Shown: piece after piece, positions 1 to 52,031 of the stretch | Layout of the letters: every line of letters begins with the position of its first letter | Numbering within the stretch: the stretch's first letter is position 1 | Origin: Lautropia sp. SCN 69-89 | GTDB taxonomy: Bacteria; Pseudomonadota; Gammaproteobacteria; Burkholderiales; Burkholderiaceae_E | Reading direction: 5' to 3' | Assembly (NCBI GenBank): GCA_001724855.1 | Contig: MEED01000004.1 | Span: 1-52,031, forward strand | DNA length: 52,031 nucleotides | Notes under the pieces: model-generated | The model's input: only the letters and a program-made list of their open reading frames with translations | Told to the model about the DNA's origin: nothing | Database searches by the model: none | Translations under genes and position numbers: made by a program

Positions 1-651
1 GCGACGACGGCGAGGGCGACAAGTTCTACATCGGCGAAGGTGATCCGATTCGACCCCGCCTCGAGAGCCATTACGCGCAGAAGGATTTCTGGACCCGGGC
101 GGTCTGCTTCGTGGCGGTGCCGGGGCAACTGAACAAGGCGCATGTGCAGTTTCTCGAGGCCAACCTGGTGCGTCTTGCGAAGGCCGCAAAGCGGCTGCCG
201 CTCGACAACGCCAACACACCCGCCGAGCCCACGCTGAGCGAGGCCGATCGCGCCGACATGCTGGTGTTCCTCGAGAACATGCTCGGGATGCTGCCGGTGC
301 TGGGCGTGCATGCCTTCGAGCAGGCACCGGCGGCCGCGGCGGCTGCGGTCACGCTGCTGCAGTGCAAGGGCAAGGGTGCGGTAGCCAGTGGTTACGAATC
401 GAGCCAGGGCTTCGTGGTAAAGGCGGGCTCGCAAGCGGTGGCCGACACGGTGCCCTCGATGCAGCAATACGTACGCGGCATGTACGAGTTGCGCCAGGAG
501 TTGATCGCCAACGGTGTGCTCTCGCCGTCCAGCGATACCCTCGACCGCAGCCGCGGTGGTTCTGGGGCGCAGCGCAAACGGGCGGATCGAGTGGAAGGAT
601 GGGCAGGGGCAAACGCTGAAGGCGCTGCAGGAGAGGGAGGCGAGCGCATGA
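1..651 (+). pseudogene. GIY-YIG nuclease family protein with DUF4357 domain, 5'-partial and frameshifted
   Basis: The frame is open from base 3, so the gene starts before the window. The first part reads like the end of a GIY-YIG nuclease domain (FYIGEGDPIRPRLESH, KDFWTRAV, LNKAHVQFLEANL), followed by a DUF4357-like part ending in ELIANGVL near base 524. The typical end of DUF4357 ([19 protein letters not shown]) is present from base 541, but in another frame, and runs to a TGA at 649-651. About 15 nt lie between the two halves where roughly 16 residues are usual, so a small frame-changing deletion (length 2 mod 3) is inferred. The original TGA overlaps the ATG of the next gene (ATGA), the expected coupling of an intact operon. 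Because of the shift, the open frame now runs straight into the AlbA_2 gene. Confidence 0.75.
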
Positions 652-2516
652 CGCTCGAGGAAGTTCTGCGCCGGCTCGACATCGGCGAGGATCAGGATAT
701 CGAGTTCAAACTCGCCGATGGCGGGCTTCCGAAGGCCCTGTGGGAGTCATTCTCGGCGTTTGCCAATACCGAGGGTGGCACGATCGTTCTGGGGGTGGCT
801 GAAAAGGGTGGCGAGCACGAGTTCGTCGGCCTGCGGTCGGCGAATCGTCTCGTCAAGACCTTCTGGGACGCGCACAACAACCCGCAGAAGCTCAGCTCGC
901 CTGTCTGTACCGATAGCGATGTCACCGTCCATCGCTGGGAAGGGAAGGACCTGCTGTTCATTCGCGTTCCGCGGGCAACGCGCACGCAACGGCCGGTGTT
1001 CATCAATGGAAACCCGCTGACCGGGACGTTCAAGCGGAACTTCGAGGGAGACTATCGCTGCACCGAATCGGAGGTTCGGCAGATGCTCCGCGACGCCAGC
1101 GACGAGCTCCAGGACGCTGGCATTGTGGAGGGCTTCCGCCTCGAGGATCTCGATTCGGAGTCACTCAAGGCGTTTCGGAACCGTTTCGGTTCTCGGGAGC
1201 CGGACCATCCGTTCCTGGCACTCGATGACAAGGAGTTGCTCAGGCAACTCGGCGGTTGGCGACTGGATCGCTCCACGGGGCGTGAGGGGCTGACATTGGC
1301 AGGTCTGCTGATGTTCGGCACCGAGCGCGGTCTCCTGGATGCACTGCCCCGCTACCAGGTGGACTATCAGGAACAGCTATCGGATGATCCGGAGCGGCGC
1401 TGGACCTATCGGCTGACGGTCGACGGCAAGTGGGCGCCGAACCTCTTCAACTTCTACTATCGCGTCTATCCGCGTCTGGTCGACGGGTTGGCTGTACCGT
1501 TCAAGCTCGATGATCGCGCTACGCGGGTCGACGAGACTCATGTGCACGAGGCCCTTCGCGAGGCCTTGGTCAACACGCTGATTCACGCGGATCACCAATC
1601 GTCGCGCCCGATCTCCGTGATCAAGCGGCGCGATACCTTCATGTTCCTGAACCCGGGCCGGCTCCGGATTCCCCGCGAGGCGCTCTATCAGGGCGGGATC
1701 AGCGATCCGCGCAATCCGAGCCTGCAGAAGATGTTTCAGATGCTCGGGCTCGGCGAGAAAGCGGGTTCGGGCTTTCAGAAGATTCTCCGCGCGTGGCGTG
1801 AACAGCACTGGCTGATTCCGCTCGTGTCGGAGAACGCGGCGCTGGAGATGACTCAGGTCTGGCTGCCTCTGGCGAGCATGATTCCTGATGACGTCGAACG
1901 CGAACTGCGGGCGGTTGTCGGGGATGCCTACGGCAGCCTTGACGAGCTTGGGCGGGTTATCTTGATGCTCGCGCACCGATTCGGAGAGATCGGAAATGCG
2001 GATATCCAGCCGTATCGGGGCGAGCACCCGCGTGAGATCGGCGGTCGGCTCAAGAGGTTTGTAGACGCCGGTTGGCTCGAAAAAGGTGGGCATGGCCGCG
2101 GCACGAGATATCGCTGGCCGATGCTGGGTTCCTCGGACTTGTTTTCAGCGACGACGGGAGATTCTGGGAGCTCCCAACATAGTGAGCTGAGGTCCCAACA
2201 TAAGGGGGGTAACTCCCAACATAAGGACTTGCCGCCTCAACACACCGAAACGCTAATCAGCTTGGCTGAAGGGGTTCGGATCAGAAAAAGGGCAAAGCCC
2301 GAAGAGGTGCGCCGGGTGATTCTGGCCCTTTGCGCAGTGCGGCCGTTGTCCCTGGGCGAGTTGGGGGAGCTTCTGGCCCGCGCCCCGGCTAGCCTCCAGA
2401 ACCATTACCTGACTCCGATGCTGAAGGAGGGTGTGCTGCAGCTCATGTATCCGGGACATCCGAACCATCCGCAGCAGCGCTACCGCGTGGCAGGCACTAC
2501 GGAGGCAAGCGAGTGA
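648..2516 (+). CDS. AlbA_2 (Schlafen-like) / RecG-type ATP-binding domain protein
   Basis: 622 residues from the ATG at 648, which has a strong purine-rich ribosome site (GGAGAGGGAGG) and the ATGA overlap with the preceding DUF4357 frame. Residues 10-135 look like an AlbA_2/Schlafen domain (DIEFK at 17-21, [15 protein letters not shown] at 36-50). Residues about 300-420 resemble the HATPase_c_4 domain of 'RecG-like' proteins ([30 protein letters not shown]). The C-terminus is winged-helix-like, preceded by a low-complexity SQH/SQHK stretch. Such proteins often sit in restriction-modification and defence loci, sometimes called transcriptional regulators or helicases; their biochemistry is not settled. 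It directly precedes hsdM. A longer open frame without a stop extends upstream into the broken DUF4357 gene, so automatic calls may give an artificial fusion. Confidence 0.8.
2165..2250 (+). repeat. SQH(K) low-complexity repeat inside the AlbA_2 gene
   Basis: Four spaced copies of a CCCAACATA-like or CTCAACACA core (about 2176, 2202, 2226 and 2247) encode SQHS, SQHK, SQHK and PQHT, separated by 5-6 residues. They form the hinge between the ATPase-like domain and the C-terminal winged helices. Confidence 0.6.
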
Positions 2517-2614
2517 CATCGTCATCTCGTCTTGTCAGTGGATTCGCCTGGTCGCTGTCTCGTCTGCCGGAAGTATTGACGTAAGTGTGTGCTAACAGCT
2601 TGGCTGTTGCAGCG

Positions 2615-2680
2615 CACTCCAAATCCACTCCCATTCACTCCCATTCACTCCAATTCCACTCCCATTCCCACTCCGATTCC
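2615..2680 (+). repeat. Six imperfect 10-12 bp tandem repeats at the start of hsdM
   Basis: Consecutive units all begin CACTCC and continue with (C/A/G)ATT(C)(C) or AAATC: 2615-2625, 2626-2635, 2636-2645, 2646-2656, 2657-2668 and 2669-2680. The second and third are identical. The array lies between an upstream in-frame GTG (2585) and the TTG (2690) where HsdM homology begins. Read from the GTG it encodes a His/Ser-rich leader. Units of 10 and 11 bp would change frame if copies were gained or lost. A small dyad (AACAGC-ttg-GCTGTT, 2594-2608) lies just upstream. Confidence 0.75.
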
Positions 2681-2689
2681 CGGTCCGCC

Positions 2690-4204
2690 TTGAACGCCTC
2701 CACCCTCGTCCAGAAACTCTGGAACTACTGCAACGTCCTGCGCGACGACGGGATGAGCTACGGCGACTATGTCGAACAGCTCACCTACCTGCTCTTCCTG
2801 AAGATGGCGGACGAGCGCTCGCGCCCGCCCTGGAACCAGCCCAGCCCGATCCCCGCGGCCTATGCCTGGCCGACGCTGCTGAGCCGCGACGGCGACGAGT
2901 TGTTCGACCACTATCGCCACGTGCTCGACGCGCTGGGCAACGAGAAGGGCACCCTCGGGCTGATCTTCAACAAGGCGCAGAACAAGTTCCAGGACCCGGC
3001 CAAGCTGCGCCGGGTGATCGTCGACCTGATCGACAGGGAGAACTGGTCCACGCTCGACGCCGACGTGAAGGGCGACGCCTACGAGGGCCTGCTCGAGAAG
3101 AACGCGCAGGACACCAAATCGGGCGCCGGCCAGTACTTCACCCCGCGCCCGCTGATCCAGGCGATGGTCGACGCGATCGCGCCCGGGCCCGGCGATACGA
3201 TCTGCGATCCGGCCTGTGGCACCGGCGGCTTCCTGTTCACGGCGCACAACTACGTCGTTGGCCACCACCCGAACCTCACGAAGGACGAGAAGCGCCATCT
3301 CAAGGAAGGCGCCTTCGTGGGCTGGGAGCTGGTGCAGGCCACGGCCCGGGTCTGCGCGATGAACCTGCTGCTGCACGGCATCGGCTCCGAGAAGAGCGTG
3401 CCGGTGAAGGTGGCCGATGCGCTGGCCGCCGATCCGGGGCAGCGATTCGAGGTGGTGCTGGCCAATCCGCCCTTCGGCAAGAAGAGCAGCACGATGATCG
3501 TGGGCGAGGACGGCCGCGCCTCGACCGAGAAGGACATCGTCGAGCGCGACGACTTCTGGGCCACGACGTCGAACAAGCAACTCAATTTCGTGCAGCACAT
3601 CAAGACGCTGCTGAAGATCAACGGCCGCGCCGCTGTGGTCGTGCCCGACAACGTGCTGTTCGAGGGCGGTGCCGGCGAGACCATCCGCCGCAACCTGCTG
3701 CACGAGTGCGACGTGCACACGCTGCTGCGCCTGCCCACGGGCCTGTTCTACGCGCAGGGCGTGAAGGCCAACGTGCTCTTCTTCGACAAGAAGCCGGCCA
3801 GCGAAACGCCGTGGACGAAGAAGCTCTGGATCTACGACCTGCGCACGAACAAGCACTTCACGCTGAAGACCAATCCGCTGAAGCGCGAAGACCTCGACGA
3901 GTTCGTGCACCTGTACAAGCCGGCCAACCGGCATGACCGCAAGCCGACCTGGTCCGAGGCGCCGGACTCGAGATCCGGTGCAGGCCCAGACGGCCGCTGG
4001 CGGGCCTACGACTACGATGAGCTGATCGCCCGCGACAAGGCCAGCCTCGACATCTTCTGGCTGAGGGACGAAAGCCTGGCCGATTCGGACAATCTGCCGC
4101 CGCCCGACGTGATCGCGCGCGAGATCGTCGACGATCTGGAGGCAGCGCTGGAGCAGTTCAGGTCGATTGCGGAGGATCTTGGGCCGCAGGTCGAGACGGA
4201 GTAA
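2690..4204 (+). CDS. hsdM: Type I restriction-modification system methyltransferase subunit HsdM
   Basis: About 504 residues from the TTG at 2690, where family similarity begins (NASTLVQKLWNYCNVLRDDG). An in-frame GTG at 2585 would add a 35-residue His/Ser-rich leader encoded by tandem repeats; it has a distant GGAAG, whereas the TTG has no clear ribosome site, so the start is uncertain. Residues 1-140 form the HsdM N-terminal helical domain. The N6-adenine methyltransferase domain follows, with the AdoMet motif DPACGTGGF near residue 175 and the catalytic NPPF near 260. The C-terminus (DIFWLRDESLADSDNLP) looks complete. HsdM normally works as M2S with HsdS for specificity and with HsdR for cleavage. 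Neither partner is found downstream; what follows is a restriction-gene remnant. Partners could lie upstream of the window. Confidence 0.93.
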   Translation: MNASTLVQKLWNYCNVLRDDGMSYGDYVEQLTYLLFLKMADERSRPPWNQPSPIPAAYAWPTLLSRDGDELFDHYRHVLDALGNEKGTLGLIFNKAQNKFQDPAKLRRVIVDLIDRENWSTLDADVKGDAYEGLLEKNAQDTKSGAGQYFTPRPLIQAMVDAIAPGPGDTICDPACGTGGFLFTAHNYVVGHHPNLTKDEKRHLKEGAFVGWELVQATARVCAMNLLLHGIGSEKSVPVKVADALAADPGQRFEVVLANPPFGKKSSTMIVGEDGRASTEKDIVERDDFWATTSNKQLNFVQHIKTLLKINGRAAVVVPDNVLFEGGAGETIRRNLLHECDVHTLLRLPTGLFYAQGVKANVLFFDKKPASETPWTKKLWIYDLRTNKHFTLKTNPLKREDLDEFVHLYKPANRHDRKPTWSEAPDSRSGAGPDGRWRAYDYDELIARDKASLDIFWLRDESLADSDNLPPPDVIAREIVDDLEAALEQFRSIAEDLGPQVETE

Positions 4205-4209
4205 CGGAG

Positions 4210-4327
4210 ATGTCGAGCAAGCGTGTCTGGAAGGATCTACCTGGTCGGCACGATTGCGAGCGAGTATCTGTACGACCCGAAGATCATCGGCGATTACCCG
4301 AACGTCCGGCGGGTGGAATGGCAGTGA
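4210..4327 (+). pseudogene. Remnant of an Mrr-type restriction system gene
   Basis: Five bases after the hsdM stop, an ATG (4210) with an upstream GGAG opens MSSKRVW, like the start of Mrr-family 'restriction system' proteins. From 4235, in another frame, the sequence reads IYLVGTIASEYLYDP and then YPNVRRVEW before a TGA at 4325-4327, like the end of the small PUA/EVE-like domain of those proteins. The part between is missing and the halves are out of frame, so this is a deletion scar. The family assignment rests on about 37 residues and is tentative. Confidence 0.55.
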
Positions 4328-4340
4328 TTCCGCAGTATTG

Positions 4341-4390
4341 CGATTTACTCATGACGTTGAGTAAAATTACTCAACGTCATGAGTAAATCG
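4341..4390. promoter_or_regulatory. Perfect 50-bp palindrome with two TTACTCA-N6-TGAGTAA dyads over a start codon
   Basis: Arms of 24 bp (4341-4364 and 4367-4390) match perfectly around a 2-nt centre. Each arm is itself a dyad of TTACTCA, six bases (TGACGT or ACGTCA) and TGAGTAA. The ATG of the DUF4143 ATPase (4379) lies inside the right arm and no Shine-Dalgarno sequence precedes it. The structure could be an operator for a dimer pair, an mRNA hairpin hiding the start codon, or a mobility-related end; the sequence does not decide. Confidence 0.85.
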
Positions 4391-5581
4391 TTCGCCCCCT
4401 TCCAGCGGCCGCATGCGGCGGTCCTTGCACGCCGTCTCGCCGAGCCGCGGCGCTTCCTCCAGGTCGTTGCCGGCCCGCGGCAGGTGGGCAAATCGACGCT
4501 GGTGCAGCAGGTCACCGATGCCCTGGCCCTGCCGGTCCGCTACGCCAGCGCCGACGAGCCGACCTTGCGCGGCGCCGGATGGATCGGTCAGCAGTGGGAG
4601 GCAGCGCGGCTCGAGGCTGGCCGATCCGGGGCGGTGCTCGTGCTCGACGAGATCCAGAAGATCCCGGGATGGTCGGAGACGGTGAAGCGCCTCTGGGACG
4701 AGGACACGCGGGCGCGGCGCCCGCTCAAGGCGGTGCTGCTCGGCTCGGCGCCGCTGCTCGTTGCAGACGGCCTGACCGAAAGCCTTGCCGGCCGCTTCGA
4801 GGTGCTGCACCTTCCGCACTGGGCATTCGTCGAAATGCGCGAGGCCTTCGGCTGGTCGCTCGAAGAGTACCTGTTCTACGGCGGTTACCCGGGCGCGGCG
4901 CCGCTCATCGGAGATTCCGGTCGCTGGGCGCGCTACGTTGCAGACAGCCTGATCGAGACTTCGATCGCGCGCGACGTGTTGCTGCTCACACGGGTCGACA
5001 AACCCGCCCTGCTGCGCCGGTTGTTCGAGCTTGCCTGTCGCTACTCGGGTCAGGTGCTCTCTTACACGAAGATGCTCGGCCAGCTCCAGGAGGCGGGGAA
5101 TACGACCACGCTCGCGCACTATCTCGACCTGCTCGCCGGCGCGGGCATGGTGCGGGGTCTGCCGAAGTACGCGGGGGACGCGGCGCGCATTCGCGGCTCC
5201 AGCCCGAAGCTGCAGGTTCTGAACACGGCGTTGATGACCGCCACTTCCGGGCTGACCCTCGACGAGGCCCGTGCAGACCGCGAGTTCTGGGGCCGACTGG
5301 TCGAATCGGCCATCGGCGCGCATCTGGCGAATGCCGCGGCCGCCGGCCGCTGCGAACTGTTCTACTGGCGCGAGCGCAACCATGAGGTCGACTTCGTCGT
5401 GAAGGTCGGTCGGCGCTTGCTCGCGGTCGAGGCGAAGAGCGGCCGCGCTCCGCCGGTCCACGCGGGGACGGAAGCCTTCGTGCGATCCTTCAGGGTGTAC
5501 CGGAGCCTGCTGGTCGGTGGTGACGGCATACCGGTCGACGATTTCCTGTCGAAGCCCGTGGCCCACTGGGCTGCGCCATGA
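4379..5581 (+). CDS. DUF4143-family AAA ATPase
   Basis: 400 residues. Walker [10 protein letters not shown] is at 32-40 and Walker [10 protein letters not shown] near 86-94, followed by a GSAPLL sensor-like motif. The C-terminal DUF4143 domain (about 190-380) contains [14 protein letters not shown] and AVEAKSG, the acidic/Lys pattern seen in PD-(D/E)XK-like folds. Length and motifs look intact. The family is widespread and patchily distributed, often in accessory regions, with no settled function. The start is fixed by the palindrome: ATG 4379 is the first in-frame start and encodes MSKS from the right arm. No ribosome site is visible, so translation may be leaderless or structure-controlled. 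The next ATG (5578) overlaps its stop, but the real downstream start is 5626. Confidence 0.88.
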
Positions 5582-5625
5582 GCGTTCTGGCCGGCCCGTC
5601 CACTTGCCGAGTCACGAGGTTCACG

Positions 5626-6093
5626 ATGCGATCCTTCTCCCCGATCTTCCTCCTGCTGCTTCCCTTCGTCGTCGCCCGCGCCGAACCCATCGGCGAAGTC
5701 GATACCGTCTTCAAGTGGATCGGTCCCGACCACAAGATCCTGGTCGAGGCGCACGACGACCCGAAAGTGAACGGCGTCACCTGCTACACCTCGCGCGCGA
5801 AGACCGGCGGCATCAAGGGTGCGCTCGGCGTGGCCGAAGACCGCTCGGAGGCGGCGATCGCCTGCCGCCAGGTCGGTCCGATCTCGTTCGCGAAGCCGCT
5901 GCCGGAGCAGGAGGAGGTCTTCAGCGAGCGGATCAGCCTGGTCTTCAAGAAGCTGCGCATCGTGCGCATGGTCGATCGCAAGCGCAACACGCTGGTGTAC
6001 CTGACCTACGCGGAGCGGCTCATCGAGGGTTCGCCGCAGAATTCGGTCACCGCGGTACCGGTGGATCGTGCGACGCCGATTCCGGTGAAGTGA
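5626..6093 (+). CDS. creA: CreA family periplasmic protein
   Basis: 155 residues from ATG 5626, chosen because ACGAGG sits 6 nt upstream and a clear signal peptide begins there ([19 protein letters not shown], cleavage before EPIGEV). An upstream ATG at 5578, overlapping the previous stop, would put a non-signal leader in front. The mature part has the CreA hallmarks [31 protein letters not shown] and CRQVGPI, with two conserved Cys. CreA is a conserved secreted protein of unknown function, named for its place beside creBCD in E. coli; no creBCD is present here. Confidence 0.9.
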
Positions 6094-6151
6094 GGCGGCA
6101 CGAACCGTCGCAACCACGAATCGCCCCGGAACCGTCCGACGCAGAGACTTC

Positions 6152-7282
6152 ATGCACCTCAAGCTCGTCATCGTGCTCGCATCCGCGCTCATGCTCGGCG
6201 CCTGTGCGACGGGGGTTGGCACCCGCGTCGATTCGGGCGGTGCGACGCCGCGCGAAGAGCGTCCGTCGCCGCGTCCTGAGCGCGCACCCCCGCGCTCCGA
6301 GCGCCCGTCATCCGTCCCCGAGCGCACCCAACCTGTCCCCGAGCGCGTGCAACCCGCCCCCGAGCGAGCGCAACCCGCCCCCGAGCGCCCCAAGCCGCCG
6401 GTCGAACGCACCCAGCCGCTGGCCTTCGCGAGCACGCTCGCCTGCGGCGACCGCAGCGTCACGGTCGGCCATGTCGGCGACACGATCCGCATGGAGGCCG
6501 GTGGCGAAACCTTCGACCTGCGGCCCGTGCGCTCGGCCTCGGGCGCGCGCTACGAGGCGGTCGGCGATTCGTCGACGAGCTTCTGGTCGAAGGGCGATCG
6601 CGCGAGCGTCGTCGTACGCGGCCAGCCGTGGCCGGAGTGCGTGCCCGAACGCGCGCCGAGCCTGCCTTATCGCGCCACCGGCAACGAACCGGGCTGGCGA
6701 CTCGACATCACTGCGCACACGATCGCGCTGCTCGCCGACGACGGCCGCATGCACGTCGAGGCTCCCACGCCGGTCGCCGAACCCGGCGATGGCTTCACGC
6801 GCTTTCGCGCGCCGGCCGCCGGGGCGGGCCTCGTCGCGACGATCTTCGATCGGCGCTGTGCCGACTCGATGACCGGCATGCCGTATCCGAACGCGGTCAC
6901 CGTCGCCGTTGCGGGCCGCATGCTCACCGGTTGCGGCGGCGACCCCGCGACGCTGTTGCAGGGTGCCGAGTGGGTGGTCGAAGACCTGCGCGGCGCGGGC
7001 ATCGTCGATCGATCGCGGGTGACGCTCGCCTTCGCGGCCGATGGCCGCGTGTCGGGGCATGGCTCCTGCAACCGCTACACCGCCTCGTACAAGCTGACCG
7101 GCGAGGGGCTCACGATCTCGAAGGCGGCCTCGACCAGGATGGCCTGCGCGCCGGCGCTGATGCGGCAGGAGCGGCTGTTCTTCGACTTGCTCGCGCAGGT
7201 GCGCCGGTTCACGATCGACGCGAGCGGCGCGCTCGTGCTTCACGCGGCGGACGGCGGCACGATCGCCGCGCGGCGGCCGTAG
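6152..7282 (+). CDS. Lipoprotein with MliC-like, COG3650-like and META (HslJ) domains
   Basis: 376 residues. A lipoprotein signal (LMLGAC, lipidated Cys at 18) is followed by a Pro/Glu/Arg-rich linker of repeated PERxQP units (about residues 34-88). Next comes an MliC-like domain (LACGDRSVTV, ARYEAVGDSSTSFWSKGDRASV, ending PWPEC), the fold of C-type lysozyme inhibitors. A COG3650-type domain follows (YRATGNEPGWRLDI, FDRRCADSMTGMPYPNAV), then a C-terminal META domain (LQGAEWVVEDLRG, GHGSCNRYTASY, ACAPALMRQERLFFDLL). META proteins include HslJ and stress-linked lipoproteins, so an envelope-stress or lysozyme-defence role at the outer membrane is plausible. The linker's tandem PER codons could vary in copy number. 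Confidence 0.85.
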   Translation: MHLKLVIVLASALMLGACATGVGTRVDSGGATPREERPSPRPERAPPRSERPSSVPERTQPVPERVQPAPERAQPAPERPKPPVERTQPLAFASTLACGDRSVTVGHVGDTIRMEAGGETFDLRPVRSASGARYEAVGDSSTSFWSKGDRASVVVRGQPWPECVPERAPSLPYRATGNEPGWRLDITAHTIALLADDGRMHVEAPTPVAEPGDGFTRFRAPAAGAGLVATIFDRRCADSMTGMPYPNAVTVAVAGRMLTGCGGDPATLLQGAEWVVEDLRGAGIVDRSRVTLAFAADGRVSGHGSCNRYTASYKLTGEGLTISKAASTRMACAPALMRQERLFFDLLAQVRRFTIDASGALVLHAADGGTIAARRP

Positions 7283-7319
7283 CCCTCACTGCGGCGGTCG
7301 TAGCCCTCACCGCGACGGC
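7278..7319 (+). repeat. Two 21-bp direct repeats over the lipoprotein stop codon
   Basis: CGTAGCCCTCAC(T/C)GCG(G/A)CGG occurs at 7278-7298 and 7299-7319. The first copy contains the stop codon of the preceding lipoprotein gene, so the end of the gene appears to have been duplicated in tandem. The remaining bases before 7427 show nothing further. Confidence 0.6.
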
Positions 7320-7426
7320 CGCCGCCCCGGTGCCGCGCGGCTGCGCCCGCGTTGGGGGCGATTCGATCGCACCCCTTTTCGTGCGTCTAAACTGGCTCCC
7401 CGACCATCGCATCCAGGATCCGCACG

Positions 7427-7894
7427 ATGACCGCGCCCGCCCACATTCCGCGCATCAGCCGCGCCGACTACGACGATCTCGCCCCGGCCGCCGTCGCCGC
7501 GTTGCGCGCGCTCGGCAAGGCGGTCGACGACTCCGGGCTCGAAAAGACGCTGACCGAGCTGATCAAGATTCGCGCCTCTCAAATCAACGGCTGCGCGTTC
7601 TGCATCCAGTTCCACCTGAACATGGCGCGCAAGCTCGGCGTCGAGGCGGCCAAGCTCGACCTGCTCGCGGCGTGGCGCGAGACGGGCGTCTACAGCGAGC
7701 GCGAACGCGCCGCGCTGGCCTGGACCGAGGCGCTGACGCGAATGGGCCGGCACAGCGTGACCGACACGGCCTGGACGCAACTGCAGTCGCAGTTCAGCCG
7801 TTCCGAGATCGCGTTCCTGACCACTTCCATCGGCACGATCAACGCCTGGAACCGCATCGCCGGGTCGCTGCACTTCGCGCCGCCGGTGCCGTGA
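7427..7894 (+). CDS. Carboxymuconolactone decarboxylase / AhpD-like family protein
   Basis: 155 residues. The AhpD-type signature is clear: ELIKIRASQINGCAFCIQFH with redox Cys 56 and 59 and His 63, followed by AWTEALTRM. Proteins of this type are small all-helical peroxidase-like or thiol-disulfide proteins; their real substrates are mostly unknown. No close operon partner: 144 nt separate it from the lipoprotein gene and 64 nt from the CoA transferase start. Confidence 0.9.
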   Translation: MTAPAHIPRISRADYDDLAPAAVAALRALGKAVDDSGLEKTLTELIKIRASQINGCAFCIQFHLNMARKLGVEAAKLDLLAAWRETGVYSERERAALAWTEALTRMGRHSVTDTAWTQLQSQFSRSEIAFLTTSIGTINAWNRIAGSLHFAPPVP

Positions 7895-7958
7895 CGCCGG
7901 GCATCGCCTGTGGCCGCAGGTGCCCGAGCAGCACGCCCCGTCGAGACCCGAGTCCCCG

Positions 7959-9170
7959 ATGAACCGACCTGACGAAACCCCCGCCGCGCCGCAGCCGCTG
8001 AAGGGCCTGCGCGTGGTCGAGTTCACCCACATGGTGATGGGCCCGACCTGCGGGATGGTGCTCGCCGACATGGGCGCCGAGGTGATCAAGGTCGAGCCGC
8101 TCGGCGGAGAGAACACGCGTCGGCTGCTGGGTGCGGGCGCCGGCTTCTTCCCGATGTTCAACCGCAACAAGAAGAGCATCGGCATCGACCTGCGGCAGTC
8201 CGAGGGCGCCGAGGCGGCGCGGCGGCTCGCCGCGAGCGCCGACGTCGTGGTGGAGAACTTCAAGCCGGGTGCGCTGGCCAAGTACGGGCTCGATTACCCG
8301 TCGCTCGCGAAGCGCAACGATCGCGTGATCTACGTGAGCCACAAGGGGTTCCTGCCCGGCCCCTACGAGCACCGTACCGCGCTCGACGAAGTGGTGCAGA
8401 TGATGGGCGGGCTCGCCTACATGACCGGGCGTCCGGGCGATCCGCTGCGCGCAGGCACCAGCGTCAACGACATCATGGGCGGCCTGTTCGGTGCGATCGG
8501 CGCGCTTGGCGCGCTGATCCAGCGCGGCATCACCGGCAAGGGTATGGAGGTGCAGTCGGCGCTGTTCGAGAACAACGTGTTCCTGGTCGGCCAGCACATG
8601 CTGCAGTACGCGATGACCGGCCGCCCGCCGTCGCCGATGCCGGTGCGCGAGAGCCCCTGGGCGGTCTACGACGTGTTCACGGTGAAGGACGGCGAGCAGA
8701 TCTTCCTCGCCGCGGTCAGCGACGCGCAGTTCGCCACGTTCTGCGACATCTTGGGCTTCGCCGACCTGAGGGCCGATCCGGCCTATGCGACCAACAACGA
8801 GCGGGTGCGCGCCCGGCCGAAGCTGATGCCGGTGCTGCGCGAACGCCTCGCACGGCGAACGGCCGCCGAGCTGGCCACGCTGTTCGAGCAGGCCGGGCTG
8901 CCGTTCGCGCCGATCCGCAAGCCCGAGGATCTGTACGACGACGCGCACCTGCTGGCCACCGGCGGGCTGGCCGACGTGGTCGTGCCCGACGGCGAGAAGG
9001 CCGGGCAGACTGTCAAGACGACGCTGTTCCCGATTACGATGCGGGGCGCGCGCCTGCCGGTGCGGCTCGATCCGCCGCGTTTCGGCGCGCACACGCAGGA
9101 ATTGCTCGAAGGCCTGGGCTATGCGCGCGCCGAGATCGATGTGCTGCGCGCGCAACGCGTCGTGGCCTGA
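7959..9170 (+). CDS. Class III CoA transferase (CaiB/BaiF family)
   Basis: 403 residues from ATG 7959; a GTG at 7920 would add 13 residues without homology. The N-terminus LKGLRVVEFTHMVMGPTCGMVLADMGAEVIKVEP is typical of CaiB/BaiF transferases, as is NRNKKSIGIDL. The catalytic Asp of the family should be the one in RTALDEVVQMMGGLAYMTG, near residue 142. It moves CoA between carboxylic acids through an enzyme-aspartyl anhydride. It lies 29 nt before a TRAP transporter, so it may activate the acid the transporter brings in. Substrate not predictable. Confidence 0.92.
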   Translation: MNRPDETPAAPQPLKGLRVVEFTHMVMGPTCGMVLADMGAEVIKVEPLGGENTRRLLGAGAGFFPMFNRNKKSIGIDLRQSEGAEAARRLAASADVVVENFKPGALAKYGLDYPSLAKRNDRVIYVSHKGFLPGPYEHRTALDEVVQMMGGLAYMTGRPGDPLRAGTSVNDIMGGLFGAIGALGALIQRGITGKGMEVQSALFENNVFLVGQHMLQYAMTGRPPSPMPVRESPWAVYDVFTVKDGEQIFLAAVSDAQFATFCDILGFADLRADPAYATNNERVRARPKLMPVLRERLARRTAAELATLFEQAGLPFAPIRKPEDLYDDAHLLATGGLADVVVPDGEKAGQTVKTTLFPITMRGARLPVRLDPPRFGAHTQELLEGLGYARAEIDVLRAQRVVA

Positions 9171-9199
9171 ACCCGAAGATCACCTGGGAGGAGACGACC

Positions 9200-10204
9200 A
9201 TGCCTGACCGCCGCCAGTTCGCGCGCCGATGCGCCGTGCTTTCCGTGGCCGCATTCGGCTTGTGCGGCAGCGCCTTCGCTGCCGAGTACACGATGCGCAT
9301 CAGCCACCAGCTTCCGCCGACGCATCACACGGCGGTCAACCTCGATCGGTTCGCGAAGGAGGTGAAGGACGCGACGAAGGGCCGGGTCGAGGTGCAGATC
9401 TTCGGCGCCGCCCAGCTGTTCAAGCCGAACCAGAATCACCCGGCGGTCGCCAGCGGCAAGATCGAGGCCGCGGTGATCCTGAACTTCCAGTGGGGCGGGA
9501 CGATTCCCGAGATGAGCGTCACGGTGATTCCGTACCTGATGACCTCGGTGGCCAAGCAGAAGGCGTTCATCGGCTCGGAGGCGTCGAAGCTGCTCGACGC
9601 GAAGATGGCAGCGCGCGGCGTGAAGAACATTGCGTGGATCGTCGACACCAACGACGGCATCTTCACGTCGGGCAAGAAACTGCTGGTCGCGCCGGCGGAC
9701 TTCGCCGGACTGAAGATCCGCGGCCTGAACAAGCTGTTCGACGCGGGCCTGGAGGCGATGGGCGCATCGCCATCGGCGATGCCGGGCTCGGAGGTCTACC
9801 AGGCGCTGCAGACCGGCGTGCTCGACGCCGGCTTCACCGGCGTGAAGGCCGCGTACAGCCGCAAGTACTACGAGATCCAGAAGTACGGCGCGGCATCGAA
9901 CATCATCCTCGCGTTCGACAACCTCGTGGTGAACCCGGCGTGGTGGAACGGGCTGCCTGCCGACCTGCGCGCGGCGATCCAGACTGCGGCCGACCGGGCG
10001 GTGAAGCGGTCGATCCGCGTCACCGACGGCGTCCCGCCCGAGGACATCAAGGTGCTCAACGAGAAGGGCATGCAGGCGGTCGCGCTCACGAAGGCGCAGG
10101 AGAAGGCGATGGCCGACGCGATGCAGCCGGCGGTGAAGAAGGAGTTCCTGCGCGCGACCGCGCCCGATGGCGTGCGTCTGCTCGAGCTGATCGACCGCCT
10201 CTGA
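9200..10204 (+). CDS. dctP: TRAP transporter substrate-binding protein (DctP family)
   Basis: 334 residues with a strong ribosome site (GGGAGGAG) and a signal peptide ending GSAFAAE. The mature protein has the DctP/TAXI-like pattern MRISHQLPPTHHTAVNLDRFAKEV, GRVEVQIFGAAQLF and FAGLKIRG. The Arg in LKIRGL is the usual carboxylate-binding residue of DctP proteins. It would bind an organic acid in the periplasm and pass it to the DctQM membrane pair encoded directly downstream. Confidence 0.93.
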   Translation: MPDRRQFARRCAVLSVAAFGLCGSAFAAEYTMRISHQLPPTHHTAVNLDRFAKEVKDATKGRVEVQIFGAAQLFKPNQNHPAVASGKIEAAVILNFQWGGTIPEMSVTVIPYLMTSVAKQKAFIGSEASKLLDAKMAARGVKNIAWIVDTNDGIFTSGKKLLVAPADFAGLKIRGLNKLFDAGLEAMGASPSAMPGSEVYQALQTGVLDAGFTGVKAAYSRKYYEIQKYGAASNIILAFDNLVVNPAWWNGLPADLRAAIQTAADRAVKRSIRVTDGVPPEDIKVLNEKGMQAVALTKAQEKAMADAMQPAVKKEFLRATAPDGVRLLELIDRL

Positions 10205-10217
10205 AGCGCCGCCCAAC

Positions 10218-10790
10218 GTGACCGGCGCCGGATCGGGCCCGGACGCGGGCCCGGACGCGGATCCGCCCTCGCGCGAACCGCCGGCGCTGCGCGCGTTGGG
10301 CAAGGTCGTGCGCGCCGCGGCCGGCGCGGCGATGGCGCTGGCCGCGCTGGCGTTGCTCGCTTCGCTCGTCCTGATCGGCTGGGCAGTGGTGATGCGCTAC
10401 GTGTTCAGCGCGGCGCCGGTCTGGGTCGACGAGGTCGTCGGCTTCGCACTAATAGCGGTCGTCATGCTCTCCGCCGCGCAGGCGCTGCGTGACGGCGAGC
10501 ACATCGGCGTCGACCTGCTGATCGAGCGGATTTCGCCGCAGCGGCGCCGCTGGGTCCAGGCCTGGTCGGCGCTCGCGGCGGGGGCCTTCGCCGTCGTGCT
10601 CGTCTTCAACGGCTGGGGCTCCGCGATGCTGGCGAAGACGCTCGGCCTGGTCACCGAGGGGTCGCTCGAGTGGCCGACCTGGTGGCTGATGCTGCTGATG
10701 CCGGTCGGTGGCGCGTTGCTGCTGCTGGCGGCGATCGAGGCGCTCTGGCGGGCGCTGGCGGGCCCGCGGCCCGGCCCGGAGCGATCGTGA
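10218..10790 (+). CDS. dctQ: TRAP transporter small permease (DctQ family)
   Basis: 190 residues from GTG 10218, 13 nt after dctP. Four hydrophobic segments and the family motif VWVDEVVGFALIAVVMLSAAQALRDGEHIGVDLL place it as DctQ. The N-terminal cytoplasmic tail contains two perfect 12-bp repeats (GGGCCCGGACGC, 10235-10258) encoding GPDAGPDA. Its stop overlaps the start of dctM (GTGA). Confidence 0.9.
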   Translation: MTGAGSGPDAGPDADPPSREPPALRALGKVVRAAAGAAMALAALALLASLVLIGWAVVMRYVFSAAPVWVDEVVGFALIAVVMLSAAQALRDGEHIGVDLLIERISPQRRRWVQAWSALAAGAFAVVLVFNGWGSAMLAKTLGLVTEGSLEWPTWWLMLLMPVGGALLLLAAIEALWRALAGPRPGPERS

Positions 10791-12073
10791 CGATCGCGCT
10801 GATCTTCGCCGGGCTGCTGTTGCTGCTGTTCACCGGCCTGCCGATCTTCGCCGGCCTGGCGCTCTACGGCGGCGCGCTGCTGCTCGTCACGCAGGGCGAT
10901 CTCGGATCGGTGACCGAGATCATCTTCGGAGAGATCAACCACTACCTGCTGGTGGCGATACCGCTGTTCGCATTCATGGCCCAGGTGATGATCCGCGGCC
11001 GGATCGTCGACGACCTGTACAACACCGCCTACACGCTGACGCGGCATCTTCCCGGCGGCGTGGGCGTGGCGACGATCGTCGCGTGCACGATCTTCGCGGC
11101 GATCTCGGGCTCGAGCGTCGCGACCGCGCTGACGATCGGCGCGGTGGCGATCCCGCAGATGATCCGCTTCGGGTATCGGCCGAGGTTCGCCTACGGCCTG
11201 GTGGCGGCCGGCGGCACGCTCGGCATCCTGATCCCGCCGTCCGGGCCGATGGTCTTGTACGGCGTGTCGACCGACACCTCGATCGGCGGCCTGTTCATGG
11301 CCGGTGTCGTGCCGGGGCTGCTGATGGCCGGCGTCTTCATCGCGTGGAACATGGCGAGTGTCGCGTTCGCGCACCGGCACCTGGCGCGCGAGCCGCGTGC
11401 GAGCCTCGGCGAGGCACTGGGCGCGATCCGGCGCTCGCTGTGGGCGTTCTCGCTGCCGGTGTTCGTGCTGGGCGGCATGTACGCGGGCGTGTTCACCGCC
11501 ACCGAGGCCGCAGCGGCCGGGGCCTGGCTGGCGCTGCTGATCGCGATGCTCGTCTACCGGACGATCGGCCTGCGCGATGTCTGGGACGCGGCGATCGACG
11601 CCTGCCGCGTGTCGGCGATGCTGTTCATGATCCTCGCGGGCGCGTCGGTGTTCGGCCACGTGCTGACCAAGCTGCGCATTCCGCAGCAGATCGTCGAGGC
11701 GATCGTCGCGGCCGACATCGGCGTGACCGGCTTCCTGGTCGTGATGATGGCGCTGATCTTCGTGCTCGGGATGTTCCTGGAGTCGATCGCGATCATCCTG
11801 ATCACGACGCCGGTGATCATGCCGGCGATGGCGCACCTGGGCATCGATTCGATCTGGTACGGCGTGCTGCTGGTGATCAACCTCGAACTGGCACAGATCA
11901 CGCCGCCGGTCGGGATGAACCTGTTCACGATCAAGGCGATCACGCGGGCACCGATCGGCGAGATCGTCCGCGGCTCCGCCCCCTACGTGCTGCTGATGAT
12001 CGCGGTGCTGGCGATCGTCATGATCTGGCCGCAGCTTGCGCTGTGGCTGCCGGGGACGATGTTCGCGCGCTGA
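10787..12073 (+). CDS. dctM: TRAP transporter large permease (DctM family)
   Basis: 428 residues from GTG 10787, the start that gives the 4-bp overlap with dctQ. It is strongly hydrophobic, about 12 membrane segments, with typical DctM motifs: VAIPLFAFMAQVMIRG, AAISGSSVATALTIGAVAIPQM, GGTLGILIPPSGPMVLYGV and INLELAQITPPVGMNLF. It carries the ion-coupled substrate path of the TRAP system. Length and ends match the family, so the dctPQM operon is complete. Confidence 0.95.
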   Translation: MTIALIFAGLLLLLFTGLPIFAGLALYGGALLLVTQGDLGSVTEIIFGEINHYLLVAIPLFAFMAQVMIRGRIVDDLYNTAYTLTRHLPGGVGVATIVACTIFAAISGSSVATALTIGAVAIPQMIRFGYRPRFAYGLVAAGGTLGILIPPSGPMVLYGVSTDTSIGGLFMAGVVPGLLMAGVFIAWNMASVAFAHRHLAREPRASLGEALGAIRRSLWAFSLPVFVLGGMYAGVFTATEAAAAGAWLALLIAMLVYRTIGLRDVWDAAIDACRVSAMLFMILAGASVFGHVLTKLRIPQQIVEAIVAADIGVTGFLVVMMALIFVLGMFLESIAIILITTPVIMPAMAHLGIDSIWYGVLLVINLELAQITPPVGMNLFTIKAITRAPIGEIVRGSAPYVLLMIAVLAIVMIWPQLALWLPGTMFAR

Positions 12074-12075
12074 AC

Positions 12076-12110
12076 GCCGCGGGACGACGACGCGATTCGC
12101 GTCCCGCGGC
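12076..12110. terminator. Hairpin between convergent genes
   Basis: Perfect 11-bp arms GCCGCGGGACG (12076-12086) and CGTCCCGCGGC (12100-12110) around a 13-nt loop, placed between the stop of dctM and the stop of the minus-strand pyruvyl transferase gene. No T-tract on either side, so its termination strength is uncertain. Confidence 0.6.
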
Positions 12111-12114
12111 CTCT

Positions 12115-13317
12115 TCAGGCGAGGCGCTCGCGCATCGCGTTGAACGCTTCGCGAAAGCGCACGGCCAATCGCGCGGCAGTGCCAGCGAGTTGCGCCGGAT
12201 CCGTCGCGAGCGCCTGCTCGATCGCCGATGCGGCGTCGTCGACGTCTACGACCGCGGGCATCTCCGCGAGATCCCAGGTCGAGGCGAACGCGGCCTGCTT
12301 GCCGGTGCGCGCCTGTGCCGAGGGATGGCGCAGGTTCACGCGCGGCAATGCGAATGCCATCGCGACGATCCGGCCGTGCAGGCTGCTGCCGCAGTAGCCG
12401 CGCGCTGCGGCGATCAGTGCGCAGATGTCCCAAAGGTCGAGCGACTCGAACACCGTCGCGGATTTGCCGCGCAGGCGTGCCGCGAGCCGCTGCAGCGCAT
12501 CGAGTTCGTCGTGCCAGGGCGCCGCGCCGGCGCGAAACAGCGCGATGCCGAGCCCGGTCGAGGCGCTGACGCGATCGAGCTGTGCGGCCAGGCGCGCCAG
12601 CGTTTCGTCGTCGCCGAAGTCGGCGCTGAACTGCACGGCGAGGTAGCCCTGCGGGAACGCATCGCGCAGGCGCGCGACCTCGCCTGTTTGCGCGCGCGCA
12701 CGTACCGTCTCGCCGAACAGCTCGGCGACCATCACCGCCGGGTCGGGCGCGAGCCGCGCCGTGATGCCGGCGGCCTGCAACCGGGCCTGTGTCTGCCGGT
12801 CGCGAACGCTGAGGTCGTCGGCGGCGGCGAGCGCGGCGAGCACGTCGGAGCGCAGCGCACCGTCGCAGGCATCGAGCTCGACGCCGCCCACCGCGAGGTA
12901 GGCGACGCGCAGCGGCCCCGGAAATGTTGCGCGCGCCGTCGTCGCGTAGGGCGCACGCGCCTGCGTGCCGAGCGTCGTGCGGGCCCATTCGCGCTGTTCG
13001 CCGGGGTGGCCGTCGAGGCGGCGAACAACCGACCGTGCGGCGGCCGGCTGCTCGAGCATGACCGCAGCCTGCCAGGCATCGCAGCTCAGGATCTCGCCGC
13101 CGACGTGGATCAGCGTGGCCGGCCTGTCGCCGAGCGAGGCTGCCACCGCGCGCAGCGCCTCGACCGCGTGCCCGCCCCACGGCCGCAGGTCGCGCTGCGC
13201 GATCCCGGCGAAGACGTGCCTGCGCCCGGGCAGCAGCGCTGCGGCGACGTGCGGGAACAGCATGTCGCCGAAGTTGTGGCGGTCGAAGGCGCCGAACAGG
13301 ATGACCGGAGCGTCCAT
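12115..13317 (-). CDS. Polysaccharide pyruvyl transferase family protein
   Basis: 400 residues. The N-terminus ILFGAFDRHNFGDMLFP fits the GxxxHNxGD pattern of CsaB/WcaK-like pyruvyl transferases, and GYCGSSLHGRIVAMAFALP is the conserved C-terminal motif. Such enzymes add ketal pyruvate from PEP to sugars of exopolysaccharides or cell-wall polymers. No glycosyltransferases are nearby, so it stands apart from a polysaccharide cluster and its acceptor is unknown. Confidence 0.82.
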   Translation of the reverse strand: MDAPVILFGAFDRHNFGDMLFPHVAAALLPGRRHVFAGIAQRDLRPWGGHAVEALRAVAASLGDRPATLIHVGGEILSCDAWQAAVMLEQPAAARSVVRRLDGHPGEQREWARTTLGTQARAPYATTARATFPGPLRVAYLAVGGVELDACDGALRSDVLAALAAADDLSVRDRQTQARLQAAGITARLAPDPAVMVAELFGETVRARAQTGEVARLRDAFPQGYLAVQFSADFGDDETLARLAAQLDRVSASTGLGIALFRAGAAPWHDELDALQRLAARLRGKSATVFESLDLWDICALIAAARGYCGSSLHGRIVAMAFALPRVNLRHPSAQARTGKQAAFASTWDLAEMPAVVDVDDAASAIEQALATDPAQLAGTAARLAVRFREAFNAMRERLA

Positions 13318-13352
13318 CGGCCCCGATCATCGCCGATCCGCCGCCGAACGCC

Positions 13353-13925
13353 CTAGAACGCCGAGTCGATCCTGAAGAGCACCAGCAGGCCCATCACCGC
13401 GAAGATCGCCGCGGCGATCGAGTGCACCAGCTTCATCGGGATCTTCGCGGCGAAGCGGTCGCCGACGAACACCGCGGGCACGTCGGCAATCAGCATGCCC
13501 AGCGTGGTGCCGATCACCACGATGAGCGGGCTCGGGTAGTGCGCCGCCATCGCGACGGTGGCCAGCTGCGTCTTGTCGCCCATCTCGGCGAGGAAGAAGG
13601 TGACCAGCGTCGCACCGAACACGCCGAGGCGGCGTGCCGCCCGGCCTTCGTCCTCCTCGATCTCGTCGGGAATCAGCGTCCACGCGGCCATCGCGAGGAA
13701 CGACAGCCCGAGCACCCAGCGCAACACCTCCGGACTCAGCACCGCGGTGATCCAGGCACCGAGCGCACCCGCGAGCCCGTGATTGGCCAGCGTCGCGACG
13801 AGAATGCCGGCGACGATCGGCACGGGCTTGCGAAAACGCGCGGCCAGCAGCAGCGCGAGCAACTGGGTCTTGTCGCCGATTTCGGCGAGCGCAACCACCG
13901 ACGTCGAGACGAGGAGCGGTTCCAT
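13353..13925 (-). CDS. TMEM165/GDT1 (UPF0016) family cation transporter
   Basis: 190 residues, six predicted membrane segments in two repeats. The family motif E-x-G-D-K-T occurs twice (ALAEIGDKTQLLALLLA near residue 14 and FLAEMGDKTQLATVAMA near 112), linked by an acidic DEIEEDEG segment. Members export Mn2+ or exchange Ca2+/Mn2+ with H+. It starts 14 nt after the stop of the zinc permease gene, so it is probably co-transcribed with the zinc-uptake genes and may counter mis-accumulated divalent cations. Confidence 0.93.
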   Translation of the reverse strand: MEPLLVSTSVVALAEIGDKTQLLALLLAARFRKPVPIVAGILVATLANHGLAGALGAWITAVLSPEVLRWVLGLSFLAMAAWTLIPDEIEEDEGRAARRLGVFGATLVTFFLAEMGDKTQLATVAMAAHYPSPLIVVIGTTLGMLIADVPAVFVGDRFAAKIPMKLVHSIAAAIFAVMGLLVLFRIDSAF

Positions 13926-13939
13926 CGCGCGTGACGATA

Positions 13940-14707
13940 TCAGGTCGCGACGCGCGGCCGAAACGCGGCCGCGCCGGCGATCGCGCATCCGGCCAGGGCC
14001 CAGACGATCACCGCACCCGACGGTGCGTCGAGCAGCGCGGACAGCGCGAGTCCCAGTGCATAGCCCGCTGCGCCGATGCCGTAGGCCAGCGCATGCCGCC
14101 TGGCCCCGCGATGCCGATGCGTGGCGAGCGCCGGGATGATCAGGCTCGAAAACACCAGGTAGACGCCGACCAGTTGCACCGATGCGGTGACGGCGAGCGC
14201 GAAGGCCGCGTAGAAGCCGAAGCGCCCCGCGCGCCGCACCCAGCCCAGCGACAGTGCCGCCGCCAGCGGCACGGTGATCGCGGCGAGCCATGCCAGTTGC
14301 CGCGCGTCGGCCCAGAGGATCTGTCCGACGAGCAGGTCCTTCAGGTGCTCGCCGCCGTGCGGGTTGCCGGCGAGCAGCAGCAGGCCGGCGCATGCGGCCA
14401 GCACGAAGATCGCGCCGATCAGCGCTTCCTGCTGCCGCGGCGCGCGACGCTCGGTCCAGGTGAGCAGCAGCGCGCCCAGCAGCGCGGCCGTCACCGCCGA
14501 GAGCTGAACGGTCAGTCCACTCTCGCGCAGGCCGAACGCATCGGCGGCGACCACGCCGAGCCCGGCGATCTGCGCAATCGCCAGGTCGGCGAAGACGATG
14601 CCGCGGTCGAGCACCTGCGCGCCCAGCGGCACGTGCGTGGCCAGCACGAGCAGGCCGGCGAGCATCGGCAGGCCGAGGATGCTCCAGTCGAGCGCGCCCC
14701 AGTTCAC
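13940..14707 (-). CDS. Metal ABC transporter permease (ZnuB-like, ABC-3 family)
   Basis: 255 residues from GTG 14707, the start giving a GTGA overlap with the binding-protein gene. Seven to eight membrane segments and ABC-3 permease motifs: DLAIAQIAGLGVVAADAFG, QEALIGAIFVLAACAGLLLLAGNPHGGEHLKDLLVGQILW and LVGVYLVFSSLIIPALA. It should form the membrane channel for zinc (or manganese) delivered by the upstream binding protein. No ATPase gene is encoded with it. Confidence 0.9.
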   Translation of the reverse strand: MNWGALDWSILGLPMLAGLLVLATHVPLGAQVLDRGIVFADLAIAQIAGLGVVAADAFGLRESGLTVQLSAVTAALLGALLLTWTERRAPRQQEALIGAIFVLAACAGLLLLAGNPHGGEHLKDLLVGQILWADARQLAWLAAITVPLAAALSLGWVRRAGRFGFYAAFALAVTASVQLVGVYLVFSSLIIPALATHRHRGARRHALAYGIGAAGYALGLALSALLDAPSGAVIVWALAGCAIAGAAAFRPRVAT

Positions 14708-15618
14708 TTGCCGACTCCCGCGGCGAGCAGGCGTGCGATCGTGTCGTCGAACAGGCCGAACAGGTCCCTGGCGCCGTCGGTGCCGCCGACGGTGAACGGC
14801 AGCTTCACCGCGGCGACGCCCGCGTTGCGGTTCAGCCATTCGGCCGGCCTCGGATCCTGGTAGGCCGCATAGAGCGTCATGCGTGCCGGCGTGGCCTTCA
14901 GCGTCGCGAGCACCGCCTGCAGGTGCGAGACGGTGGGCTCGACGCCCGGTTTGGGTTCGAGCACCGCGATTTCGCGCAGGCCGAGCCAGTCGTACAGGTA
15001 GGCGAATGCCTTGTGCTGCGAGACCACCGGTGCGCCCTTCAGCGGCGCGGCCTGCGCGGTCCAGCGGTCGATCGCCTGCTGCCAGCGCTGCGAGAAGTCG
15101 GCTTCGCGCCGCGCGTACTCGCTCGCGTGTGCGGGGTCGAGCTGGCGCAGGCGCGCCGACAGTGCCGCGGCGACCTTCGCGATGTTGCGGGGGTCGGTCT
15201 GGATGTGCGGATTGCCGTCGGCGTGCACGTCACCTTCCGAGCGATCGAGCCGCTGCGGCACTTCGAGCTTGCGCACGTAGTCGGCCGCGGCGAAGTGGCC
15301 CGGCTGGCCGGGCTGCACCTTCGCGTTGCCGGCTTGCTGCAGCAGCATCGGCAGCCAGCCGATCTCCAGCTCCGCACCGGTGCAGGCGACGAGATCGGCG
15401 TTGCGCGCGCGGGCGATCAGGCTCGGACGCGCCTGGATGCGATGCGGATCCTGCAGCGCGGTCGTGGCCGAAGAAGCCTCGACCAGGTTGCCGCCGAGTT
15501 CCTGCGCCAGCGCGGCCCATTCGGGTTCGCAGGCGAAGACCCGCAGCGCCGCGTGCGCGGACAGCGCCGGCAGCGCCAGCGAGGCCGCGACCAGCGCGAG
15601 AAAGACGGTTCGCTTCAT
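14704..15618 (-). CDS. Zinc ABC transporter substrate-binding protein (ZnuA-like)
   Basis: 304 residues with a ribosome site (GAGGA) and signal peptide ending SAHA. Cluster A-I binding-protein features are present: CEPEWAALAQELGG, LQDPHRIQARPSLIARARNADLVACTGAELE, and HADGNPHIQTDPRNIAKVAAAL with probable His ligands. VSQHKAFAYLYDWLGL and LEPKPGVEPTVSHL follow. The His/Asp-rich loop of classical ZnuA is absent. It overlaps the permease gene by 4 bp and lies 14 nt after the porin gene. Confidence 0.9.
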   Translation of the reverse strand: MKRTVFLALVAASLALPALSAHAALRVFACEPEWAALAQELGGNLVEASSATTALQDPHRIQARPSLIARARNADLVACTGAELEIGWLPMLLQQAGNAKVQPGQPGHFAAADYVRKLEVPQRLDRSEGDVHADGNPHIQTDPRNIAKVAAALSARLRQLDPAHASEYARREADFSQRWQQAIDRWTAQAAPLKGAPVVSQHKAFAYLYDWLGLREIAVLEPKPGVEPTVSHLQAVLATLKATPARMTLYAAYQDPRPAEWLNRNAGVAAVKLPFTVGGTDGARDLFGLFDDTIARLLAAGVGK

Positions 15619-15632
15619 GATTCGGTCCTCGC

Positions 15633-17045
15633 TCAATAGCGGTGGGCGCCGTGCGCGCCCAGGCTCATCTGGTACTGGAGGAACAACTGGTTGTCGGCCG
15701 CGCCTTCGCGCGCGTGGTCGCGCGCCCACTGCAGGCGCACCCGCGAGAACTCGCTCGGCCTGTATTCGAGCATTGCCGTGTTCCTGCGCGGGCGGTAATC
15801 GCTCGTGGCCGGCCAGCCCGCGCCGGCGCCGTCGTCGGGCGTGCCCGGATCGAGGCGTTCGGTGCGCAGCCCGACGCGCCAGCGCGGCATGAACTTGTAA
15901 ACACCCTGCAGGTACCAGCCCGACTGCGTCGTGCGCAGGGCGCCGGGGCTGTCGGCGCCGCCGATGTCGTAGACGAGCTCGCCGTTGCGCGTGCTGTGCA
16001 GGTATTCGCCTTGCAGCGTGAAGGCGGTGCGCGCGTCGTTGCCTCCCGGCGCCCACTTCCAGACGGCGTCGGCGATCCAGATGCGCGTGTCGCCGGTGAA
16101 TGCGCTGGCCAGCGTATCGCCGGCCGCGTCGGCGGCCAGCAGTGTCTGGTCCTTCGCCTTCGCGCGCAGCATCGACAGGCCGGCGCGCCAGTTGTGGCTG
16201 TCGCCGATGTCGCCGCCGGTGTGCGCCGTGAGCGCGTGCATGCCGGCGCCGTTGCGCGAGGTGTCGCCGCCGCCGGGAAAGCTGCGGCCCCGGCCGACCT
16301 CGGCGCCGAGCTCGACCAGCCAGTCGGTGGGCGCGACCCAGGTCAGCTGCAGGCCGTCGTCGCCGAACTGCGACCCCAGCATCGCCTGGTATGCGAGCGG
16401 GCTGTCGACGAAGTCCCGAGTGTGGGCGTGCTTCGGGTTGAGGTAGCCGATGCCGGAGAAGAAGCGCCCCGCCTTGAGCGAGAAGCCGCCACCCAGCGAC
16501 GTGGTCTGCACCCAGGCCTCTTCGACCGACAGCGAGTCGTCGGGGTGCAGCGCGACGAAGGCAGCGCCCCGGAACCAGGGGTCGATGCTGGCCGCGAAGC
16601 CGAGCTCGGTTTCGGCGAGGCTCAGCCCGCGTGTGCCCGGGCCGACTTCGGCATCCGCGGGCAGGGGGAAGCCGGTGATCGCATAACGTTCCGGATCCTG
16701 CGAAGTGCGGGTGTAGGTGCCCGAGAGAATCAGCGAGACGGCAGGGTTGAACGCGCTCGCGCCGCGGGCCCCGTTGCCCGCTGTAGGCGCGGGCGCGGGG
16801 ACGGGTGCTGCGACCGGCGCTGGGGCGGGCGGCGGCGCGGATGCCGCGCCCGGTGCGTCGACAGCCACGGCGGCAGCCTCGGCCGCCTTCAGCCGCGACT
16901 CCATCGCCTGCAATCGCGCCTCATAGGCGCTGCGCATCGCTTCCAGCTCGGCTCGAAGCGCCTTGATGTCCGATGCGGGATCGGCTGCCGCGGCCAGCGG
17001 CGCGGCGAGGACGAGCGCGAGGCTCGTCCGCAAGAGATTGTTCAT
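15633..17045 (-). CDS. Outer-membrane beta-barrel porin of the zinc-uptake operon
   Basis: 470 residues. A signal peptide (ends AAAADPA) is followed by a short coiled coil (IKALRAELEAMRSAYEARLQAMESRLKAAE), a long Ala/Pro linker (about residues 60-90) and a C-terminal barrel of alternating strands. The final FLQYQMSLGAHGAHRY is barrel-like. The coiled coil plus linker plus barrel plan resembles outer-membrane porins with a trimeric periplasmic stalk. Being sandwiched between a Cys/His protein and a zinc binding protein suggests metal passage across the outer membrane; that is inference from context. Confidence 0.75.
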   Translation of the reverse strand: MNNLLRTSLALVLAAPLAAAADPASDIKALRAELEAMRSAYEARLQAMESRLKAAEAAAVAVDAPGAASAPPPAPAPVAAPVPAPAPTAGNGARGASAFNPAVSLILSGTYTRTSQDPERYAITGFPLPADAEVGPGTRGLSLAETELGFAASIDPWFRGAAFVALHPDDSLSVEEAWVQTTSLGGGFSLKAGRFFSGIGYLNPKHAHTRDFVDSPLAYQAMLGSQFGDDGLQLTWVAPTDWLVELGAEVGRGRSFPGGGDTSRNGAGMHALTAHTGGDIGDSHNWRAGLSMLRAKAKDQTLLAADAAGDTLASAFTGDTRIWIADAVWKWAPGGNDARTAFTLQGEYLHSTRNGELVYDIGGADSPGALRTTQSGWYLQGVYKFMPRWRVGLRTERLDPGTPDDGAGAGWPATSDYRPRRNTAMLEYRPSEFSRVRLQWARDHAREGAADNQLFLQYQMSLGAHGAHRY

Positions 17046-17120
17046 GAGGTCCGGCTCCGGCCAGGGACGTCGCTTGCCCCGGCCTGCGAACTGCGCGGGC
17101 CGGGCGTCGTGTCGAAGAGG

Positions 17121-17474
17121 TCAGACCGGGAAGTGCGGAGGCGCGCGGCTGCGGTTGGCGCTGGGGCTCGGTCCGAGCGCGGACGCCACCGGACTCGCGC
17201 ATGGCGCTTCCTGCGCGCAGGCGGGACGTGGCAGCGCGAACGGCTTGGCGGGCAGCGCGCCGCTGCCCAGTACGGCCGCAGCGAGGCACAGTTCGCACGG
17301 CGCCTGCGCGGGCCCGTGCTTGCCTTCTTCGCCGCTCGGCAGCTCGCTCGCGTGCGCGACAGCGTGCCACGCACCTGCGGCCTGTGCGAGCGGCATCAGC
17401 AGCGCGAGCCACAGCAGCCACGCGAAGCGGCGGCGCCAAGGCGGGGTGGAGGGGCGGGAGGGAGTCGGGCGCAT
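17121..17474 (-). CDS. Small secreted Cys/His protein heading the zinc operon (DUF2946-like)
   Basis: 117 residues. An N-terminal hydrophobic segment (FAWLLWLALLMPLAQAAGA) acts as signal or anchor. Next comes WHAVAHASE and a CELCLAA motif, then further Cys (PACAQEAPCASP). This pattern resembles DUF2946-type proteins often found next to metal transporters. Two His and four Cys could bind metal. It is the first gene of the minus-strand operon; no Zur-box palindrome could be recognised before it. Confidence 0.6.
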   Translation of the reverse strand: MRPTPSRPSTPPWRRRFAWLLWLALLMPLAQAAGAWHAVAHASELPSGEEGKHGPAQAPCELCLAAAVLGSGALPAKPFALPRPACAQEAPCASPVASALGPSPSANRSRAPPHFPV

Positions 17475-17532
17475 GGCGAAGGGCGCCCATCGTAGCAGCC
17501 GGGCTCGCGCAACCCCGGACCAGGCAGTCGGC

Positions 17533-17577
17533 GACCCGGTAGTGGACCGGGTCAGCGACCGGCAGTCGGTCGGTCGC
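17533..17577. terminator. Two adjacent stem-loops after the BNR gene
   Basis: GACCCGGT/ACCGGGTC (17533-17540 and 17546-17553, 5-nt loop) and GCGACCG/CGGTCGC (17555-17561 and 17571-17577). They lie just downstream of the minus-strand BNR gene stop and before the zinc operon. No T-tract, so a terminator role is only likely from position. Confidence 0.45.
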
Positions 17578-17588
17578 CCGCCCGGGGT

Positions 17589-18698
17589 CTACGACCGTTC
17601 GAGCGCGACCGCGTGAATCGGCGGCAGCGTGGTCGACACCACCTGCCAGCGATCGCCGCCGTCGTCGCTCGTCCAGAGTCCGCCGGTCGTCGATCCCATC
17701 AGCAGCGTGCGTCCATCGGTGCCGACATCGAGGCCGTGGCGGTAGACCAGGTCATAGCAGTGTGACTGGGGCAATCCCGCACGCAGGGCAGCGAAGCTGC
17801 GGCCGCCGTCGTCGGTGCGCAGCACGCACAGCGCCGCATCGACCGGCACGCGGCGCTGGTCGGCCACCGCCGGCGCAAACCACGCGCGCGCCGGATCGCT
17901 CGGATCGACCGCGACGGTGAACCCGAAGTCGGATACCGGCACGCCGGTGACCTGCTGCCACGAGGCGGCCGCGTCGGTCGAGCGCCAGATGCCGTTGTGG
18001 TGCTGGCACCAGAGGTGTTCGGGGTGCGACGCGCAGGCAACGATTCGGTGCACGTCCTGCGCGTTTGCGTCGAAGGCGTGTTCGGGCGGCATGTAGTCGG
18101 CACGCATGCCGCGCGCGGCCGATGTCCAGCTGCGGCCCCCGTCGCTGCTTGCCCAGGCGCCACCGGTGCTGACGCCGACCAGTACACGCTGGTGCTGCGG
18201 GTCGCGGTCGCGCGGGTCGAGCACGATCGAGTGGATGCCGGGCACGTCGTAGCCGCCACCCATCCATTCGTGCCGGCGCGGGTCGTTCCACAGCGATTCG
18301 CACAGCTGCCAGGTCGCGCCGCCGTCGGCGCTGCGGAACAGGCCGCCGGGCAGCGTGCCGGCCCAGATTGCGTCGCTGCTCGCGGCGAGCGACCAGATCT
18401 GCAGCAGCTTCCACTCGATGTCGTCGCGCGCTTCGGCGGGCTGCAGGGGGAACGCGGGCGTGCTCACCTCCCGCCAGGTTCGGCCCCGGTCGTCGGACGC
18501 GTGGCATTTGACGCCGAAGTGACCAAGGTTCAGCGCAGCGACCATCGGGCGATCCGGCGCCGACGCATCGGCAGGCAGCACGGCGCTGACCGGTTCGCCG
18601 AGGAAGCTCACTGCCGCAATGTCCCAGCGCTCGCCAGCGCGGCGAAGCTCGAACAGACCCTTCCGGGTCGCCACCCAGGCGCGAGCGCTCATGGTCAT
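17589..18698 (-). CDS. BNR/sialidase-type beta-propeller protein
   Basis: 369 residues from ATG 18698, whose ATGA overlaps the stop of the MoaD/ThiS gene; a second ATG two codons later (18692) follows a GGGGGG tract at better spacing. Repeated Asp-box motifs mark a beta-propeller: SDDRGRTWREV, SADGGATWQL, SSDGGRSWTS, STDAAASWQQV, RTDDGGRSFAAL, TSDDGGDRWQVV. No signal peptide, so it is probably cytoplasmic, unlike true sialidases. Coupling with the MoaD/ThiS-like gene suggests a joint function. The molecular role is unknown. Confidence 0.85.
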   Translation of the reverse strand: MTMSARAWVATRKGLFELRRAGERWDIAAVSFLGEPVSAVLPADASAPDRPMVAALNLGHFGVKCHASDDRGRTWREVSTPAFPLQPAEARDDIEWKLLQIWSLAASSDAIWAGTLPGGLFRSADGGATWQLCESLWNDPRRHEWMGGGYDVPGIHSIVLDPRDRDPQHQRVLVGVSTGGAWASSDGGRSWTSAARGMRADYMPPEHAFDANAQDVHRIVACASHPEHLWCQHHNGIWRSTDAAASWQQVTGVPVSDFGFTVAVDPSDPARAWFAPAVADQRRVPVDAALCVLRTDDGGRSFAALRAGLPQSHCYDLVYRHGLDVGTDGRTLLMGSTTGGLWTSDDGGDRWQVVSTTLPPIHAVALERS

Positions 18699-18964
18699 CC
18701 CCCCGTCAGGGCCTGCAGCACGTAGACGGTGCCGTCGGCCGGCAGCGGCACGTCGAGCTGCCTGCGGTCGCGCAACCTGCGCCCGTCGATGAACACCGCC
18801 AGGTGCGGCCGCAGGTGCGCCTGATCGTCGAGAACGTAGCCGCGCAGCTGCGGATTCACCGCGAACGCGTCCTCCAGCGCCTGCCTGAGCGAGCCGGCGG
18901 CCGACTCGATCTCGGGCACCTCGGTGAAGCGACGCAGCTGCTGCGTGAAGACCAGGCGGGCCAT
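18695..18964 (-). CDS. MoaD/ThiS family ubiquitin-like protein with C-terminal GG
   Basis: About 89 residues from ATG 18964 (a GTG at 18976 would add four). It has the beta-grasp pattern of MoaD/ThiS, with QLRRFTEVPEIESAAGSLRQALEDAF, a central VLDDQAHLRPHLAVFIDGRRL and LPADGTVYVLQALTGG at the very end. The terminal Gly-Gly allows thiocarboxylation or conjugation. No moaE, thiG or E1-like gene is adjacent; instead the stop overlaps the start of the BNR propeller gene. Confidence 0.88.
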   Translation of the reverse strand: MARLVFTQQLRRFTEVPEIESAAGSLRQALEDAFAVNPQLRGYVLDDQAHLRPHLAVFIDGRRLRDRRQLDVPLPADGTVYVLQALTGG

Positions 18965-19150
18965 CGGCGCGTCCACGATCGGGTGTCGTCGATAGATACT
19001 GCGACACGGGAGTCGGTGTCAAACGCGATCCGTACACGGGCGTCAGGGGTCGGACTTGACCGCGCGCAAGCCGCCCACCGCCTTCCCGGCCCATGCTGAT
19101 CGACCGCCGCGCCCTCGCGAAGCCACGGCCCGCATCAGCACCAGCCCGAC

Positions 19151-20850
<1,700 letters not shown>

Positions 20851-20854
<4 letters not shown>

Positions 20855-21144
20855 CTCCGCGCCAGGCTCCGAGCGGCGACGACGCGAACCGTGGCGCGCG
20901 CGGGCTGCTCGTCGACGTCGAAGCGGATCTCCTGCGAGGCCAGCTCCAGGCCATCGACCCGGGCCTCGCAAAGCTCGGCGACCGCCTTCACCGCCGCCAG
21001 ATGCTGCGCAGCCAGGCCGGGCCGCGCCCTGCGTGCGCGGATGTTCGTCAGGTGCACGGCCCTGCCGGTGATCGCCGCGAGCGCGACCGCGGTGCGCAGC
21101 AGCTGGCCGCCGCCTTCGCCGGTGGAGCCGTCGACGTCGGTCAT
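20851..21144 (-). pseudogene. rtcA: RNA 3'-terminal phosphate cyclase, truncated (N-terminal fragment)
   Basis: 97 residues against about 340 for complete RtcA. The N-terminus is clear: [58 protein letters not shown], matching the first 75 or so residues of RtcA. After this an unrelated tail of about 20 residues runs to the stop. The catalytic His of RtcA lies near the C-terminus and is lost, so the product cannot be an active cyclase. The gene was cut and joined next to glgP. No rtcB is visible. Confidence 0.75.
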
Positions 21145-21233
21145 CGTGGGCGGTCGGTCAGGTCGGGTTCGGCGCCCGCGCTTCATGTTACGCCGTACCC
21201 GTGGGCCGTCGGTGCGGGGAGGACTCTCCCCGA

Positions 21234-21262
21234 TTGACCAGTCGACGACCGGTGGCTACGCT
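21234..21262 (+). promoter_or_regulatory. Candidate sigma-70 promoter for the ABC transporter operon
   Basis: TTGACC (21234-21239), a 17-nt spacer and TACGCT (21257-21262), 70 nt before the ATG of the binding-protein gene. A perfect hairpin GGGGAG-gact-CTCCCC (21216-21231) lies just upstream. Confidence 0.45.
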
Positions 21263-21331
21263 GCCGTGGCTCGCGTCGACCGGGCGCACAAGACGAACGG
21301 GTGCCCGAGGCGCACCGGAGGGGAGCAGAAG

Positions 21332-22672
21332 ATGAACAAGATGCTTGTGGCACGAATTCGCACCTCGCTTGCATTCGCGCTGGCCTGCGCTGCGCTGGCG
21401 CCCGGGCTGGCCTGGTCCCAGTCCGTCACGGTGGTCACGTCGTTCCCGAAGGAGCTCACCGCCGCCTACAAGGCCGCCTTCGAGAAGGTCAATCCGGGCA
21501 CGAAGGTCGAGATCCTGAACAAGGGCACTTCGGCGGGCGTCGCCTACACGCGCGAGGCGCCCGCCGGCAGCCGACCCGACGTGTTCTGGGCCTCGGCGCC
21601 CGACGCCTTCGAGGTGCTGGCCAAGGACGGGTTGCTGGAGAAATACGACCCCGGCGTCAAGGGCATCCCGGACAAGATCGGCAACTACCCGATCAACGAC
21701 CCGCAGGGCTACTACCGCGGGCAGGCGCTGGCGGGCTACGGAATGATGTGGAACACGCGCTACATGAAGGCGCACAAGCTGCCCGAGCCGCGCGAGTGGG
21801 CCGACCTGGCCAGGCCGGTCTATTTCGGTCACGTCGCGATCTCTTCGCCGTCGCGCTCGGGCACCACGCATCTCACGGTCGAGACGATCCTGCAGGGCGA
21901 GGGCTGGACGAAGGGCTGGTCGCAGATCCTGCAGATCGCCGGAAACTGCGCGGCCGTCACCGAGCGCAGCTTCGGCGTGCCCGAGGGCGTGACCAACGGC
22001 CAGTACGGAATCGGACTGGTGATCGACTTCTTCGGGCTGGCGGCGCAGGCCTCGGGTTTTCCGGTGGGCTTCGTCTATCCGTCGGTGACCGCGATCGTGC
22101 CGGCCAACATCGGGCTGGTGGCTGGCGGCAAGTCGCCCGAGATGGGCAAGCGCTTCATCCAGTTCACGCTGTCGCCGGCCGGGCAGGAGCTGCTGCTCGA
22201 TCCGAAGATCAGCCGGCTTCCGGTGCTGCCGGAGACCTACCGCAAGGCGCCGGCCGGCTTCCCCGATCCGTACGGCGGCAAGATCAAGGCCAAGGTGAAC
22301 TTCGACTCGCATGCTTCCGAGCGCCGCTACTACCTGGTGTCGTCGCTGTTCGACCAGACGATCACCTTCCGCCACAAGGAGCTGGTCGCGGCGACGAAGG
22401 CGATCGACGAGGCGGCAGCGCGCCTGGCGCGCAAGCCGAACGCCGACGGCGAGAAGCTGCTGGCCGAGGCGCGTTCGCTCGCGTTCATGCCGGTGGTCGA
22501 CGAGGCGAAGATGAAGGACGACGGCTTCGTGGCGGTATTCCGCGACACCAAGCGCGACGCGGCCAAGCAGAAGCAGATGACCGCCCTCGAGGAGCACTGG
22601 GGCAACGAGGCGCGCCGCAACTACGAGCGCGCCGCCGAGCTGGCGAACAAGGCCGCCGCGACGGCCCGATAG
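21332..22672 (+). CDS. ABC transporter substrate-binding protein (Fe3+/PgtC-like type)
   Basis: 446 residues from ATG 21332, supported by GGAGGGGAG upstream and a signal peptide ending GLAWSQ; longer open frames upstream lack homology. The mature part begins VTVVTSFPKELTAAYKAAFEKVNPGTKVEI, with RPDVFWASAPDAFEVLAKDGLLEKY, AGYGMMWNT and SPSRSGTTHLTVETILQGEG typical of the AfuA/PgtC group. A C-terminal extension of about 110 helical residues follows the binding domain. The ligand could be iron, a phosphonate or a phosphoester; not decidable here. First gene of a three-gene operon. Confidence 0.88.
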   Translation: MNKMLVARIRTSLAFALACAALAPGLAWSQSVTVVTSFPKELTAAYKAAFEKVNPGTKVEILNKGTSAGVAYTREAPAGSRPDVFWASAPDAFEVLAKDGLLEKYDPGVKGIPDKIGNYPINDPQGYYRGQALAGYGMMWNTRYMKAHKLPEPREWADLARPVYFGHVAISSPSRSGTTHLTVETILQGEGWTKGWSQILQIAGNCAAVTERSFGVPEGVTNGQYGIGLVIDFFGLAAQASGFPVGFVYPSVTAIVPANIGLVAGGKSPEMGKRFIQFTLSPAGQELLLDPKISRLPVLPETYRKAPAGFPDPYGGKIKAKVNFDSHASERRYYLVSSLFDQTITFRHKELVAATKAIDEAAARLARKPNADGEKLLAEARSLAFMPVVDEAKMKDDGFVAVFRDTKRDAAKQKQMTALEEHWGNEARRNYERAAELANKAAATAR

Positions 22673-22682
22673 GGAAGCGCCG

Positions 22683-24364
22683 GTGCCGCGCTTCGGCGTG
22701 GCGATCGCCGCGGTAGCGCTGGCGATCGCCGCCTTCCTCGTCGTCTTCCTGATCGTTCCGGTCGTCACCGTCGTCTGGGCGGCGTTCGCGACCCCGCAGG
22801 GCGGCTTCACGCTCGCGCACCTGGCGGGATTCTTCTCGCTGTCGCTGATGCGCGAGTCGTTCGCCAACAGCCTGTACGTGGCGGCGATGACGGTGCTCTT
22901 CGCGACGATCGTCGCGGTGCCGCTGGCGTACTTCACCGTGCGCTTCCAGTTTCGCGGCGCGATCCTGGTGCAGACACTGGGCGTGCTGCCGCTGATCATG
23001 CCGGCCTTCGTCGGCGCGGCCGCGCTGCAGCTGCTGTTCGGGCGCTCGGGCTCGGTCAACCTGCTGCTGGGCGAGTGGTTCGACCTGACCATCCCGGTGA
23101 TGGAAGGGCTGAACGGCGTGATCTTCGTGGAGACGCTGCACTACTTCCCGTTCATCCTGCTGAACCTCTCGGTCGCGCTGAACAACATCGACACGGCGAT
23201 GGAGGAGGCGGCGCAGAACATGGGGGCTTCGGGGCTGCGCCTGTTCCGTCGCATCGTCTTTCCGCTGGCGCTGCCTGGCTACGTGGCGGGGGCCTCGCTG
23301 GTGTTCATCAAGGTGTTCGACGACCTGGGCACGCCGCTGGTGCTCAACGTGACCAACATGCTCGCGCCGCAGGCGTACCTGCGCGTCACCTCGATCGGCC
23401 TCGAAGATCCGATCGGCTACGTGATCTGCTTCATCCTGGTGTGCTTCTCGGTGGCCGCGATGGCCGGATCGACGATGTTCCTGCGCGGGCGCGATTTCGC
23501 GACGCTGCAGCGCGGCGGCAGCTCGTTGCTGCGCCGCCGGCTGCATCCCTGGCAGTCGGCGCTCGCCTATGCGTGGATCGGCGCGATCCTGCTGCTGGTG
23601 CTCTCGCCGCACGTCGGCGTGCTGCTGCTGTCGTTCTCGAAGGTCTGGAGCTACAGCGTGCTGCCCGACGTCTACACGCTGGAGAACTACGCCACCGTGT
23701 TCGCCGACTCGACGCGGATGATCTGGAACACGATCCTCTACTGCGGCGCGGCGGCGCTGATCGACGTGGTGATCGGCACCGCCATCGCCTACCTGGTGCT
23801 GCGCACGCGCCTGCCGGGCCGGCAGCTTCTCGACCACATGGCCACGGTGGCGCTGGCGATGCCCGGCGTCGTGCTGGGCATCGGCTACCTGCGCACGTTC
23901 AGGGAAGTGGAGCTGCCGTTCAGCGGCACCCTGCTCACGTCGAGCTGGCTGATCTTCGTGCTCGCGTATTCGGTGCGGCGGCTGCCCTATGCGCTGCGCT
24001 CGTGCATGGCGGCGCTGCAGCAGGTGCACATCTCGATGGAGGAAGCGGCGCAGAACCTCGGTGCGCCGCGCGGCCGCGCGATCCGGCGCATCGTCGTGCC
24101 GCTGATGGCCGGCGGCATCCTGGCCGGGTTCGTCACCAGCTTCATCACCGCGGCGGTGGAGATTTCGGAGACGATCCTGCTCACCAGCCGCGAGAGCCTG
24201 GCGCCGATGTCCTATGGCATCTACCTTTACATGCAGTCGATCGTCGGGCGCGGGCCGGGGGCGGCGCTCGGCGTGATCGCGGTCGCGGTGGTGGCGCTGG
24301 GCACCTATGCGTCGCACCACTTCGTCGCGTCGCGGCAGGCGCACAACATCGCGAGGAGAGGCAC

Positions 24365-24368
<4 letters not shown>
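22683..24368 (+). CDS. ABC transporter permease, two fused membrane domains (FbpB-like)
   Basis: 561 residues from GTG 22683, 10 nt after the binding protein. About 12 membrane segments in two BPD_transp_1 halves. Each half carries its EAA loop: MEEAAQNMGASGLRLFRRIVFPLALPG near residue 180 and MEEAAQNLGAPRGRAIRRIVVPLMAGG near 455. Fused permeases of this kind accompany AfuA/FbpA-type binding proteins. The stop overlaps the GTG of the ATPase gene. Confidence 0.93.
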
Positions 24369-25426
<1,058 letters not shown>

Positions 25427-25569
25427 TCCGCCGGTTCGCGGCGCCATCTGCCGGTTTTCGGCGTCATCCGCCTGCGCCGCGCCATCGGGTTGAGCTACAT
25501 CATGTTGCCCTTGCCGGCCCGGCGCGATCCTCGACGGTTCCTCCGAACGAAAAACGTCAGGGAAACGCC

Positions 25570-25953
25570 ATGACCGCTCTCGACCCCGCCGCCCGCGAAC
25601 TCCTCGAAAAGGCCGAGTTCGTCGCCATCGTCACGCAGGGGCCCGACGGCCCGCATCTCGTCGGCAACTGGTGCGACTATGCGCGGCGGATTGGCATCGA
25701 CGACGAACGCATCGTCTTTCCCGCGGGCCACTACGAGCGCACCGAGGAGAACCTGAAGCGCGACAGCCGGATCCAGCTGATGGCGGCTTCGCGCGCGGTG
25801 CGCGGATCGCGCGGACCCGGACAGGGCGGCGTCATCCACGGCAAGGGCAGCGTGCAGGTCGAAGGCGAGCTCGCGGCCCGCGCGAAGGCGGTGTTTCCGT
25901 GGGCGCGCGGGGCGCTGGTGATCGAGGTCGAGCGCTGCGAGATGCAGCTGTAA
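25570..25953 (+). CDS. Pyridoxamine 5'-phosphate oxidase family protein
   Basis: 127 residues from ATG 25570 (CAGGGAAA upstream). A split-barrel flavin-binding fold is suggested by ARELLEKAEFVAIVTQGPDGPHLVGNW, RIVFPAGHYERTEENLKRDSRIQLMAAS and GKGSVQVEGELAARAKAVFPWARGALVIEVER. Short members of this family bind FMN or F420-like cofactors with varied or unknown substrates. It stands alone, 143 nt after the ABC operon. Confidence 0.8.
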   Translation: MTALDPAARELLEKAEFVAIVTQGPDGPHLVGNWCDYARRIGIDDERIVFPAGHYERTEENLKRDSRIQLMAASRAVRGSRGPGQGGVIHGKGSVQVEGELAARAKAVFPWARGALVIEVERCEMQL

Positions 25954-26052
25954 GGCGCCGTCGGCCCTTGGCTTATTCGCAGCGGCTCGGCTGCGCGGTC
26001 GACGTCGCGTGGTCGATTGAGATGCAGGCGGGCCGCTGCTAAGCTGCCACGC

Positions 26053-26400
26053 ATGGGATCGTTTTCGATCGCTCTCCTCGAAGCCCTGGTGTCGGCCGGG
26101 GTGTCCACCGAGCGTGCCCGGGCGGTCGTCGACCTGCTCGATCGCTCGATCGACGAGCGTTACAGCCTGCATGCCGAGGTTCCGGCCACGAAGCGCGACG
26201 TCGCGGCGTTGCAGGCCGAAACGGTCCGCAGCATCGCCGAACTCGAGGTCCGGTTGACGCGCGACATTGCGGCGAACGGCGCCAGCATTGCCGGCCTGCA
26301 ATCGCGCATTGCCGAGACGAAGGTCGAGCTCATGAAGTGGATGCTCGCGGCGCTCACGGCCCAGACGGCGCTGATACTCGGCGTGATGAAGCTGGTCTGA
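26053..26400 (+). CDS. Small coiled-coil protein with C-terminal membrane anchor (DUF1640/CCDC90-like)
   Basis: 115 residues from ATG 26053. Residues 1-50 are helical (LLEALVSAGVSTERARAVVDLLDRS). Residues 50-95 form a coiled coil with heptad-like spacing (TKRDVAALQAETVRSIAELEVRLTRDIAANGASI). A single hydrophobic segment (MLAALTAQTALILGVMKLV) ends the protein. This layout matches bacterial DUF1640/CCDC90-like proteins. Function unknown. Confidence 0.65.
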   Translation: MGSFSIALLEALVSAGVSTERARAVVDLLDRSIDERYSLHAEVPATKRDVAALQAETVRSIAELEVRLTRDIAANGASIAGLQSRIAETKVELMKWMLAALTAQTALILGVMKLV

Positions 26401-26758
26401 GCAAGCCGCATATGCGCGGTACCCACGCCCTTGGCTGCTTGATATCCAGACAAGATGGCGATCGATCGAGCAAATAGAGCTATCTTGTGGCTCGTTTCCA
26501 CGTTGATCGTCTCGACTTCGTTGCGCGCTGTTGCTCGAACCGTGCTGAAAACGATTGATTGACCGATATTCGGACATAGCCCGCTCCTCGCCTGTCCGAC
26601 TATCGGACGAACGCCGCTTGTGCGACCTCAGCAGGCTCCCGCGATCCCTTCCCCGTCGGGTACTTGCCGGAGCCTGCCTCGCTGGCACGCCACTTGCGTG
26701 CTCCCATGGCAGTTCTCGCCCGCAGGCGGGCTCCCAGACACTCACGAGGAGAGACTCC
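26401..26758. other. 358-bp gene-free, lower-GC regulatory stretch
   Basis: No supportable gene. It holds a stem-loop (ACAAGATGGC near 26450 pairing with GCTATCTTGT ending 26488, one mismatch) after the coiled-coil gene, then two similar dyads (separate entry) and a GAGGAGAG ribosome site just before ATG 26759. It is visibly richer in A and T than the neighbouring coding DNA, as expected of a promoter region. Confidence 0.7.
26561..26608. promoter_or_regulatory. Paired operator-like dyads upstream of the livK-livM chimera
   Basis: GACCGATATTCGGAC (26561-26575) and GTCCGACTATCGGAC (26594-26608) share the pattern CCGA-N3-TCGG plus GAC on the right. Their centres are 33 bp apart, about three helical turns, so two dimers could bind on the same face. 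They lie about 150-200 bp before the start codon. The binding regulator is not encoded in the window as far as I can tell. Confidence 0.6.
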
Positions 26759-28501
26759 ATGCAGCTTTTCCCGCTCCTGAAGCGTGCCAGCCGCTACGCG
26801 TTGCCGCTGATGGCCGGCGCGATGCTGGCCGGCGCGGCCGTCGCGAAGGACATCCGGATCGCCCACGTCTACTCGAAGACCGGTGCGCTGCAGGCCTACG
26901 GCGCGCAGACGCAGACCGGGCTGATGCTGGGCTTCGACTACGCGACCGGCGGCACGATGATGGTCAACGGCCGCAAGATCGTGCTGATCGAGAAGGACGA
27001 CCAGGGCAAGCCCGACGTGGGCAAGGCGCTGCTGCAGGCGGCCTACGCCGACGACAAGGTCGATCTGGCGATCGGCCCGACCTCGTCGGGCGTGGCGCTC
27101 GCGCTGCTGCCGGTGGCCGAGGAGTACAAGAAGATCCTGCTGGTGGAGCCGGCGGTGGCCGACTCGATCACCGGCGACAAGTGGAACCGCTACATCTTCC
27201 GCACCGGCCGCAACTCGTCGCAGGACGCGATCTCGAACGCGGTCGCGCTCGACAAGGAAGGCGTGTCGATCGCGACGCTGGCGCAGGACTACGCCTTCGG
27301 CCGTGACGGCGTGAAGGCCTTCAAGGACGCGCTGAACAAGGCGAAGATCGTCCACGAGGAATACCTGCCCACCAACACCACCGACTTCACCGCCGGCGCG
27401 CAGCGGCTGTTCGACGCGCTGAAGGACAAGCCGGGCCGCAAGGTGATCTTCATCATCTGGGCCGGCGCGGGCAACCCGTTCAAGATCGCCGACCTCGATC
27501 CGAAGCGCTACGGCATCGAGATCGCCACCGGCGGCAACATCCTGCCGGCGATGGCCGCCTACAAGGCGTTCCCCGGCATGGAGGGCGCCACCTACTACTA
27601 CTTCGACATCCCGAAGAACGCCGCCAACAACTGGCTGATCACCGAGCACTACAAGCGCTTCAAGTCGCCGCCCGATTTCTTCACCGCGGGCGGCATGGCC
27701 GCGGCGATGGCGGTGGTCGAGGCGCTGAAGAAGACCGGCGGCGACACGAAGACCGAGGCACTGATCAAGGCGATGGAAGGCATGAGCTTCGACACGCCGA
27801 AGGGCAAGATGACCTTCCGCAAGGAAGACCACCAGGCGATGCAGTCGATGTATCACTTCCGGATCAAGAACGACCCGGCCTTCCCCTGGGGCGTGCCCGA
27901 GCTGGTGCAACCCTCGTTCGAGCTGTTCGAGGACACGGTGCTCGGCGTGTCGATCGACGGCCGCCTGCTGTCGTACTACCTGCTGTTCTTCGTCGTGCTG
28001 GTGCTGTTCCTGGTGCTGTTGCGCATCGTCAACTCGCCGTTCGGACGCGTGCTGCAGGCGATCCGCGAGAACGACTTCCGTGCCGAGGCACTCGGCTACC
28101 GCACCGTCGTGTACCGCACGCTCTCGACGGTGCTGGCGGCGGTGTTCGCGACGATGGCCGGGGCGCTTCTGGCGATCTGGCTGCGCTACAACGGCCCGGA
28201 CACGACGCTGTCGTTCGAGATCATGCTCGACACGCTGCTCATCGTGGTGATCGGCGGCATGGGCACGATGTACGGCGCGGTGATCGGCAGCGCGCTGTTC
28301 GTGTTCGCGCAGAGTTACCTGCAGGACCTGATGGGCTGGATCTCGGCCGGCTTCGAGGGCGTGCCGCTCGTCGCCGCGCTGTTCTCGCCCGATCGCTGGC
28401 TGCTCTGGCTCGGCGTGCTGTTCGTGCTGTCGGTCTACTACTTCCCGACGGGCGTCGTCGGCAAGCTGCGGGCGCGCGCGCTCGCGCGGAGGCGGCCGTG
28501 A
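26759..28501 (+). CDS. Chimeric branched-chain-type ABC protein: LivK-like binding protein fused to the C-terminal half of a LivM-like permease
   Basis: 580 residues from ATG 26759 (GAGGAGAG upstream, signal peptide ending AGAAVAKD). Residues 25 to about 380 are a periplasmic binding protein of the amide/branched-chain amino acid family (IRIAHVYSKTGALQAYGAQTQ, ATLAQDYAFGRDGVKAF, MYHFRIKNDPAFPWGVPELV). Where such proteins end, the frame continues into FELFEDTVLGVSIDGRLLSYYLLF, SPFGRVLQAIRENDFRAEALGYRT and LIVVIGGMGTMYGAVIG, the second half of a LivM permease. The join is near 27900-27912. The livH, livG, livF genes and the first half of livM normally in such operons are absent. A protein whose secreted domain ends in a half permease is unlikely to transport. 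Its stop overlaps the next gene (GTGA). Confidence 0.88.
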   Translation: MQLFPLLKRASRYALPLMAGAMLAGAAVAKDIRIAHVYSKTGALQAYGAQTQTGLMLGFDYATGGTMMVNGRKIVLIEKDDQGKPDVGKALLQAAYADDKVDLAIGPTSSGVALALLPVAEEYKKILLVEPAVADSITGDKWNRYIFRTGRNSSQDAISNAVALDKEGVSIATLAQDYAFGRDGVKAFKDALNKAKIVHEEYLPTNTTDFTAGAQRLFDALKDKPGRKVIFIIWAGAGNPFKIADLDPKRYGIEIATGGNILPAMAAYKAFPGMEGATYYYFDIPKNAANNWLITEHYKRFKSPPDFFTAGGMAAAMAVVEALKKTGGDTKTEALIKAMEGMSFDTPKGKMTFRKEDHQAMQSMYHFRIKNDPAFPWGVPELVQPSFELFEDTVLGVSIDGRLLSYYLLFFVVLVLFLVLLRIVNSPFGRVLQAIRENDFRAEALGYRTVVYRTLSTVLAAVFATMAGALLAIWLRYNGPDTTLSFEIMLDTLLIVVIGGMGTMYGAVIGSALFVFAQSYLQDLMGWISAGFEGVPLVAALFSPDRWLLWLGVLFVLSVYYFPTGVVGKLRARALARRRP

Positions 28502-29310
28502 GCGCGCGCCGGCCGCTGGTGCGGGTCTCGCACGCCGGCGCGGTGGCCACGCTGACGCTGGCGCGCCCGGCGATGCGCAACGCGCTGGTGCCCGACCTGC
28601 TGCTCGACCTGTGCGTGGCGCTCGAGGAAACCGCGAGGCGCGGCGACACGCGCGCGGTGATCCTCGCCGCCGACGGCGACGCGTTCTCCATCGGCGGCGA
28701 CATGCGTCGCTTCGCCCGCGAGATGAAGGGCAGCGCGCTCGAAACCTACGCGGCCGAACTGGTCGGGCTGCTGAACCAGTCGATCCTGTCGCTGCTCAGG
28801 TTGCCGCAGCCGGTGGTCGCGGCGATGCACGGCCTGGTCACCGGCGGTTCGGTCGGCCTGGTGCTGGCCAGCGACGTCGTCATCGCGGCCGACGACGCGG
28901 CCTTCAAGGCGCACTATGCGAGCGCCGGTTTCACCCCCGACGGCGGCTGGACCGCGCTGCTGCCGGCGCTGGTCGGGCGACGGCGCGCGGCCGCCTGCGT
29001 GCTGCTGAACCGCACGGTGAGCGCGGCCGAGGCGCAGGCCTGGGGCATGGTCACGCAGCTCGCGCCACGCGAGCAGGTGGCGGCGCTGGCGCGCGAGGCG
29101 GCCCAGCGCATCGCGGCCGCGCCGATCGGGACGATGCGCGAGGGCAAGCGCCTGCTGGCCGGCGATCTCGACGCGGTCGAGCGGGCGCTCGAAGCCGAGC
29201 GGCAGCGCTTCGTCGCCGCGATCGGCGGCGCCGAGGCGCGCGAGGGCGTCGCGCGCTTCCTGCGCACTTTCACCGGCTATCCCGACGAGGCCGTGGCGCA
29301 ACGCGCCTGA
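28498..29310 (+). CDS. Enoyl-CoA hydratase/isomerase family protein
   Basis: 270 residues from GTG 28498, overlapping the preceding stop by 4 bp. Crotonase-fold motifs: VATLTLARPAMRNAL, FSIGGDMRRFA for CoA binding, and AAMHGLVTGGSVGLVLASDVVIAADDAAFKAHYASAGFTPDGGWTALLP for the oxyanion hole and active-site region. The usual second catalytic Glu position is occupied by Asp-Gly (TPDGG), seen in many isomerase-like members. It belongs to the acyl-CoA operon with the ligase and MaoC-like genes. Confidence 0.9.
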   Translation: MSARRPLVRVSHAGAVATLTLARPAMRNALVPDLLLDLCVALEETARRGDTRAVILAADGDAFSIGGDMRRFAREMKGSALETYAAELVGLLNQSILSLLRLPQPVVAAMHGLVTGGSVGLVLASDVVIAADDAAFKAHYASAGFTPDGGWTALLPALVGRRRAAACVLLNRTVSAAEAQAWGMVTQLAPREQVAALAREAAQRIAAAPIGTMREGKRLLAGDLDAVERALEAERQRFVAAIGGAEAREGVARFLRTFTGYPDEAVAQRA

Positions 29311-29339
29311 CGGCGGCCGGATCGGTCAGCGAGCGAGCC

Positions 29340-30920
29340 ATGTACGTCGTCGACTGGTTGCACAAGCAGGCCCAGCACCATCCGGACCGGCCCGCGCTGG
29401 TCGACAGCGCCAGCGGCGAGGCACGCAGCTACCGGCAGGTGAACGAGCGTGCCAGCCGCTTCGCCGAACTGCTCATCGCGCGCTGGCGACTGCCGCCGGG
29501 CGCCAGGGTCGCGGTGCTCGCCGGCAACTCGGCCGACTACCTCGAAATGCTCTATGGCTGCGCGAAAGCGGGCGTGGTCATGGTTTGCCTGAACTGGCGG
29601 CTGCCGGCCGGCGAGCTGGCGCCGATCGTCGACGATGCGCAGCCGCAGGCCTTCGTCTGCGGCGAGGAGTTCCTCGCGGTGGCCGCGACCGTGCTCGCGG
29701 GCCGCGCGCCGCTGCCGGGCCTCGTCGTGCGCGGCGCGCCGGGTGCGAAGGAGGCGCGGCCGGCCGCGGGGACGCCGCCGGGGCGCCATCGCGAGTTGTC
29801 GGCCTGGCCCGATTACGAAGCGGCGCTCGAATCCTCCAGCGGGCGCATCGTCGAGATGCCGTGCAGGCCGATGGACGAGGCCTGGTACCTGCTCTACACC
29901 TCGGGCACCACCGGCAAGCCGAAGGGCGTGATCCAGACCTACGGCATGGCGTTCTTCAACGCGGTGCACGCGATGCTCGCCACGAAGCTCTCGGGCGACG
30001 ACGTGCTGCTGGCCGCGCTGCCGTTCTTCCACACCGGCGGGCTGAACCTGTACGCGAACCCGATCCTGTTCGCCGGGGGCACCGTCGTGGTGATGCGCCA
30101 GTTCGACGCCGGCGAGGCGCTGCGCTGGCTGGAGACGGAGATCACGCAGTTCCTCGGCGTGCCGGCGGTCTACCTGTTCATCGCCCAGCACCCGCGATTC
30201 GCCGATGCGCGATTCGCGAAGATGCGCCACTGGTCGGCGGGCGGCTCGCCGATGCCGCTGGCGCTGCTGGAGACCTGGGCGAAGAAGGGCGTCACGATCT
30301 GCTTCGGCTTCGGCATGACCGAAACCGGCCCCACGGTGTTCATTCCCGACGAGGCGACCGCGCGCGCCAAGCCGGGCAGCGTCGGCAAGCCGGTGGGCAC
30401 GATGCTCACCCGCGTGGTCGATGCGCAGGGCCGCGATTGCGCGGCCAACGAGCGCGGCGAACTGCTGATCAAGGGGCCGGGGGTCACGCCGGGCTACTGG
30501 AACAACGCCGAGGCGACACAGGCGGCGATCCGCGACGGCTGGCTGCACACCGGCGACGTCGCGTACTTCGACGACGACGGCGACTACTGGATCGTCGACC
30601 GCCTGAAGGACATGTTCATCTCGGGCGGCGAGAACGTCTACCCGGCCGAGATCGAGAACCTGCTGTACCGGATGCCGGGCGTGGCCGAGGCCGCGGTGAT
30701 CGGCGTGCCCGACCCGAAGTGGGTCGAGGTCGGCCTCGCGGTGATCGTACTCGAGCCGGGCGCATGGCTCGACGAGGCCTCGGTGCAGGCGTATTGTCGC
30801 GAGCGGCTGGCGGGCTACAAGGTGCCGCGGCACGTGCGCTTCGTCGATGCGCTGCCACGCACGCCGGCCGGAAAGGTCGAGAAACCGGCGCTGCGGCAGC
30901 GCTACGCGGGGGGAACGTGA
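29340..30920 (+). CDS. Acyl-CoA synthetase (AMP-forming ligase)
   Basis: 526 residues from ATG 29340. Core motifs are intact: YTSGTTGKPKG (near 184-194), GFGMTETGPT, LHTGDVAYFDDDGDYWIVDRLKDMFISGGENVYPAEIE, and the catalytic Lys in PRTPAGKVEKPAL. It would activate a carboxylic acid with ATP and CoA; long-chain, medium-chain and aromatic acids are all possible. It lies between an enoyl-CoA hydratase and a MaoC-like gene, which fits side-chain or beta-oxidation of an imported acid. Confidence 0.93.
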   Translation: MYVVDWLHKQAQHHPDRPALVDSASGEARSYRQVNERASRFAELLIARWRLPPGARVAVLAGNSADYLEMLYGCAKAGVVMVCLNWRLPAGELAPIVDDAQPQAFVCGEEFLAVAATVLAGRAPLPGLVVRGAPGAKEARPAAGTPPGRHRELSAWPDYEAALESSSGRIVEMPCRPMDEAWYLLYTSGTTGKPKGVIQTYGMAFFNAVHAMLATKLSGDDVLLAALPFFHTGGLNLYANPILFAGGTVVVMRQFDAGEALRWLETEITQFLGVPAVYLFIAQHPRFADARFAKMRHWSAGGSPMPLALLETWAKKGVTICFGFGMTETGPTVFIPDEATARAKPGSVGKPVGTMLTRVVDAQGRDCAANERGELLIKGPGVTPGYWNNAEATQAAIRDGWLHTGDVAYFDDDGDYWIVDRLKDMFISGGENVYPAEIENLLYRMPGVAEAAVIGVPDPKWVEVGLAVIVLEPGAWLDEASVQAYCRERLAGYKVPRHVRFVDALPRTPAGKVEKPALRQRYAGGT

Positions 30921-31840
30921 TGCGCATGGTCACCCAGCGCGACTTCGACCGCTTCGCGGCACTGTCGCGCGACGACAACCCGATCCACTGCGATCCAGCC
31001 TTCGCGCGCGGCACGCACTTCGGTGCCACCGTCGCGCACGGGATGTTCCTCTACGGGCTGATCTGCGGCGCGCTCACGCGCAAGCTCGCAACGCCCTGGT
31101 TGCCGGTTGCGCAGACGCTCGTGTTTCCTGCGCCGACCTTCGCCGGCGACACGGTCGCGGTGCGAGTGGCCTCGCGCGAATCCGCACAGGCGTTCGACGT
31201 GGGCATCGCGGTCGAACGCGACGGGCGGATGACCGATACCGCGATCGGGGAAGCCGTCGTGATGCGCGCCGCCGAGGGGGGTGCCGGCAGATCGGCGAGG
31301 GACGACAGCGAGCCCGACACCTTGCCGCTGGGAACGGGGCCCGACACCGTTCCGCTGGCCGGGCGTTCCGGCTCGATCGAACCGGCTGCGCTCGCGGCGC
31401 CCGATGCCCGGCCAGGGTTGCTGTTCGGCCTGGAGGCAGGCCAGCGCGCGAAGGCGGCGCGCCGCTTCGACGCCGGCGACCTCGACGAGTACGCAGACCT
31501 GTGCGGCGACGCCAACCCGCTGGTCCTGGATGTGGGCGCGGCGCGACGCGCCGGTCTCCCCGCGCGCGTGGTACCCGGCCCGCTGCTCGCGGGCATGTTC
31601 TCCGACCTGCTCGGCACGAAGCTGCCCGGGCGCGGCACCGGATGGATGAAGCAGTCGCTGCGCTTCCTGAAGCCGGCGCATCCCGGCCAGTCGTTGCACG
31701 CGATGGTCGAAGTGGTGCGGGTGCGGCCCGACAAGCAGCTGGTGAACCTGCGCAGCACGGTGCGCGATGTCGGCGGTGCCTTGCTGGTCGACGGCGAGGC
31801 GCTGGTGCTGGTGCGCAACCTGGAGCGCGGGCGCGCCTGA
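30920..31840 (+). CDS. MaoC-like double hot-dog domain protein
   Basis: 306 residues from ATG 30920, sharing one base with the preceding stop (TGATG). The first half carries the (R)-hydratase-like motif ALSRDDNPIHCD and AHGMFLYGLI. A Gly/Asp/Pro linker follows, then a second half with YADLCGDANPLVLD, PGPLLAGMFSDLLG and FLKPAHPGQSL. The catalytic Asp/His pair is seen only in the first half; the second has Leu at the His position. It probably hydrates an enoyl-CoA made by the neighbouring enzymes. Confidence 0.88.
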   Translation: MRMVTQRDFDRFAALSRDDNPIHCDPAFARGTHFGATVAHGMFLYGLICGALTRKLATPWLPVAQTLVFPAPTFAGDTVAVRVASRESAQAFDVGIAVERDGRMTDTAIGEAVVMRAAEGGAGRSARDDSEPDTLPLGTGPDTVPLAGRSGSIEPAALAAPDARPGLLFGLEAGQRAKAARRFDAGDLDEYADLCGDANPLVLDVGAARRAGLPARVVPGPLLAGMFSDLLGTKLPGRGTGWMKQSLRFLKPAHPGQSLHAMVEVVRVRPDKQLVNLRSTVRDVGGALLVDGEALVLVRNLERGRA

Positions 31841-31873
31841 GCACCGGCGCCCGGACGCGCGAGGACGTCGACG

Positions 31874-32674
31874 ATGAACGAGCCAGCCACCACGACACAA
31901 CCGGCTATCTTCTACGGGCACGGCAGCCCGATGAACACGCTCGAGCCGAACCGGCACACCGAGGCGTGGCGGCGAAGCGGCGCGGCAGGGCCGCGTCCGC
32001 GTGCAATTCTCGCGATCTCGGCGCACTGGTACGTCGAAGAAACTGCGGTAACCGCGATGGCGCGACCGCGCACGATCCACGACTTCTACGGGTTCCCCGC
32101 CGCGCTGCACGCGTTCGATTACCCGGCGCCCGGCGACCCCGCGCTGGCCGAGCGGGTTCGCGCGCTGCTGGCGCCGCTGCCGGTGCGCGCCGACCACGAC
32201 TGGGGCCTGGACCATGGTACCTGGTCGGTGCTGGCGCACGTCTACCCCGATGCCGACGTGCCGGTCGTTCAGCTGAGCCTGGATGCGCGGCGCGACGCGG
32301 CGTTCCATTACGAACTGGGCCGTGGGCTCGGCGTGCTTCGCGACGAGGGTGTGCGAATCGTCGGCAGCGGCAACGCGGTGCACCACCTCGGGCTGCTGGC
32401 GCGCCGCGCCGATGCGCCGCCGCACGACTGGGCGCTCGCGTTCGAGGCGCAGGTGCGCGACTGCGTGCTGCGCGACGACGTCGCGCCGCTGATCGACTAC
32501 GAGAGATTCGGCGAGGCGGCGCGGCTCGCGGTGCCCACGCCGGAGCACTACCTGCCGCTGCTGACGGTGCTTGGTGCGCGCCGCCCGGATGACCGGGCGG
32601 CGATCCTGACGGAAGGCATCGAGCTGGGCTCGATCGGGATGCTGTCGTTCGCGCTCGATCGGGCCGCAGCCTGA
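31874..32674 (+). CDS. DODA-type extradiol ring-opening dioxygenase (YgiD family)
   Basis: 266 residues with GAGGA 9 nt before the ATG. Probable metal ligands are His16 (IFYGHGSPMN), His51 (AISAHWYVEE) and the His pair of SGNAVHHLG. Conserved DWGLDHGTWSVLAHVYPDADVPVVQLS and SIGMLSF mark the 4,5-DOPA dioxygenase-like YgiD family, a LigB-type fold using Zn or Fe. The natural substrate in bacteria is uncertain. It follows the acyl-CoA genes by 33 nt and may be the last gene of that operon. Confidence 0.9.
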   Translation: MNEPATTTQPAIFYGHGSPMNTLEPNRHTEAWRRSGAAGPRPRAILAISAHWYVEETAVTAMARPRTIHDFYGFPAALHAFDYPAPGDPALAERVRALLAPLPVRADHDWGLDHGTWSVLAHVYPDADVPVVQLSLDARRDAAFHYELGRGLGVLRDEGVRIVGSGNAVHHLGLLARRADAPPHDWALAFEAQVRDCVLRDDVAPLIDYERFGEAARLAVPTPEHYLPLLTVLGARRPDDRAAILTEGIELGSIGMLSFALDRAAA

Positions 32675-32693
32675 TCGAGCGCGGCGCGACGGA

Positions 32694-33590
32694 TTACTTG
32701 ACCGCGGCCATCATGTGTTCGACGGCCGCCCGCACCTGTGCGTCGGACAGGTTGGCGTTGCCGCCGCGCGGCGGCATCGCACGGATGCCGTCGATCGCGT
32801 GCTTGACCAGCGTGTCTTCGCCGGCGGCGACGCGCGGCGCCCAGGCGCCCTTGTCGCCGTACTTCGGCGCCCCGGCCACGCCAGTGCCGTGACAGACCAT
32901 GCACGAAGCGTCGTAGACCTTCTTGCCCTCTTCGGAGGACGCGGCGCTGGCGGCCGGGGCGGCAGGAGCCGGCGCCGCTGCGGCGGCCGGCGCTGCAGCC
33001 GCAGGAGCCGCGGCGGCCGGTGCAGGAGCCGCAGCCGCAGGAGCTGCAGCCGCCGTCGCGGGTGGCGCGGCCTCCGGTTTCGCTTCGGCAGCCTTCGGCG
33101 CCTCGGCCTTCGGCTCTTCGAACTTGCCGCCGGCCTTGTTGGCCAGGTAGACCACGGCGCGCGTGACTTCGGCGTCGCTGAAGTCGCCCCCGCCCTGCGG
33201 CGGCATCGCGTTCTTGCCCTTGAGCGCCGAAGTCGTCAGCGCCTGCAGACCGGTCTTGATGCGCGCCGACCAGGCGCCCGCATCGCCGATCTTCGGTGCC
33301 CCCGCCACGCCGCTGGCATGGCAGGCCGCGCATTGCGCGTTGTAGACCTGCTCGCCGGTTCTCATCACGGCGGGCGCGCTCGCGTCGCGCAGTTCGAAGC
33401 CGGCCACCGGCTGGATGCGCGTCTCGATCGCCTCCGGCGTCATCGCATCGGCGCCGGCGCCGGTGCGGGTGCTGCTGCCGACGAACTTGACGAGAAGCAC
33501 GATGATCGTGATCGGCACCACGAAGGCCAGCACGATCACGGTGATCAGCTGCCGGGGAGTCTTGATGAATCCTTGGTGTTCGTCGCTCAT
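32694..33590 (-). CDS. Membrane-anchored diheme cytochrome c5-type protein
   Basis: 298 residues. A membrane segment (about 15-36) follows a short cytoplasmic tail. Two class I cytochrome domains bind heme through CAACH (Cys87, Cys90, His91) and CMVCH (near 228), each with a later MPPQGGG or MPPRGG Met ligand region. They are joined by an Ala/Pro-rich linker of about 60 residues encoded by repetitive GCN-rich DNA (about 32940-33080). It should pass electrons in the periplasm, perhaps to a terminal oxidase. Confidence 0.93.
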   Translation of the reverse strand: MSDEHQGFIKTPRQLITVIVLAFVVPITIIVLLVKFVGSSTRTGAGADAMTPEAIETRIQPVAGFELRDASAPAVMRTGEQVYNAQCAACHASGVAGAPKIGDAGAWSARIKTGLQALTTSALKGKNAMPPQGGGDFSDAEVTRAVVYLANKAGGKFEEPKAEAPKAAEAKPEAAPPATAAAAPAAAAPAPAAAAPAAAAPAAAAAPAPAAPAASAASSEEGKKVYDASCMVCHGTGVAGAPKYGDKGAWAPRVAAGEDTLVKHAIDGIRAMPPRGGNANLSDAQVRAAVEHMMAAVK

Positions 33591-33634
33591 TGTTCCGCAG
33601 CCGGTTGATTGAACGAAACGCGAGATTATATCCG

Positions 33635-34081
33635 CTACTTCCCTTGCGTCAGGCTCGCAAGCCGTTCCGCGATTTCTTCCTCGATCTCCGCGAGCATGTC
33701 GGCATCGGGGTCTTGCCAGTCGCCGCCTGCCGCGCGCGCCATGTAGGCGGTGGCACGCGCGAATTCCTCGAGCGAGAGGCCGGGTTGGCCGCCGCGCGCA
33801 GGCATGCCGCGCACGCCTACCCACGCATGCGCGGTGAGCGTATCCTGCCCCTCGTCGACCAGCGGTTTCCAGGCCTGGCGGTCGCCCAGTCGCGGCGCGT
33901 TCTCGACGCCAGTGGCATGGCAGGCCATGCATACCTGCCGGTAGACCTGTTCGCCCGGGGCAAGGGGGCGATAAGGCACTTCGGCCGATACGCAGGCGGC
34001 CACGGCAAGGGCCGTGGACGCGACGCCGACCGGCTTCCGGAACCTGCGGGCCGATGCGGACAAGGCACGAATCGCGGACAC
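33635..34081 (-). CDS. Cytochrome c5-type monoheme lipoprotein
   Basis: 148 residues from GTG 34081, chosen because GGAGCAGCCT precedes it and a lipoprotein signal follows (ALAVAAC, Cys30). Heme is bound through CMACH (Cys51, Cys54, His55); the Met ligand region is GVRGMPARGG. It precedes the diheme cytochrome gene by 44 nt on the same strand, and the two probably form an operon. A short acidic helix (LAEIEEEIAERL) closes the protein. Confidence 0.88.
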   Translation of the reverse strand: MSAIRALSASARRFRKPVGVASTALAVAACVSAEVPYRPLAPGEQVYRQVCMACHATGVENAPRLGDRQAWKPLVDEGQDTLTAHAWVGVRGMPARGGQPGLSLEEFARATAYMARAAGGDWQDPDADMLAEIEEEIAERLASLTQGK

Positions 34082-34183
34082 AGGCTGCTCCGGAATGGAT
34101 CGACGTCGCGATCGTAGCCGAACGCCGCGGCGCTGAGGCGAATCGTGCCGATCGCGCCGGGTCGTCGAGGCACGGAGTTCGTC

Positions 34184-34630
34184 ATGCCACGGAACGTCGA
34201 TGATGCGGGCGCCCGAAGAAACCGTGGTCGCCGCGCGGCCTGGGTGCTGGTTCTGTCGCTCGTCGGAATGCCCTGGGCGAGCTGGGCGCAGGCGCCGTCC
34301 CCACCGTCCACCCAGTCGCTCAGCCAGGACGGCGTGACCTTGAAGGTCACGCCGATGCCGCGGGTGCCGGGCGCAGCCACCTGGGACTTCAAGGTCGTCC
34401 TGGAGACCCATTCGCAGGCACTGGTCGACGACCTGACACGGACGGCCACGCTGGTCACCGACGACGGCCGAAGCCTGAAGCCGACGGCGTGGTCCGGTTC
34501 CGGTCCCGGAGGACATCATCGCGAAGGGGTGCTCCACTTCGCCATGCCGGAGCCGCAGCCGGGTGCCTTCGAATTGCGCATCTCGCGCGCCGGTGAATCG
34601 AAGGCTCGCGTCTTTCGCTGGACGCGGTAA
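34184..34630 (+). CDS. Periplasmic protein of unknown function preceding the copper ATPase
   Basis: 148 residues from ATG 34184 (GGAG 6 nt upstream; a GTG at 34145 is an alternative). A signal peptide is seen (AAWVLVLSLVGMPWASWAQA). The mature part is a small beta-rich domain: VTLKVTPMPRVPGAATWDFKVVLETHSQAL, TATLVTDDGRSLKP, SGSGPGGHHREGVLHFAMPEPQPGAFELRIS. I do not recognise a named family. It lies 30 nt before the CCAH membrane protein and the CopA gene, so a metal-handling role is inferred only from context. Confidence 0.7.
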   Translation: MPRNVDDAGARRNRGRRAAWVLVLSLVGMPWASWAQAPSPPSTQSLSQDGVTLKVTPMPRVPGAATWDFKVVLETHSQALVDDLTRTATLVTDDGRSLKPTAWSGSGPGGHHREGVLHFAMPEPQPGAFELRISRAGESKARVFRWTR

Positions 34631-34660
34631 CCCGATCGAAGCCGTTCGGAGGGACATCCC

Positions 34661-35155
34661 ATGGCAATCGCGGATCACTCGACGGCCCGGGACGGGACGC
34701 GACGGCGTGAGTGGGCGCGCGCTGCCGCATGGGGCGTTCTCGGCATGCTCGGGCTGCTGCTGCTCTATTTCGGCGTGCTCGGTGCGGTGTCCGGCTTCGG
34801 CTACGCGCTCGGGCAGTTCGCGGAGTTCTGGCCGTTCGTCGTCGCGCTCGCAGCGGGATTCGGGACGCAGGCAGGTATCTTCGCGTGGCTGCACCGCGCG
34901 GTCCATGCCGCGCACGGCTCGGGCAAGATCGTCGCCGCGAGCGGCACCACATCGGGCGCGGCCATGGTGTCGTGTTGCGCGCACTACCTGGTCAACCTGT
35001 TGCCGGCGCTGGGTGCCGCAGGAGTCGTCACCTTCGTGTCGCAGTACCAGATCGCGCTGTTCTGGGTCGGGCTCATCGCGAACGCGCTCGGCATCGCCTA
35101 CATGGGGCGGCGTGCCACCGCCCTGGTTCGCGAGATGCACCACGGTCATCAGTGA
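34661..35155 (+). CDS. Four-helix membrane protein with CCxH motif, copper locus
   Basis: 164 residues with four predicted membrane segments (about 24-46, 56-76, 98-118, 122-145). [14 protein letters not shown] places Cys105, Cys106 and His108 within the third segment, a plausible metal site. The C-terminus is His-rich (REMHHGHQ). The stop overlaps a possible GTG start of copA (GTGA), so the two are probably translated together. It may pass or sense copper; no experimental family name comes to mind. Confidence 0.75.
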
Positions 35156-35160
35156 TCGAT

Positions 35161-37443
35161 ATGGACGCACGTCATGACGACCCGCATCCGGCGAGTAGAG
35201 CGGATCACGGGCATCACGGACACGAGCATCACGGACATGAGCATCAGGGAGGCGGCGAACGCCCGGGGCGCCCCGTGGCTGCGCCACCGTCGCCCCCGTC
35301 CGGGGCGGTGATTCCGGAGGGCACGATCTACACCTGTCCGATGCACCCGGAGATTCGCCGCACCGCGCCGGGCAACTGCCCCATCTGCGGCATGGCGCTC
35401 GAACCGCTGATGCCCGGCCTCGGCGACGACGAAAATCCCGAGTTGCGCGATTTCACCCGGCGCTTCTGGTGGACCCTGCCCGCCAGCGTCGTCGTGCTCG
35501 TGCTGGCCATGGCCGGGCACCTGCTCGGCTGGCTCTCGCCGCGCGCGCAGTCCTGGGTCGAACTCGTGCTGTCGGCGCCGGTCGTGCTGTGGGGCGGCTG
35601 GCCGTTCTTCACGCGGATGGTGCAGTCGGTCCGCAACGCCAGCCCGAACATGTGGACGCTGATCGGCCTGGGCGTTGGCGCGGCCTTCGTCTACAGCGTC
35701 GCGGCGACGCTGGCGCCCCACTGGTTCCCGGCGTCGTTCATGGCTCACGGCCGAGTCGCCGTCTATTTCGAGGCGGCAGCCGTGATCGTCTCGCTCACGC
35801 TGCTCGGCCAGGTGCTCGAGCTCAGGGCTCGGGGACAGACTTCCGCCGCGATCAAGGCGCTGCTGGGGCTCGCGCCGAAGACCGCGCGACGCCTGAACGA
35901 CGACGGCACCGAGCAGGACGTGCCGCTTTCGCACGTCCACGTCGGAGACCGGCTGCGCGTGCGCCCCGGCGAGAAGGTTCCGGTCGACGGCATCGTGCTC
36001 GACGGCGAGAGCCCGATCGACGAATCGATGCTCACCGGCGAACCGGTTCCGGTCGGCAAGCGGGTCGGCGACCGGTTGATCGGGGCGACGCTGAACACCA
36101 GCGGCGCGCTGGTGATGCGCGCGGAGCGCGTGGGCGCCGAAACGATGCTGTCGCAGATCGTGAACATGGTCGCGCAGGCGCAGCGCTCGCGCGCGCCGAT
36201 GCAGCGGATGGCCGACCGCGTGGCCGGCTGGTTCGTGCTCGCGGTGATCGCGGCCGCGGCCGCGACCTTCCTCGTCTGGGGCCTGTTCGGTCCGCAGCCC
36301 AGCTGGGTGTTCGCGACGATCAATTCGCTGGCCGTGCTGATCATCGCGTGCCCGTGCGCGCTGGGTCTGGCGACGCCGATGTCGATCATGGTGGCCACCG
36401 GGAAGGCGGCGTCGCAGGGGATCCTGTTCCGCGACGCGGCAGCGATCGAGGGCTTCCGCAAGATCGACACGCTGGTCGTCGACAAGACCGGAACGCTGAC
36501 CGAGGGTCGGCCGGCGTTCGACTCTGTCGTGCCGGCTCCCGGCTTTCTCGAGGACGAGGTGCTGGCACTTGCCGCCAGCCTCGACCAGGGCTCCGAGCAC
36601 CCGCTGGCCGAGGCGATCGTCGCCGAAGCGCGGCGGCGCGGCCTCGAACTCGACAAGGCGGATGCGTTCGAATCGGCGAGCGGAGTCGGCGTGCGCGGAA
36701 TCGTCGGCAGTCGCCGCCTGGCGCTGGGGAACACCGGGCTGATGCAGGCCGACGGGATTGCCTGGCAATCGCTCTCGGATCAGGCCGAGGCACTGCGCGG
36801 CAGGGGCGCCAGCGTGATGCACCTCGCGGTCGACGGCCGCCTCGCGGGGCTGCTCGCGGTCTCCGACCCGGTCAAGGCAAGCACGCCTGAGGCCCTGGCG
36901 CATCTGCGCGACGTCTCGATCCGGATCGTGATGGCCACCGGCGACGGCTGGACGACGGCACGCGCGGTCGCCGCCAGGCTGGGCATCGACGAGGTGATCG
37001 GCGAGGTTGCGCCTGCCGACAAGGTGGCCATCGTGCGACGCCTGCAGGCCGAGGGGCGCAGGGTCGCGATGGCCGGTGACGGCATCAACGACGCGCCCGC
37101 ACTCGCGCAGGCCGACATCGGCATCGCGATGGGCACCGGCACCGACGTCGCGATGAACGCCGGGCACGTCACGCTGGTCAAGGGCGACTTGCGGGCCATC
37201 GCGCGGGCGCGGGACATCTCGGAACGGACGGTGCGCAACATGCGCGAGAACCTGGGCTTCGCGCTCGTCTACAACGCACTCGGCGTGCCGATTGCCGCGG
37301 GCGTGCTGTACCCGGCATTCGGCTTGCTGCTGTCGCCGATGATCGCGGCGCTCGCGATGAGCCTGAGTTCGGTGTCGGTGGTGTCGAACGCGCTGCGGCT
37401 GCGTCGGGAGCGCGCCGGCGGCGAAGCAGTGCCGGTCCGGTAG
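35161..37443 (+). CDS. copA: Copper-translocating P-type ATPase with His-rich and HMBD N-terminus
   Basis: 760 residues from ATG 35161 (GTG 35152 is an overlapping alternative). An N-terminal His-rich stretch ([13 protein letters not shown]) precedes a heavy-metal-binding domain ([27 protein letters not shown], about 57-83) in place of ferredoxin-like HMA domains. All P-type motifs are intact: TGE loop ([10 protein letters not shown]), CPC ([15 protein letters not shown], near 397), phosphorylated Asp in DKTGT (near 441), HP in SEHPLAEAI, and [25 protein letters not shown] and [16 protein letters not shown] fit Cu+/Ag+ exporters of the CopA/SilP type. It remains whole while its neighbours cusS and cusA are broken. 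Confidence 0.95.
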
Positions 37444-37456
37444 AAGTCCGGAGACG

Positions 37457-38883
37457 TCACGACGCGCTGGAGTGGTCCGCGCGGGGGAAGCCGATCTCGA
37501 AGCGGGTGCAACCGTCGATCGACGACACGCCGATCGTCCCCCGATGTGCGTCGACGATCGACTTCGTGATCGCGAGACCGAGGCCGGCGCCGTCGCTGCC
37601 CTGGGCGCGCGAGGCGTCGACGCGGTAGAAGCGGTCGAACAGCCTCGGCAGGTGCGCGGGGTCGATCGCCGGGCCGGGGTTTTCCACGCTGACCCGGACC
37701 GCCGCGTCGTCGCTGCCGGCGATCGTCACCCGCACCGTGCCGTTCTCCGGCGTGTGGCGGATGGCGTTCGACAGCAGGTTGCTCAGCGCGCGCCGGATCA
37801 TCAGCTTGTCGCCCTGGACGACGCCCTCGCCGAGCAGCGACAGGCCAACGCCGCGTTCGTCGGCGAGCACGTCGTAGTAAGCGAACAGCTCGCGGACTTC
37901 GTCGGCCAGCGCCACTGGCTGGCTGTCGGGAACGAGCAGTCCGTGATCGGCGTGCGCGAGGTAGAGCATGTCGGCGATGGTCCGGGCGAGGCGCTCATGC
38001 TCCTCGAGGTTCGAGTACAGCACCTCCCGGTACTCGTCGGCGGAACGCGTCTTCGACAGGACGACCTGCGTCTCCATCATCAGGTTGCCGATCGGCGTGC
38101 GCAGCTCGTGCGCAGCTCGTGCGCAAGGTCCGACGAAAACTCGGACAGGCGACGGAACGAGTCCTCGAGCCGCTCCAGCATCCCGTTGTAGGCCGTGGCC
38201 AGTTCGGTCAGTTCCCCGGGGAACGATTCCACCGGAATCCGTTCGCCCAGGCGCCGCGCGGAGATGCCCTGGGTGACGCGCGCCATCCGATGAAGCGGCG
38301 CGAGGCCGCGCCGGGCGGCGAGCCAGCCGAGCAGCGCCGCGAATCCGACGCCGGCGCCGATGGCCCACCAGAGCTGCGCGTGGAATCGAGCCAGGAAATC
38401 GCGGTGATGGCTGATGTCCAGTGCGATCGTCACGATCGCCGGCGGCGCGCTCGTCGATCCGTTCCCGAGCGACGCGACGATCGTCCGGTAGACGTATCCG
38501 CCGTGCTCGATGACCCGCGCCGAGGCATCGCGAGGCGGTGCCTGCTGTGCCGCCAGCCGCGCGAGGGGCGCAGCGACGTGGTCCGCGTCCGAAGCGAACA
38601 GGGTGGCGCCGTCGGGTCCGGTGACGACGACCGAGAGCCCCGGATGCCCGATCAGCGCGTCCGAAAGTTCGGTTTGCGTGGCGGCGAGATTGTCGATCGC
38701 GCCGGGTTTCGCAAGCGCATGCCGGACCAGTTGCAGCTTGCCGTCCAGTTCGGCCTGGTCGAGCATTTCGAAATGTCCGGAGACGAGCAGGTCGACCACG
38801 TGACCGAACGCGAGCAACACCGTCACCGCGACTGCGGAGAAGAGGACCGTCAGGCGAGTGGTGATCGAGCGGGCGCGGATCAC
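37457..38883 (-). pseudogene. Heavy-metal sensor histidine kinase (CusS/IrlB type), frameshifted
   Basis: The gene begins at GTG 38883, overlapping the regulator's stop by 4 bp. The first frame gives two membrane segments, a periplasmic loop, HAMP (RMARVTQGISARRLGERIPVESFPGELTELA) and the H-box start SDLAHELRT, then runs out. From there the other frame continues with AHELRTPIGNLMMETQVVLS, the N, G1 and G2 boxes (NLLSNAIRHTPENG, GAGLGLAITKSIVDAHRG) to the stop at 37457. An exact 11-bp duplication (38103-38124) causes the shift; removing one copy restores one frame. As read, the kinase cannot be made whole, so the partner regulator loses its sensor. It ends 13 nt from copA's stop. Confidence 0.88.
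38103..38124. repeat. Exact 11-bp tandem duplication in the kinase H-box
   Basis: AGCTCGTGCGC is repeated back to back at 38103-38113 and 38114-38124 (plus-strand sequence). On the coding strand this repeats the codons around the phospho-accepting His-Glu-Leu-Arg. Removing one copy joins the two kinase frames exactly, checked by coordinate arithmetic. Confidence 0.92.
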
Positions 38884-39560
38884 GGAACTTCGGGTGCCTC
38901 GAGAACGTAGCCCATCCCGCGCACCGTGCGAACCAGCTTGGGCTCGAAGTCATCGTCGATCTTCGCGCGCAGGCGCCGAATCGCGACTTCGACCACGTTG
39001 GTGTCGCTGTCGAAGTTCATGTCCCAGACCTGGGAGGCAATCAGCGAGCGCGGCAGGATTTCCCCCTGCCGGCGCAACAGGAGTTCGAGCAGGGCGAACT
39101 CCTTGGCGGTCAGGTCGATGCGGCGGCCCGAGCGCGTCACGCGGCGGCGCAGCAGGTCGAGTTCGAGATCCGCGATTCGCAGGCTGGTCGATTCCCTGGG
39201 CTTGCCCCGGCGCAGCAGGGTACGCATCCGTGCGAGCAGTTCGGAGAAGGCGAACGGCTTGACGAGGTAGTCGTCGGCGCCCTGCTCGAGACCCCTGACG
39301 CGATCCTCGACGCGATCGCGCGCCGTGAGAAACAGGACCGGGACGTCCTTGCCTGCGCTGCGGATGTCGCGCAGCACCTGCCATCCGTCGAGACCGGGCA
39401 GCATGACGTCGAGCACCACCAGATCGTAGTCGCCATTGAGCGCTGCGTGCCGGCCTTCGATGCCGTCGCGAACGAGATCGGCGACGAACCCGGCCTCGGA
39501 AAGCCCCTGGCTCAGGTAGTCGCCCGTCTTGTGCTCGTCCTCGACGATGAGGATCTTCAT
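38880..39560 (-). CDS. Heavy-metal response regulator (CusR/CopR type, OmpR family)
   Basis: 226 residues from ATG 39560. The receiver domain has Asp51 in [14 protein letters not shown], with acidic DE at 8-9 and Lys in DDYLVKPF. The C-terminal winged helix ([60 protein letters not shown]) matches the heavy-metal branch (CusR, CopR, IrlR). It is transcribed away from the efflux operon and shares a CopR-like box in the 155-nt gap. Its kinase gene is frameshifted. Confidence 0.94.
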
Positions 39561-39625
39561 CGACGTTTCCGGGTTCGCGTCCTTGTTGCGGCCATTGTGC
39601 ACGGCGCCGCGGCCCGGTGGCGGCG

Positions 39626-39643
39626 GATTACGAAGATGTAATC
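39626..39643. promoter_or_regulatory. CusR/CopR-like box between cusR and the efflux operon
   Basis: Perfect dyad GATTAC-N6-GTAATC, fitting the ATTAC/GTAAT-type inverted repeats bound by copper and heavy-metal response regulators. It lies 66 nt before the regulator's start codon and 73 nt before the SHOCT gene, so it could serve both directions. Confidence 0.65.
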
Positions 39644-39715
39644 GGGAGGTCAGCTTCCGGTGGGGAACCGGGTCGCATCATCGTGCCATCGGATGCAGCT
39701 CGAGGGGGGATCGCA

Positions 39716-39967
39716 ATGATGTGGGGCGGGTACGACGGGTGGGGCTGGACGTGGGGCATGGGAATGGTCCATGGCCTGCTCTGGTGGGTGTTGGTGATCC
39801 TCGGAATCATCGTGCTCGTGCGCCTTCTCGGACGCAGTGCCAATCCGGCTTCGGGGCCGGCCGGGGCGCCCGGCGAGACGGCTCTCGACGTGCTGAAGAA
39901 GCGCTACGCGAACGGCGAGATCGGCAAGGCGGAGTTCGAGGAAAAGAGGCGTGACATCACGCAGTAG
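39716..39967 (+). CDS. SHOCT-domain small membrane protein
   Basis: 83 residues from ATG 39716, with GAGGGGGGA 5 nt upstream; a second ATG follows at once. The N-terminus is Gly/Trp/Met-rich (MMWGGYDGWGWTWGMGM), then one membrane segment (LLWWVLVILGIIVLVRLL), then a C-terminal SHOCT domain (LDVLKKRYANGEIGKAEFEEKRRDI). Such proteins often open metal-efflux operons. The stop overlaps the next gene by 17 bp. Confidence 0.85.
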   Translation: MMWGGYDGWGWTWGMGMVHGLLWWVLVILGIIVLVRLLGRSANPASGPAGAPGETALDVLKKRYANGEIGKAEFEEKRRDITQ

Positions 39968-41207
39968 CGCCGCGCGGCGCCGGGGGGCAACGCGTTCGCG
40001 AAGCGGCTGCCGCCGTGCAGGCATCGCGCTGGTGGCCTTGCTGGCCGGCGCGCTTCCCGCCAGCGCGCAAGGCCTCGCCGAGGCGTTCGATCGCGCGTGG
40101 GCGAATCATCCGCAGGCGGGCACCTGGGACGATCGCACGGCCGAGGCGCAGGCGCGCGCGGAGATCGCCGCCGGCATCACGCCCGGACCACCGGCGGTCT
40201 CGATGTCGACGCTGGACGACCGCCTGGGCCGCGATCGCGGCCAGCGCGAACTGGAGGTCGAACTGGCCGTCCCGCTGTGGTTGCCCGGGCAGAAGTCTGC
40301 GCAGGGTGAGCATGCCCGGGCCGCGATCGAAGAGGTCTCCGCGCGCCGCAACGGGCTGCGCTGGCAGCTTGCGGGCGAGTTGCGCCAGGCATGGTGGGCC
40401 GTCGCGGCGGCGCGCAACGCACAGGCGCTTGCCGGGCGTCGTGCGGCCAGCGCCCGCTTGCTGGAGGCGGATGTCGTGCGCCGCTTCGAGGCGGGCGACC
40501 TGGCGCGGATCGACGCCAACCTCGCCCGCGACGAGCGAATCGCCGCCGAGGCGGATCAGCTCGAAGCGGCCGCCGGCGTCGCCCGCGCCGAGACCGCGTA
40601 TCGCGCGCTGACCGGCAGCGAGCCGCCGGCGGCATTGTCCGAGGAGGATGCAGCGGCCGATTCCGCGAAGGCATACGGCATTCACCCAAGGCTCGAAGCG
40701 CTGGAGGCAATCGCGCGAGTCGTGCGCGCGCGCCTGGCGGTGACGGAGGCGAGCAGCCGCGCTGCGCCGGAGTTCGCGGTGCGCGTGGTGCGCGAGCGCG
40801 GCGACTTCGCCGAGCCGTTCGGAAACGCGGTGGGCGTGAAGCTGACGATCCCGTTCGCAGCCGGTCCACTTACGCGCCAGCTGGGTGCGGCGGGCCGGGC
40901 AGAGGTCGCGCAGGCCGAAGCCGAACTGGCGCGTGCGCGCGTGCAGACGCGGTTTGACGAGCAGCGTGCGCGCTCGGACCTCGAGGCGGCCGAAGGGCAG
41001 CTCGCGATGGCCTCGCAGCGCCGCGCGATCACCGCAGACAACCTGCGACTCGCGGAGAGGTCGTTCGCGCTCGGGGAGAGCGCGCTGTCCGCGCTGCTGC
41101 GCATGCGCGCCCAGGCCCTCGAAGCCGAAGCCTTCTTCGATCGCCAGCGGATCGCCCGTGCTGCCGCACGTTCGCGCCTGAACCAGGCGCTCGGAGTCAT
41201 GCCTTGA
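39951..41207 (+). CDS. Outer-membrane efflux protein (TolC family, CusC/CzcC-like)
   Basis: 418 residues from GTG 39951, inside the end of the SHOCT gene. The signal peptide ends ALPASAQG. Two long helical hairpins typical of TolC proteins are seen, e.g. LRQAWWAVAAARNAQALAGRRAASARLLEADVVRRFEAGDLARIDANLARDE and the matching C-terminal half. As the outer-membrane channel it would join the membrane-fusion protein and RND pump encoded downstream. The stop overlaps the TTG start of the next gene. Confidence 0.88.
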   Translation: MTSRSSAARRRGATRSRSGCRRAGIALVALLAGALPASAQGLAEAFDRAWANHPQAGTWDDRTAEAQARAEIAAGITPGPPAVSMSTLDDRLGRDRGQRELEVELAVPLWLPGQKSAQGEHARAAIEEVSARRNGLRWQLAGELRQAWWAVAAARNAQALAGRRAASARLLEADVVRRFEAGDLARIDANLARDERIAAEADQLEAAAGVARAETAYRALTGSEPPAALSEEDAAADSAKAYGIHPRLEALEAIARVVRARLAVTEASSRAAPEFAVRVVRERGDFAEPFGNAVGVKLTIPFAAGPLTRQLGAAGRAEVAQAEAELARARVQTRFDEQRARSDLEAAEGQLAMASQRRAITADNLRLAERSFALGESALSALLRMRAQALEAEAFFDRQRIARAAARSRLNQALGVMP

Positions 41208-41782
41208 GAACCCCCTGCGCATTCCCATTCCTGACCGCGATCGTCGTGTTTCTCGCGGGCGGCCTGCCGGGTACGGCGCTCGCCCACGAAGGGCACGATC
41301 ATGCCGACGCGCCCGTCCCGAGCGTCGCGGTCGCGCCGCGCGCGAGCGCCCTGACCGACGATTTCGAACTGGTCGCCGCGCTCGAAGACGGGCAGCTGAC
41401 GATCTACCTCGACCGCTTCGCGACCAACGAACCGGTGGCTGACGCGCAGGTCGAGGTCGACGAAGGCGCCGGCGCGATCGCCGCGCCGCAGATCGCGCCA
41501 GGCGTCTACCGCGTGCCCGGCGCGCGTTCGGCGGCACCTGGCAGCCATGCGCTGACGGTGTCGGTGCAGGCCGGCGACGTGTCCGACCTGCTGATGACCA
41601 CGCTGGACGTGCCGACGGTCTCCGGCTCGCCGCCGGCGCCCGGCGCCGGCGCACCGACCGTGGCGAGTGGCCGGGCGTCGCTGCCGCCATCCGTGATCTG
41701 GGGGGCGTCGGCTGCGGCAGTGCTCGCCGTCATCGCCGTCGTGGCCCGCCGCCGACGCGGCGATCGCGGCGACCGACGCTGA
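41204..41782 (+). CDS. Secreted HEGHDH protein of metal RND operon
   Basis: 192 residues from TTG 41204, overlapping the previous stop (TTGA). The signal peptide ends TALAHEGHDHADA, leaving a His-rich metal-binding N-terminus on the mature protein. A beta-sandwich-like domain follows (YLDRFATNEPVADAQVEVDEGAG, GVYRVPGAR, GSHALTVSVQ) and a C-terminal membrane segment with a basic tail. Proteins of this plan sit between the CzcC- and CzcB-like genes of many HME-RND operons; they may hand metal to the pump. Confidence 0.8.
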   Translation: MRTPCAFPFLTAIVVFLAGGLPGTALAHEGHDHADAPVPSVAVAPRASALTDDFELVAALEDGQLTIYLDRFATNEPVADAQVEVDEGAGAIAAPQIAPGVYRVPGARSAAPGSHALTVSVQAGDVSDLLMTTLDVPTVSGSPPAPGAGAPTVASGRASLPPSVIWGASAAAVLAVIAVVARRRRGDRGDRR

Positions 41783-41793
41783 CGGGAGGTCGA

Positions 41794-42849
41794 ATGCACA
41801 AGTTTCCGATGGTGGTCGGGGCGATCGCGGTATCGCTGGGCCTGCAGGCCGGCAGCGCCGCGGCACAGCGTCTGCCGGATGGCAGCGTCTTCGCCGCGAA
41901 GGCGGTGCAGCGGCAGATCGGCGTCCGCACGGTCGTCGCGGTGCCGGCCGAACATCCGGCGACGATCAGCCTGAACGGCAAGGTGGTGGCCGACCCCGGC
42001 GCCGGCGGGCAGGTGCAGGCCAGCCAGCCCGGCCGGATCGAGGCGCCCGCGACCGGCATGCCCACGCTCGGCATCAAGGTCGCCAGGGGGCAGATCCTCG
42101 CGTGGCTGCGGCCGACCCCGGGCAGCATCGAGCTCGGCAACCAGCGGGCGCAGCTCGCGGAGCTCGATGCGCAGCTTGCGATCGCCGAGCGTCGCTTCGC
42201 GCGACTGCAACAGCTCGACGGCGCGGTGCCGCGCAAGGACGTCGATGCGGCCGGCATCGAGCGCGATGCGCTGGCCAGGCGCCGCGCCGCGGTCGGCGCG
42301 GGCCTGTCCGCCCGCGAGCCGCTCCGTTCACCGGTGGCGGGCGTGATCAGCGTTGCCGCGGTCGTGCCGGGCCAGGTGGTCGACGCGAAGGAGTTGCTGT
42401 TCGGCGTGATCGACCCGCAAAGGATCGCGGTCGAGGCGCTCGCCTACGACGCGTTGCTGCTCGACGGCTTCTCGTCGGCCAGCGGGCGGGTGCCGGGCGG
42501 GGCGCTCGATCTGCGGTTCGTCGGCGGCGGGCGCCAGTTGCGCGAACAGGCGGTGCCGCTGCTGTTTCGCGTGGTGCCCGGGGCAACGCCGGTCGCGGTC
42601 GGGCAGCCGGTCGAGGTGGTGGCGAAGACGGCCCGGCGGACGAGGGGTGTCGCGCTGTCCCGCGCCGCGCTGGTGCGCGGCGCCACCGGCGAGTCGGCGG
42701 TGTGGATCCACGTCGAGCCCGAGCGCTTCGTGCGCCGCGACGTTCGCGTGCAGCCGCTCGACGCCGAGACCGTGCTGCTGACCTCGGGCGTCGAGGAGGG
42801 CGAGCGCATCGTCGTTGCCGGCGCGGCTTTGCTGGGGCAGGTCCGCTGA
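41794..42849 (+). CDS. RND efflux periplasmic adaptor (CusB/CzcB-like)
   Basis: 351 residues, signal peptide ending AGSAAAQ. Lipoyl-like halves flank a short alpha hairpin (LAELDAQLAIAERRFARLQQLDGAVPRKDVDAAGIERDALARRR), then SPVAGVISVAAVVPGQVVDAKELLFGVIDP and C-terminal barrel segments (ALSRAALVRGATGESAVWIHVEPERFVRRDVRV). It would bridge the RND pump and TolC channel. The reading frame is intact, in contrast to the pump gene that begins one base after its stop. Confidence 0.9.
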   Translation: MHKFPMVVGAIAVSLGLQAGSAAAQRLPDGSVFAAKAVQRQIGVRTVVAVPAEHPATISLNGKVVADPGAGGQVQASQPGRIEAPATGMPTLGIKVARGQILAWLRPTPGSIELGNQRAQLAELDAQLAIAERRFARLQQLDGAVPRKDVDAAGIERDALARRRAAVGAGLSAREPLRSPVAGVISVAAVVPGQVVDAKELLFGVIDPQRIAVEALAYDALLLDGFSSASGRVPGGALDLRFVGGGRQLREQAVPLLFRVVPGATPVAVGQPVEVVAKTARRTRGVALSRAALVRGATGESAVWIHVEPERFVRRDVRVQPLDAETVLLTSGVEEGERIVVAGAALLGQVR

Positions 42850-42850
42850 G

Positions 42851-45800
42851 ATGTTCGCCGCGATCGTCGGCGCGAGCCTGAAGAACCGGCTGATCGTCCT
42901 GGCCGCCTCGCTGCTGCTGGTGGCGTACGGCGCGATCACGCTGCGGCAGATGCCGGTCGACGTCTTTCCCGACCTGAACAAGCCGACGGTCACGCTGATG
43001 ACCGAGGCCGGCGGCATGGCGCCCGAGGAGGTCGAGCAACTGGTCACCTTCCCGATCGAGTCGAGCATGAACGGCATGCCCGGCGTCACGCGCGTGCGCT
43101 CGGTGTCGGGCGTCGGCCTTTCGATCGTCTACGTCGAGTTCGACTGGGGCTCGGACATCTACCGGAACCGGCAACAGATCGCCGAGCGCCTGAACCTGGT
43201 GCGCGAGCAATTGCCGGAGGGCATCGTGCCGCAGCTCGGGCCGATCTCGTCGATCATGGGCGAGATCCTGCTGCTTGCGCTGCCGGTCGACCCGGCCACG
43301 GCGAGCGCGATGCAGGTGCGCGAGTACGCGGACTGGGTGGTGCGGCCGAGGCTGCTCACGATCCCCGGCATCGCGCAGGTGATCGCGATCGGCGGCGAGG
43401 TGCGCCAGTACCGGGTCGAGATCGATCCCGCGCAGCTCAGGGCGCTCGCGGTCGGGCGCGAGAGCGTCGACGCCGCGCTTCGCGACTTCGGCGCCAACAC
43501 CAGCGGCGGCTTTCTCGAAGCGCAGGGCCGCGAGTACCTGATCCGGCAGATCGGGCGCACGACCCGCATCGAGGACCTTCGCAACCTGGTCGTGGCGGTG
43601 AGGAACGGCCAGCCGATCCTGCTCAAGCAGGTGGCCGACGTGCGGATCGCGCCCGCGGTCAAGCGCGGCGACGGCGGCTACGCCGGCAAGCCGGCGGTGG
43701 TCCTGTCGGTGCAGAAGCAGCCCGGCGCGGACAGCGTGACGCTGACCCGGGCGGTCGAGGCGGCGGTCGCGGAGCTCGCCAGGGGACGGCCGGAGGGCGT
43801 GCAGGCCCCGCAGTTCCTGTTCAGGCAATCGAACTTCATCGAGCATTCGGTCGGCAACGTCGTGGAGGCGCTGCGCGATGGCGCGATCCTGGTCGCCATC
43901 GTGCTGTTCCTGTTCCTGCTGAACCTGCGCACCACGCTGATCTCGCTGGCCGCGATCCCCCTGTCGCTGCTGGTGACCGCGCTGGTGTTTCGCTACTTCG
44001 GCCTGTCGATCAACACGATGACGCTGGGCGGCCTTGCGATCGCCATCGGCGAACTGGTCGACGATGCGGTGGTCGGCGTCGAGAACGTGCTGCGTCGCCT
44101 GAAGCTGAACCGGGCGCTGCCCGAGCCGAGGCCGGCGATCGAGGTCATCGGGAAGGCGACCCTCGAAGTGCGCACGGCGATCGTCTACGCCACCGGCATC
44201 ATCGTGCTGGTGTTCGTGCCGCTGTTCATGCTGCCGGGCATCGAGGGGCGCCTGTTCACGCCGCTCGGGCTCGCCTACATCGTGTCCATCCTCGCCAGCA
44301 TGGTGGTCTCGGTGACGGTGACGCCGGTGATGGCGTACTACCTGCTTCGCGACGCGACACATCTGGGCCAGCGCGACAGCCCGCTCGTCGCCCGACTGAA
44401 GGCACTGGACGCGAGGCTGCTCGGCTGGTCGTTCCGGCACGACCGCGTGCTGCTCGCGACCGCGGCGGCCCTCGTGGCGCTGGCCGCCGCGAGTATCGCG
44501 TACTTCCCGCGCTCGTTCCTGCCGCCGTTCAACGAGGGCACGCTCACCGTCAACGTGCTGCTCGACCCGGGCACGTCGCTCGCGGAGTCGAACCGGGTCG
44601 GCGCGCTGGCCGAGCGCCTGATCGCGCAGGTGCCAGAGGTCACTCAGGTCGGCCGGCGCACCGGCCGCGCCGAGTTCGACGAGCACGCGGAAGGCGTGCA
44701 CTACTCCGAGATCGACGTCGACCTCGAGGGCTCGGCGCGCAGCCGCGAGCAGGTCATCGAGGACATCCGCACGCGGCTCGCGGTGCTCCCGGCGGCCAGC
44801 AACGTGGGGCAACCGATCGCGCACCGGCTCGACCACCTGTTGTCGGGCGTGCGCGCGCAGATTGCGCTGAAGGTCTATGGCGACGACCTGGACACGCTGC
44901 GCGGGCTGGCGGCCGACCTGCGCGACAGGCTCGGGAAGATCGCGGGCGTCACCGACCTGCAGATCGAGAAGCAGGTGCTGATCCCGCAGGTCAAGATCCG
45001 CATCGACTACGAGCAGGCCGCGCGATACGGGGTCGCGCCGGGCGTGCTGCTGCGTTCCCTGCAGCAGATGATCGAGGGCGAGCGCATCACGCAGCTCGTC
45101 GACGGCAATCGCCGCTTCGACCTGGTGGTGCGCCTGCCGGAGCCCGCGCGCGGATGTCCCTTTGTCGCGGCTGGCGAGCATCGAGGACAGCGACGGGCCG
45201 AACCAGATCGGCCGCGAGAACGCGCGCCGGCGCATCGTCGTCTCGGCGAACACGGACGGCCGCGACATGGCAGGCGTGATTCGCGCGATCCGCGGCGAGC
45301 TCGCCGCGCAGGCGCTGCCCGAAGGCTACTTCACCGCGCTCGAGGGCCAGTTCCAGGCACAGGAGCAGTCGGCCCGGCTGATCGCCGCGCTCGCGCTCGT
45401 GTCGCTGTCGATGATCTACCTGGTGCTGTACAGCCGCTATCGATCCGCGGTGCTGACGCTGATCATCATGGGCAACATACCGCTGGCGCTGGTCGGCAGC
45501 GTGTTCGCGCTGTGGATATCCGGACAGCCCCTTTCGGTGGCCGCGTTGGTGGGCTTCGTGACGCTGACCGGGATCGCCACCCGCAACGGCATCCTGAAGA
45601 TCTCGCATTACGTCAACCTGTGCGCGTTCGAGGGCGAGCGCTTCGGCGACGCGATGATCACGCCGGTGCTGATGACCGCGCTGGTGGCGGCCTTCGCGCT
45701 GGTGCCGCTGCTGCTCTCGGCGGATGCACCCGGCAAGGAGGTGCTGCATCCGGTGGCTGTGGTGATCTTCGGCGGGCTGGTCAGCTCCACGCTGCTCGAC

Positions 45801-45887
45801 ACGCTGCTCACGCCGGTGATGTTCCGGCGCTGGGGCCGCCGGCCGCTGGAACGCCTGCTCGAAACGCGGGCAACCGAAAGTTTCTGA
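42851..45887 (+). pseudogene. Heavy-metal RND pump (CusA/CzcA family) with one frameshifting and one in-frame deletion
   Basis: Starts at ATG 42851 and is a normal HME-RND pump for about 767 residues (LRQMPVDVFPDLNKPTVTL, the TM4 motif GELVDDAVVGVENV, LPPFNEGTLTVNVLLDPGTSL). At 45150-45153, after VVRLPEPAR, the frame must change to continue with DVPLSRLASIEDSDGPNQIGRENARRR. The usual link of about 16 residues is missing, implying a deletion of length 2 mod 3 (about 47-50 nt). Further on, FGDAMI joins directly to TPVLMTALVAAFAL near 45657, where relatives have about eight more residues (RGSLERL-like), an in-frame loss. The final third (45162-45887) is open from a TTG. As read, no full pump can be made. 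A single base error would not explain the missing residues. Confidence 0.88.
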
Positions 45888-45910
45888 CGACCTCTGGAAA
45901 GGAGTGCCTG

Positions 45911-46345
45911 ATGGGAATCGCCCTGAAGATTTCCGCCGTGTTCGCCGCGGCGCTGCTGGCGGCGCAACCCGCCGCCGCGCACGACGAGAAGACGCTCGAT
46001 GCGATGCAGGCGCCGAATGGCGGGCAGATGCGGATGGCGGGCCCCCACCATTTCGAACTGGTGATCGACGGCGGCGCGACCGGGGCGGCCGAAAGTGCGG
46101 TCGCGGTCTACCTGTACGACCATGCCGATGCGAAGGTTCAGAGCGCCGGCGCGACCGGGACGGCCACGATCCTGTCGGGCAAGGGCAAGACGGTGGTGAT
46201 GCTGGTGCCGGACGGCGAGAACCGGATGAAGGGGGTCGGCCGCTATGCGTCGACACCGGACATGAAGGTCGCGGTCACGATCACCTTGCCCGGCCAGCCG
46301 GCCGCGCAGGCGCGGTTCACGCCCGGGCAGCGCGCACGCCATTAG
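45911..46345 (+). CDS. Periplasmic protein at the end of the metal-efflux operon
   Basis: 144 residues, AAAGGAG 8 nt before the ATG, signal peptide ending AAAHDEK. The mature part reads MQAPNGGQMRMAGPHHFELVIDG, AVAVYLYDHADAKVQSAGATGTATILSGKGKTVVMLVPDGENRMKG and VAVTITLPGQPAAQARFTPG. Met- and His-rich patches near the N-terminus could bind Cu or another metal. Genes like this commonly close HME-RND operons. It is not CusF by sequence. No named function. Confidence 0.75.
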   Translation: MGIALKISAVFAAALLAAQPAAAHDEKTLDAMQAPNGGQMRMAGPHHFELVIDGGATGAAESAVAVYLYDHADAKVQSAGATGTATILSGKGKTVVMLVPDGENRMKGVGRYASTPDMKVAVTITLPGQPAAQARFTPGQRARH

Positions 46346-46454
46346 ATCCCTCGCGGCGTGCCGCGTCGTCGGCGCGCCTGCGGGGATGTTCGGGTAGGCT
46401 GCAACCGGCGGCCCGGGTTCGGGCCGTCGGGACACGAGATCGAGGAGAAACGAC

Positions 46455-46931
46455 GTGAAGTTTCCGCGTGGCACGACGAGGCGCCGGACGTTGCTGCTCG
46501 GCGCACTGGCGGTCAGCGCGCCGGGCTGGGCGCTTGCGCAGTTCTCGCAGGGGCCGCTGGTCGAGGTCTGGAAGAGCCCGACCTGCGGCTGCTGCAAGGA
46601 CTGGATCGCGCACATGCAGGCCAACGGCTTCCGCGTGAAGGTCAACGAGACCGGCAATACGGCGGTCCGGGCGCGACTGAAGATTGCCGAGCGCTTCGGC
46701 TCCTGCCATACCGCCGTGGTCGATGGTTATGCGATCGAGGGGCACGTGCCTGCGAGCGATGTCCGCCGGCTCCTGAAGGAGCGCCCAAAAGCGATCGGGC
46801 TGGCCGTGCCGGGGATGCCGATCGGTTCGCCGGGCATGGACGGACCGGAATACCGTGGCCGCAGGGACGAATACGACGTGCTGCTGCTCAGGGCCGACGG
46901 CAGCGCTTCGGTCTATCGCCGCTACGCCTGA
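46455..46931 (+). CDS. DUF411 protein (CopG-like), Tat-secreted
   Basis: 158 residues from GTG 46455, with GAGGAGA upstream. The N-terminus TTRRRTLLLGALAV with cleavage near GWALAQ is a likely twin-arginine signal. The mature domain has the DUF411 pattern VEVWKSPTCGCCKDWIAHMQANGF (Cys44, 46, 47), SCHTAVVDGYAIEGHVPASD and AVPGMPIGSPGMDGPEY. DUF411 proteins (CopG in copper clusters) are periplasmic copper- or thiol-linked proteins. It lies 109 nt after the RND operon and belongs functionally to the copper island. Confidence 0.9.
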   Translation: MKFPRGTTRRRTLLLGALAVSAPGWALAQFSQGPLVEVWKSPTCGCCKDWIAHMQANGFRVKVNETGNTAVRARLKIAERFGSCHTAVVDGYAIEGHVPASDVRRLLKERPKAIGLAVPGMPIGSPGMDGPEYRGRRDEYDVLLLRADGSASVYRRYA

Positions 46932-46957
46932 TCGCGCCGGCTGGCCCTGGCGCGGTC
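46930..46957 (+). terminator. Hairpin after the DUF411 gene
   Basis: GATCGCGCC (46930-46938) can pair with GGCGCGGTC (46949-46957), nine pairs with one G-U, over the stop codon of the DUF411 gene. No T-tract follows. Confidence 0.4.
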
Positions 46958-46989
46958 GATGAGGCGCGCGCCGTAAAGTTCGACGGGTA

Positions 46990-47018
46990 TTGACTCGCGA
47001 GAGCCGGGTCGATAGATT
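46990..47018 (+). promoter_or_regulatory. Sigma-70 promoter of the tetR-dsrE-tusA unit
   Basis: TTGACT (46990-46995), an exact 17-nt spacer and TAGATT (47013-47018). The TTG at 46990 is also the first possible start of the long open frame, but the promoter reading is better because a TetR-type operator follows immediately. Confidence 0.75.
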
Positions 47019-47037
47019 AGAACGAACATTCGTTCTA
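47018..47037. promoter_or_regulatory. TetR-type operator
   Basis: Perfect palindrome TAGAACGAA-ca-TTCGTTCTA, touching the last base of the -10 box and ending 9 nt before the chosen tetR start. Binding here would block RNA polymerase, so negative autoregulation by the adjacent TetR protein is likely. Confidence 0.8.
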
Positions 47038-47046
47038 GAGCCTCCA

Positions 47047-47637
47047 TTGACACCCCAACGAAGCCAGCAGGCGCGACTCCCGGCGCAGGAAGCGGTGCTC
47101 GCGGCCGCGATGGCGCTCTTCGTCGAGCGCGGCTACTTCGGCACCTCCGTGCACGACATCGTACGGGCGTCGAACGTCAGCATCGGGTCGATCTACCACC
47201 ACTTCGGCGACAAGGCGGGTATCGCGCGCGCGCTCTACGCCGCCCAGACCGCGCGGATGGACGCGCTGATCGCCGGCATCGCCGCGCGACACCCGGGCGC
47301 CGCCGCGCGCTGCCGGGCCATCGTCGAGGCGCTGTTCCGCCTGACCGAAGACGACCCGGTCGCGATGGAATTCATGCTGCACGTCAAGCATCGGGAGTTC
47401 ATCCCCGACGAAAAGCCCGTCTGCTCGTCGAAACCGTTCGAGGCGATGCGCCGGATCGTCGTCGAGGGCATCGCGCGCGGCGAGATCCGGCCGGTCGACG
47501 TGATGGTGGCCTCCACCAGCCTGTTCGGCAGTGCGCTGCGGATGATCACGGCGCGCCTCGATGGCGTACTGCCGAAGCCGCTGCCGGAATACCTCGACGA
47601 AGTCTGGGAAGCCTCGTGGCGGGCCGTGGCGGCCTGA
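47047..47637 (+). CDS. TetR/AcrR family transcriptional regulator
   Basis: 196 residues from TTG 47047. An upstream TTG (46990) is rejected because it is the -35 box and the operator would be inside the gene. The helix-turn-helix is typical: VLAAAMALFVERGYFGTSVHDIVRASNVSIGSIYHHFGDKAGIARALY. The C-terminal ligand domain includes AMEFMLHVKHREFIPDEKPVCSSKPFEAMRRIV. A lone Cys in KPVCSSKP might allow thiol or persulfide sensing, which is speculation from its sulfur-relay neighbours. It is followed after 52 nt by dsrE-like and tusA genes under the same promoter. Confidence 0.9.
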   Translation: MTPQRSQQARLPAQEAVLAAAMALFVERGYFGTSVHDIVRASNVSIGSIYHHFGDKAGIARALYAAQTARMDALIAGIAARHPGAAARCRAIVEALFRLTEDDPVAMEFMLHVKHREFIPDEKPVCSSKPFEAMRRIVVEGIARGEIRPVDVMVASTSLFGSALRMITARLDGVLPKPLPEYLDEVWEASWRAVAA

Positions 47638-47689
47638 AGCCAGCCTTTTCCGACATTCCCGACCGCCAACACCACCACAGGAGGAGCAC

Positions 47690-48106
47690 ATGGAGAGCAT
47701 GGCCATCGTCGTCCGGGACGACGCGTACGACAAGATTCTCACGCCACTGGCGTTCGCCTATCTCGCCGCCGCCGAAGGCACGAAGGTCGACATGCTGTTC
47801 GTGAACTGGGCCGTGAAGGCGCTCACGAAAGACGGCGCCGCGTCGCTGAAGGTCGACGGCCGCCACGCGGAGCAGGATGCCTGGGTTCGCGAGCGGGTCG
47901 CCCAGGCCGGATTGCCGCCCGACATCTACGACATCATCAAGGCCCTGAAAGGCACGGGCAACGTGAACTTCTACGCCTGCAGCCTGGCCGGCGCGATCTT
48001 CGGCGTCGACGAGAAGAACCTCGTCCCGGAGGCCGAAGGCATCGTCGGTGCGTCGTGGTTCCTCAACGAGAAGGCCGCGAAGGCCGAGCACTACCAGTAC
48101 TTCTGA
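47690..48106 (+). CDS. DsrE family sulfur-relay protein
   Basis: 138 residues from ATG 47690, with AGGAGGAG directly upstream. DsrE/DsrF-like fold is suggested by MAIVVRDDAYDKILTPLAFAYLAAAEGTKVDMLFVNWAVKAL, IIKALKGTGNVNFYACSLAGAIFGVDEKNLVPEAEGIVGASWFL. The Cys in FYACSLA is in the position used by sulfur-carrying relatives. It sits 13 nt before tusA, its usual partner for passing persulfide sulfur in the cytoplasm. Confidence 0.88.
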   Translation: MESMAIVVRDDAYDKILTPLAFAYLAAAEGTKVDMLFVNWAVKALTKDGAASLKVDGRHAEQDAWVRERVAQAGLPPDIYDIIKALKGTGNVNFYACSLAGAIFGVDEKNLVPEAEGIVGASWFLNEKAAKAEHYQYF

Positions 48107-48119
48107 ATAGGGGAACGCG

Positions 48120-48356
48120 ATGAACGACATCAAGGCGACGACGACGCTGGATACGTCGGGCAAGTGCTGTCCGATGCCGATGGTCGAGACGACGAAGGCC
48201 ATCAAGGATCTCGCGCCCGGCGAGATCCTGGAGATCGTCGCGACCGACATCGGGACGCGCCGCGACATTCCCTCGTGGTGCGAGCGCTCGGGAAACACGC
48301 TGCTGTCGATGACCGAGCAGGACAAGGTCCTGCGGTACTTCGTGCGCAAGGCCTGA
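48120..48356 (+). CDS. tusA: TusA family sulfurtransferase
   Basis: 78 residues with ATAGGGGAA before the ATG. The TusA signature is LDTSGKCCPMPMVETTKAIKDLAPGEILEIVATD, with the active Cys17 in the CPxP motif. IPSWCERSGNTLLSMTEQDKVLRYFVRK ends the typical TusA fold. TusA carries persulfide sulfur for tRNA thiolation, molybdenum cofactor or sulfur oxidation; pairing with DsrE and a TetR regulator points to an inducible sulfur-transfer module rather than housekeeping tRNA modification. Confidence 0.93.
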   Translation: MNDIKATTTLDTSGKCCPMPMVETTKAIKDLAPGEILEIVATDIGTRRDIPSWCERSGNTLLSMTEQDKVLRYFVRKA

Positions 48357-48426
48357 GTCTCGGGCTTGCGGCGGCCGCTGCCGCGTCTCCGGACGCACGC
48401 GGCCGCCGCGGTACAATGCGCGCTTC

Positions 48427-48502
48427 GCGCCCGTAGCTCAGCGGATAGAGTACTGGCCTCCGAAGCCAGGGGTCGCTGGTTCGATCCCAGCCGGGCGCGC
48501 CA
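48427..48502 (+). tRNA. tRNA-Arg (anticodon CCG)
   Basis: 76 nt with encoded CCA. The acceptor stem GCGCCCG (48427-48433) pairs with CGGGCGC (48492-48498). The anticodon stem CTGGC/GCCAG encloses CTCCGAA with anticodon CCG, reading CGG codons. The T-arm is GCTGG-TTCGATC-CCAGC. All parts are canonical. Confidence 0.96.
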
Positions 48503-48515
48503 TCTTTCCTGCCGC

Positions 48516-49418
48516 ATGACCGATCCCGTTCGCCGTCTCGACTTCGGCCGCGTCAGTGTCTTCTTCGGCGAGAAGTCGGGCAAGTATCCCGACGGCAACC
48601 AGGTGATCGTGCGCGGCACCGACACGCACGTCGCGTTCGACACGCCGCTGGTGGCCAACCGCATCGGGCCCGAACTCGAGGCCGCCGAACTCGTCCTGCT
48701 CGGACACGCGCACGAAGATCACATGGCCGGGCTGCACCGCCTGCCGAAGGCAGCGGTGCAGGTGCACGAGCGCGATCTCGACGCCGTGCGCAGCTGGGAA
48801 GGGCTGCTGCGGCACTACGGGCTGTCGGCGTCCGCGGCGGCGCCCATGCTCGAGAAGATCCGGCGCGAGTTCTTCTACCTGCCGAGGCCGGACGCGACGC
48901 CTTATCGTGACGGCAAGGCCTGGGACCTCGGCGGTGCACGGGTGCGCGCGATCCACATGCCGGGCCACACTTCGGGCCACAGCGTGTTGCTGGTCGAGTC
49001 CGAGGGCGTCGCCTTTCTCGGCGACATCGACCTGAGCGGCTTCGGCCCGTATTACGGCGACGCCACGTCCAGCCTCGCGGCGTTTCGCCGCACGCTGGCG
49101 CGGGTGGCCGAGCTTCCGGCCACGGTCTGGGTCACCTCGCACCATCGCGGCGTCTACACCGATCGCGAGGCGTTCCTGAAGGCGCTGGCCGCGTTCGCCG
49201 CGAAGCTCGACGAGCGCAGCGAGCAGCTGCTGGCGATGCTGGCCGACGGCCCGAAGACGCTCGAAGAACTCGTCGCGATCCGCCTGATCTACCCGCCCGG
49301 CTACGAAGAGGTCTGGATCGACGACGCCGAGCGGCGCACGATCGGGCAGCATCTCGGCGAACTGATTGCGGCGGGCCGCGTGGCGACCGACGGCGAGGGC
49401 CGGTTCGCGCGCTGCTGA
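48516..49418 (+). CDS. MBL-fold metallo-hydrolase
   Basis: 300 residues from ATG 48516, just after the tRNA. The metal-binding motif is HAHEDH (His64, His66, Asp68, His69), followed by MPGHTSGHSVLL, GDIDLSGFGPYYGD and TSHHRG, giving the usual set of His/Asp ligands for two metals. The C-terminal winged-helix-like region (LLAMLADGPKTLEELVAIRLIYPPGYEEVWIDDAERRTIGQHLGELIAAGRV) resembles the tail of LACTB2-type enzymes. Probable hydrolase of thioesters, lactones or phosphoesters. Confidence 0.9.
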   Translation: MTDPVRRLDFGRVSVFFGEKSGKYPDGNQVIVRGTDTHVAFDTPLVANRIGPELEAAELVLLGHAHEDHMAGLHRLPKAAVQVHERDLDAVRSWEGLLRHYGLSASAAAPMLEKIRREFFYLPRPDATPYRDGKAWDLGGARVRAIHMPGHTSGHSVLLVESEGVAFLGDIDLSGFGPYYGDATSSLAAFRRTLARVAELPATVWVTSHHRGVYTDREAFLKALAAFAAKLDERSEQLLAMLADGPKTLEELVAIRLIYPPGYEEVWIDDAERRTIGQHLGELIAAGRVATDGEGRFARC

Positions 49419-49455
49419 GCGGCTTCGGCGCCGCAACGCACGGTATCCTTCGGCG

Positions 49456-50910
49456 ATGAACCTCGCCATCGTCTCTGCCGCCCTCATCGACACCCGCACC
49501 GCGGTCGGCACCCCGCTCCGCAGTCGACGCACGCGTTCCGCGATCGGCACCGTCCGCGGGCTCGCCCACAGGGTCGCTTCCGGCGTGCTGCTCGCGGCCT
49601 GCTCTCTGTGCGCGGCGCCCGCGCTCGCCTGGAGCAACCATGCGTTGGCCACCGGACCCGCGCTCGCGGCCATGCCCGAACTCGCCGGCCTCGGCCCGGT
49701 GAAGGTCGAGTCGCTCGAATCGTTCCTCGCCGCGCAGGGCGCGAGCCTCGAGAAAGTGCTCGACGACGAGGAACGCTGGGCGCGCGAGCACGTGCCCGCG
49801 TACCCGCCGCGGCCCGACGCGCTGCGCTTCGTGGCCGCCGGCGCGGCCGACGCGGCCGAGCTGCGGCGCCGCTTCGTCGCGGCGGTGCGCATTTCGCCCA
49901 ACGTGCCGCTCAGCCTGTACCTGCAGCGCGCTCCCGGAGCGCCGGCCGACGACGGCCGGGCGCCGATGCCCGCGCGCGAGGTGACCACGCTGCCGCGTGA
50001 CAACGCGGTCGACGCGGTGAAGTTCGCGGCGCTGCGCGAGGGCGGGCAGGTTTCGCCGATCGAGGTCGCAGCGACCGCGTCCGACGAGCCCGACTACGGG
50101 CTGGACATCGGCCTGTGGGAAGACAACGGCACGCCGCAGGGGCGCGTCTACGGCTTCGGCAAGCAGCCGTTCGGCAACCCGGCGCTCGACTTCGGCACCC
50201 AGGCGCCGTTTCACATGGGCTTCTACCACGAGTCGAGGATCATCTATGCGGCCGCGGGCTTCCTGAAGCGCACCTGGCCCGAGTACCGCATCCACCTGTG
50301 GAAGACGCTCGCGCTGCATGCGTTTCGCACCGGCCACGACTACTGGGGCTGGCGCTTCGCCGGCTGGGCGATGCACTACCTGCAGGATCTCGCGCAGCCG
50401 TATCACGCGCGCGTGCTGCCGGACGTGAGCACCGTGCGCATGCTGTGGATCAACGCGCTCTACATGGCGGGCTGGCCCGACGCGCGCAATCGCGCGGTGA
50501 CGCTGGTGTCGAACCGGCACCTCGCGTTCGAGAACTTCCAGCGCACCGCGATGCTCGCCGGCCATCACGAACGCGGCCGTGCCGCGGCACTGTTCGACGC
50601 GCTGGCCGGCGCCGGCGCCGCGGCCGACCCGAAATACGACGACGACACTCCGCGCGCTGCGGTGTCGCTGCGATCCTCCGGCGCCGCCGATGCGCTCGAC
50701 CGGACGATCGCCGCGTCGCTGCCGGCGCGCTACGTCAGCGACCCGTCGTTCGAGTTCGGTGCCTCCGAGCGCGGCGTCGACCTCTTCGCGTCGCTGTCGC
50801 GCGACGACCCCGCCGGGCGCGACGCGCTGGCGCGTGCGCTCGCGCCGCGACTGGCCGACTTCGGCGCGTTCACGCGAGCGTTCGTGCGCAGCCTGCTGGC
50901 CGCGCGCTGA
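49456..50910 (+). CDS. Secreted phospholipase C / P1-nuclease-like zinc protein
   Basis: 484 residues from ATG 49456. The hydrophobic signal core (VASGVLLAACSLCAAPALA) lies about 40 residues from this start, so the true start may be later. Cleavage after ALA would leave Trp as residue 1 (WSNHALATGPALA), as in zinc phospholipase C and S1/P1 nucleases, where the terminal Trp binds zinc. HAFRTGHDYWGWRFAGWAMHYLQDLAQPYHARV holds the H-x3-D and P-x-H ligand pattern of that superfamily. The protein is longer than classical members. Substrate (lipid or nucleic acid) cannot be told. Confidence 0.78.
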   Translation: MNLAIVSAALIDTRTAVGTPLRSRRTRSAIGTVRGLAHRVASGVLLAACSLCAAPALAWSNHALATGPALAAMPELAGLGPVKVESLESFLAAQGASLEKVLDDEERWAREHVPAYPPRPDALRFVAAGAADAAELRRRFVAAVRISPNVPLSLYLQRAPGAPADDGRAPMPAREVTTLPRDNAVDAVKFAALREGGQVSPIEVAATASDEPDYGLDIGLWEDNGTPQGRVYGFGKQPFGNPALDFGTQAPFHMGFYHESRIIYAAAGFLKRTWPEYRIHLWKTLALHAFRTGHDYWGWRFAGWAMHYLQDLAQPYHARVLPDVSTVRMLWINALYMAGWPDARNRAVTLVSNRHLAFENFQRTAMLAGHHERGRAAALFDALAGAGAAADPKYDDDTPRAAVSLRSSGAADALDRTIAASLPARYVSDPSFEFGASERGVDLFASLSRDDPAGRDALARALAPRLADFGAFTRAFVRSLLAAR

Positions 50911-51201
50911 TCAGCCGTCGCCGTCGTAGCTGGCGAGCGTCACTTCGGCGGCCGCCTCGCGGATCGGAATCAGCGCCTGGTACTCGGCCGATCGATGCCA
51001 GCCATCGATCGACGCGAGGTCCGGGAAGCGCAGTACCACGGTCTCGGAGTGCGGCTGCTCGCCGCTCAGCACCTCCGCGCGCCGGCCGCGAAACAGCAGT
51101 TCCGCGCCCCAGCGCGCCAACGTCGCCGGAACGCGGCTGCGGTATTCCGCCCAGCGCGCCGCGTCGCGCACGCTGATGTGACCGATCAGGTAGGCCGGCA
51201 T
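50911..51201 (-). CDS. DUF1330 family protein
   Basis: 96 residues: MPAYLIGHISVRDAARWAEYRSRVPATLARWGAELLFRGRRAEVLSGE, VVLRFPDLASIDGWHRSAEYQALIPIREAAAEV. This is the DUF1330 dimeric alpha/beta-barrel fold; function unknown. Its stop meets the end of the phospholipase-like gene with no gap (convergent). It follows the Lrp regulator by 1 nt on the same strand and is likely co-transcribed. Confidence 0.9.
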   Translation of the reverse strand: MPAYLIGHISVRDAARWAEYRSRVPATLARWGAELLFRGRRAEVLSGEQPHSETVVLRFPDLASIDGWHRSAEYQALIPIREAAAEVTLASYDGDG

Positions 51202-51202
51202 C

Positions 51203-51682
51203 TCAGGTCCCTTTCAAGTGTTCGAGGGGCAATTCGGTCGTCCGCTTGATTTCCTGCAGGACGACGCTCGATTCGACGCTGCGCACGCCCGGCAGCCGCA
51301 TCAGCCGGTGCATCATGAACTGGGCGAACGCCTCGAGGTCGGCGGCGACGATGCGCAGCTGGTAGTCGTAGGGGCCGGTGACCGAGTAGCACTCGAGCAC
51401 CTCGGGCATCGCCGCCACCGCGCGGTCGAACGCGTCGTTGTGCGCTTCGCCGTGCCGCTGCAGCGACACGCGGGTGAAGGCCGTCACGGTGAGCCCGACC
51501 TTCGCGGGCCGCAACAGCGTCACGCAGCGGTCGATCAGCCCCGCGTCCTGCAGCCGCTGGATGCGGCGGCTGACCTGCGAGGCCGACAGGTGCACGCGTT
51601 CGCCGAGCTGCGGATTGGTCGCGTGGCCGTCGTGCTGCAGTGCGGCAAGCAGCTGGAGATCGATTCTGTCGAGTTCGAGCAC
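51203..51682 (-). CDS. Lrp/AsnC family transcriptional regulator
   Basis: 159 residues from GTG 51682, with GGAG upstream; an earlier frame extension lacks homology. An N-terminal helix-turn-helix (LDRIDLQLLAALQHDGHATNPQLGERVHLSASQVSRRIQRLQDAGLI) and C-terminal RAM domain (VLECYSVTGPYDYQLRIVAADLEAFAQFMMHRLMRLPGVRSVESSVVLQEIK) are complete. It is divergent from the indolepyruvate oxidoreductase gene, which it probably controls in response to an aromatic or other amino acid. Confidence 0.95.
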   Translation of the reverse strand: MLELDRIDLQLLAALQHDGHATNPQLGERVHLSASQVSRRIQRLQDAGLIDRCVTLLRPAKVGLTVTAFTRVSLQRHGEAHNDAFDRAVAAMPEVLECYSVTGPYDYQLRIVAADLEAFAQFMMHRLMRLPGVRSVESSVVLQEIKRTTELPLEHLKGT

Positions 51683-51710
51683 GATTCCGGCTCCGGATTG
51701 CCGAAATGAT

Positions 51711-51723
51711 GCACGAATCGTGC
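51711..51723. promoter_or_regulatory. Lrp-type operator candidate
   Basis: Dyad GCACGA-a-TCGTGC in the 146-nt gap between the divergent Lrp-family and indolepyruvate oxidoreductase genes, 28 nt from the regulator's start codon. Short palindromes of this kind are bound by Lrp/AsnC proteins. Confidence 0.5.
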
Positions 51724-51828
51724 GCAAACTGCCAGATCGACCGTCAAAGTCGCGCGGACCTTGCGCGCCCCCGCGCCTAGCATTGGCCGCATCGAATCCC
51801 GGCCCCGGCTCCACGCCGGCTCCCCGCC

Positions 51829-52031
51829 ATGAACGCACCCGATCGACTGTTCGTCCCGCCTGCGCCGTTGCGCGTCGATTACCGGCTCGAGGACAACCTG
51901 GCCGCGACCTCCGGGCCGATCTTCCTCACCGGCACGCAGGCGCTGGTGCGCCTGCCGCTGATGCAGCGCGCGCTCGATGCGGCCCGCGGGCTGGACAGCG
52001 CCGGCTTCGTCAGCGGCTATCGGGGTTCGCC
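51829..52031 (+). CDS. Indolepyruvate ferredoxin oxidoreductase (fused type), 3'-partial
   Basis: Only the first 67 residues are in the window, from ATG 51829. YRLEDNLAATSGPIFLTGTQALVRLPLMQRALDAARGLDSAGFVSGYRGSP matches the start of the large fused alpha/gamma/beta-type 2-oxoacid ferredoxin oxidoreductases that decarboxylate indolepyruvate and other aryl pyruvates. It is divergent from an Lrp-family regulator. Confidence 0.85.
   Translation, partial: MNAPDRLFVPPAPLRVDYRLEDNLAATSGPIFLTGTQALVRLPLMQRALDAARGLDSAGFVSGYRGS

Follow-up and report, generated by a model that had tools for sequence, protein, structure and literature searches.

An open frame of 580 amino acids in the window, by which we mean the whole stretch of 52,031 nucleotides that was analysed, joins a LivK-like front to a LivM-like back (26759-28501, forward strand), and thereby raises the question of whether it is a working protein, the scar of a lost operon, or a faulty join in the assembly. 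A sequence-only reading had described this frame as an in-frame chimera of a LivK-like binding protein and half of a LivM-like permease, a description borne out by the open frame, by the Pfam assignments of its two halves, and by a join that can be located at 27896-27908. The front (26759-27908, forward strand) is a LivK-like binding protein of the HAAT family with an N-terminal signal region, and the back (27906-28501, same strand) is the C-terminal portion of a LivM-like permease; both assignments are based on Pfam and on comparison with G016, the closest relative as judged by the fusion protein. With reference to the G016 proteins, 383 of 399 LivK residues (all except the last 16) and the C-terminal 197 of 358 LivM residues are kept, with amino acid identities of 98% for the LivK part and of 97% over 196 residues for the LivM part. 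Residues 32-371 of the fusion correspond to Peripla_BP_6 (PF13458, E = 3e-55), while residues 390-540 align with BPD_transp_2 in its second half only, from profile position 135 to 268 of 269. The closest solved structures to the binding-protein part are 3n0x (E = 2.7e-168) and 3nnd (E = 5e-168); a LivM query without the first three codons (nine bases) of its frame had no match among the PDB sequences. According to hydropathy, the kept LivM part starts in a loop ahead of a membrane segment at residues 403-421 and extends to the C-terminal end. We infer that this loop is periplasmic, and that it could accommodate a binding domain on that side of the membrane. The earlier suggestion of a membrane-tethered binding domain fits this topology, as the join precedes the first kept membrane segment; the product itself, and any use of it, are putative.

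The same place in G016 is occupied by a whole livK-livG-livF-livH-livM operon (in which we take livG, livF and livH to be so named from gene order and family), followed by the same acyl-CoA genes. The two genomes are collinear, with DNA identity of approximately 93% on both flanks (93.6% for window positions 21061-27908, 92.8% for 27895-32674), and between the flanking blocks G016 has the livK end, a region of hairpins, genes for two ATPases and for one permease, and the livM front. The arrangement in the window is that of G016 minus one clean stretch of 3,863 bp (measured on G016, where it corresponds to L032:3588-7450), with loss of the last 16 livK codons, livG, livF, livH and the first 161 livM codons: the comparison makes clear that the sequence is an intact liv operon from which one stretch has been removed. 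This comparison with a relative carrying the full operon, which the sequence-only reading had proposed, confirms its statement that livH, livG, livF and the front of livM are missing. Its estimate of about 3 kb lost in one clean in-frame deletion holds for the clean, single nature of the event and for the open frame, and falls short of the actual size. Three does not divide 3,863, and the frame stayed open because the livK and livM phases happened to be offset by the fitting amount, with about 1 chance in 3. Either alternative offered at the time, deletion of an operon or collapse of the assembly, would give what the comparison with relatives shows, which is exactly such a deletion.

The genes downstream had been called intact and overlapped. 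All on the forward strand, they comprise an enoyl-CoA hydratase/isomerase gene recognized from its open frame and Pfam (28498-29310), whose GTG start is still overlapped by the livM stop at 28498, an acyl-CoA ligase-like gene (AMP-binding enzyme; 29340-30920), a gene with a MaoC-like dehydratase domain (30920-31840), the frames of all three being open, and a LigB-type dioxygenase-like gene (31874-32674), with which the block collinear with G016 ends.

A search of the window genome's own assembly with the G016 interval as query, in which the best 40 among 855 first-look candidates received a score, did not find the lost DNA at another place. Among the resulting 73 rows the two flanks match at 95%, the rest are paralogues, and all other matches with at least 79% identity are shorter than 70 bases; the possibility that the lost genes reside on another contig was rejected on these grounds. 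The fusion protein matches 37 places in the genome at E ≤ 0.001, the fusion locus included, and the 36 others indicate that other systems of HAAT type exist. In G016 itself livG is frame-shifted near L032:4750-4771, with open surroundings; this is likely an indel error, because G016 is a 4-contig assembly with 88% completeness.

At the join, window positions 27896-27908 (forward strand) read CCCGAGCTGGTGC, and this is a 13-nt direct repeat: G016 has CCCGAGCTGGTGC at the livK end and a copy with one change (12 of 13 positions alike) in the middle of livM, 3,863 bp away. The join retains a single copy of the short repeat, as is characteristic of a deletion between direct repeats; provided that the lost right-hand copy had the G016 sequence, the point of exchange falls within 27906-27908. 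Repeats of this quality are common in such a GC-rich stretch, as 59 overlapping pairs of 14-mers with at most one mismatch connect livK with the rest of the operon; repeat homology therefore explains the ends of the deletion and does not single out this particular pair.

The 795-bp gap between livK and livG in G016 contains inverted repeats whose arms measure 61-107 nt at 95-98% complementarity, in addition to two weaker and shorter inverted-repeat pairs at 71%. One such hairpin unit, folded as RNA, has an energy of -299.8 kcal/mol (z = -15.3). A single unit, with arms of 82-86 nt, is present in G006, and hairpins of the lost stretch are absent in G014 and G004. G016 and G006 are the nearest relatives of the window genome by protein identity, so its ancestor probably had the hairpin. 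In E. coli, long inverted repeats stimulate deletions between short direct repeats, as stated in the report on the DIRex method (PMC5576700). The G016 hairpin starts about 57 bp beyond the left repeat, and the right end of the deletion lies in the middle of livM, about 3 kb away from the hairpins. Hairpins of this kind could also spoil sequencing.

These hairpins have features of their own. A core of about 136 nt is found between livK and livG in 6 of the 10 genus relatives that could be measured, sharing 84-98% identity with the first of the G016 cores. The hairpin or core units are located at L032:3644-3954 and 4101-4408 in G016, L033:8051-8358 in G006, L036:3522-3757 in G001, L037:8663-8900 in G002, L038:8360-8495 in G013, and L039:3590-3989 and 4206-4439 in G010; G016 and G010 thus have two copies each, and the core occurs in both orientations. 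In five of the six core-bearing relatives the core is flanked by arms that are complementary within the unit (88-98%, with 75% in G002). The arm sequences differ among most units, those of the G006 unit and the second G016 unit being alike. A whole-genome search of seven genomes with one G016 unit (E ≤ 1e-10, 40 first-look candidates scored per genome) found the element restricted to this place in four of them, and no Rfam match for it was found in G016. It could be an invertible or self-correcting element, and with arms that vary between copies and yet stay complementary it may merit more attention than the fusion.

Is the fusion shared by relatives? Among the 17 other genomes of the genus searched at E ≤ 1e-60, both halves are present in 10, the livM half alone in 3 and neither in 4. 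The two halves are 3,152-4,014 bp apart in all 10 genomes that have both, none of which carries the fusion, and an ancestral or shared fusion was rejected on this basis. We extended the comparison to 91 stretches, consisting of 11 from the genus and the best 80 of 579 confirmed loci, which were reduced to 88 by removal of 3 duplicates. In all 76 stretches that could be measured the halves are 3,020-5,119 bp apart, and the fusion is not found in any; in the remaining 12, livK is either absent or less than 2.4 kb away from the end of the stretch. These 76 stretches are not all independent, since L100 and L101 seem to represent the same strain recorded twice. A 110-residue piece spanning the junction had some match in 34 of 73 other genomes of the family (the 17 genus genomes included), and no match ran across the join in any of the 73. 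As for plasmids, none of 846 matching records covers 80% of the query in one place; the one two-piece match inspected, record H7, was rejected as a fusion, as it consists of four separate frames of at least 200 amino acids, the longest of 435. A literature search on fusions of this kind found no paper on point.

Neither half of the frame has decayed. Between the window genome and G016, synonymous changes number 20 and nonsynonymous ones 5 in the livM part (dN/dS = 0.093), and 37 and 7 in livK (dN/dS = 0.057). For the livM part, 5-9 synonymous changes and at most one nonsynonymous change (0-1) fall on the branch leading to the window genome, depending on which of four outgroups is chosen, and up to 8 and 3, respectively, are left unplaced; by an arithmetic estimate, neutral drift along the whole branch would have produced about twenty nonsynonymous changes in this part. 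For livK the nonsynonymous changes number 3-5 on the window branch versus 0-1 in G016 (three outgroup choices), too few to weigh. A joint alignment of LivK and LivM rows, with the LivM rows at 28-34% identity, was judged misaligned, and an alignment of the LivM rows was used in its place. In view of the undecayed halves, the join should be recent in comparison with the divergence of the window genome and G016, unless it is false or, as the least likely case, has been retained by selection; if it is a real scar, the lack of decay in the livM part implies that it must be young.

The reliability of the assembly is also a matter of concern. It is a draft of 70 contigs with 95.6% completeness, and the sole yidC found in it has a clean, frame-shifting loss of 68 bp in the membrane core of the protein (contig C13 of the window genome, 75300-76959, equal to L175:15300-16959, with the loss at about 76664). 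YidC is essential, and the loss is possibly an assembly error. In 14 of 17 genus relatives yidC gives one match over nearly its whole length and without stops; the exceptions are G012 (two pieces), G015 (pieces on two contigs) and G003 (part only). The yidC join has no repeat comparable to the livK-livM one. At both joins the adjacent base is A in the window genome versus G in G016. On account of the frame-shifting loss in yidC, the clean in-gene joins of this assembly are not all trustworthy.

In a survey of clean joins that amounts to a weak test, 144,649 + 59,962 bases of the window genome, out of 841,532 available, were aligned to the part of G016 that was covered. The in-gene differences recognized were livK-livM, yidC, the gene after yidC, and an mnmC-like frame. 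The gene after yidC (mnmE-like by eye) has an in-frame difference of 81 bp between the two genomes. The mnmC-like gene (also named by eye) is open in the window genome (site at contig C8:84529-84533), whereas in G016 it is interrupted by 1.65 kb of DNA, probably an insertion sequence, associated with a 5-bp repeat. Within the aligned blocks, the window genome has 14 gaps of 15-40 bp and G016 has 8. Within the window itself there are three further clean joins, at 13345-13352, 32674-32695 and 48504-48515, where G016 is longer by 3.2, 6.2 and 3.0 kb, respectively; all are at gene borders, and one comes after a tRNA-like sequence (read by eye). They look natural, as gene-content differences or islands.

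Our preferred interpretation, to which we assign a probability of about 0.5, is a recent, real deletion in the cell of a 3.86-kb stretch of the operon, leaving a scar frame. An ordinary livK-livG-livF-livH-livM operon ahead of the acyl-CoA genes would have been the starting state, from which 3.86 kb would have been removed between two short, near-identical direct repeats, probably by slipped mispairing aided by long hairpins such as those seen between livK and livG in near relatives. With no ATPase, no LivH and half of LivM, the uptake system would be dead. The remaining frame would be a scar, open to the livM stop, and because this stop overlaps the start of the next gene the acyl-CoA genes would stay coupled to the old promoter; survivors in frame may have been favoured, as ribosomes would still reach the livM stop overlapping the hydratase start. 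The product, if made, would consist of a binding domain anchored in the inner membrane and would transport nothing. Occurrence in the cell, slippage, coupling and lack of function are all steps that we infer. A deletion is supported by the collinearity with G016, the spacing of the two halves in the 10 genus relatives, the repeat at the join, the hairpins of G016 and G006, the lack of a close copy of the lost DNA among the candidates scored, and the position of the three other multi-kb differences from G016 at borders between genes, where real changes in gene content would be expected. Against it stand the undecayed livM part, the frame-shifting loss in yidC, the abundance of equally good repeats, and the absence of the hairpin in G014 and G004. 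We favour a deletion slightly over an artefact of the library or assembly, a tentative explanation with a probability somewhat under one half, in which the operon is intact in the organism and 3.9 kb were skipped, either by a chimeric molecule or by an assembly join on a short overlap, close to a hard-to-sequence stretch of hairpins with extreme GC content. The undecayed halves, the state of the draft and of its yidC, the A beside both joins and the closeness of the G016 hairpin to the left repeat are all in keeping with such an artefact; however, usual assembly word lengths exceed 13 nt, and are thus longer than the imperfect repeat, the right end is in the middle of livM and far from the hairpins, the skipped DNA was not found as another contig among the best 40 of 855 candidates scored, and the join in yidC has no comparable repeat.

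That the fusion is kept and working, as a membrane-tethered binding domain acting as a receptor or serving another HAAT transporter of the same cell, we consider very unlikely. The open frame, the low dN/dS of both parts, the plausible topology by hydropathy and the 36 other matching places in the genome would all suit such a protein, but it is found in one genome only, its half permease has neither partner nor ATPases, low dN/dS is equally expected of a very recent or a false join, the slight excess of nonsynonymous changes in livK is too small to weigh, and the AlphaFold model of the fusion is of no use (mean pLDDT = 41.3). We give still less credence to a selected fusion in which the HAAT binding domain, anchored by half of LivM and with its own transporter lost, senses a substrate of the acyl-CoA pathway or passes it to another permease. 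Either of the likely answers, deletion or artefact, is ordinary, and a new kind of receptor is less likely. A young deletion scar would represent, biologically, one more case of transporter loss; the case illustrates that a single deletion, or a single bad join, can give a draft genome an open chimera with recognizable domains, and its exact bases are given here.

These results can be compared with known systems. Both parts of the fusion belong to an importer operon of the HAAT (LivKHMGF/UrtABCDE) type, and in G016 the binding-protein gene is followed at this place by those of two ATPases and then of two permeases. The window locus has a Peripla_BP_6-type binding protein; in place of two whole permeases it has the second half of LivM and no LivH, and the ATPases LivG and LivF are absent at the locus, with no close copy found elsewhere in the assembly (best 40 of 855 candidates). 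Without livG, livF, livH and the livM front it cannot be a working importer. Another comparison is with OpuA, an ABC importer whose binding domain is joined to its membrane domain. GlnPQ (PMC8025302) also has a binding domain and a membrane part in one chain, as in the fusion. Importers of this kind, however, possess a complete membrane domain paired with an ATPase, whereas the fusion has half a domain (BPD_transp_2 positions 135-268 of 269), of another importer family. Finally, with respect to the deletions between repeats in E. coli covered by the DIRex report (PMC5576700), the state before the loss is here taken from relatives, the repeats in G016 are imperfect, and the inverted repeats fill part of the lost stretch; the likeness is that short direct repeats flank long inverted repeats, here in the near relatives, and that one copy of the direct repeat is left behind.
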